From positions 1-39,589 of the forward strand of contig DYST01000001.1 of the NCBI GenBank assembly GCA_020726325.1: a stretch of 39,589 bases of DNA, read 5' to 3'. Each line of letters opens with the position of its first letter. Within the stretch, counting starts at the first letter, position 1. The DNA comes from Thiomicrospira cyclica (GTDB lineage: Bacteria; Pseudomonadota; Gammaproteobacteria; Thiomicrospirales; Thiomicrospiraceae). Position numbers and translations under genes: made by a program. Below the pieces are notes generated by a model. That model was not told the origin of the DNA and ran no database searches. It worked only from the letters and a program-made list of their open reading frames with translations. Positions 1-39,589 of this stretch are shown here, in pieces.

Positions 1-10
1 ATCCTCCCCC

Positions 11-1240
11 ATGACACAAACGAAAGAAACCATCATCTACCGCCTAGTTCTCTGCTTACTTAGCCCAGTGTTATTGCTGTGGCTATTGCGCGAGGCTTGG
101 CAGCAAAAAAGCTGGTATTGGCTAGGGGCACGCTTAGGTAAAACAGAGCCAATTGCGGCAGATATTTGGCTGCACTGCGCTTCTGTTGGTGAAGTCAATG
201 CCGCCGCGCCATTAGTTGAATCCTTACATCGGCAAGGTAAAAAACTACTTATTACCACTTTTACACCCACAGGAGAGCAACAAGCTCAACGTCGCTTTGC
301 TCGCTTGCCCAGTCTTCAGATTCGTTTATTGCCCCTTGACTGGCGTTGGACAATGCGTCGTTTTATGTCACGCTTAGATTGCTCGCAGTTGTGGTTGGTC
401 GAAACTGAGTTTTGGCCGACACTGATAACTGAGGCAAGACAACGCGGCATCACCATTAACCTGATTAACGCCCGTATTAGCCATAAAACCCTCGATGCAC
501 CGCGTTGGTGGCGACGATTACTGGTTCAGCTACTCGATGAAAAAATAAGTCGAATTTTATGCCGTAATGAACAAGATTTAGCAGATTTTAGACAACTCGG
601 TATGACAGGAGAACACATCTGCGTAGCAGGCAATCTGAAATGGTGCGACACCATCCCTACCGAGCTGCCGCGCTTACTCGACGTACCTTATATCGTTTTT
701 GCATCGACACACCAGCCAGAAGAAATTGAATTGGCACGACTGTGGCAACAACATTGCGAACTGTCAAAATTAGTTATTGTGCCACGTCATCCAAAACGCG
801 GAAATGACATTGCTACCCAGTTAAATAATTTAGGTGTTATGGTTAGCCAGCGCAGCAAAAATGCCGAAAAAATAGACGGCATCATCCTTGCCGATACCTT
901 TGGTGAGTTGCAATCATGGATGGCACACGCTGAGCTGGTCGTTATGGGTGGCAGCTTTGCGCCAAAAGGCGGGCAAAACCCCTTAGAAGCAGTTCGATTG
1001 GGCAAGCTGGTATTTTGTGGCACAGATATGCGCGATTTTGTCGTTGAAACAGAAGTTTTAAGCAAAACGGGTGCGCTGATACAAGTCCACGATATGAATG
1101 AACTTGCACAAGCAATACAGACAGAACGCGAACATCCGCACAAAATCGCAGCAAAAGGAAAAGCAGGACAAGCGTGGCTCGCGCAGAATAGCCAACACAT
1201 TTTAGAAAACTATCTGCAGGCAAGTCATGGACTGTCGTAG
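11..1240 (+). CDS. waaA: 3-deoxy-D-manno-octulosonic acid (Kdo) transferase
   Basis: Transfers Kdo from CMP-Kdo to the lipid A precursor at the cytoplasmic face of the inner membrane, the first step of LPS inner-core assembly. The 409-aa protein has the usual length for this glycosyltransferase family 30 enzyme. Residues 9-27 form the N-terminal membrane anchor. HCASVGE (about 55-61) carries the expected catalytic glutamate, E61. The C-terminal half has the family signature [15 protein letters not shown] for CMP-Kdo binding. The ATG at 11 gives a full-length protein, but only ten bases lie upstream and they contain no Shine-Dalgarno match, so the start is not independently confirmed. The 3' end overlaps the next gene by 14 nt, which implies translational coupling. 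Confidence 0.95.
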
Positions 1241-1481
1241 TGGTTGTGCTGCTTGCTGTATTGCACCATCAATTTCATCGCCAATGCCGAAAATGCCACA
1301 CGGCAAAGCCGCTGGTATTCCTTGCCCACATTTAGATCAAGATTTGCGCTGTGCCTTATTTGCTAGCCTAGAAAGACCTAAAGTCTGTGCTAGCTTACAG
1401 CCTTCGTGCGAGATGTGCGGTAATTGTCGCGAGGATGCCATGCGTTATCTGTACGAATTAGAAAGACTAACGCAGCCTTGA
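1227..1481 (+). CDS. YkgJ-family cysteine-cluster protein
   Basis: A small 84-aa protein with ten cysteines (3, 7, 10, 11, 33, 42, 54, 61, 64, 67). The pattern CRSGCAACC near the N-terminus, PCPHL in the middle and a cysteine-rich tail CEMCGNC is typical of the YkgJ / UPF0153 family, annotated as putative zinc- or iron-chelating proteins of unknown role. It has no signal peptide or membrane segment, so it is probably cytoplasmic. The ATG lies inside the last codons of waaA, with a weak AGG-like ribosome site in that gene. The overlap suggests co-expression with waaA. The metal bound and the function are not known from sequence. Confidence 0.85.
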
Positions 1482-1632
1482 ACCTTGGAATAATCTCCTA
1501 TCGATCAAGTACGAATCGCTAACACCTTGTTGATACAAAATAGAACGGTTCAATCCATACAAATGCCCTATAGCTTTGGAGCCAAAAGCCACGCATAATA
1601 CACCTTTTAATTGGTTGGAATAACACCCTGTC

Positions 1633-2862
1633 ATGCGACACCTAGCGTCAGTTTTATTGCTGTTGTCTGTTGCTCTGTTTGCTTTTGCTCATGATGATGA
1701 GCATGAAGATCCAGAAGCAATCCCATTACCGCTGCTAGAGCAACAGCTCATTGCGCTTTATCAGCCAGAAGCACTGATGAGCAGTCAAGCATACTGGCTT
1801 GATCATCAACAACAGCTTGCCAATAGTTTTTTGTCTGCAATGCCAAAAATAATCGGCGATATTAAAACAGATCAACTGGGTAAAGATACGGGTAGTCAGG
1901 AAATCACCTTAGGCATCTCCTTGCCACTATGGTGGGCAAATGAGCGTCCGCTTGCCATACAAGCGGCACAACAACTTGCACGCTGGAAGCTGAGCGAATT
2001 AGCAGCACAACGCCAACAACTGCGTCTTGATCTGTATCGTGTTAGTGAAGCCTACGTTGGGGCGAGGGAAACCTTGCATCATGCCAAACTTGCCGTTGAA
2101 CATGCACAGAGCTTGCTCACACACGTCAAAGCAAGACAAGCAGCAGGTGACTTATCCGAATTTGATCGCGTGAGTGCTGATGCTGACTGGCAACAACGTC
2201 AGCAAAATTTGTTCATGGCAGAGCAGAGTTTTATCGAAAGCCAACTTACTTTTACGCAACTGACAGGGCAAACCGCGCTACCGCATATTGGTGAACAACC
2301 CGTTGCCTTTGCGAGCCAATTTAATCCTGAATCTTGTGCGAGCATTCTCAATAAACGCAATACAGCTGAATTTATCATGGCGCAACTTAAACAAAGTGAA
2401 CAGGCTGCAAGCCATAAACCAGAACTGACACTTTCTAGTACGCAAGAAAAACCAGATCGTTTTTCAGCAACAGATACCCTTGCCCGTATGAGTATCAGCA
2501 TCCCTTTGGGGATCACAGCACATCGAGCGCAGGAATCTAGCCGATTTGGCTATGAATTGGCTCAGGCTCGTACAGAGCTAGCACAAACACAGCGCGAACT
2601 GAGCATACAATGGCTGAAATTTTATACCCGCTTTACGCAAAGCAAGCAACAGTTACAGCAACAACAAAAACTCAATAAAACAGTGAGCCAACAATATCAG
2701 ATGGCGCAAGCTGCTTTTCTGGCTGGCGAATTAGACCTGCGCGAATTGCTACGTATAAAATCATCGTGGCTTGAAGGTCAGCATACGGCAGAGCTTTTAA
2801 AGTATGGGCAAATTTTTAGCGCGCTCGCACTCAAGGCATTACAGGAAGATGCAGGACGATGA
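1633..2862 (+). CDS. TolC/CusC-type outer-membrane efflux protein
   Basis: The outer-membrane channel component of a tripartite efflux pump. Residues 1-19 form a signal peptide ending FAFA. The mature protein then begins with an unusual acidic, histidine-containing stretch, HDDEHEDPE, that could bind metal. The rest is rich in Gln, Ala and Leu with long predicted helices in two repeats, as in the outer-membrane efflux protein family. At 409 aa it is slightly shorter than E. coli CusC or TolC. There is no lipobox cysteine after the signal peptide. No strong ribosome site is seen before the ATG. Its stop overlaps the next start (ATGA, 2859-2862), so it heads an operon with the adaptor and pump. 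The metal specificity is inferred only from the pump family. Confidence 0.85.
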   Translation: MRHLASVLLLLSVALFAFAHDDEHEDPEAIPLPLLEQQLIALYQPEALMSSQAYWLDHQQQLANSFLSAMPKIIGDIKTDQLGKDTGSQEITLGISLPLWWANERPLAIQAAQQLARWKLSELAAQRQQLRLDLYRVSEAYVGARETLHHAKLAVEHAQSLLTHVKARQAAGDLSEFDRVSADADWQQRQQNLFMAEQSFIESQLTFTQLTGQTALPHIGEQPVAFASQFNPESCASILNKRNTAEFIMAQLKQSEQAASHKPELTLSSTQEKPDRFSATDTLARMSISIPLGITAHRAQESSRFGYELAQARTELAQTQRELSIQWLKFYTRFTQSKQQLQQQQKLNKTVSQQYQMAQAAFLAGELDLRELLRIKSSWLEGQHTAELLKYGQIFSALALKALQEDAGR

Positions 2863-3938
2863 AAACTTTTATATTACTGAGCGTGTTATTGTTTAATCTG
2901 AGCATGGCTGCCTCTGCAAACGCGCTGACGCTAGATCGTGCAACACAAGAAAAGCTCGGTATTCAATCACAAATACCCTTGCCGCTGCCGATTGCGTCAC
3001 AGCAATATCCTGCACAGGTTGTTTTGCCACAACAAAGTCAGCAAAACATTTCGCTCTCGCATACCGTTACCCTGCTGAATTGGCGTATTGAACCCTATCA
3101 AGCCATTCAATCGGGACAGGCTTTAGCGCAACTTTTTAGTAGTACGCTATTAGAAGCCTCGCATACGTGGCTCATTGCACGCAATCGAGAGCAGTTGGTT
3201 GATCAACAACTAAAACGCGAAGCATCTTTATTTGAACAGGGATTAATTCCTAAAAAACGCTTTGATGTCGCCCAATCAGAAGCACAACAAGCACAGCTCA
3301 CCACCCGCATGGCGGCGCAACAATGCTTGCATTTAGGACTCACAGAAAAAGAGCTGAAAAATATGATTGCACAGGGTACGCCAATAGGTGAGTTTACCTT
3401 GCTTGCCAAAGTATCGGGGCGCGTACTCAAATTAGAAGCGACACAAGGACACAGTATTAGCCCTGGTGAACCGCTATTAAGCTATCAAAGCGGCGATACG
3501 CGCTGGCTTGAATTTGCTTTACCCGCAAGCGAAGCGTTAAAAATTTCTGCGGGCGACAAGCTCACCATTAAAGATACCGCTTACAGCGCAACCTTAGTCG
3601 GTCAACAACCAGAGCGTAATACGGCACAAAAAGTCATGTTTTTGGCTAAAGTTGAACAAGCTACTGACCTAATGCCGGGACAGTGGGTGAGTTTACAACT
3701 CAATAGCCCGAGCTTAAAAACCTTTGAAATACCACGCCAAGCACTAATTCACATTAATCATCAAGCCTGCTTATTTGTTGTGCATCATGACCAGATTGAT
3801 ACGGTTAGGGTTGAACGCTTAGGCAGTACGCGCTCGGGCTGGCAAGTACGCGCAAGCACGTTAAATGAAAGCGATCAGGTGATTGTGCAAGGCACGGCTG
3901 CGGTCAAGGCGTTATTAGACGGTGAAGCGCGTGAATAA
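2859..3938 (+). CDS. RND efflux periplasmic adaptor (CusB/HlyD type)
   Basis: The periplasmic membrane-fusion protein linking the pump to the outer-membrane channel. Residues 1-22 are a signal peptide ending ASANA. A split biotinyl-lipoyl-like region flanks a helical hairpin (about 95-150, with the KREASLFEQGLIPKKRFDVAQ-like pattern). Beta-barrel segments follow, and a C-terminal membrane-proximal domain contains IPRQALI. At 359 aa it is compact for a CusB/CzcB-type adaptor, and I see no N-terminal metal-binding His- or Met-rich extension. Translation is coupled to both neighbours: it overlaps the channel gene by 4 nt and the pump gene by 17 nt. Confidence 0.85.
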   Translation: MKTFILLSVLLFNLSMAASANALTLDRATQEKLGIQSQIPLPLPIASQQYPAQVVLPQQSQQNISLSHTVTLLNWRIEPYQAIQSGQALAQLFSSTLLEASHTWLIARNREQLVDQQLKREASLFEQGLIPKKRFDVAQSEAQQAQLTTRMAAQQCLHLGLTEKELKNMIAQGTPIGEFTLLAKVSGRVLKLEATQGHSISPGEPLLSYQSGDTRWLEFALPASEALKISAGDKLTIKDTAYSATLVGQQPERNTAQKVMFLAKVEQATDLMPGQWVSLQLNSPSLKTFEIPRQALIHINHQACLFVVHHDQIDTVRVERLGSTRSGWQVRASTLNESDQVIVQGTAAVKALLDGEARE

Positions 3939-6900
3939 ACTGATACAGCTGGCATTATCGCAGCGTTTGCTGGTGCTGATGCTCACTTCTCTGTTAGCAA
4001 CTTTCGGTTGGCATAGCATGATGAACACACCCATTGATGCCTTTCCCGACATCACCCATCCGCAAGTTAAGATGATTCTGAAAATTCCGGGGATGACACC
4101 CAGTGAAATCGAAACACGGGTTACCGCGATTGTCGAAACCGAAATGCTGGGTATCCCGAAACAAAAACGCTTACGCTCGTTAACCAAATACGGACTTACC
4201 GATATCACCGTTGATTTTGAAGAAGGGGTTGATATTTATTGGGCACGGCAACAAGTTAATGAACGGTTAAGCGCGTTAACTGAACGTTTACCCGCTGACT
4301 TAGATGGTGGTATTGCGCCAATGACAACGCCCTTGTCTGATGTTTTTATGTTTACCTTGGAAAGCAATAGCCTTTCTTTAAGTGAGCGTCGGCAATGGCT
4401 TGACTGGGTGATTCGCCCTAGCCTGCGCACCATCGCAGGCGTTGCCGATGTCAATACTTTGGGCGGTGAAGTACGCACCTACGAAATCGCTCCCGACCCA
4501 CAACGCATGGCGGCTTTAGGCATTACCCTTGATGACATCAAAGAAACCATTAGCAATAACCATCAAATAACGGGAGCTGGACGCTTAGACGAAAGCGAAG
4601 AAACGATCGTTGTTCGTCTCGATGGTCATTTGCAAGGACTAGACAGTCTTGCCCACCTGCGCATCACCACCAAAGACAACACCCCCATCCGTTTGGCTGA
4701 TATTGCACAAGTGCATTTGGGCAGTCTGGCACGCAATGGCGGCGTAACGCATAACGGTCAAGGTGAAACGGTAGAAGCAATTGTTCTTGCCATGACGGGT
4801 GCTAACGCACGCATGGTTGTGCAAGGCGTTCAGGAACGGCTGGCAATGCTCGAAACCGCACTACCAAAAGACTTGCACATCAAGGTGTTTTATAACCGTG
4901 CCGACTTGATCGAGCGTGCCGTTTGGACGGTTACCAAGTCACTGATTGAAGCCATTGTGCTGGTGTTATTGCTCCTGATTGTTTTTCTGAGCAATTGGCG
5001 TGCGGCACTGACTGTTGCAACCATTTTACCGCTATCGGCGTTAGCGACCTTTATTTTGATGCAACAAGCGCATCTCTCTGCCAATCTGATGTCTTTAGGT
5101 GGTTTGGTGATTGCCATTGGTATGTTGGTCGATGCTGGCGTGGTCGTGGTTGAAAATATTGTCAGTCGCTTGCATGCAAGCAAAGATCATCGTCTGCCCA
5201 AACAACACCTCATTGCGCGCGCTGTTGGCGAGGTGAGTACGCCTGTTAGTGCTGGTATTGGCATCATTATCATTATCTTCTTGCCTTTGCTCACCTTACA
5301 GGACATCGAAGGCAAACTCTTCTCTCCTGTTGCCTTAACCATTGTCTTTGCCCTTGCCAGTGCCTTAGTTCTTGCGCTAACAGTCATCCCCGCCATTGCC
5401 AGCATCTTATTCTCGGGTAGTCATGCTTTTGCTGAACCACAATGGTTGACAAGACTACAACATCATTATCAGCATTTGTTAGAGACTGCGATTAGAACGC
5501 AAAAACTCATTGCCATCATCAGCATCCTATCTTTAATCGCTGCCGCTGCGATTTATCCGCGCATTGGTAAAATTTTTATCCCGACGCTTGATGAAGGGGA
5601 TATTATTGTCCAACTCGAAAAACTACCCTCTATTAGCTTAACGGCATCCTTAGCATTGGATAGTAAAGTACAACAACAGCTCATGGCTGAAGTGCCAGAA
5701 ATTACGGGCATTATTGCCCGTGCAGGTTCTGACGATATTGGACTCGACCCAATGGGACTGAATGATACCGATAGTTTCTTAACGCTAAAACCTGCAAATG
5801 AATGGCGCATTCCCAACGATAAGGAAGCCTTGCTGACAACAATCCGTGAGGTGCTCGACGGATTTGTTGGCATCAACTATACCCTAACGCAACCGATTGA
5901 AATGCGTGTTTCCGAAATGCTCACAGGGACACGTGGTGATATTGCCATTAAAATTTATGGTGAGAATAGCGAAGAGCTGACGCAACTCGCCGAAAAAATT
6001 CAAACTGAGCTAACACCAATGACTGGTGCAGCCGAAGTCTTTACCCCTGCCAATCGTGGGGTGCAATATCTGCAAGTAGGCTTTGACCACGATGCCCTAC
6101 GTCGCTATGAACTTGATAGTGATAGTCTGAGCCAATGGGTTCGTAGCCAAATTGAAGGGCAACAGATTGGCTTAATGTACGAGGGCAATCGGCGCACCCC
6201 CATTATGTTACGAGGTGACGCACAGCCAAGCGAAAACCTACCTGATTTAGGTCAACTGCCGATTCCACACAGCAACATGATGGGCTTACGCTTATCCGAT
6301 GTTGCCACCCTAGAGCGCAACGAAGGACCTGTTTCTATCGCCCGTGAAAATGGACAGCGCATGGCGGTGGTACTCGTTAATGTCAATGGACGCGACTTAG
6401 TGGGCTTTGTTGAAGAAGCGCGACAAAAACTCAAACAAAACCTAATGCTACCTGCAGGCTATTGGCTAACGTGGGGCGGACAATTTGAAAACCAACAACG
6501 CGCCAGCGAACGCCTCAGCATTGTTGTCCCACTGGGTTTACTCATCATCTTCTTTTTACTGCTCATGCTATTAGAATCGTTTAAGTTAACCCTCATCACC
6601 ATGCTTAGTGTGCCCTTTGCCTTAATTGGTGGCATTATCGCCCTTTATGCCAGTGGCGAATATTTATCACTCCCCGCTTCTGTTGGTTTTATCGCCTTGT
6701 TGGGTATTGCTGTCTTAAATAGCTTAGTGATGGTTGATACCTGGAAAAAACTACGCCAAGAAGGCTTGCTTGGTCTAACTTTGATATTAACAGGCGCAAA
6801 GCATCGTCTACGCCCCGTGTTGATGACTGCCAGCATTGCCGCAATTGGCTTAATGCCGTTGCTCTTTGCCACGGGCCCAGGCTCCGAGCTGCAACGTCCC

Positions 6901-7005
6901 TTAGCGGTTGTGGTTATTGGTGGTTTGGTCACCTCCACCTTGCTAACGCTTATTTTATTACCACTTATTTACTATCGGTTCATTGCACGTCATGACAAAT
7001 CCTGA
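3922..7005 (+). CDS. Heavy-metal-type RND efflux pump (CusA/CzcA family)
   Basis: An inner-membrane proton/substrate antiporter, the engine of the tripartite pump. It is 1027 aa, the usual RND length, with N-terminal TM1, two large periplasmic loops (DAFPDITHPQVK near the start, FIPTLDEGDI in the second loop) and twelve expected membrane helices. In TM4 the motif GMLVDAGVVVVEN (400-412) supplies D404 and E411, matching the proton-relay pair of CusA. The position of the third CzcA acid (D402 in CzcA) is alanine (A398), so this helix looks more CusA-like than CzcA-like. DPMGLNDTDSFLTLKP resembles the substrate-loop region of this family. The start is uncertain: GTG at 3922 or GTG at 3931, both inside the adaptor gene. 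The transported ion (Cu/Ag or Zn/Co/Cd) cannot be decided here. Confidence 0.92.
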   Translation: MKRVNKLIQLALSQRLLVLMLTSLLATFGWHSMMNTPIDAFPDITHPQVKMILKIPGMTPSEIETRVTAIVETEMLGIPKQKRLRSLTKYGLTDITVDFEEGVDIYWARQQVNERLSALTERLPADLDGGIAPMTTPLSDVFMFTLESNSLSLSERRQWLDWVIRPSLRTIAGVADVNTLGGEVRTYEIAPDPQRMAALGITLDDIKETISNNHQITGAGRLDESEETIVVRLDGHLQGLDSLAHLRITTKDNTPIRLADIAQVHLGSLARNGGVTHNGQGETVEAIVLAMTGANARMVVQGVQERLAMLETALPKDLHIKVFYNRADLIERAVWTVTKSLIEAIVLVLLLLIVFLSNWRAALTVATILPLSALATFILMQQAHLSANLMSLGGLVIAIGMLVDAGVVVVENIVSRLHASKDHRLPKQHLIARAVGEVSTPVSAGIGIIIIIFLPLLTLQDIEGKLFSPVALTIVFALASALVLALTVIPAIASILFSGSHAFAEPQWLTRLQHHYQHLLETAIRTQKLIAIISILSLIAAAAIYPRIGKIFIPTLDEGDIIVQLEKLPSISLTASLALDSKVQQQLMAEVPEITGIIARAGSDDIGLDPMGLNDTDSFLTLKPANEWRIPNDKEALLTTIREVLDGFVGINYTLTQPIEMRVSEMLTGTRGDIAIKIYGENSEELTQLAEKIQTELTPMTGAAEVFTPANRGVQYLQVGFDHDALRRYELDSDSLSQWVRSQIEGQQIGLMYEGNRRTPIMLRGDAQPSENLPDLGQLPIPHSNMMGLRLSDVATLERNEGPVSIARENGQRMAVVLVNVNGRDLVGFVEEARQKLKQNLMLPAGYWLTWGGQFENQQRASERLSIVVPLGLLIIFFLLLMLLESFKLTLITMLSVPFALIGGIIALYASGEYLSLPASVGFIALLGIAVLNSLVMVDTWKKLRQEGLLGLTLILTGAKHRLRPVLMTASIAAIGLMPLLFATGPGSELQRPLAVVVIGGLVTSTLLTLILLPLIYYRFIARHDKS

Positions 7006-7297
7006 TTCAACGCAACGCGTTCGGCTGGACATCCGCTGTCCACACAACGAGGAACATAAACTCATCGAGCTACTGCTCAGTAACGATGTCGCTGTCTTTG
7101 ATCTTTGGCACTGCCAACGCTATGGCATTGATGCACAGCAGCTGAACTTAATCGAGCAAGTCAAAGGCTATGTGCGCTATAGCTGCGCAAGCTGTATTTT
7201 GCAACATGACACAGCAACACAAATTAGTCGATTGATTAAGTTAGAAATTAAACACTCTGAATGTCAGCTCTATCGCCTACTAGCCAACGAAGACTAA
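6992..7297 (+). CDS. DUF3240-like small protein of the RND operon
   Basis: A 101-aa protein starting at the ATG at 6992. An in-frame TTG at 6983 is possible but less likely. It overlaps the pump gene by 14 nt. It has no signal peptide or membrane helix. Its pattern (an N-terminal beta strand RVRLDIRCP, then LIELLL, then LNLIEQVKGYVRYSC and a C-terminal helix) resembles the DUF3240 proteins often encoded next to czcA-like pumps, whose fold is ferredoxin-like. It has six cysteines/histidines in its second half (CASC, HD, HSEC) that might bind metal. Assignment to DUF3240 rests on recalled pattern plus position, so it is moderate. The role could be a cytosolic metal sensor or accessory factor, which is inference. 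Confidence 0.65.
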   Translation: MTNPDSTQRVRLDIRCPHNEEHKLIELLLSNDVAVFDLWHCQRYGIDAQQLNLIEQVKGYVRYSCASCILQHDTATQISRLIKLEIKHSECQLYRLLANED

Positions 7298-7392
7298 CCA
7301 ACGATTTACAGTAAATAAAAAACAAGATACAGTAACAACACATAACTGTTTTTAAGGCGAATAGCCGTTACTCTATCACAAAGGAAGAGACC
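7298..7392 (+). promoter_or_regulatory. Leader of apt with 8-bp direct repeats
   Basis: This 95-bp gap separates the RND operon from apt. TACAGTAA occurs twice, at 7307-7314 and 7328-7335, a 21-bp period (two helical turns). AACTGT at 7344-7349 is partly inverse to them. ACAGT (7330-7334) and ACTGT (7345-7349) followed by five T could also form a weak terminator hairpin for the upstream operon. The strong ribosome site AAGGAAGAG stands 4 nt before the apt ATG. I see no clear -35/-10 pair. A regulator binding site is only a possibility. Confidence 0.3.
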
Positions 7393-7902
7393 ATGACTGA
7401 CCTAAAATCCCTCATTGCAGAAGTACCCGATTTCCCCAAAGCTGGCATTTTGTTTCGCGATGTATCTCCCCTGCTCAAAGCAGAATTTACTGCCACAATT
7501 GATGCCATGAGCGACTTATTCACGACTGAAGAGTGGGCAACAATTGACGTTGTAGCAGGTATTGAATCACGCGGCTTTATTTTTGCCGCTGCCCTCGCTT
7601 ATAAAAACGGCAAAGGATTCGTTAAAATCCGTAAACCTGGTAAATTACCCAATGTCGCAGCGAGTGTTAACTATGGCTTAGAATACGGTTCTGATAGTCT
7701 ACATATGCAAGCAGGCGACGGCAGTCGTGTGTTAATTTTGGATGATTTAATCGCTACTGGCGGCTCGATGGGGGCAGCGGCAGAACTCTGTACAACCGTT
7801 GGTTTTCAGGTTGTTGGCATGGCGTGTTTGGTTGACTTGGCGAGCTTAAATAGCTTCACGTGGCATGATATGAAAGTACGTTCGGTCATTCAATATCACT
7901 AA
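7393..7902 (+). CDS. apt: Adenine phosphoribosyltransferase
   Basis: Purine salvage enzyme that makes AMP from adenine and PRPP in the cytoplasm. The 169-aa protein is complete. PDFPKAGILFRDVSPLL at the N-terminus and GIESRGFIFAAALA are APT hallmarks. The PRPP-binding loop is VLILDDLIATGGS (about residues 115-127), with the two consecutive aspartates expected in type I phosphoribosyltransferases. KIRKPGKLP is the flexible catalytic loop. A good ribosome site (AAGGAAGAG) precedes the ATG. It stands alone: a terminator-like hairpin follows and its plus-strand neighbours are unrelated. Confidence 0.96.
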   Translation: MTDLKSLIAEVPDFPKAGILFRDVSPLLKAEFTATIDAMSDLFTTEEWATIDVVAGIESRGFIFAAALAYKNGKGFVKIRKPGKLPNVAASVNYGLEYGSDSLHMQAGDGSRVLILDDLIATGGSMGAAAELCTTVGFQVVGMACLVDLASLNSFTWHDMKVRSVIQYH

Positions 7903-7908
7903 ACAAAA

Positions 7909-7930
7909 ATAGCCCTAACACTGGGGCTAT
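7909..7930 (+). terminator. Hairpin after apt
   Basis: ATAGCCC (7909-7915) pairs perfectly with GGGCTAT (7924-7930) around an 8-nt loop, starting 7 nt after the apt stop. The 3' side continues CTTCTC rather than a long T run, so it may be an inefficient terminator. Confidence 0.55.
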
Positions 7931-8051
7931 CTTCTCATATAACTTCATAAGATCGAATATAAATCACAAACAAAAAAGCATAAAAGGGCGTAGAATAAAC
8001 GCACAATAAAAACAACTGAACGTCCAAAGACACACCAATGGGAGCACAATC

Positions 8052-8906
8052 ATGATTAGCATTAACACCAACAGTAACTACAGCTCACCCATCACCAGCA
8101 ATATAAATAAAAACAGTGAGATACAACAAAAACTCATTAACCAGCTTGCTTCTGGTGTGGTGCGCAACTCCGACAACCCCGCTGGCACAGCGATTGTTAA
8201 TGGCATGATGGCACAATTGAATAGCAGTACGCAGGGTATGCAAAATGCCAATGATGGCATTTCTGTGCTCCAAACTGCCGATGGTGCTTCTAGCGATGTC
8301 ACCGATTTGTTGCAACAACAGCGCGGACTTGCATTACAGTCGATGAACGGCACTTACAATGCGCAAGATCGAAGCGCGATGAATGCCCAATATCAGCAAC
8401 TGACAGCAGAAATTGACCATATTGCCACCAGTACCAGTTTTAATGACGCACCGCTCATGGCAAATCTATCGAGTACGGGTGCTGTGCAAAATGGCAATCC
8501 AGCACCTGTCAACATTAATACGGGTAATGGCAACACCAGCATTCAACTGGGCAACTTTAGTACCAGCGCGACAGGTGGTGTTTTTGGCAATAGCCCCTTT
8601 AATACAACCGATATTAGCAGCGATAGCAATGCATCAAATGCCCTCAACAGCATAGATAGTGCCATTGGCAATATCAGCGACCTAAGGGCAAACTTTGGCG
8701 CAACGCAAAATAGCTTAACGTCAACTATCGATAATATCAGTAATAATAGCGTGAACCTATCTGCCAACATGAGCCAAATCCAAGACACTGACTATGCCAG
8801 AGCGATATCCGTTTTATCACAAGAAGGTATTTTGCAACATGCTGGGGTAGCCATGTTAGCGCAATCAAATCATAACGAACAAAATGTTATGACCTTGTTG
8901 AGATAA
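8052..8906 (+). CDS. Compact flagellin
   Basis: The flagellar filament subunit or a paralogue of it. In this 284-aa protein the conserved D0/D1 domains are present at both ends. The N-terminal part (about 1-140) has LASGVVRNSDNPAGTAI, the counterpart of the flagellin LSSGLRINSAKDDAAG region, and NANDGISVLQTADGA. The C-terminal 75 residues (LNSIDSAIGNISDLRANFGA onward) match flagellin C, ending with a QSNHNEQNVMTLLR tail like the usual Q-A-N-x-x-x-x-x-V-L-x-L-L-R. The central variable domain is only about 60 residues and is Asn/Thr/Ser-rich. The first residues (MISINTNSNY) differ from the usual MAQVINTN. GGGAG sits 8 nt before the ATG. A FliA-type promoter is not evident: TAAATCAC and GCATAAAA about 10 nt apart match only weakly. 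No other flagellar gene is in the window. Confidence 0.88.
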   Translation: MISINTNSNYSSPITSNINKNSEIQQKLINQLASGVVRNSDNPAGTAIVNGMMAQLNSSTQGMQNANDGISVLQTADGASSDVTDLLQQQRGLALQSMNGTYNAQDRSAMNAQYQQLTAEIDHIATSTSFNDAPLMANLSSTGAVQNGNPAPVNINTGNGNTSIQLGNFSTSATGGVFGNSPFNTTDISSDSNASNALNSIDSAIGNISDLRANFGATQNSLTSTIDNISNNSVNLSANMSQIQDTDYARAISVLSQEGILQHAGVAMLAQSNHNEQNVMTLLR

Positions 8907-8913
8907 TTCGTAC

Positions 8914-9180
8914 TCAAGCATACCGCGCTGCTGCTTCCTTTAAACTATCAGCAATTTGCACACGCAGCGACTGAGGGGCAAGCACTTCGATGGCTGCTCC
9001 CTGCCCTAAAATCCACCACGTGAGCTGCCATGTTTCAAAGACACTGGCAGTCAGCAAAAATTGATTTTCATGATTAGGGTCTGGTTCAATGCATTGATCT
9101 TTCGATAACCGTGTTTCACGCAAATGCTGTGCGAGGTGGTCTTGAATCAAAGCCTTAAGGTAACTACTCAGTCTATACAT
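8914..9180 (-). pseudogene. WYL-domain regulator, C-terminal remnant
   Basis: The 88 residues match only the end of a YafY/WYL-type transcriptional regulator. HLRETRLSKDQ is the last part of the WYL domain. Then come TWQLTWWILGQGA, IEVLAPQSLR and a final helix of the C-terminal WCX extension. The N-terminal HTH and most of the WYL domain, roughly 200 residues in the family, are missing. An in-frame TAA lies six codons upstream of the ATG, so this is not a longer gene with a missed start. The ATG is at the edge of a perfect inverted repeat (9178-9213), and there is no good ribosome site. It ends 8 nt from the flagellin stop, convergently. It is probably a decayed gene; expression of the short piece cannot be excluded. 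Confidence 0.7.
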
Positions 9181-9213
9181 ATAGTGTTTTATGTCTTACC
9201 AGAACACTATATG
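9178..9213. repeat. 36-bp perfect inverted repeat
   Basis: CATATAGTGTT (9178-9188) is the exact reverse complement of AACACTATATG (9203-9213), with a 14-nt spacer. The repeat marks the point where the WYL fragment begins. It could be an operator, the scar of an element that removed the 5' part of the gene, or a weak hairpin. Only one copy is seen in the window. Confidence 0.75.
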
Positions 9214-9624
9214 TTGTTTTTATGCTTTTTTAATACGGCTATTTTTAAGCAAGAAATGCTAAAATTTCTCTCAAAACATGCATAAAATCACTTAACTTAT
9301 TGATTTAAGGGACTGAGCAGTTACTAAAAACAATGCTTTTTTAATGCGATTGCCCTACGGTCGTTGTAAGATTTCTGTTTTTACAAAAAAAATGAAAATA
9401 ATTTTGATTTTATAAAATATCGATTAAAAACAATCTATTAAAAACGAAAAAATGACACTTATGCCAACCAAAAAAAGCGAAAAGCACGACTTTTTGTTTA
9501 TCGTGAGTGCGATACCGCTAATGCTTCGACAAACTTAATTCCCAAGAAGTAGCCATCGCAATGCTAGATGCGTGGAATGATGTCAGTGGCGACTCTTTGA
9601 ATGATTGAGCAAGGCGTAAAACCA
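9214..9624. other. AT-rich stretch without an intact gene
   Basis: These 411 bases are distinctly AT-rich, with many A and T runs, and no frame stays open long enough for a normal protein. Two short coding-like pieces sit at 9450-9608. One reads RLFVYRECDTANASTN and stops. The next frame then reads SQEVAIAMLDAWNDVSGD to a TGA at 9608. This is what a frameshifted remnant would give, but I do not recognise the family. Short direct repeats ATTAAAAAC occur at 9423-9431 and 9437-9445. No promoter, origin or RNA gene can be supported. Confidence 0.5.
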
Positions 9625-9858
9625 TTAACGCAAATAATCATCGCGTAATTGTTGTGCCAAGGGTAAGCGTCTTAACTTCGCCAGTGCGCTAGCTTCGATT
9701 TGACGTACATCTTGAATCCCTATCTCTAATTGCTCGCTTATTTCATCTGGTGTCATTTCATCAAAGCCATCAAGACCAAAACGCTTTTTGATGACTTGTA
9801 ACTCCTGTTTTGTCAGAATTTCCGTATATGAATTTAATTGAGAATTGGTTAATCGCAT
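9625..9858 (-). CDS. Stand-alone sigma-70 region 4-like protein
   Basis: A 77-aa protein whose residues 15-74 align with region 4 of RpoD-type sigma factors. LTKQELQVIKKRFGLDG matches the first helices, MTPDEISEQLEIG the helix-turn-helix, and VRQIEASALAKLRR the recognition helix. LRDDYL at the end matches the sigma-70 tail. Regions 1-3 are absent. Relative to E. coli sigma-70, the residues that read the -35 element are changed at R584 (Ile) and E585 (Gln), while R588 and Q589 are kept. The start is the ATG at 9858 because TTTGGAG stands 8 nt upstream; an in-frame ATG at 9927 has no ribosome site. Its role is unknown. It might bind the RNA polymerase beta flap or DNA as a small regulator, or be a sigma-gene remnant with an intact frame. 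Confidence 0.7.
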   Translation of the reverse strand: MRLTNSQLNSYTEILTKQELQVIKKRFGLDGFDEMTPDEISEQLEIGIQDVRQIEASALAKLRRLPLAQQLRDDYLR

Positions 9859-9946
9859 CGTAAGCACTCCAAATTGATTGATATCAGCCTTCCTTATCGA
9901 TAATAAAGAGACACAATAGCGTACCATTGTAATCGCTTATTTGCTT

Positions 9947-10111
9947 TTAGCTCACACCATGATTCACATATCCACACGCAATGGCAATTAACTGCTGTTT
10001 TGGCGATAAAATTCTATTTTTTGCAAGGCTACTAAAGCACCATCGGCTAAAAAATATCAGCATACCGAGCAGGATTAGGGTTAATCTGAACCAAAGACTG
10101 CGCGTAATCAT
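9947..10111 (-). CDS. Possible 54-aa membrane protein
   Basis: An open frame starting MITRSLWFRLTLILLG. It has one clear hydrophobic helix (about residues 6-24) after a short positive N-terminus, and then a basic and polar tail. GAGGTG lies upstream, about 11 nt from this ATG and 4 nt from an overlapping out-of-frame ATG at 10118 that gives only a 23-codon peptide. It ends 88 nt before the sigma region 4-like gene on the same strand, so the two might share a transcript. I do not recognise a family, and short open frames can be accidental. Confidence 0.35.
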   Translation of the reverse strand: MITRSLWFRLTLILLGMLIFFSRWCFSSLAKNRILSPKQQLIAIACGYVNHGVS

Positions 10112-10198
10112 TTCTCATTGCTCACCTCTTTTTTGTATCATTAGATGCGTTTAACGCACAGTGCGACAGAATGTGACTTACAGAAACACACAGACATA

Positions 10199-10226
10199 AA
10201 AAAGCCGACAGTTCAATCGGCTTTTT
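10199..10226 (-). terminator. Rho-independent terminator of the nuo operon
   Basis: A perfect 10-bp stem, AAAAAGCCGA (10199-10208) with TCGGCTTTTT (10217-10226), around an 8-nt loop, 18 nt after the DUF2818 stop. On the minus strand it ends in six T. The symmetric A/T flanks mean it could also stop transcription coming from the left. Confidence 0.9.
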
Positions 10227-10244
10227 AACCACATAAGAAATGGG

Positions 10245-10559
10245 TTACTCAGCAACGGGCTGTTGTTTTTTACGTTGCTGATGCCAAATAAAACCAGGGA
10301 AAGCCATAATAGCAAACATAAACAAGGTCGAAGCGAAGAACTCCCAATCTTGATCTTTGAGCGTACCCGTTAATTGCCACTCTAAACCCCAACCAGCGGC
10401 CAGAGCAATAAAGGCATAGACAAACCACTCAACCAATCGCAACCAAGCGGATTTTCGTGTCAAAGTTTTAATCGCAAAGAAACGGTTATTTAACCAAGGT
10501 AAACTTGCCAAAACCAAACACAAGAGCAAATAAGCCCAAATCGTTCCTTGCGCAATCAT
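10245..10559 (-). CDS. DUF2818 membrane protein at the end of the nuo operon
   Basis: A 104-aa protein with three probable membrane helices (about 7-24, 40-60, 78-95) and a basic cytoplasmic tail KKQQPVAE. The arrangement and the LPWLNNRFF motif fit DUF2818, a family typically found directly after nuoN in betaproteobacteria. The function is not established; position suggests a link to complex I. AAGGG stands 6 nt before the ATG, 25 nt after nuoN. The operon terminator follows. Confidence 0.8.
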   Translation of the reverse strand: MIAQGTIWAYLLLCLVLASLPWLNNRFFAIKTLTRKSAWLRLVEWFVYAFIALAAGWGLEWQLTGTLKDQDWEFFASTLFMFAIMAFPGFIWHQQRKKQQPVAE

Positions 10560-10584
10560 GATTTGCCCTTTTTTTGATTGTTCA

Positions 10585-12018
10585 TTAATACATCATCACT
10601 TGAGCAAACAGACTCAACATGCCATTTGGCAAAATACCCAAGACCAAAACCAAAGCACCAACCATCATCAGTCCGTAGCGTAAAGAAACAGTCGCAAAAC
10701 CAGCATCCATCATATCTGCAGCAGGTTCATCAAAATACATCGCTTTAATCACACGCAGATAATAGAAAGCACCAATAATTGACATCACAACAGCAAAGAC
10801 TGCTAACGACACCATACCGACTTCAACCAATTGCGTCAGAATAACCAATTTTGCATAGAAACCAACCAACGGTGGCACGCCAGCCATCGACAATAACAAC
10901 ACCAACATAATCAATGCCATTAACGGATTACGACGACCTAAACCAGCCAAATCGGCAATATTATCTGCCTCAAAACCATGACGCGATAAGGCAAGGATCA
11001 CACCGAAAGCACCGATACTCATCAAACCATAAATCACAACATAAAACATTGCTGCAGCATAACCATCGATGTTACCTGCAATAAAACCCATGAGCACAAA
11101 ACCCATATGAGAGATTGCTGAATAAGCCAATATGCGTTTTAAGTTCGTTTGCGCAATGGCAACGATGTTACCAACAAGTAGCGACACAACAGCCAAAATA
11201 ATCAGTAAGCTCTGCCACTCAACGATCGTCGACTCTAAGCCTTCAATCAACAAGCGGAACATCAGCGCAAAGGCAGCAATCTTCGGTGCGGCTGCTAAAA
11301 AGATCGTAATCCCTGTTGGAGAACCATGATAGACATCAGGAACCCACATATGGAAAGGTGCGATACCAAACTTAAACGACAAACCAACGATAACAAACAC
11401 CAAACCCATGCTTAAGACTAACGTCGGCTCTGCAATGGATACCGCCTGATAAATTTGATCTAAGCGCAATGAACCCACAACACCATAGATTAACGACATA
11501 CCGTAGAGCAACAAACCCGTTGCCATCGCGCCCAAAACAAAATACTTAATCGCAGCCTCAACCGCTGTTGATGAGTTTTTATGCATCGCAATCATGGCAT
11601 AAAGTGCCAACGACATGATCTCCAAGCCCATAAACAAGCTGACCATATCGTATGCCGAAGCTAACACCATCATGCCCAGCAAGCTAATCATGCCCATAAC
11701 ATAATATTCGCCACGCTCAATACCGCGTACCAGTAAATAATCACGCGCAAAAACAAAGACGACAACAGTCATTAATAACATCGAGACTTTGAGAACGTCA
11801 GCAACACCATCACGAATAAAGCCACCATTGAACAACTGCACCGATTCTGTCGAAAAGGTTGCTAAGATGACACCAACAATCATCACTAAAGAGACCAGTG
11901 CTAACTGAAAGGTTAGTGCTGGATAACGTTTTTCCCAAAAGGTATCACCTACCAGCAATGCCATGCTGCTTGCCAATAACAAAAGCTCAGGTGCTAATAT
12001 ATGTAACATCATATCCAT
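10585..12018 (-). CDS. nuoN: NADH-quinone oxidoreductase subunit N
   Basis: An antiporter-like proton-pumping subunit in the membrane arm of complex I. Its 477 aa agree with the family. It has about 14 membrane helices. Conserved antiporter features are visible: FHMWVPDVYHGSP, LKRILAYSAISHMGF with the lysine of the proton channel, and GVPPLVGFYAKL. The predicted start MDMMLH has no strong ribosome site, and the later in-frame ATGs (codons 3 and 4) are alternatives. It lies 45 nt after nuoM. Confidence 0.96.
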   Translation of the reverse strand: MDMMLHILAPELLLLASSMALLVGDTFWEKRYPALTFQLALVSLVMIVGVILATFSTESVQLFNGGFIRDGVADVLKVSMLLMTVVVFVFARDYLLVRGIERGEYYVMGMISLLGMMVLASAYDMVSLFMGLEIMSLALYAMIAMHKNSSTAVEAAIKYFVLGAMATGLLLYGMSLIYGVVGSLRLDQIYQAVSIAEPTLVLSMGLVFVIVGLSFKFGIAPFHMWVPDVYHGSPTGITIFLAAAPKIAAFALMFRLLIEGLESTIVEWQSLLIILAVVSLLVGNIVAIAQTNLKRILAYSAISHMGFVLMGFIAGNIDGYAAAMFYVVIYGLMSIGAFGVILALSRHGFEADNIADLAGLGRRNPLMALIMLVLLLSMAGVPPLVGFYAKLVILTQLVEVGMVSLAVFAVVMSIIGAFYYLRVIKAMYFDEPAADMMDAGFATVSLRYGLMMVGALVLVLGILPNGMLSLFAQVMMY

Positions 12019-12063
12019 CGTGTCAAATCACTCTCTATCTATTTACAGGACGCTTCTAAAAAC

Positions 12064-13575
12064 CTAAGGCAGCTTAGAAGTCATTGCTTGTTGAACCAAA
12101 TGCTCAACCGAAGCATGCATCACATCCATCACAGGTGCTGGATAGAAACCTAAGCCAATAATACCAATCGCGAGAATCAACATAATCATAAACTCACGAC
12201 GACTTAAGTCTTTCATTTCAGCAACATGATGATTAGACACATCACCAAAGATAACGCGCTTAATCATCCATAAGGTATAAGCAGCACCAAAAATCAAAGT
12301 TGTCGCAGCAGCTAAAGCAATCCAGAAATTCGCTTTGAAGGCAGCAAGGATAACCATGAACTCACCAACGAAGCCTGAAGTCCCTGGTAAGCCCGCGTTA
12401 GCCATCGCAAAAATCAGCATAAAGACAGCAAACACAGGCATGGTATTAACCACACCACCGTAAGCACTGATTTCTCGGGTATGCAGTCGATCGTACATGA
12501 CACCAATTGCCAAGAACATTGCTGCTGAAATCAGACCATGCGAAATCATTTGAATCATTGCGCCTTCTAAGCCCAAAATCGCACCCTGCATCTCGCCTGT
12601 ATTACGCAAAATGCCGTACAACAAGAACATACCCAAGGTCACAAATCCCATATGCGCAATCGAAGAATAAGCGATCAGCTTCTTCATATCGGTTTGCGCC
12701 AAGGCAACAAACGCAATATAAACAATCGCAATCAGTGACAAACCAATCACTAACCAATCTAAATAATTCGCAGCATCTGGTGTCATTGGCAATGAGAAAC
12801 GAACAAAGCCATAACCACCCATTTTAAGCATAATCGCAGCCAGTACCACAGATCCTGCTGTCGGCGCTTCAACGTGCGCATCAGGCAACCATGTATGAAC
12901 TGGGAACATCGGAATTTTAACCGCGAAGGCAATCAAAAATGCCAAGAAAATCCAGAACTGAGCAACGAAACTCAGCGGCATCGCTTGGAAGTCTAATAAC
13001 GAGAAACTGCCAATTTGACTGTACATGTACAAAAAGGCAACCAACATAAAGACAGAACCGAAGAAGGTATACAAGAAGAACTTAATCGTTGCATAAACAC
13101 GTTTCGGACCACCCCATTGTCCGATGACCAAGAACATTGGAATTAATAAGGCTTCCCAGAACACATAGAACAGAATCGCATCAAGTGCCGCAAATACTGC
13201 AACCATAATGCCATTCATCATCAAAAAGGCAGCCATATATTGCTCAACACGGTCTTCAATACACTCAAATGCCGACCAAACAGCCAATACCGTGGTAAAG
13301 GTTGTCAGAATAATTAGCGGCATCGAAAGACCGTCAATACCTAAAAAGTATTGAATATTAAAAGCTGGAATCCAGTTCGCTTGTTCAACAAACTGCATTT
13401 GTGCGGTTGTCGTATCAAAACCTGTATACAAACCTAACGACAGGATAAACACAGCAATTGACGACCATAGCGAAAATTGCTTTGCCATAGCGGGTCGGTT
13501 TTTCATCATTAAAACCAAAACACCCGACAAAATCGGCAACCAAATCAACGCACTGAGTAGCGGAAAACTCGTCAT
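12064..13575 (-). CDS. nuoM: NADH-quinone oxidoreductase subunit M
   Basis: The second Mrp-antiporter-like proton-pumping subunit of complex I, with about 14 membrane helices. VHTWLPDAHVEAPTAGS and MKKLIAYSSIAHMGFV are signature motifs, and the glutamate in FWEALLIPM corresponds to the TM5 acid of the pump. I chose the ATG at 13575 (503 aa) because AAGGA stands 9 nt upstream. The ATG at 13584 would touch that ribosome site directly. It follows nuoL by about 30 nt. Confidence 0.96.
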   Translation of the reverse strand: MTSFPLLSALIWLPILSGVLVLMMKNRPAMAKQFSLWSSIAVFILSLGLYTGFDTTTAQMQFVEQANWIPAFNIQYFLGIDGLSMPLIILTTFTTVLAVWSAFECIEDRVEQYMAAFLMMNGIMVAVFAALDAILFYVFWEALLIPMFLVIGQWGGPKRVYATIKFFLYTFFGSVFMLVAFLYMYSQIGSFSLLDFQAMPLSFVAQFWIFLAFLIAFAVKIPMFPVHTWLPDAHVEAPTAGSVVLAAIMLKMGGYGFVRFSLPMTPDAANYLDWLVIGLSLIAIVYIAFVALAQTDMKKLIAYSSIAHMGFVTLGMFLLYGILRNTGEMQGAILGLEGAMIQMISHGLISAAMFLAIGVMYDRLHTREISAYGGVVNTMPVFAVFMLIFAMANAGLPGTSGFVGEFMVILAAFKANFWIALAAATTLIFGAAYTLWMIKRVIFGDVSNHHVAEMKDLSRREFMIMLILAIGIIGLGFYPAPVMDVMHASVEHLVQQAMTSKLP

Positions 13576-13606
13576 TCCCAACATTCCTTATAAATTCATC
13601 TGTTGT

Positions 13607-15556
13607 TTACAACAGCGCCCAGGCCAAAAGACCCATCAGCCCGAAAATCATCACAAACGCATAGTGATATAAATAACCTGTTTGTGCATGGCGAGCCATC
13701 TTCGCACCTGCCCCAATCAGATTCGCTGTCCCATTAACAACCCAACCGTCAATGATCCGTGCGTCAGTAACACGCGCAAAAAATCCAGCAAGTTTACGCG
13801 TACCATCAACAAAAACCACCTCATTAAAGCGATCAAAGCCATAACCATGACGCAAGGTTGCATGCACACCTGAAAAGCGACGCGCTAATACAGGTGGCAA
13901 ATCAGGACGTTTGATGTACAAGAACCAAGCCAAAGCAACACCTGACAAGGCTAACCATGTCGGTAATGCCATCAAGCCATGCAGCAGTAATGCACCCGCC
14001 GACGCACCATGCTCAGCAACACGCGCTAATACGTTATGTTCAGGCAGAACTTTAATCGCATCCGACAACATCGAACCGAACAAAATATCTTCGACGAAGA
14101 AACCACCAAACAAAGCCGCAGGAATTGCTAACATAATCAAGGGTACAGTCACAACCCAAGGCGACTCATGAATTTCATGCGTGCGCACATAATCACTCGC
14201 TGGTGCATGGAAAACCATGAAAAACATGCGGAAGCTATAGAAAGCGGTGACAAAAACACCAATCATCAACATACCATATGCCAAAGCTGGTGCCCAACCA
14301 TTTGCTGCATCAATCGCTAACAAAATACCATCTTTAGAGTAAAATCCAGAGAAAGCAGGGAAACCAATTAACGCTAAAGAACCGACAAGCAGCGCACCAT
14401 ATGTAATCGGCATTTTCTTCGCCAAACCACCCATATTGCGAATATCTTGATCGTGGTGCATGGCGATAATGACCGAACCCGCAGCCAAGAACAGCAACGC
14501 CTTAAAGAAAGCATGGGTTAAGACATGGAACATACCTGCCGCGTAAGCCGATACGCCCAAAGCAGCAACCATGTAACCTAACTGAGACAAGGTCGAGTAA
14601 GCAACCACGCGTTTAATATCGTTTTGTACAATGCCCAAGACACCCATTAACAGACCTGTAAATGCACCTGTTAATAAAATAAAGGTCAGTGTACCCTCAG
14701 CCAATTCATATGCTGGAGACAAACGCGCCACCATAAAGATACCAGCAGTAACCATCGTTGCCGCATGAATTAAGGCAGAAATCGGTGTTGGACCTTCCAT
14801 TGATTCAGGTAACCACACATGCAACGGCATCTGTGCCGATTTACCCATCGCACCGACAAATAACAACATGGTTAACAAGGTCAACATATGTACTTGCGTG
14901 TCACCAACAGCAATAACCGTATCTTTATGAGCATTCAAGCCATCAAAGAAGCTCGCATAATCCAGCGTACCAAAATAACCCAAGACCAAAGCAATGCCGA
15001 GTAGGAAACCAAAGTCACCAACACGGTTTACCAAGAACGCCTTTAAGCTCGCCTGATTCGCCGACTCGCGCTTAAAATAGAAGCCAATCAACAAATAAGA
15101 CACTAAACCTACAGCTTCCCAACCAAAGAATAACTGTAAGAAGTTATTTGCCATCACCAAAGACAACATCGAGAAGGTGAACAGTGAAATATAACTAAAG
15201 AAACGCTCGTAGCCTTCCTCGTGATCCATATAACCAATGGTGTAAACGTGAACCATTAACGAAACAAAGGTCACAACAAGCATCATCGTCGCCGTCAAGC
15301 GATCAATCATGAAGCCCGCTTCAAAACGGATACCGTCAGAAACCATCCATGTATAAATGGTCGCGTTATAAGCTTCAGCAGCATTAAACACATACTGATA
15401 AAACACATATGCAGCCAATACCGTTGAAATCGTCACCGACGTAATCGTAATACGATGCGAAGCCGAACGACCAATTTTATGACCAAAAACACCGGCAATA
15501 AACGCACCGACTAAGGGTGAGAGTAAAATGGTGAGAAAAATATTATGCATCGACAT
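13607..15556 (-). CDS. nuoL: NADH-quinone oxidoreductase subunit L
   Basis: The distal proton-pumping subunit of the membrane arm, bearing the long lateral helix along the arm. At 649 aa it is of normal length for beta- and gammaproteobacteria. Visible motifs are LPLHVWLPESMEGPTPISA, HAATMVTAGIFMVAR and IKRVVAYSTLSQLGYM, the conserved core of the antiporter-like fold. The C-terminal hydrophobic segment (LYHYAFVMIFGLMGLLAW) ends the lateral-helix region. Start MSMHN has AAGG about 10 nt upstream, within the nuoK 3' end. Confidence 0.97.
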   Translation of the reverse strand: MSMHNIFLTILLSPLVGAFIAGVFGHKIGRSASHRITITSVTISTVLAAYVFYQYVFNAAEAYNATIYTWMVSDGIRFEAGFMIDRLTATMMLVVTFVSLMVHVYTIGYMDHEEGYERFFSYISLFTFSMLSLVMANNFLQLFFGWEAVGLVSYLLIGFYFKRESANQASLKAFLVNRVGDFGFLLGIALVLGYFGTLDYASFFDGLNAHKDTVIAVGDTQVHMLTLLTMLLFVGAMGKSAQMPLHVWLPESMEGPTPISALIHAATMVTAGIFMVARLSPAYELAEGTLTFILLTGAFTGLLMGVLGIVQNDIKRVVAYSTLSQLGYMVAALGVSAYAAGMFHVLTHAFFKALLFLAAGSVIIAMHHDQDIRNMGGLAKKMPITYGALLVGSLALIGFPAFSGFYSKDGILLAIDAANGWAPALAYGMLMIGVFVTAFYSFRMFFMVFHAPASDYVRTHEIHESPWVVTVPLIMLAIPAALFGGFFVEDILFGSMLSDAIKVLPEHNVLARVAEHGASAGALLLHGLMALPTWLALSGVALAWFLYIKRPDLPPVLARRFSGVHATLRHGYGFDRFNEVVFVDGTRKLAGFFARVTDARIIDGWVVNGTANLIGAGAKMARHAQTGYLYHYAFVMIFGLMGLLAWALL

Positions 15557-15561
15557 CTACT

Positions 15562-15879
15562 TTAACCCTTCATCTCACTTAAGTCATCCACATTGATGCT
15601 ATGTTTGTTACGGAACAATAACACCAACAATGCTAACCCAATCGCAGCTTCTGCAGCAGCTACGGTTAGGATAAAAAACACAAATACCTGACCATGCATA
15701 TTGCCTTGGTAGCTTGAAAAAGCGATGAAATTAGTATTCACCGCTAACAACATCAATTCAATACTCATCAGAATAATGATTAAATTCTTACGATTTAAGA
15801 AAATGCCAGCCAAACTTAAAACAAACAGCACAGCACCAAAAACCAATACATCAGACAATTGCAACACATCACTCATCAT
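15562..15879 (-). CDS. nuoK: NADH-quinone oxidoreductase subunit K
   Basis: A small membrane subunit (105 aa) with three helices, homologous to MrpC/Mnh[20 protein letters not shown] contains the conserved glutamate in TM2, and [15 protein letters not shown] holds the TM3 glutamate, both part of the proton path. Two consecutive ATGs are possible; the second, at 15876, is 7 nt from AAGGAG and better placed, giving 104 aa. It overlaps the end of nuoJ by 11 nt and ends 5 nt before nuoL. Confidence 0.96.
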
Positions 15880-16513
15880 CTGACTCCTTCTTGTTATCTT
15901 CTTTTACCGCAACCACCGCTGGCATTTTAACCATCGTTAAACGATCTGCGGCTTGAACACGTACTTGCGCACCAATATCTTGATACAGAACCTCTCCTTG
16001 CTTACGACGGCGCAAGGTCAGCACAATTGCAGCCACAATGGCTAATAACAATAATACTGCTGCCAACTCAAAGGCATAAAGATATTCGGTAAATAATAAC
16101 TGACCCAACATTTTGGTATTACTGTCTCCTGCAGCTAAAGCAACTGGCGAGGGAAAGTGTTCTAGCCCAAAAAACTGCGGATTCAGCACTAATGACATTT
16201 CGGCTAAAACAACGACTGCAACGACTGCCCCTAAAGGCAAGTAACGCGTAAAGCCTTCACGTAACGGCGTCAAGTTAATATCCAACATCATAATGACAAA
16301 TAGGAATAAGACCATTACCGCGCCAACATAAACTAAAATTAGCACAATACCCAAAAATTCTGCTTGCAGTAACAACCAGATGCCCGCTGTTGCCACAAAT
16401 GCCAACACCAAAAACAGTGCCGCACGCACAGGATTACGTGATCCAATGACACCCAACGATGCCAACACTGCCGTAGCAGCGAAGACATAAAACAATAGTT
16501 TTTCAATACCCAT
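15869..16513 (-). CDS. nuoJ: NADH-quinone oxidoreductase subunit J
   Basis: A membrane-arm subunit (214 aa) with five helices. [18 protein letters not shown] and the [17 protein letters not shown] helix (TM3, with the pi-bulge region that gates coupling) are typical. The C-terminal tail of about 45 residues is charged and ends KKESDDE, and it overlaps the nuoK start. The ribosome site is weak (AAGG about 12 nt before ATG). It follows nuoI by 20 nt. Confidence 0.95.
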
Positions 16514-16533
16514 AATGATGATATGCCTTTCGT

Positions 16534-17025
16534 TTATCGGTACTTAGCATCTGCAGCACGGTCGGCTGCAATCTGCGTTTCCATTTTGTCACCAAATGCC
16601 AGCAACATATCCTTGCTCATGACATGAATGTCACCAGGTTCAAACGTATATTCAAAGATGCGAGTCTCAACAATCGCATCGACAGGACAAGCTTCTTCAC
16701 AGAAACCACAATAAATACATTTAAACAAATCAATATCGTAAACTGTTGTGCGACGCGAACCATCTTCGCGTACTTCCGACTCAATGGTAATGGCGTTAGC
16801 AGGACACACTGCTTCGCACAATTTACAAGCGATACAACGCTCTTCGCCATTATCATAGCGACGCAAAGCATGCTTACCACGAAAACGTGGTGACATTGGC
16901 GTTTTTTCTTCAGGATAAAGGACGGTAATTTTTGGCTTAAAGAAATACTTTAAGGTTAACGCCATTCCCTGAAATAATTCCCATAGTGTCCATGTTTTTA
17001 GCTGGAATTTAAGTTCCTTAATCAT
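16534..17025 (-). CDS. nuoI: NADH-quinone oxidoreductase subunit I
   Basis: A peripheral-arm subunit carrying clusters N6a and N6b, which pass electrons towards N2. Two 4Fe-4S motifs are intact: [12 protein letters not shown] (C64, C67, C70, C74) and [12 protein letters not shown] (C103, C106, C109, C113). The ATG at 17025 gives 163 aa, as in relatives, with GGAGG 6 nt upstream; an upstream in-frame start at 17049 lies before that ribosome site and is less likely. The ATG overlaps the nuoH stop (ATGA). Confidence 0.97.
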
Positions 17026-18098
17026 GCAACACCTCCGTGCACAAACCAAGGCGCGACTTTAAAGTATGCCATTGCACCCACCACAAAAACCCATAGAATC
17101 GTTAACGGAATCAGAACCTTCCAACCCAAGCGCATGATTTGGTCATAACGGTAACGTGGGAAAGTCGCACGGAACCATAAAAACACAAAGAGCAGGAAGA
17201 ATACTTTGAATGCTAACCAAAACAATCCTGGTACAAAACTAAATAAAGCTTCCAAACCAGGAATACCCTCAAATGGTGACAACCACCCGCCCATAAACAT
17301 AATAGCAGTTAAGAAGGAAATCAAAATCATCATCGCGTATTCTGCTAAGAAGAATACAGCAAAGGTCATCCCTGAATAATCAACGTGGAAACCCGCAACA
17401 ATTTCAGATTCACCTTCGGCAACGTCAAACGGTGCACGGTTGGTTTCAGCAACACCCGAAATGAAGTAAACGACAAACATCGGCAATAACGGAATCCAAT
17501 ACCATGCCAAAATACCGCCTTGCTGACCCATCACGATATCTGTTAGGTTCATGCTACCTGCAGTCATAATAACGGTAACTAAGGCAAAACCCATCGCAAT
17601 CTCGTAAGAGACTTTTTGTGCTGAAGAACGCAACGCACCCAAAAGCGCGTATTTAGAGTTAGAAGCCCAACCCGCGATCACCACACCATAAACACCAATA
17701 GAGGACACTGCCAGAACATACAACAGCCCAGCATTAATGTCGCCAATCACCATACCATTATCAAATGGCACGACAGCCCACACCGCGATCGCTGGTGCAA
17801 TTGCCAACACAGGCGCAATTAAAAACAAATATACATTCGACTGAGAAGGAATAATAATTTCCTTCATAATCAACTTGAGCGCGTCTGCAATCGGCTGTAA
17901 TAATCCCGCATAACCGACACGATTTGGTCCTAAACGCACCTGCATGTAACCAATGACTTTACGCTCTGCGTAAGTCAAATAAGCGACCGTGAGCAATAAT
18001 GGCACAATAACCATCATCGCTTGCACGAGAATAACCAGCACGACTGCCACTTCATTGGGCATCCACTGCGCTAAGAGGGTTTGTAAACTATCAAACAT
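17022..18098 (-). CDS. nuoH: NADH-quinone oxidoreductase subunit H
   Basis: A membrane subunit at the joint with the peripheral arm that forms much of the ubiquinone cavity. It is 358 aa with about eight helices. [19 protein letters not shown] and the acidic loop [21 protein letters not shown] (split here as [12 protein letters not shown] and ESEIVAGFH) are diagnostic. [13 protein letters not shown] lies near the C-terminus. An excellent ribosome site, AAGGAGGAG, precedes the ATG. It follows nuoG by 13 nt. Confidence 0.97.
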
Positions 18099-18111
18099 TC
18101 GATACTCCTCC

Positions 18112-20403
18112 TTAGGCAGTTAGCGTTAAATAATCAGCAGGTAGCGCAAAGAGCCATACCATTGGTGCGACCACACACCCCAATGCAACCTTTGCATCAA
18201 CGACAAAGGGAACGCGGACAGAACCTGTAGCAGTGGCAACAGAAATATCCGTTTGACCGACAAACGCAGCCGCATCTTGCGGATGAATACGCAACATCGG
18301 CATGCCTGCATGTTCGTGAGCCTGTAAAGGTAATGACTGACGCACCAACATATCTGTTGCATACATCGGCATGACAGCAACACGCGCTAAACCCTGTTGA
18401 CTCATTGCTGGTGTTGATGCAGCAGCAACACCAGTCATCGTTATTGCCTGTGCTGTTTTCGCTTTCGCCTGCGCTTCTACGGTTACTTGATCCAACGAGG
18501 TGAATTCAAAACCAGCCACATTCATTAAATTACCTAAGACACGTAATACTTTCCAACCTGGTTTAGCATCGCCTTGTAATGACAAAGCAACTGGTGAAAA
18601 CTGCCATGTTGCATTAGCATTAACATAACTACCCGCAACTTCAGCAAAAGCACCAATGGGTAACATCCAGTCCGAAACATCACGCAACGCTGGCGTATCA
18701 AATGCACTAACCGAAATCACACGACCCGATAACTGCTGTGCTTGTGCTAACAACGCATCTTGTGGTTCAACACCCCACAGAATCCAATTTTTCATACCTT
18801 GCGCTAACATTTGCGCTGCGTTCATACCCACACCAGCAGGCTCTGCACCAACCAAGCTTGCGCCTAAGCTGTTACCTGCTTCAGGTAACCAAGCCAATGT
18901 CGCGCCCGACAATTTAGCAACCAAAGCAGCTAATTGCATTAAACGCGCAAATGCAGGATGAGATTGCGCAATTTGACCTAAGAAAATGACTTTATGACCA
19001 TCAACACGCAACAAAGCAGCCATTTTTTGTGCTGTTTCGTCAGCAGAAGTGCCCACGACTAAGGCTTTTTCTTCGACAGATAAAGCCTCATCGCCGATTA
19101 AAGCAACCGCCAGACGCGCCACACTATTCACCATCTCTGGCATAGAAACAATGGCTTTAGCAGACAAACGGTAATTGAAGTCAAAATCAACAGGATTAAT
19201 CGCCATCACTTTGCCACGACCCTGCGTTGCTTTACGCAAGCGCTGATTGAGCAAAGGCTGTTCGTGACGTAAGTAAGAACCAATCAATAATGCCGCTTTA
19301 ATATTTTCAACCTGTTCAATTGGCATTGACAAATAAGGCATCGCACCCACTGCATCCAAACTAAAATCCTGCTGATGCAAACGGTGATCAATATTATGAC
19401 AACCCTTGGCTTTTAATAGCTTTTGCAATAAATACAATTCTTCAACCGTCGCTGTCGGGCTAACCAAAGCACCAACCGCATTTTTATCGCTATCGAGTTG
19501 ACCCGTCAATAAAGCTGAAACCTCGCTCAGAGCCGCTTCCCAACCAATCGCTTGCCATTCACCATCAACTTTACGCATTGGCTGTGTTAAACGATTGTTG
19601 CTCAAGCCCGCGTAAGAAAAGCGGTCACGATCCGATAACCAAACTTCATTAATCGCTTCGTTTTCACGTGGCACAACACGCTTAACATCACCTTGCTTGT
19701 GATGAACATAAACATTAGAACCCAGACCATCGTGAATAGCAATAGAAGGCGTTGCCGACAATTCCCAAGCACGCGCGGTATAACGGTAAGGCTTAGAAGT
19801 TAACGCACCAACAGGACATAAATCAATGACGTTACCAGATAATTCAGACACCATCGCTTTAGCAACGTAGGTACCAATTTCCATATGCTCGCCACGACCT
19901 GTCGCGCCCAACTCCATAATACCCGCAACTTCCTGCCCGAAACGAACGCAACGCGTACAGTGAATACAACGCGTCATGTCTGTTTGTACTAAAGAACCGA
20001 TATCACGATCACCAACAATACGCTTACCTTCATTAAAGCGACTGATGTCTTGACCATAAAGCATCGACACATCTTGCAATTCGCACTCACCACCTTGGTC
20101 ACAAATCGGACAATCTAAGGGGTGATTAATTAACAAAAACTCCATCACTGCTTTCTGCGCTGCTAAGGCTTTAGGCGACTTGGTGAACACCTTCATGCCA
20201 TCGGTAATCGGTGTCGCGCAGGCAGGTAACGCTTTAGGCGCACCCGTCACTTCGACGAGACACATACGACAGTTCGCTGCTACCGACAATTTTTTGTGAT
20301 AACAAAAACGCGGAATCGCAATACCCGCATCATCGGCAACATCAATTAGCATCAAGCCTTCACGGGCCCGAATACTTTGACCATTAATTTCAATTTTTAC
20401 CAT
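18112..20403 (-). CDS. nuoG: NADH-quinone oxidoreductase subunit G
   Basis: The large peripheral-arm iron-sulfur subunit. Within its 763 aa, cluster N1b has C34, C45, C48 and C62. A His/Cys motif ([14 protein letters not shown]) follows for N5, then [14 protein letters not shown] for N4. The remaining two thirds is a molybdopterin-oxidoreductase-like domain that in this family has lost the cofactor. The extra N7 cysteine motif of E. coli-type NuoG is not seen. The C-terminal quarter is Ala-rich and more divergent. The start MVKIEING is standard. Confidence 0.96.
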
Positions 20404-20436
20404 TGTTGTAGCATCACTCTTTTTCGCTAAAGGCGC

Positions 20437-21711
20437 TTACATGCGGTCATAAATACTACAGCCATGCTCGATATAATGTTCGAACTCATGACCAAAATGC
20501 TTCATAAAACTTGTGACAGGGATTGCTGCTGCATCACCCAGTCCACAAATTACCTTACCCGTAATGCGTCCACCGACATCACGCAATAAGGTTAAATCTT
20601 CGGGACGACCTTTACCTTCACGGATACGCTTCACCACACGGTGCATCCAACCTGTACCTTCACGGCACGGCGTACACTGACCGCAAGATTCTTCATAATA
20701 GAAATAGCTCAGGCGCTCTAACACCTTCACCATATCCGTTGTTTCGTCCATAACAATGACCGAACCAGCACCCAAATAAGAACCTGCTTTCGCAATCGCA
20801 TCATAGTCCATATCCATACCCATTGCCTTTTCAGCAGGCAATACGGGCGTAGAAGAACCACCAGGAATAACCGCTTTTAATTGACGACCTTTCCAGACAC
20901 CACCCGCATTTTCAAGCAGTGTCTTAAATGATGTACCCAAGCGTACTTCTTGATTACCAGGTTTTTCAACATGACCCGAAACTGAAAACAGTTTCGTACC
21001 ACCATTATTTGGCTTACCCAGCTCTAAAAACCACTGACCACCTTTCGCTAAAATCATCGGAATAGAAGCAAGGGTTTCAGTGTTGTTGATGGTTGTAGGA
21101 CGACCATAAAGACCAAAGCTCGCCGGGAATGGCGGCTTGAAGCGCGGCATGCCTTTTTTGCCTTCAATCGACTCGATCAATGCTGTTTCTTCGCCACAAA
21201 TGTACGCGCCCGATCCTGCATGAACAAACAAGTCGAAATCAAAGCCAGAGCCAAGAATATCAGTCCCTAAAAAACCTGCCGCACGCGCTTCTTCAACCGC
21301 ACCTAAATAGCGATTAATCGGCTCAATAAACTCACCGCGCACATAGTTGTAACCACGACTCGCGCCAATCACGTAGGCGGCAATACACATCCCTTCGATG
21401 AGTTGATGCGGGTTATAACGCAAAATATCACGATCTTTACACGTACCAGGTTCACCCTCGTCCGAGTTGCAGAGCAAGAATTTCTGCCCAGGCGCACGAC
21501 GGTTCATGAAGCTCCATTTTAAGCCTGTCGGGAAACCAGCACCACCGCGTCCACGTAAAGCAGAAATTTTAACTTGGTCAATAATTTCTTCTGGCGGCAA
21601 CTCACCCGATAATACTTTTTTCCAAACCTCGTAACCACCATTTTCAACGTAGGTTTTTAGTGTCCATGATTCTGGCAAATGCAAGGTACGGAAACAATTT
21701 TCATTCATCAT
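20437..21711 (-). CDS. nuoF: NADH-quinone oxidoreductase subunit F
   Basis: The NADH-oxidising subunit, binding FMN and cluster N3. [15 protein letters not shown] and the glycine-rich [14 protein letters not shown] form the NADH/FMN site. [12 protein letters not shown] gives three N3 cysteines, with a fourth in [11 protein letters not shown]. The ATG at 21711 (424 aa) was chosen because GGAG lies 9 nt upstream; an in-frame GTG at 21717 would touch the nuoE stop. Length is normal. Confidence 0.97.
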
Positions 21712-21717
21712 TGTCAC

Positions 21718-22200
21718 TTACTCCAGCTCTGTCAAAATGGCATCAATTTTCTCAGTCGTCAGATGCTCATGGTAATGATCGCCAATTTGGAACATCGGCG
21801 CACCGACACAAGCCCCCAAACACTCGACCTCTTTAATCGAAAACTTGCCATCTGCTGTTACTTCACCAAACTCACTGACACCAAGCTTTTTCTTGAGATG
21901 CTCAACCACCTCGTCAGAGCCACGCAACATGCAGGAAATATTAGTGCAGACACAAATCTTGTGTTTACCAACTGGTTTATGTTCATACATCGAATAGAAG
22001 GTGGCAACTTCATAGACTTCAATTGGCGTAATATCTAAATACTCTGCCAACTCATCCATTAAGTCTTGCGTTAGAAAGCCACCATTAGCGTTTTGCAAAA
22101 CAGTCAAAGCAGGAATTACTGCTGATTTTTGCTTACCCTCTGGATACTGCGCAATGCAATGATCAACGTCAGTTTTTACTTGTCCTTGAATCATGCTCAT
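21718..22200 (-). CDS. nuoE: NADH-quinone oxidoreductase subunit E
   Basis: A thioredoxin-like 2Fe-2S (N1a) subunit of the NADH dehydrogenase module, 160 aa. Cluster ligands are C85 and C90 (CTNISC) and C127 and C131 (CLGAC), with the expected spacing. EVATFYSMYEHKPVGKH is characteristic. Its ATG shares one base with the nuoD stop (TAATG), and nuoF starts just after its own stop, so the three genes are tightly coupled. Confidence 0.97.
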   Translation of the reverse strand: MSMIQGQVKTDVDHCIAQYPEGKQKSAVIPALTVLQNANGGFLTQDLMDELAEYLDITPIEVYEVATFYSMYEHKPVGKHKICVCTNISCMLRGSDEVVEHLKKKLGVSEFGEVTADGKFSIKEVECLGACVGAPMFQIGDHYHEHLTTEKIDAILTELE

Positions 22201-23456
22201 TAGCGGTCTACCTCTCCAAATACGATATCTTGCGTACCAATAATGGCAACGACGTCAGCAATCATATGCCCACGCGACATTTCATCGAGCGCGGCCAAAT
22301 GCGCAAAACCTGGTGCACGAATTTTTAAGCGATATGGCTTATTCGCACCGTCTGAAATCATATACACACCCAATTCACCTTTAGGATGTTCCACCGCAGC
22401 ATAAGCTTCGCCTGCAGGTAAACAATAACCTTCAGTAAACAACTTAAAGTGATGAATCAAAGCTTCCATACTTTCTTTCATATCCGCACGCTTAGGTGCA
22501 GCAACTTTTAAGTTATTGGTGATGACATCACCTGGGTTTGCTTTTAACCACTCAATACATTGACGAATAATCTTATTCGACTCACGCATTTCTGCCACAC
22601 GCACCAAGTAACGATCATAACAGTCGCCCGTTTTGCCGACTGGAATATCAAAATCCATGCGATCATAAACTTCGTAAGGTTGCGTTTTACGCAAATCCCA
22701 CGCAATGCCAGAGCCACGTAACATCGGACCTGTGAAACCAAGCTGTAACGCACGCTCTGGCGACACAATACCAATATCAACAGTACGCTGTTTCCAAATG
22801 CGGTTATCTGTTAGTAGCGTTTCATATTCATCAATATAAGCAGGAAAACGATCGGTAAAAGCCGTCAAGAAATCTAACATGCTTCCGTGACGGGTTTCGT
22901 TTAAGCGATCGACATCTTTTTTACTGCGAAAGGGTGAGTACTCATACTTAGGCATGCTATCGGGTAAATCACGATAAACACCACCTGGACGATAGTAAGT
23001 AGCATGCATACGCGCACCAGAAACCGCCTCATAGCAGTCCATCAAGTCTTCACGTTCACGGAAAGCATAAAGAAATACAGTCATCGCGCCGATGTCAAGC
23101 GCGTGCGCACCCAACCATAACAAATGGTTAAGCACACGGGTAATTTCATCGAACATGACACGAATATACTGAGCACGCTCAGGCACTTCCAAGCCCATCA
23201 GCTTTTCAATCGTCATGACGTAGGCATGTTCATTAACCATCATCGACACATAGTCAAGACGATCCATATAACCAATTGACTGGTTGTAAGGTTTATATTC
23301 TGCTAATTTTTCAGTACCACGATGCAACAAACCAATATGCGGATCTGCGCGCACAATGGTTTCACCATCAAGCTCTAACACCAAACGCAAGACACCATGC
23401 GCAGATGGATGCTGAGGACCAAAGTTGAGTGTATAATTACGAATTCCGCTCATCAA
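22200..23456 (-). CDS. nuoD: NADH-quinone oxidoreductase subunit D
   Basis: The 49-kDa-type subunit that, with NuoB, forms the quinone-reduction site. It is 418 aa and separate from NuoC, unlike the fused NuoCD of enterobacteria. [14 protein letters not shown] near the N-terminus holds the quinone-site histidine, and [12 protein letters not shown] and the final DIVFGEVDR are family hallmarks. The start overlaps the nuoC stop by 4 nt. Confidence 0.97.
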
Positions 23457-24121
23457 ACAGCCCCCAAATATTCAGTGGGTCGAATCACACGCGGTGTATT
23501 CACCCGATTTTCAATACTGACAGGCTCATAGATCACACGGTTTTGTACAGGGTCATAACGCATTTCAACTTGTCCCTCAAGTGGAAAATCTTTGCGCAAG
23601 GGATGACCGACAAAACCATAATCGGTTAACAAACGGCGCAAATCTGGATGACCTGCAAAAGCAATACCAAACAAATCAAAGGCTTCGCGCTCAAACCAAT
23701 TTACCGCTGCCCAAACATCACAAACACTGTCAACAACAGGAAAACCATTATCTTCACAAAAAACTTTAACGCGCAAACGCTGATTGTGTGCAATCGACAA
23801 CAAATGCGTTACGACCGCAAAACGTGCTTCAACCTCATCATTTTCTGCCGCTGTTGCACGTTCAAAGTCAAAAATACCACGACTAAAGCCTTCGTTAACT
23901 GCCGCATCTGTCTGCCAATTAACCTGCCCGTAGGTGGAATAATCAACCGCACACAAATCAATAAGCTGCTCAAACCCAAGGGAATCACGCAAATACAGAG
24001 CAACAGCACGCCAATCTTTCGCTGGCACAGTCACAGTCAATTCGTCTACTTCAGAAATAGAACCTTCAACCTGAGACCAAGCTTGCTGCATCATTTCTAG
24101 TAGGTGAGAAAGAGAACGCAT
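23453..24121 (-). CDS. nuoC: NADH-quinone oxidoreductase subunit C
   Basis: The 30-kDa-type structural subunit of the peripheral arm. Of its 222 aa, the most conserved stretch is [20 protein letters not shown] followed by [15 protein letters not shown]. The C-terminal tail (about 30 residues with YEPVSIENR) matches betaproteobacterial versions. The N-terminal residues ([13 protein letters not shown]) are less conserved, so a start a few codons later is possible. It follows nuoB by 17 nt. Confidence 0.95.
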
Positions 24122-24138
24122 GATTTTATTTTCCTAAC

Positions 24139-24615
24139 TTAACGCGCAATGGTATCGGTGCGCTTAATCTTATTCTGCAACTGAATAATGCCGTATAACA
24201 AGGCTTCAGCAGTCGGCGGACACCCTGGCACATAAACATCAACAGGAACAATACGATCACAACCACGCACAACCGCATATGAATAATGGTAATAACCACC
24301 ACCATTGGCACAAGACCCCATCGAGATCACCCAGCGAGGCTCTGCCATTTGGTCATAAACTTTACGCAACGCAGGTGCCATCTTGTTAACCAGTGTACCT
24401 GCAACAATCATCACGTCTGACTGACGTGGACTGGGACGAAAAATAACACCAAAACGATCTAAATCATAACGCGACGCACCAGCGTGCATCATTTCCACAG
24501 CACAACACGCCAAACCAAAGGTCATTGGCCATAAAGAACCTGTACGTGCCCAGTTAATGAGTTTATCAGCAGAAGTCGTGACAAACCCTTCTTGCAGAAC
24601 GCCTTCTATTCCCAT
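24139..24615 (-). CDS. nuoB: NADH-quinone oxidoreductase subunit B
   Basis: Carries cluster N2, the direct electron donor to ubiquinone. The four ligands are C37 and C38 (LACCAVEMM), C102 (GSCANGGG) and C132 ([11 protein letters not shown]). The ATG at 24615 gives 158 aa beginning [11 protein letters not shown], the usual betaproteobacterial start, with AAGGAG 7 nt upstream. The longer frame to 24636 is inside nuoA and unlikely. It overlaps nuoA by 10 nt. Confidence 0.97.
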
Positions 24616-24962
24616 TCCAAGGCTCCTTTCTTCCACTCGTAGATGAAACCAACGACTAAAATAAACAAGAACATCGCCATTGCCAAAAAGCCTGCTAAAC
24701 CAATGGTATCAAGCACAACAGCCCACGGAAACAGAAAAGCGATTTCTAAATCAAAAATAATAAATAAAATAGCGACAAGATAAAAACGCACGTCAAATTT
24801 CATGCGCGAATCTTCAAAGGCTTCAAAGCCACATTCATATGGGGATAACTTTTCGCTGTCGGGACGATTGGGTGCTAACAACCAACCAGCGGCAATTGGA
24901 CCAACGCCAAAGCCAATGCCGAGCAGGATAAAAACCAGAATTGGCAGGTAATTTTCTAACAT
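24606..24962 (-). CDS. nuoA: NADH-quinone oxidoreductase subunit A
   Basis: A small membrane subunit (118 aa) with three helices at the junction of the two arms. [21 protein letters not shown] includes the loop cysteine that reports the active/deactive state in complex I (seen here as YECGFEAF). The ATG at 24962 ([11 protein letters not shown]) has GGAG 7 nt upstream and the usual length; the frame extends 7 codons further without support. It is the first gene of the nuo cluster, 47 nt after the tRNA-Leu gene, and may be read from an upstream promoter. Confidence 0.96.
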
Positions 24963-25009
24963 TCTGAATCTCCGTAATAACAACTAACTCAATAACGCTT
25001 CATTGATTA

Positions 25010-25094
25010 TGGTACCGACGACTGGACTCGAACCAGCACAGCTTGCGCCACTACCACCTCAAGGTAGCGTGTCTACCAATTCCACCACGTCGGC
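25010..25094 (-). tRNA. tRNA-Leu (anticodon GAG)
   Basis: The 85-nt minus-strand sequence begins GCCGACG, which pairs with CGTCGGT, followed by A and an encoded CCA. The D-arm region has GGTAGAC. The anticodon stem is CTACC/GGTAG with loop TTGAGGT, giving anticodon GAG for CUC/CUU codons. The long variable arm (TGGCGCAAGCTGT) is class II, as expected for leucine. The T-arm has GGTTCGAGTCC. It sits between secG and nuoA, a conserved place in betaproteobacteria. Confidence 0.97.
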
Positions 25095-25112
25095 AAAAAA
25101 GCGTTTTTCTCG

Positions 25113-25454
25113 TTATTTCCCAGTTTGAACTGGCACATCTGCGGGTTGCATTGTACCACTTATCGCTGGGCTGTCTGTTATCACGATGTGATCAGGAGTA
25201 CTTATCACACTGTTGCCTTCAGACTGCTTTGTAGACAAATAAGCTAGGGTTAAGCTTGTCACAAAGAAGAGAGTCGCTATTATAGCAGTTAATCGGGATA
25301 AAAATGAAGCAGAACCTCGCGATCCGAACACACTTTGTGATGAACCACCACCAAAACTCGCACCCGCATCAGCTCCTTTTCCTTGTTGAATCAACACCAA
25401 ACCAATTAATGCCAACGACAAAAGAATATGAATAATTAAAACTATTTGCATCAT
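25113..25454 (-). CDS. secG: Preprotein translocase subunit SecG
   Basis: An auxiliary inner-membrane subunit of the SecYEG channel, 113 aa. It has two membrane helices (about 2-21 and 52-70) and, between them, the conserved [15 protein letters not shown] loop with SVFGSRG. The C-terminal tail of about 40 residues is polar, Ser/Thr/Pro-rich and poorly conserved. The ATG follows AGGT by 7 nt and lies 12 nt after tpiA. The tRNA-Leu gene begins 19 nt after the stop. Confidence 0.95.
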
Positions 25455-25466
25455 AAAACTAACCTA

Positions 25467-26228
25467 TTATTTCGTTTGTGCACACGCATAAATACGCGCA
25501 AAATCATCTGCATTCAAAGATGCTCCGCCAATTAGGCCACCATCAACATCAAGTTGAGAAAAGATAGACTCGGCATTATCAGGCTTAACACTACCACCGT
25601 ATAGAATACGCATAGCAGTTGCCATACCTGCGTCAAGTTCAGCCAAGCGCGCACGAATCACAGCGTGAATTTCTTGTGCTTGCTCTGGGGACGCAGTACG
25701 ACCTGTACCAATCGCCCAAACAGGCTCATATGCAACAATCGCCTGACTCCAGCCATCAACACCAATCACGGCACTGACCGCATCAAGCTGGGCAGTAATA
25801 ACTTCTTGTGCCTTTCCAGCTTCGCGCTGCTCTAAAGTTTCACCGACACAAACCAATGGCACAAGCCCAGCATCCAAGGCAACCTTTGCCTTATGAGCCA
25901 CAATCTCGTTATCCTCGGCATAGAGTGCGCGACGCTCAGAGTGACCAACAATCACATACTGACAGCCAATATCAGCCAACATAAAACCTGCAACTTCGCC
26001 CGTATAAGCACCTGGTGAGGCAACAGAAGCCAAATTTTGCGCACCAACATGCACACCAGAGTGCGCCGCAGCTGCCGCTGCTTGTGCTAGATATACTGCT
26101 GGTGGACACACCAACAGCGTTACATTTTCTTTAATAACCACTTTTGAAGCAAGAGTCGTTACCATATCCGAGGTAAATGCTACCGAACCGTGCATTTTCC
26201 AATTACCAGCCACCATCATCTGACGCAT
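25467..26228 (-). CDS. tpiA: Triosephosphate isomerase
   Basis: Interconverts dihydroxyacetone phosphate and glyceraldehyde 3-phosphate in glycolysis. Catalytic residues are present: K11 (AGNWKMHG), H96 (IVGHSERR) and E168 (AYEPVWAIGTG). The phosphate loop ILYGGSV is near the C-terminus. Starting at the ATG at 26228 gives 253 aa, the normal length. The frame runs to 26291, but those 21 residues match nothing in the family, and GGGAG stands upstream of the shorter start. The 81-nt gap to glmM may hold a weak promoter (TTGCAA, 17 nt, TAAACT). Confidence 0.96.
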   Translation of the reverse strand: MRQMMVAGNWKMHGSVAFTSDMVTTLASKVVIKENVTLLVCPPAVYLAQAAAAAAHSGVHVGAQNLASVASPGAYTGEVAGFMLADIGCQYVIVGHSERRALYAEDNEIVAHKAKVALDAGLVPLVCVGETLEQREAGKAQEVITAQLDAVSAVIGVDGWSQAIVAYEPVWAIGTGRTASPEQAQEIHAVIRARLAELDAGMATAMRILYGGSVKPDNAESIFSQLDVDGGLIGGASLNADDFARIYACAQTK

Positions 26229-26309
26229 TGATTGTTGTCTCCCAATAAAACTGACCAAGTTTACCGTTGAAATCGTTGCTTTGCAACCCATTGCTTATTT
26301 AAGACTATT

Positions 26310-27653
26310 TTAACCGCCATAAACTTCTATAACCAAAGACTCCAGCTGAGAAACAAGCTGCTTAACCTGCACCGCATCTCGCCCTTCCACCATAATGCGA
26401 ATCAATGGCTCAGTTCCCGATAAACGAATCAGCAAACGACCGTCTTTACCCAATTGTGCTTCAGCATCCGCAACTGCTGTAACCACGCGCTCATCATCTA
26501 ATGATTTAATTTTCTTGGCGAGTCTAACATTGACAAGCTCTTGCGGATAACGAATAAAACCTTGTTTTAATGCATTTAAGCCAACCTTACGTCGCACTAA
26601 AACACTTAATACTTGCAAGGCTGCCACAATACCATCACCCGTCAGGATTTTGTCAAGACACAGCACATGACCTGATGGTTCAGCACCATAATTCAAGCCC
26701 TCTTCCATCATCTTTTCCATAACATGACGGTCACCAACAGGGGTGCGATGAAATTCAATACCCTGCTTACGGCAATAGTTTTCTAATCCCATATTACTCA
26801 TGACTGTACCGACCACACCCCTTACTGGCACATCCTGACCGCTCATGATAATAAACAAAATATCATCACCATCAAGAACAGCGCCAGTGTGATCAACTAA
26901 AATCACACGATCGCCATCACCATCTAAGGCAATACCCAAATCTGCTTTTTCACGCAATACAGAACGCTGTAACGCGGCTGGATCCGTTGCACCAACACCA
27001 TCATTAATATTTAAGCCGTTAGGTGCATTACCAATCACGATTACTTCCGCACCCAATTCAGTAAAAACATGGGGTGCAACTTGGTAGGTTGCACCATTAG
27101 CACAATCAACGACAATTTTTAAGCCGTTAAGACGATAACCATGCGCCATCGTACTTTTGCAAAACTCAATATAACGACCTGCGGCATCATTAATACGCGA
27201 AACCTTACCAAGCAACTGAGAGGGTACACAAATCATTGGCTCCTCCATCATCGCTTCAATGTCACGTTCTAAATCATCACTGAGCTTACGACCTTCGTTA
27301 TTAAAAAACTTAATGCCATTATCGTAGTAAGGATTGTGCGACGCACTAATTACCACGCCTGATACCGCGCCAAAGGTTTTGGCAATATAAGCAATCGCTG
27401 GCGTTGGCATAGGACCTAACAAACGAACATCAACACCTGCCGCTGCAAAACCCGCCTCTAAAGCAGATTCAAATAAATAGCCTGAAATACGCGTATCTTT
27501 GCCGATAATAACGGGGGCATTACTGACCTGTTTTAATACCATACCGGCCGACCAACCGAGCTTCATTGCCATTTCAGGAGACATGCCCTCTGAACCGACA
27601 CGACCACGAATACCATCCGTACCAAAGTATCGTTTTTTTGCTTTTGTTGCCAT
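26310..27653 (-). CDS. glmM: Phosphoglucosamine mutase
   Basis: Converts glucosamine 6-phosphate to glucosamine 1-phosphate for UDP-GlcNAc, which feeds peptidoglycan and LPS. The 447-aa protein has the four alpha-D-phosphohexomutase domains. FGTDGIRG is near the start. The phosphoserine is S105 in ISASHNPYYDNG. The metal loop is DGDGDR (about 245). RLSGTEPLIRIMVEG is the phosphate-binding loop in domain 4. GGGG stands 6 nt before the ATG. It follows folP by 14 nt; folP-glmM is a common pairing. Confidence 0.97.
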   Translation of the reverse strand: MATKAKKRYFGTDGIRGRVGSEGMSPEMAMKLGWSAGMVLKQVSNAPVIIGKDTRISGYLFESALEAGFAAAGVDVRLLGPMPTPAIAYIAKTFGAVSGVVISASHNPYYDNGIKFFNNEGRKLSDDLERDIEAMMEEPMICVPSQLLGKVSRINDAAGRYIEFCKSTMAHGYRLNGLKIVVDCANGATYQVAPHVFTELGAEVIVIGNAPNGLNINDGVGATDPAALQRSVLREKADLGIALDGDGDRVILVDHTGAVLDGDDILFIIMSGQDVPVRGVVGTVMSNMGLENYCRKQGIEFHRTPVGDRHVMEKMMEEGLNYGAEPSGHVLCLDKILTGDGIVAALQVLSVLVRRKVGLNALKQGFIRYPQELVNVRLAKKIKSLDDERVVTAVADAEAQLGKDGRLLIRLSGTEPLIRIMVEGRDAVQVKQLVSQLESLVIEVYGG

Positions 27654-27667
27654 GGTTTACCCCAAAC

Positions 27668-28489
27668 TTATCGATTAAATTCAAATGCACCCAATGCGGA
27701 TGCGACAGTTAATGCATCATGCGTTTGTGCAACATCATGAACACGTACAATTTTTGCCCCCAGTCGAACGGCTTCAACAGCTGCAGCAACACTACCAGCC
27801 TGACGTTCCAGCGGCTTATCTCGCCCAGTCAATTCAGCAATCATGCGTTTGCGTGAAACGCCCACCAAGACAGGAAAGCCTAAAGCCACCAATTCTGGCA
27901 AAGCACGAAACAAGGCAAGATTGTGAGCTAAGTTTTTACCGAAACCAAAACCAGGATCTAATACCAATCGTGCTTTATCAACAGCCAATACATCAACTCT
28001 ATCTTGCAAGAAGGTTTGCACTTCTTGCACAACATCATGATAGATGGGTTGATTTTGCATCGATTGTGGCTCACCTTGAATATGCATGACGCACAAAGAA
28101 AGCTCTGAATGTGGTCGAACAACTTCCGTGCTATTTGGCAATTGAAAAGCACGTACATCATTAATCATTTCGACACCGATTGCTAACGCGGCTTGCATAA
28201 CTTCTGGCTTACTGGTATCGATTGAAATCGGTATGTCTGTTAACTCGCGCAATGCGATTAACACGGGCATTAAACGATCAAGTTCTTCTTGCGCACTGAT
28301 TGCTTGTGCCCCTGGACGTGTGGACTCAGCACCTAAATCGAGAATATGAGCACCATCTGCAATTAATTGTTGCGCATGACGCAATGCCGCATCACGCTGC
28401 AAAAATTGACCGCCATCTGAAAAAGAATCGGGGGTGATATTCACTACCCCCATGATCCAATATTTTCTAGACTGCCAATCAATCATCAT
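27668..28489 (-). CDS. folP: Dihydropteroate synthase
   Basis: Condenses p-aminobenzoate with dihydropterin pyrophosphate in folate synthesis; it is the sulfonamide target. The 273-aa protein is a TIM barrel. GVVNITPDSFSDGG near the N-terminus is the phosphate-binding loop, then LDLGAESTRPGA, then PISIDTSKPEV and DPGFGFGKN. The last part has GVSRKRMI and an RVHDV motif typical of the C-terminus. It starts 3 nt after the ftsH stop, so it is likely co-transcribed with ftsH. Confidence 0.97.
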   Translation of the reverse strand: MMIDWQSRKYWIMGVVNITPDSFSDGGQFLQRDAALRHAQQLIADGAHILDLGAESTRPGAQAISAQEELDRLMPVLIALRELTDIPISIDTSKPEVMQAALAIGVEMINDVRAFQLPNSTEVVRPHSELSLCVMHIQGEPQSMQNQPIYHDVVQEVQTFLQDRVDVLAVDKARLVLDPGFGFGKNLAHNLALFRALPELVALGFPVLVGVSRKRMIAELTGRDKPLERQAGSVAAAVEAVRLGAKIVRVHDVAQTHDALTVASALGAFEFNR

Positions 28490-28492
28490 TCA

Positions 28493-30469
28493 TTAATGCC
28501 ACTTAGGAATCGCATCTGTTGAATTTGCATCTGGCGCAACACTGGTATCCAAAACAGCAGCATCAATGCCTGTATCGCCTGCCTGTGTTGGCGGTTCGCC
28601 AGCATTAAGATCCGCCACAATGTCATCCCAACCAGCAGGCGCGTCAGGGAAACGACCCTCATTCATGATCTGTGCAATTTGTACATCATCAATGGTTTCG
28701 TACAACATGAGCGCGTCAGCCATAATGTGCAGCTTGTCGCTGTTTTCTTGCAGAATTCGCTCGGCACGCTGATAGTTGGTTTCGATAAAACGATGAATTT
28801 CATCATCAATTAATTTGCCTGTTTCTGGGGACAAGGCTTTAGTACGCGACATACCACCACCCAAAAATGGGTTGCTGTTGTCTTCTTCTTCGTACATTTG
28901 TGGACCTAACTTGTCCGACATGCCCCATTTCATGACCATACTACGCGCTAATGAGGTTGCACGCTCAATATCGTTACTTGCACCCGTTGTTACCGCGTCA
29001 GCACCAAAAATCATTTCTTCGGCAATACGACCACCATAAAGACTCGACAACTGACTTTCTAAACGGCGCTTACTATAGCTATAGCGATCTTCTTCTGGTA
29101 AGTACATGGTCACCCCTAATGCACGACCACGCGGAATAATACTCACTTTGTAAACAGGATCATGCTCTGGCACTAGGTGTCCGATAATGGCATGTCCTGC
29201 TTCGTGATACGCCGTCAGCTTTTTCTCTGCTTCATTCATGACCATTGACTTGCGCTCAACACCCATAATGATTTTGTCTTTCGCTTTTTCAAAGTCGAGA
29301 TGATTAACCTTATCTTTGCCCATACGTGCCGCAAATAAAGCAGCTTCGTTCACAAGGTTAGCCAAATCTGCACCTGAAAACCCTGGTGTACCGCGTGCAA
29401 TCGCTGCTGGCTTAACGCCCTCTTCCATCGGCACTTTACGCATATGCACTTTAAGAATTTGTTCACGTCCGCGCACATCTGGCAAACCAATGGTAACCTG
29501 ACGGTCAAAACGACCTGGACGTAATAAGGCGGGGTCTAAGACATCTGGACGGTTAGTCGCAGCAATCACAATAATGCCTTCGTTGCCTTCAAAACCATCC
29601 ATTTCAACGAGCATCTGGTTGAGTGTTTGCTCGCGTTCATCATTACCACCGCCCATGCCAGCACCACGAGAACGACCAACAGCATCAATTTCATCAATAA
29701 AGATGATACAAGGTGCATGGGCTTTAGCTTGCTCGAACATATCACGCACACGAGAAGCACCAACACCAACAAACATTTCAACGAAATCTGAACCTGAAAT
29801 GGTAAAGAAAGGCACTTTCGCTTCGCCTGCAATGGCTTTAGCCAATAAAGTTTTACCTGTACCTGGTGGCCCTACCATGAGAATACCACGCGGAATTTTG
29901 CCGCCTAGCTTACGATACTTCTCTGGGTCACGTAAAAAATCAACCACTTCATGAACTTCTTCCTTCGCTTCATCAGCACCTGCAACATCTTCAAAGGTTA
30001 CCTTTACCTGATCTTCAGACTGCATACGTGCTTTGCTTTTACCAAAGGATAAGGGACCATTTTTACCGCCCAAACCACCAGCAGAGCGCATAAAGAAAAT
30101 CCAAACCGCAATCAGCAGCAACATCGGGAACCAAGAAATAAACATTTGCATCAACACGCCCTGCTTTTCAGGCGGCGGTACAGTAATGACCACATTATGG
30201 TTGAGCAAATCACCAACCAATCCAGGATCACCAGGATTAAAAGTCATGAAGTGATCGCCACTGGTGTAGAAACCATGAATGGTGCGACCATCCATATCCA
30301 CCCGTGCCACCCGCTCCGATTTAACCTCATTAATGAACTGAGTATAGTCAATACGATGCGGATTACCAACACGCGACTCTTCAGGGTTACTTTGAAACTG
30401 ATTAAACAACACTAAAGTAACTGCTGCTAATATCATCCAAACCAGTAGGTTTTTCATAAAATCATTCAT
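28493..30469 (-). CDS. ftsH: ATP-dependent zinc metalloprotease FtsH
   Basis: A membrane-anchored AAA+ protease that degrades misfolded membrane proteins and regulatory proteins. Starting at the ATG at 30469 gives 658 aa. TM1 is at about 8-26, a periplasmic domain follows, and TM2 is around 103-120. The AAA+ module has GPPGTGKT (Walker A), IIFIDEID (Walker B) and the second region of homology with RPGRFDRQV. The zinc site HEAGH lies in the protease domain. The longer frame to 30538 adds 23 residues with no relation to the family, while GGAAG stands 7 nt before the chosen ATG. The C-terminal tail is acidic and Ala/Asp-rich. Confidence 0.96.
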
Positions 30470-30600
30470 TCTTTGACTTCCATCATTAGGGGGCTCTAAT
30501 AACTTAAAGGGTTTGGGGGTCTGGGGGAAGGGATGCACTCATATTGCATCTAACTTCTTGATTGAGACCCTTGCACCAGAGGTAAAATAAGCTAGGGACG
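30470..30600 (-). promoter_or_regulatory. ftsH leader region
   Basis: The region between the rlmE terminator hairpin and ftsH should hold the ftsH promoter. I see C-rich runs on the transcribed-sense strand (CCCCCAGACCCCC) and a small inverted repeat, GATGCA at 30532-30537 with TGCATC at 30545-30550. No convincing sigma-70 or sigma-32 promoter pair was found by eye. Confidence 0.3.
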
Positions 30601-30629
30601 CTAAAAATGCCACAAAGTGGTGTTTTTAG
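30601..30629 (-). terminator. Hairpin between rlmE and ftsH
   Basis: CTAAAAATGCCAC (30601-30613) pairs with GTGGTGTTTTTAG (30617-30629) over 13 bp, including two G-U pairs, with a 3-nt loop. On the minus strand it lies 7 nt after the rlmE stop, and the descending arm ends ATTTTTAG, like a rho-independent terminator. It could separate rlmE from ftsH or act as a partial attenuator. Confidence 0.7.
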
Positions 30630-30636
30630 ACGTACC

Positions 30637-31266
30637 CTAGGTTTGTTGTGGGCGATAACCGCGTGCCAATACATAAACTTCGACGCTGCGACCACGAGAA
30701 GCTTTCGGCTTTTTTAATTGTACCTTAGTAAAGACTGCTCTGACATCTTTTAGAAAGGCATCAAACCCTTCACCCTGAAATACTTTTATAAGGAGATCGC
30801 CACCAGGTTTCAAGACCAAATGCGAAAAAGCCAGCGCCAACTCCGATAAATAAATAGATCGAGGAATATCAACCCCTTTAATGCCAGAGGTATTAGGAGC
30901 CATATCAGAGAGTACAATATCTACAGGACGACCGTCAATCGCTGCTAAAAGCTGCTCTAACACCTCATCTTCTCGAAAGTCACCTTGCAAAAAAGTTGCA
31001 CCATCAATCGGAACAATGGGCAATAAATCTAAGCCAACAACAATACCATCGCTGCCCACTTTTTCAATTGCCCATTGACTCCACCCCCCAGGAGCCGCGC
31101 CTAAATCGGCAACAACCATTCCTGAACGTAAGAGTTTATCTTTTTCATCAAGCTCTTTGAGCTTATAAACCGCACGTGAGCGATAGCCTTCTTTTTGCGC
31201 TTGCAGCCAAAAGGGATCGGAAAAATGTTCTTTTAGCCACGATTGTGACGATTTTGTTCGTGCCAT
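30637..31266 (-). CDS. rlmE: 23S rRNA 2'-O-methyltransferase (U2552)
   Basis: Methylates the ribose of U2552 in the A-loop of 23S rRNA during 50S assembly (RrmJ/FtsJ). The 209-aa protein begins with the conserved WLKEHFSDPFWLQAQ region and has RSRAVYKLKELDEK. SAM motif I is VVADLGAAPGGWSQW. The catalytic tetrad K-D-K-E is supplied by the KLKELDEK lysine, the aspartate of LSDMAPNTSG, the lysine of LLIKVFQGEG and a later glutamate. A short AGGA precedes the ATG. It is transcribed divergently from yhbY, as in many proteobacteria. Confidence 0.97.
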   Translation of the reverse strand: MARTKSSQSWLKEHFSDPFWLQAQKEGYRSRAVYKLKELDEKDKLLRSGMVVADLGAAPGGWSQWAIEKVGSDGIVVGLDLLPIVPIDGATFLQGDFREDEVLEQLLAAIDGRPVDIVLSDMAPNTSGIKGVDIPRSIYLSELALAFSHLVLKPGGDLLIKVFQGEGFDAFLKDVRAVFTKVQLKKPKASRGRSVEVYVLARGYRPQQT

Positions 31267-31278
31267 ATATCCTAATCT

Positions 31279-31298
31279 TGTTACAATGCTCTGTTACA
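31279..31298. repeat. TGTTACA direct repeats between rlmE and yhbY
   Basis: TGTTACA occurs at 31279-31285 and 31292-31298, a 13-bp period, in the 60-bp divergent promoter region. It could be part of a promoter or an operator, or chance; no family of regulators is implied. Confidence 0.35.
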
Positions 31299-31326
31299 TT
31301 TTATTTTTCTAAAGGAACTTGCGTCT

Positions 31327-31623
31327 ATGTTGACCAATAGCCAAATCAAATTTTTACGCACCCTAGCCCATCATCGCAACCCAATGTTATGGATTGGCGC
31401 ATCGGGCGTTTCTGAATCTGTTATCACTGAGTTAGATATTACTCTAAACACACACGAATTGGTTAAAGTTAAAATGCTTAACGATGACCGCGAACAACGC
31501 AAACTCATCATTGATGCCATTGTCAAAGCGAGTGGTGCAACAAAAATTCAAACGATTGGTAAAATGGTTATCCTGTATCGTCCGAATTTACAAGCACCTA
31601 AAATTGCTTTACCGAAGCGTTAA
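31327..31623 (+). CDS. yhbY: CRM-domain ribosome assembly RNA-binding protein
   Basis: A small basic 98-aa protein made of a single CRS1-YhbY (CRM) RNA-binding domain. The sequence LTNSQIKFLRTLAHHRNPM at the start and WIGASGVSESVI carry the GxxG-type loop of the fold. HELVKVKML and IGKMVILYR are further conserved strands. Family members bind pre-50S particles. AAGGA lies 10 nt before the ATG. It is alone on the plus strand here, divergent from rlmE and convergent with metZ. Confidence 0.95.
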   Translation: MLTNSQIKFLRTLAHHRNPMLWIGASGVSESVITELDITLNTHELVKVKMLNDDREQRKLIIDAIVKASGATKIQTIGKMVILYRPNLQAPKIALPKR

Positions 31624-31639
31624 GACCCGCTCCCCCCAA

Positions 31640-31660
31640 CCCTCTCCTAAAGGGAGAGGG
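31640..31660. repeat. REP-like palindrome / bidirectional terminator
   Basis: CCCTCTCC (31640-31647) pairs with GGAGAGGG (31653-31660) around a 5-nt loop in the 53-bp gap between convergent yhbY and metZ. It is embedded in a C-rich then G-rich context of the kind seen in dispersed extragenic palindromes of many proteobacteria. No U-tract follows directly. Only one copy is in the window. Confidence 0.6.
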
Positions 31661-31676
31661 AGAAGGGATTAAGCCT

Positions 31677-32861
31677 CTAACCTCTTGCCAAATCTGCCTT
31701 CAAATCAGTTAGCGACTCTAAGCCAATTGATAAACGAATCAAGTTTTCAGTGATGCCAGCAGCCAAACGGTCTGCTTCAGCTACTCGCCCGTGCGTGGTC
31801 GTTGCTGGGTGGGTAATGATGCTTTTCACATCGCCTAAATTGGCCGAACGTGAAAAAATTTGTACCGCATCAATAACTTTCCATGCTTCTGCACGCCCAC
31901 CTGTAACACGGAAAGACAAAACCGCACCACCAGCACTTTGTTGCTTGGCAATCAGTTCTGCCTGTGGATGACTCGCCAGCCCTGGATAAAATACTGCCTC
32001 AACCCTTTCGTGTGCTTCTAGCCATTGCGCTACGGCTAAGGCCTGCTCACTTTGTGCTTTCATCCGTAACGCGAGCGTTTCCAAGCCCTTCAAGAAAATC
32101 CACGCATTAAAGGCACTCATTGTCGCACCTGTGGTACGCAAAAAGCCGTACACGGCAGACATCAGTGCTTTACTTCCCAATACAGCACCACCTAAAGCAC
32201 GCCCCTGACCATCAATAAATTTAGTTGCTGAATGAATGACAATATCCGCACCTAACGCCAGAGGTTTTTGCAAAATCGGTGTCATGAGGCAGTTATCAAC
32301 CATCACTAAGGCATCAACCGCATGCGCAATGGCGCATAAGCCCCCAATATCACCCACTTCCATCAGCGGATTGGATGGGGTTTCTAAAAAGAAGAGGCGG
32401 GTTGTTGCTTGAATTGCATCTTGCCATGCCTGATGATCAGTCAAGTCAACAAAGGTTGTTTGAATACCAAAACGACTGAGATGATTGGCAAATAAAATCT
32501 GCGTTGCACCAAAAACGCTACGCGAGCAAATAACATGATCACCCGCATTTAATAATCCCATACAAGCCGTCAAAATCGCTGCCATGCCAGAACTGGTTGC
32601 AACCGCCATCTCTGCCCCCTCAAGAGCAGCAAGACGACGTTCAAAAGCACCTACAGTTGGATTGGTAAAGCGCGAGTAAATATTGCCTGGCTCTGCCCCC
32701 GAAAAACGCGCTGCCGCTTGTGCAGCGGAGTCGTAAACGAAACTAGAGGTCAAAATCATGGCTTCGCCATGTTCGCCTTCTTGTGTCGGATGATAGCCAT
32801 AACGAATGGCAAGCGTCTCATCTTGCCAGTCGGCAAAGTTTATTTGCTGATTATTCGACAT
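31677..32861 (-). CDS. metZ: O-succinylhomoserine sulfhydrylase
   Basis: A PLP enzyme of the Cys/Met metabolism family making homocysteine from O-succinylhomoserine and sulfide. It is 394 aa. Y62 and R64 ([10 protein letters not shown]) bind the phosphate of the neighbouring subunit. SSGMAAI forms the N-terminal side of the PLP site. [12 protein letters not shown] and VDNCLMTP follow, and K214 in [11 protein letters not shown] is the Schiff-base lysine. Position directly after purF, with an 11-nt overlap, is the standard metZ location in many beta- and gammaproteobacteria. O-acetylhomoserine use cannot be excluded. AGGG lies 7 nt before the ATG. Confidence 0.9.
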
Positions 32862-34362
32862 TATGCAACCCTACTGCACAGGGCTCCAAGTTGTCACCTT
32901 TAGCACCATCATTACGTTGTTGCGCAATATCGGCTAAATACTCAGGGGATACGTCACCCGTAACATAGATACCACTAAAACAAGAGGTGTCAAATATCTG
33001 TGGTCCTGAGCCTGACTCACGTACAGCTGCTTCTAAATCAGATAAATCTTGATAAACAAGCCAATCCGCACCAATAATGGCGCAAATTTCTTCTACCGTC
33101 TTGTTATTAGCAACCAATTCAGTCGCTGCTGGCATATCAATGCCATAAACATATGGATAGCGTACGGGCGGAGAAGCAGAAGCAAAAGACACCTTTCGCG
33201 CACCCGCATCACGTGCCATTTGAACAATTTGAGCAGAAGTTGTACCACGCACAATCGAATCATCAACCAGTAAAACGTGTTTGCCTTCAAACTCACGCGC
33301 AATGGCATTGAGCTTTTGACGTACCGATTTTTTACGTTGCGTTTGCCCAGGCATGATAAAAGTACGCCCAATATAACGGTTTTTGATGAAACCTTCTCGA
33401 TAAGGCACACCTAAGCGTTGCGCCATTTGTAATGCAGAGGTACGACTGGTATCAGGAATCGGCATAACCACATCAATATCATGATGCGGATTGACGCGCA
33501 AAATTTTTGCCGCCAACTTTTCACCCATATTCAAACGTGCTTCATAGACAGAAACACCGTCAATCACCGAATCTGGACGTGCTAAATATACGTGTTCAAA
33601 AATACAGGGAGAAAAGACAGGATTACTTGCGCACTGACGGGAGAAAAAGCGACCATCATCGGTAATGACAATCGCTTCACCTGGGGCTAAGTCACGCATT
33701 ACTTTGAATTCTAAGACATCAACAGCGACGGTTTCAGAGGCGATAATATAATCTTTACCCGCTGGGGTATCGCGTTCACCGTAGACAACAGGACGCAAAC
33801 CAAAGGGGTCACGGAAGGCAAACATGCCAAAGCCAGCAATCATGCCAACCGCAGCGTAGCCACCTTTGCACCGCTCATGCACACGAGCAATAGCTGTAAA
33901 TACTTCCTCTTCGGTTACTTTTTCTTTGTGTTGCACCATCATTTCATGGGCAAATACATTAAGTAACACTTCAGAATCTGAATTCGTATTTAAATGACGC
34001 AAGTCTTGCGCATAAATTTCTTTTGCTAAGGCTTCCGTATTTGTTAAGTTGCCATTGTGCGCCAACACAATGCCGTAGGGTGAATTGACATAGAAAGGTT
34101 GCGCCTCTGCACTAGAAGCACTACCTGCTGTTGGATAACGGACGTGACCGATACCAATAGAGCCGTGTAAATCGCGCATATGGCGCGTGCGAAAGACATT
34201 GCTAACCATGCCATTGTCTTTTCGTTGGTAAAAGCGATCTTGATGCAAGGTGACAATGCCAGCTGCGTCTTGTCCGCGATGCTGTAATACTGTTAAACCA
34301 TCGTAAAGACTCTGGTTTACATTGTCGCCATTTGCTGAAAGGATACCGATAATGCCGCACAT
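32851..34362 (-). CDS. purF: Amidophosphoribosyltransferase
   Basis: First committed step of purine synthesis, transferring glutamine ammonia to PRPP. It is 503 aa and starts MCGIIGI, so C2 becomes the N-terminal nucleophile after Met removal, with no propeptide. HVRYPTAGS and NGNLTN belong to the glutaminase domain. The PRPP loop is [15 protein letters not shown] (about 365). There is no Bacillus-type Fe-S cysteine set. A clear promoter lies 37-65 nt upstream, and the 3' end overlaps metZ. Confidence 0.97.
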
Positions 34363-34398
34363 AACTTTATTTTAACCGCAATGGAATTTGGGACGCTT

Positions 34399-34427
34399 AT
34401 TATCCCACCGTTACCTCAAGATGACAA
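34399..34427 (-). promoter_or_regulatory. Sigma-70 promoter of purF
   Basis: On the minus strand TTGTCA (34422-34427) and GATAAT (34399-34404) are separated by exactly 17 nt; each matches five of six consensus bases. Transcription would start near 34392, leaving a leader of about 30 nt before purF. No PurR-like operator was recognised by eye. Confidence 0.7.
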
Positions 34428-34454
34428 ACAGATTACAGCTTAATTGTTGGGTTT

Positions 34455-35087
34455 TTACTTTCCTAAAACAACAGACTTCGTATTAAACCGAGCATCGACA
34501 ATACTTTTTGCTTTCTGAGCATCCATTGACGACTGATAAGGACCTGCTCTGAGGCTATAAATCTTCGCACCTTTTTTATTGGTAGTGACGATTAATCGAC
34601 AAGGAAAGCCAGCTGCCTTTAAGCGTTCTTCGCCATCACGTGCTGCAGATTCCTGTTTATAGGTTGCTACCTGCAAATGAAAACGTCCCCCCGCGCTCAC
34701 TTCAGGTGGCGAACCCAGTAGTTTCGCGCCATGATTGGCAAGTTTTAATCGGCTTTGGACATCCATTTGTGCTTCACGCGCAGATAAACTTTGATGCAGT
34801 GCTTGCACGCGAGCTGGATCTGCAGGCGGTGGGGTAACGGTCAGTGGTTTATCAATAAATAAACGAGAAGGTGTTTCTTGCTCTTGTATGGTTGACTCAA
34901 TAACGGCATCTGCTAATGCGGTTGTTGTCGTGATGGTTTCTATGGGCAAGGCGACACTACGCTCTTTTACTGTATTAGGCGAAAAATCAACAGGATGCAT
35001 AAACCAAACAGGTACAAAATAAACCAACAGACCAGCCCAAAAAATAGCGCCAATCATTCTAATTTTAAGCGGATCTGGCGTTGTCAT
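34455..35087 (-). CDS. dedD: DedD-like SPOR-domain protein
   Basis: An inner-membrane protein with a short cytoplasmic N-terminus, one membrane helix (about residues 11-28) and a periplasmic linker rich in Thr, Pro and Glu. The C-terminal SPOR domain, about residues 135-205, has GRFHLQVATYKQ and YSLRAGPYQSSMDAQ. SPOR domains bind denuded septal peptidoglycan. In E. coli dedD also follows folC. The ATG at 35087 (210 aa) is 5 nt from AGGG; the frame extends to 35114 inside folC. The cvpA gene that often follows is absent. Confidence 0.85.
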   Translation of the reverse strand: MTTPDPLKIRMIGAIFWAGLLVYFVPVWFMHPVDFSPNTVKERSVALPIETITTTTALADAVIESTIQEQETPSRLFIDKPLTVTPPPADPARVQALHQSLSAREAQMDVQSRLKLANHGAKLLGSPPEVSAGGRFHLQVATYKQESAARDGEERLKAAGFPCRLIVTTNKKGAKIYSLRAGPYQSSMDAQKAKSIVDARFNTKSVVLGK

Positions 35088-35094
35088 ATCTGCC

Positions 35095-36366
35095 CTATTG
35101 TTGCTGCTGTGCATCTATCCACAATAAGCCTTGTTCTACCGTCAAAAAAGAACCAAATACAAGACGAATACCCGCTCGCTCATCCGTTTGTGCCGCAACA
35201 AAGGCGTGTTGAATATCATCGAACCAATATTGCACTTGTTGCATATCGGTAAATAATGTCTTGAGCTGTGCCATAGATGCTGCTCTTGGGTTATTAACGG
35301 GCGCAATATACCAGACATCAATATAGGGTTTGATTAACGCCAACATACCTTGAATATCTTTTTCTGCTAAAGCACTAAAAACAGCAACAATGGGCTGAGA
35401 CAAAGAAGCAAGATAGTCTGTTAAGGCTAATACCGACTGAGGATTATGCGCAACATCGAGCAACCAAGTCTTTGTTAGAATCTGACGCTGCTCTAGCCGT
35501 CCCAGTATCCGCCCCTTTTGCAGACCTAAGGCAATCTGTTCTTGAGTCACGGGCAAACGTGTCATCATCTGCAACACAAGCATCACAACACCCGAAGCAT
35601 TAGCCAGTTGAAAGCTACCTTTTAACGCTGGTTTAGGCAAGGTCAAAGTAATCGCCTCACCTTGCCACTGCCAAGTATCGTCCGATAAAACCTGCCATTG
35701 ATAATCTATCCCTGAGCGTTTTAAGTTAATCTCGAGTGAGCTGGCATGTTTTAAGAGTGATTCTGGTGGTTTGGCATCGGCACACACTGCGTGTTGATGA
35801 CGACGAAAAATGCCCGCTTTTTCATAACCAATTGCTTCACGTGTATTACCAAGCAAGGCTGTATGATCGATATCAATTGTGGTAATCAGGGTGGCATCTG
35901 CATCCACAATATTAACCGCATCCAAGCGTCCACCCAAACCAACTTCTAAAATTTGAATATCACAACTTTGCTGTCGAAATAACCATATGGCAGCCAGTGT
36001 GCCCCATTCGAAAACAGTTAGGGTTGTATCTTGGCAAGCAGCATGGATAGCTTGAAAAGCTGCAATCAATAAAGCATCGCAAACTGGTTCGCCATTAATA
36101 CGGACACGTTCGTTATAACGCATCAGGTGAGGAGAAGAATACCAACCAACACGATAGCCCGCATCTTGATAAATGGCAGATAACATTGCGGTTGATGACC
36201 CCTTACCATTTGTGCCACCAACAGTGATGGTTGTACTGCTTGGATGAGCAGATAGATTCAGACGCTGTGCCACTTCAGTAATACGGTCTAAAGAAAGATC
36301 AATGACCTGACGGTGCATGACATCTTGAAATGCTAACCAATCAGTTAATGCCCAATTTGCTTGCAT
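35095..36366 (-). CDS. folC: Folylpolyglutamate synthase / dihydrofolate synthase
   Basis: Adds L-glutamate to dihydropteroate and to folates in the cytoplasm. The 423-aa protein is of the Mur ligase type. ITVGGTNGKGSSTAML is the P-loop, YSSPHLMRYNERVRING the omega-loop region, and EVGLGGRLDAVNIVDAD the Mg/ATP region. WLLDVAHNPQS opens the C-terminal domain. I chose the ATG at 36366 (MQANWALTDW); a TTG at 36375 overlaps the accD stop. AGGT lies 8 nt upstream. Confidence 0.95.
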   Translation of the reverse strand: MQANWALTDWLAFQDVMHRQVIDLSLDRITEVAQRLNLSAHPSSTTITVGGTNGKGSSTAMLSAIYQDAGYRVGWYSSPHLMRYNERVRINGEPVCDALLIAAFQAIHAACQDTTLTVFEWGTLAAIWLFRQQSCDIQILEVGLGGRLDAVNIVDADATLITTIDIDHTALLGNTREAIGYEKAGIFRRHQHAVCADAKPPESLLKHASSLEINLKRSGIDYQWQVLSDDTWQWQGEAITLTLPKPALKGSFQLANASGVVMLVLQMMTRLPVTQEQIALGLQKGRILGRLEQRQILTKTWLLDVAHNPQSVLALTDYLASLSQPIVAVFSALAEKDIQGMLALIKPYIDVWYIAPVNNPRAASMAQLKTLFTDMQQVQYWFDDIQHAFVAAQTDERAGIRLVFGSFLTVEQGLLWIDAQQQQ

Positions 36367-36371
36367 AAAAA

Positions 36372-37265
36372 TCAACCTAAGGTTATCGGTGCTGTTTGTT
36401 TCATCAGAATAGCGAGTTTACCCGCTAATTCATCACGCATGTTACGACGGTCAATAATGCAGTCAATCGCACCATGTTCTTGTAAAAACTCACTGCGTTG
36501 AAAGCCTTCTGGCAATTTTTCACGCACCGTCTGCTCAATCACACGAGGACCCGCAAAACCAATTAAGGCATTGGGTTCAGCGATGTTCAAATCGCCTAGC
36601 ATCGCAAAAGAAGCCGAAACGCCACCCATCGTTGGGTCGGTTAGCACTGATACAAAAGGGAGCTTATGCGCCCGTAACTGACCTAAAGCAGCAGATGTTT
36701 TTGCCATTTGCATCAAAGAAAACAAGGCCTCTTGCATTCGTGCACCACCACTGGCAGAAAAACAGACAAACGGACAACGATGGACAATAGCTTCATTCAC
36801 TGCTCGCACAAACTTCTCACCGACGACTGCGCCCATTGAGCCACCCATAAAGCCGAACTCAAAAGAAGCAGCCACAATCGGCATACCATGTAGTGTGCCA
36901 CGTTGAACCAAAAAGGCATCTTTTTCGCCTGTTTTGGTTTGCGCTTCGGTAATACGATCTTTATAACGCTTTTGATCTTTGAACTTTAGTGCATCAATGG
37001 GCGACACCAAAGCCGCAACTTCAACAGCAGAACCTGCATCTAAAAAAATCTCTAAACGACGACGCGCACCAACACGCAAATGCGCACCATTAGGACAAAC
37101 ATGACAGTTACGTTCGATTTCGGCACGATAGACTGGTGCATCCATCCCTGGGCACTTGACCCATGTGCCTTCAGGAACGGATGATTTTTGCTCGGTATTT
37201 CGACGCAAACGTGTTGACAGTAAACTGCCAATTTTATTTTCAAGATTATCTAACCAGTTAGCCAT
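36372..37265 (-). CDS. accD: Acetyl-CoA carboxylase carboxyltransferase subunit beta
   Basis: Forms the carboxyltransferase with AccA that makes malonyl-CoA for fatty-acid synthesis. It is 297 aa and starts [12 protein letters not shown]. The crotonase-fold core is intact: [40 protein letters not shown] and [12 protein letters not shown]. The N-terminal zinc ribbon is unusual. Two of the four canonical cysteines are replaced, giving C38-PG-M41 and C57-PN-G60, with an extra C54. Normal AccD has C-x2-C twice. It lies between trpA and folC, as usual in betaproteobacteria, 34 nt after trpA. Confidence 0.96.
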
Positions 37266-37299
37266 CTGTATCTGCTCTTAATTTTTTATAATAGGGGAA

Positions 37300-38106
37300 T
37301 TAACGCTGCAAAGCAGCACGAATTGGCTTAATAAAGGCAGCCGCTGCGCCAAGAATAAGTGCATCGCCTTTATCAGCAACCATTTCAATCGCTTCGACTA
37401 AAGCACTACCGACAACAACCGCATCGGCAAAAGCCGCCATTTTACCTGCCGTTTGCGCATCGCGAATACCAAAACCAACACCGACAGGTAAATTGCCTTG
37501 CGCTTTTAGCTCTAATACTTTCGCTTTCACTTCATCTAAATCTGATAGCTGCGCACCCGTGACACCACGTAAAGAGACATAATAAATAAAACCACCCGCT
37601 TGTTGCAAGGTTGCTTGCTCACGCTCGACTGGTGTCGTTGGCGAAACAAGAAAAATATTGGCTAATCCATGCTCTTTTAAAGCTTGCGTGATTGGCATTG
37701 CTTCTTCGGCAGGATAGTCAACCGTTAACACAGCATCAACACCTGCACTGGCAGCTTCACGTGCAAATTGTTCAATACCCATCGCCTCAATTGGATTGGC
37801 ATAGCCCATCAGAACAACTGGGGTCAGCTGATCTTGACGGCGAAAATCCATCACCATCTCCAGCACTTGACGCAAGCTAACACCAAAAGTCAACGCACGC
37901 TCAGTGGCACGCTGAATGATAGGACCATCCGCCATCGGATCAGAAAAGGGAATACCTAGCTCTAATATATCAGCACCAGCATCAACCAAAGCGTGCATTA
38001 AAGGTACAGTTAGCAAGGGATTAGGGTCGCCTGCAGCAATATAGGGAATCAAAGCGGCACGATTGTGCGCACGAGTATCGGCAAAAACGGCTTCTAAACG
38101 ACTCAT
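37300..38106 (-). CDS. trpA: Tryptophan synthase alpha subunit
   Basis: Cleaves indole-3-glycerol phosphate to indole, which is channelled to TrpB. The 268-aa TIM barrel has the catalytic pair E49 (ELGIPFSD) and D60 (PMADGP) at the same numbers as the Salmonella enzyme. YIAAGDP and [10 protein letters not shown] (active-site loop 6) and the phosphate site GVGFGI are visible. Its ATG overlaps the trpB stop (ATGA), with AAGGA 8 nt upstream. Confidence 0.97.
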
Positions 38107-39302
38107 AGAGGAAATCCTTCAATGGCAGCGATGGTATTCATGTCTTTATCGCCTCGACCTGATAAGTTAACCACAATCGATTGATGTTTTGATAACTCTG
38201 GTGCAAGCTTTGCTGCGTAGGCAATGGCATGACTGGTTTCAAGTGCTGGAATAATGCCTTCCATTTTGGTTAACAAACGGAAACCGTCTAGGGCTTCATC
38301 ATCCGTAATGGCAACATAATGAGCACGACCTGTATCTTTTAGGAATGAATGTTCAGGACCAACCCCTGGATAATCTAGCCCCGCTGAAATCGAGTGCGTG
38401 CCAATAATTTGTCCATTCTCATCTTGCATTAAATAGGTACGATTACCATGCAAAACACCTGGACGACCAGCATTCAATGGCGCAGCATGACGACCTGTTT
38501 CTAGTCCATCACCACCCGCTTCGACACCGTACAAAGAAACACCAGCATCGTTTAAAAAGTCGTAGAAAATACCAATCGCATTAGAACCACCACCAACACA
38601 AGCAATAATGGCATCGGGTAGCGAACCAATCTGAGTCAAACATTGCCGCTTGGCTTCACGCCCAATGACAGACTGAAAATCGCGCACCATTTGCGGATAA
38701 GGATGAGGTCCTGCTGCCGTACCAATAATGTAAAAAGTATTATCGACATGCGTTACCCAATCACGCATGGCTTCGTTGAGCGCATCTTTAAGAGTGCGCG
38801 TACCAGATGTCACACCAACTACCGTCGCGCCCAGCATCTTCATACGCATCACATTCGGTGCTTGACGGACAATATCATCAGCCCCCATATAAATGACGCA
38901 CTCCAACCCCAAACGCGCCGCAACGGTTGCAGTCGCCACACCATGTTGACCCGCACCTGTTTCGGCAATAATACGCGTTTTGCCCATACGCTTTGCCAAC
39001 AATGCCTGACCAATACTGTTATTGATTTTATGCGCACCTGTATGGTTTAAGTCTTCACGCTTAAAATAAACCTGCGCTCCACCCAAGTGATTGCTTAAAC
39101 GCTGTGCATGGTATAAAGGTGTTGGACGACCCACATAATATTGAAAATCGGCTTCTAATTCCGCCAAAAATTCAGGATCCACACGGTAACGATGATAAGC
39201 CTCTGTTAGCTCACGTAACGGCTCCATTAAAGTCTCAGGGGCAAAAATGCCACCATAAATACCATAATGCCCTTTTGCATCTGGATATTGAGTGTAGCCC
39301 AT
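38103..39302 (-). CDS. trpB: Tryptophan synthase beta subunit
   Basis: The PLP enzyme joining indole and serine to make tryptophan. It is 399 aa. K92 in HTGAHKINN is the Schiff-base lysine, E114-region AETGAGQHG the serine-binding loop, and GGGSNAIG the PLP phosphate cradle. LSGRGDKD near the end is conserved. It is the TrpB1 type that pairs with TrpA. AAGGA stands 9 nt before the ATG. It is first in its operon and has its own extended -10 promoter. The usual trpF is not next to it. Confidence 0.97.
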
Positions 39303-39353
39303 TGTGATTAATCCTTATATCTTGTCGTTGGGTATGACTTAAGCCAACGCTGT

Positions 39354-39362
39354 ATTATAGCA
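39354..39362 (-). promoter_or_regulatory. Extended -10 promoter of trpB
   Basis: The minus strand reads TGCTATAAT, a perfect TATAAT with the TGn extension. No good -35 hexamer is present 16-18 nt upstream, which extended -10 promoters tolerate. Transcription would begin near 39347, with a 45-nt leader too short for a typical trp peptide attenuator. Confidence 0.6.
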
Positions 39363-39469
39363 CTAGGGTGAGACTAAAACCGCCCAAGCATACCTAAAAT
39401 TAAACCTCATATTACGCTTAATCGTAAATTGCATATTCCTTTTTTGGGAAATTAAGATAGAATAAACGG

Positions 39470-39589
39470 ATGAGAATTATCAGTAAGCGTACTTTGATTG
39501 ATTTTTGGACAAACACCCCCGAGGCTAAAACAGCACTGTCAGCATGGCATGAGGAAGTATCGAAGGTGACTTGGCTAACAACTCAATGT
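39470..39589 (+). CDS. higB: HigB-type toxin (type II toxin-antitoxin), 5' part
   Basis: The window ends inside this gene, after 40 codons. The residues MRIISKRTLIDFW and AKTALSAWHEEVSKVTW match the start of HigB-family mRNA interferases, which cleave translated mRNA at the ribosome. The cognate higA antitoxin usually follows on the same strand and would be outside the window. The ribosome site is poor (ACGG directly before the ATG). It is divergent from trpB, with 167 bp between them. Confidence 0.8.
   Translation, partial: MRIISKRTLIDFWTNTPEAKTALSAWHEEVSKVTWLTTQC

Follow-up and report, generated by a model that had tools for sequence, protein, structure and literature searches.

A minus-strand open reading frame at 9625-9858 of the DNA analysed here, a stretch of 39,589 nucleotides from Thiomicrospira cyclica (the window), would encode 77 residues resembling region 4 of a sigma-70 factor. 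The question is whether this frame is a genuine gene and, if so, where a lone region 4 (sigma-4) came from and what it might do. The features of the locus are:

9625..9858, minus strand: sigma-70 region 4-only protein, 77 aa (PF04545, TIGR02393, codon score, dN/dS)
9867..9870, minus strand: ribosome-binding site GGAG, 8 nt upstream of the ATG at 9858 (read from the sequence)
9670..9753, minus strand: helix-turn-helix part, residues 36-63, with a changed recognition helix (alignments and helices of the model)
8914..9180, minus strand: C-terminal (WCX) remnant of a WYL-domain regulator, 88 aa (PF25583, 51.2 bits)
10198..10222, minus strand: terminator-like hairpin and T run following the nuo/DUF2818 genes (by eye; absent from the pattern scan)

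Reading frame and domain identity

The frame runs from ATG through 77 codons to TAA with no internal stop and is preceded by GGAG, in agreement with the preliminary description, which gave no strand and had called it intact and equipped with its own ribosome site. An alternative ATG at 9927 would lengthen it by 23 codons. The codon score is +0.19 bits per codon for the 77-residue frame vs -0.48 for these extra codons; because the latter look non-coding and GGAG precedes the ATG at 9858, this is a better start than 9927. The score of 0.19 exceeds that of every one of 40 spurious ORFs (60-110 aa, located inside other window genes; maximum 0.055) and lies within the span of 22 long window genes (0.09-0.51).

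Comparison with relatives points the same way. Over 39 codons shared with the partial copy in a same-genus genome (G003), dN is 0.38 and dS 1.63 (NG86), giving a dN/dS of ~0.23, a value that covers 39 codons only and records selection over the time since G003 diverged, which need not persist at the present day. Codon positions 1, 2 and 3 are identical in 25, 32 and 16 of the 39 codons, and in 33, 35 and 14 of 52 codons for the relative in G569, a genome of the same phylum, where dS is saturated. Codon usage and dN/dS together support the reading of the 77-residue frame as a genuine protein.

The domain assignment is consistent across methods. The protein matches PF04545 (Sigma70_r4) with 40.8 bits against a cut-off of 24.1 (E 1.5e-10), and residues 3-73 align to positions 165-235 of the 238 in TIGR02393, the NCBIfam model of the RpoD C-terminus. 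Among PHROGs, a sigma-factor family matches best (40.1 bits), and RpoD region 4 sequences of the PDB match it at E ~1e-7. These alignments bear out the proposal that it is a single sigma-70 region 4, alignable to RpoD. When two RpoD queries were compared with 7900-10600 by tblastn, the region-4 match (RpoD residues 475-532 and 499-561) was accompanied by one further match elsewhere, at E 0.08 and taken as chance; sigma regions 2-3 are therefore not detectable around the gene, and the protein is not a complete sigma-70 factor. Both queries were partial (536 and 567 residues, the N-termini cut by their loci). Relative to RpoD/SigA, the window protein thus shares the alignment over residues 3-73, the fold, R588/Q589 and the core, and differs in lacking detectable regions 2-3, in six changes of the recognition helix and in identity (~30-41% to RpoD region 4 of relatives).

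An AF2 model built from an 18-row alignment has the region-4 fold (mean pLDDT 78.6), with a good helical core and both ends poor. It superposes on T. aquaticus region 4 with a Z of 9.5 (1.6 Å over 61 residues), and sigma factors or sigma region 4s head its structural matches. Other neighbours are present, such as UPF0122 (Z 8.8), and a Z near 9 is not strong for a small helical protein, as small helical folds readily give middling values. Since RpoD supplies most of the alignment rows, this result confirms the family and is no independent test of it.

A second candidate identity comes from MzaA, a sigma factor that belongs to the mza anti-phage system (PMC9523054). Its model (NF041931) is the second-best NCBIfam match of the window protein, at 41.6 bits against 44.7 for RpoD; the cut-off is 800 bits, and the window protein spans only 652-704 of the 726 model positions, which leaves it outside the MzaA family. 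For the related protein in G022, a genome of the same family, MzaA scores above RpoD (93.7 vs 83.7 bits). PADLOC calls MzaA for the window and G569 proteins; as MzaA is its only sigma match here, these calls do not discriminate from RpoD.

The recognition helix and -35 reading

The preliminary description had also proposed an altered -35 readout. E. coli residue numbers were placed on the window protein by us from the alignment; R584, E585 and R588 are named in PMC2613000. The recognition helix reads GIQDVRQIEASALAKLRR in the window protein vs TRERIRQIEAKALRKLRH in a solved RpoD region 4. Compared with E. coli RpoD, the window protein carries T583G, R584I, E585Q, R586D, K593S and R596A, and it keeps R588 and Q589. 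The canonical -35-reading set R584/E585/R588/Q589 is therefore I/Q/R/Q, as first described; that account was correct for these four residues and had left out T583G, R586D, K593S and R596A. Several conserved residues of RpoD region 4 are lost.

R584 and E585 are reported to contact -31 and -33; the published substitution E585Q relaxes -33 recognition, and changes at R584 alter -31 (PMC2613000). With both residues changed in the window protein, and given the effect described for E585Q in that source, the sequence supports a changed -35 readout, which may amount to altered, relaxed or no promoter reading. In the G003 copy, position 584 is Leu, Glu is kept at 585, and Gln, Asn and Met occupy 586, 593 and 596; the G022 and G569 proteins retain TRERIRQIE. 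Loss of R584 is common to the two same-genus proteins, and E585Q occurs in the window protein only among the four compared. Since the G003 protein is also aliphatic at 584 and non-basic at 586, 593 and 596, a part of the change is common to both proteins rather than private drift.

Distribution and the neighbourhood of relatives

Among 62 genomes of the family, clear cases of a stand-alone region 4 are confined to the genome of the window, G003 (partial) and G022 (88 aa). The G003 copy is 49% identical to the window protein and is interrupted by a 100-N assembly gap, which hides its true length and a possible fusion. RpoD- and RpoH-length frames are present in all four genomes of the genus (own, G001, G002 and G003), and no stand-alone region 4 was found in G001 or G002. 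The G569 relative (71-84 aa) was found among 398 genomes of the phylum. A two-row profile at E 1e-13 recovered one of 369 class genomes (own) and two of 398 phylum genomes (own and G569), two samples that may overlap; this threshold was chosen to exclude RpoD and would also drop a G022-like protein, so that distant cases are missed. A 37-aa matching frame lies at a contig end in G078. Two further genomes (G016 and G029) hold weakly similar helix-turn-helix (HTH) proteins of 66-69 aa, shorter than the clear relatives:

L104:4674-4883: half-region-4 HTH protein, in phage- or insertion-sequence-like surroundings (by eye)
L105:4616-4816: half-region-4 HTH protein, in phage- or insertion-sequence-like surroundings (by eye)

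Like the window protein, these stand alone and have an RpoD-like recognition helix; unlike it, they are without the first half of region 4. Homologues of similar length thus exist in related genomes, though sporadically (62 family and 398 phylum genomes), as expected of the stand-alone protein first proposed, and no full-length sigma parent was seen, the closest genomes searched being those of the same genus. Judged from these sequences, the sigma-4 gene is no ordinary gene of the family; its distribution is sporadic and of the island type.

Each clear relative (G003, G022 and G569) adjoins two or three of the following: a double AAA+ ATPase, an FtsZ-like protein, a DUF2779 nuclease and a WYL regulator. 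In G569, the order is dnaA, dnaN, recF and gyrB (by eye), double AAA+, FtsZ-like, a VapBC-like pair (by eye) and sigma-4, followed by an 80-aa protein, one further frame and the contig end; a guess by eye that a frame downstream of sigma-4 is DnaB-like was unsupported by Pfam or BLAST. In G022, it is WYL, AAA+, a 100-aa protein, sigma-4, PD-(D/E)XK and DUF2779; in G003, FtsZ-like, DnaB/DnaQ-like, the 100-N gap, sigma-4 and DUF2779. The AAA+ proteins of G569 and G022 are 39% identical over 698 aligned columns. The FtsZ-like proteins of G003 and G569 are 25% identical (E 5e-7), and that of G003 falls below the Pfam cut-off (23.8 of 33 bits). On a same-genus contig (L035:1630-2768), DnaB-like helicase C-terminal and DnaQ-like exonuclease domains share one frame beside an FtsZ-like GTPase. 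At L106:1912-3820, a WYL regulator of the same genus precedes a sirtuin-like gene (by eye), possibly marking another such island.

The double AAA+ family occurs in 24 of the 369 class genomes and in 20 plasmid records, 12 of which were read. Because it is uncommon, its presence beside two of the three sigma-4 genes exceeds chance by rough arithmetic (no formal test). Among 44 AAA+ loci read, WYL is present in at least 18 and DUF2779 in at least 7; these are lower bounds, as an annotated WYL at L140 was missed by the profile and some loci are truncated by contigs or windows. Such AAA+/WYL/DUF2779 loci look like defence-type islands. On a Rhodoferax plasmid, FtsZ-like (E 1.6e-6), AAA+, DUF2779, WYL and macro-domain genes stand together, and BREX genes adjoin one AAA+ locus. 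The double AAA+ recurs with WYL and/or DUF2779 at L103, L117, L120/L147, L121, L125, L133 and L144, some of which add an FtsZ-like protein, Sir2 or macro-domain genes; PADLOC matches of the AAA+ protein at these loci are mainly to IetA-type ATPases.

The small sigma-4 gene is present in two of the 44 AAA+ loci, both located through sigma-4 itself, so that sigma-4 is an optional part of the island at most and a general pairing with AAA+ is unsupported. A general pairing with DUF2779, suggested by G003 and G022, likewise failed: none of 21 class loci carries sigma-4 at E ≤ 0.001, in a survey that left uncounted two matches at E 0.65-0.86 and one 703-aa RpoD-like frame and in which several loci were short contigs.

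Mobile elements were searched as well. Among the matches listed for the window protein (20 of 229 plasmid, 20 of 54 phage), region-4 matches are 35-45% identical; several are annotated RpoD-type sigma factors and many lie on unannotated stretches. The matches listed for the G569 protein against plasmids (60 of 170) and the G022 protein against phages (25 of 31) are likewise sigma factors or unannotated places. On the basis of the matches listed, phage and plasmid relatives were provisionally set aside. IMG/VR gave no relatives with the window protein or the two-row alignment as queries. Among the matches listed in a genome-contig scan are two clostridial fragments of 131 aa beside a recombinase-like gene (by eye). 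No plasmid DNA matched 8900-10250. FtsZ-like and DnaB/DnaQ queries gave nothing useful against plasmids and IMG/VR, and AAA+ gave two weak loci in IMG/VR. In the literature searched, no account of such region-4-only proteins or islands was recognised, which is no proof of absence.

Origin and possible role of the window gene

At the window locus, the sigma-4 gene sits between the nuo/DUF2818 genes, from which the terminator-like hairpin at 10198..10222 separates it, and the flagellin/apt side; in G001 and G002, nuoN and DUF2818 run on instead into a nadD-like gene (by eye). The flagellin gene beside apt (8052-8906, 284 aa) is 53% identical to a G002 flagellin, and no flagellar genes were noticed adjoining it. 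The WYL tail comprises the last 80 residues of the regulator and lies 445 bp beyond the sigma-4 stop. It aligns to residues 260-336 of the 339 in a same-genus WYL protein and is 45% identical to the C-terminus of a G003 WYL protein, and no trace of the remaining ~260 N-terminal residues was found near it. Used as a query, the fragment matches its own locus alone in the 1.85 Mb assembly (E ≤ 0.001). By our own post-hoc arithmetic, the chance of a single gene falling within 1 kb of another is near 0.1%; the WYL tail could still be a coincidence. No AAA+, FtsZ-like, DUF2779, DnaB/DnaQ or other island gene was found near the window sigma-4, so that, in contrast to its relatives, it is flanked by one island-type remnant; only a general AAA similarity occurs, at 29.4-30.0 kb. 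DUF2779 and the double AAA+ family were not found in the assembly, which is 81% complete and from which island genes could therefore be missing.

The reading that we favour, and to which we would give an even chance, is that this genuine sigma-4-only protein is a remnant of a defence-like island or serves one to this day, as a small co-regulator. The sigma-4 gene would have arrived with a horizontally spread island carrying WYL, double AAA+, FtsZ-like, DUF2779 and other genes in varying sets. This island would have been largely lost here, leaving the sigma-4 gene and the WYL tail between flagellin/apt and the nuo operon. Its product most likely retains the region-4 fold and would probably act as a small co-regulator of island genes by touching RNA polymerase (at the beta flap), promoter DNA or both, its -35 reading being relaxed or altered. 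The domain, the intact frame, the coding constraint in common with the G003 copy, the island-type neighbours of the relatives and the WYL remnant are observed; the island origin of the window copy, binding to RNA polymerase, a regulatory role and present-day use are inferred.

The main rival is that the frame is an inert, decaying relic, derived from an island now lost or from some longer sigma factor of one, and has stayed open by chance, its helix changes being drift. This is possible, if on balance doubtful. The adjoining WYL gene is truncated, no other genes were seen in the stretch holding both, several conserved region 4 residues have been lost, and a pattern scan of 8900-10600 found promoter-like sites at chance level (4 vs 4.1 expected), one of them (9987-9959) on the strand of the sigma-4 gene and ~100 bp upstream. 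Against inertness stand the intact frame with its ribosome site and gene-like codon usage, the dN/dS with the G003 copy and the partly shared helix changes.

Another possibility, close to what was first suggested, would be a beta-flap competitor or anti-sigma-like co-regulator of the host RpoD, maintained in its own right. Consistent with this, the fold and core residues of region 4 are kept and the base-reading residues changed. The gene's scarcity argues against it: G001, G002 and nearly all of the family are without a stand-alone region 4, and the G003 copy is partial. In addition, isolated E. coli sigma-4 is reported to be disordered in water (PMC4236625), which suggests that region 4 by itself may depend on a partner and that stable flap binding is not assured. 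We consider this reading unlikely. In view of the island-type distribution and the adjoining WYL remnant, a dedicated housekeeping co-regulator is less likely than an island-derived accessory regulator or a relic.

Phage anti-sigma factors target sigma region 4, as do many activators, and several known phage anti-sigma proteins grip it. A rather improbable extension would make the region-4-only proteins decoys of defence islands, which soak up phage anti-sigma or occupy the beta flap so as to block or sense the takeover of transcription by phage; the window and G003 proteins would then be a branch freed from normal promoter reading through loss of R584. Least probable is one half of a split sigma factor with a separate region-2 partner, for which SigO-RsoA of B. 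subtilis, with sigma-4 and sigma-2 on separate proteins, is reported precedent (PMC8103513), but tblastn with RpoD gave no region-2 match in the window at E ≤ 0.001 (a divergent RsoA-like protein could escape this), and inspection by eye of the ORFs at the relatives' loci showed none.

A region-4-only gene on accessory islands with AAA+, FtsZ-like and nuclease genes would offer a simple handle on how host RNA polymerase is acted on by mobile or defence elements. If the frame is a relic only, the gene would still mark a lost island and explain an odd ORF.
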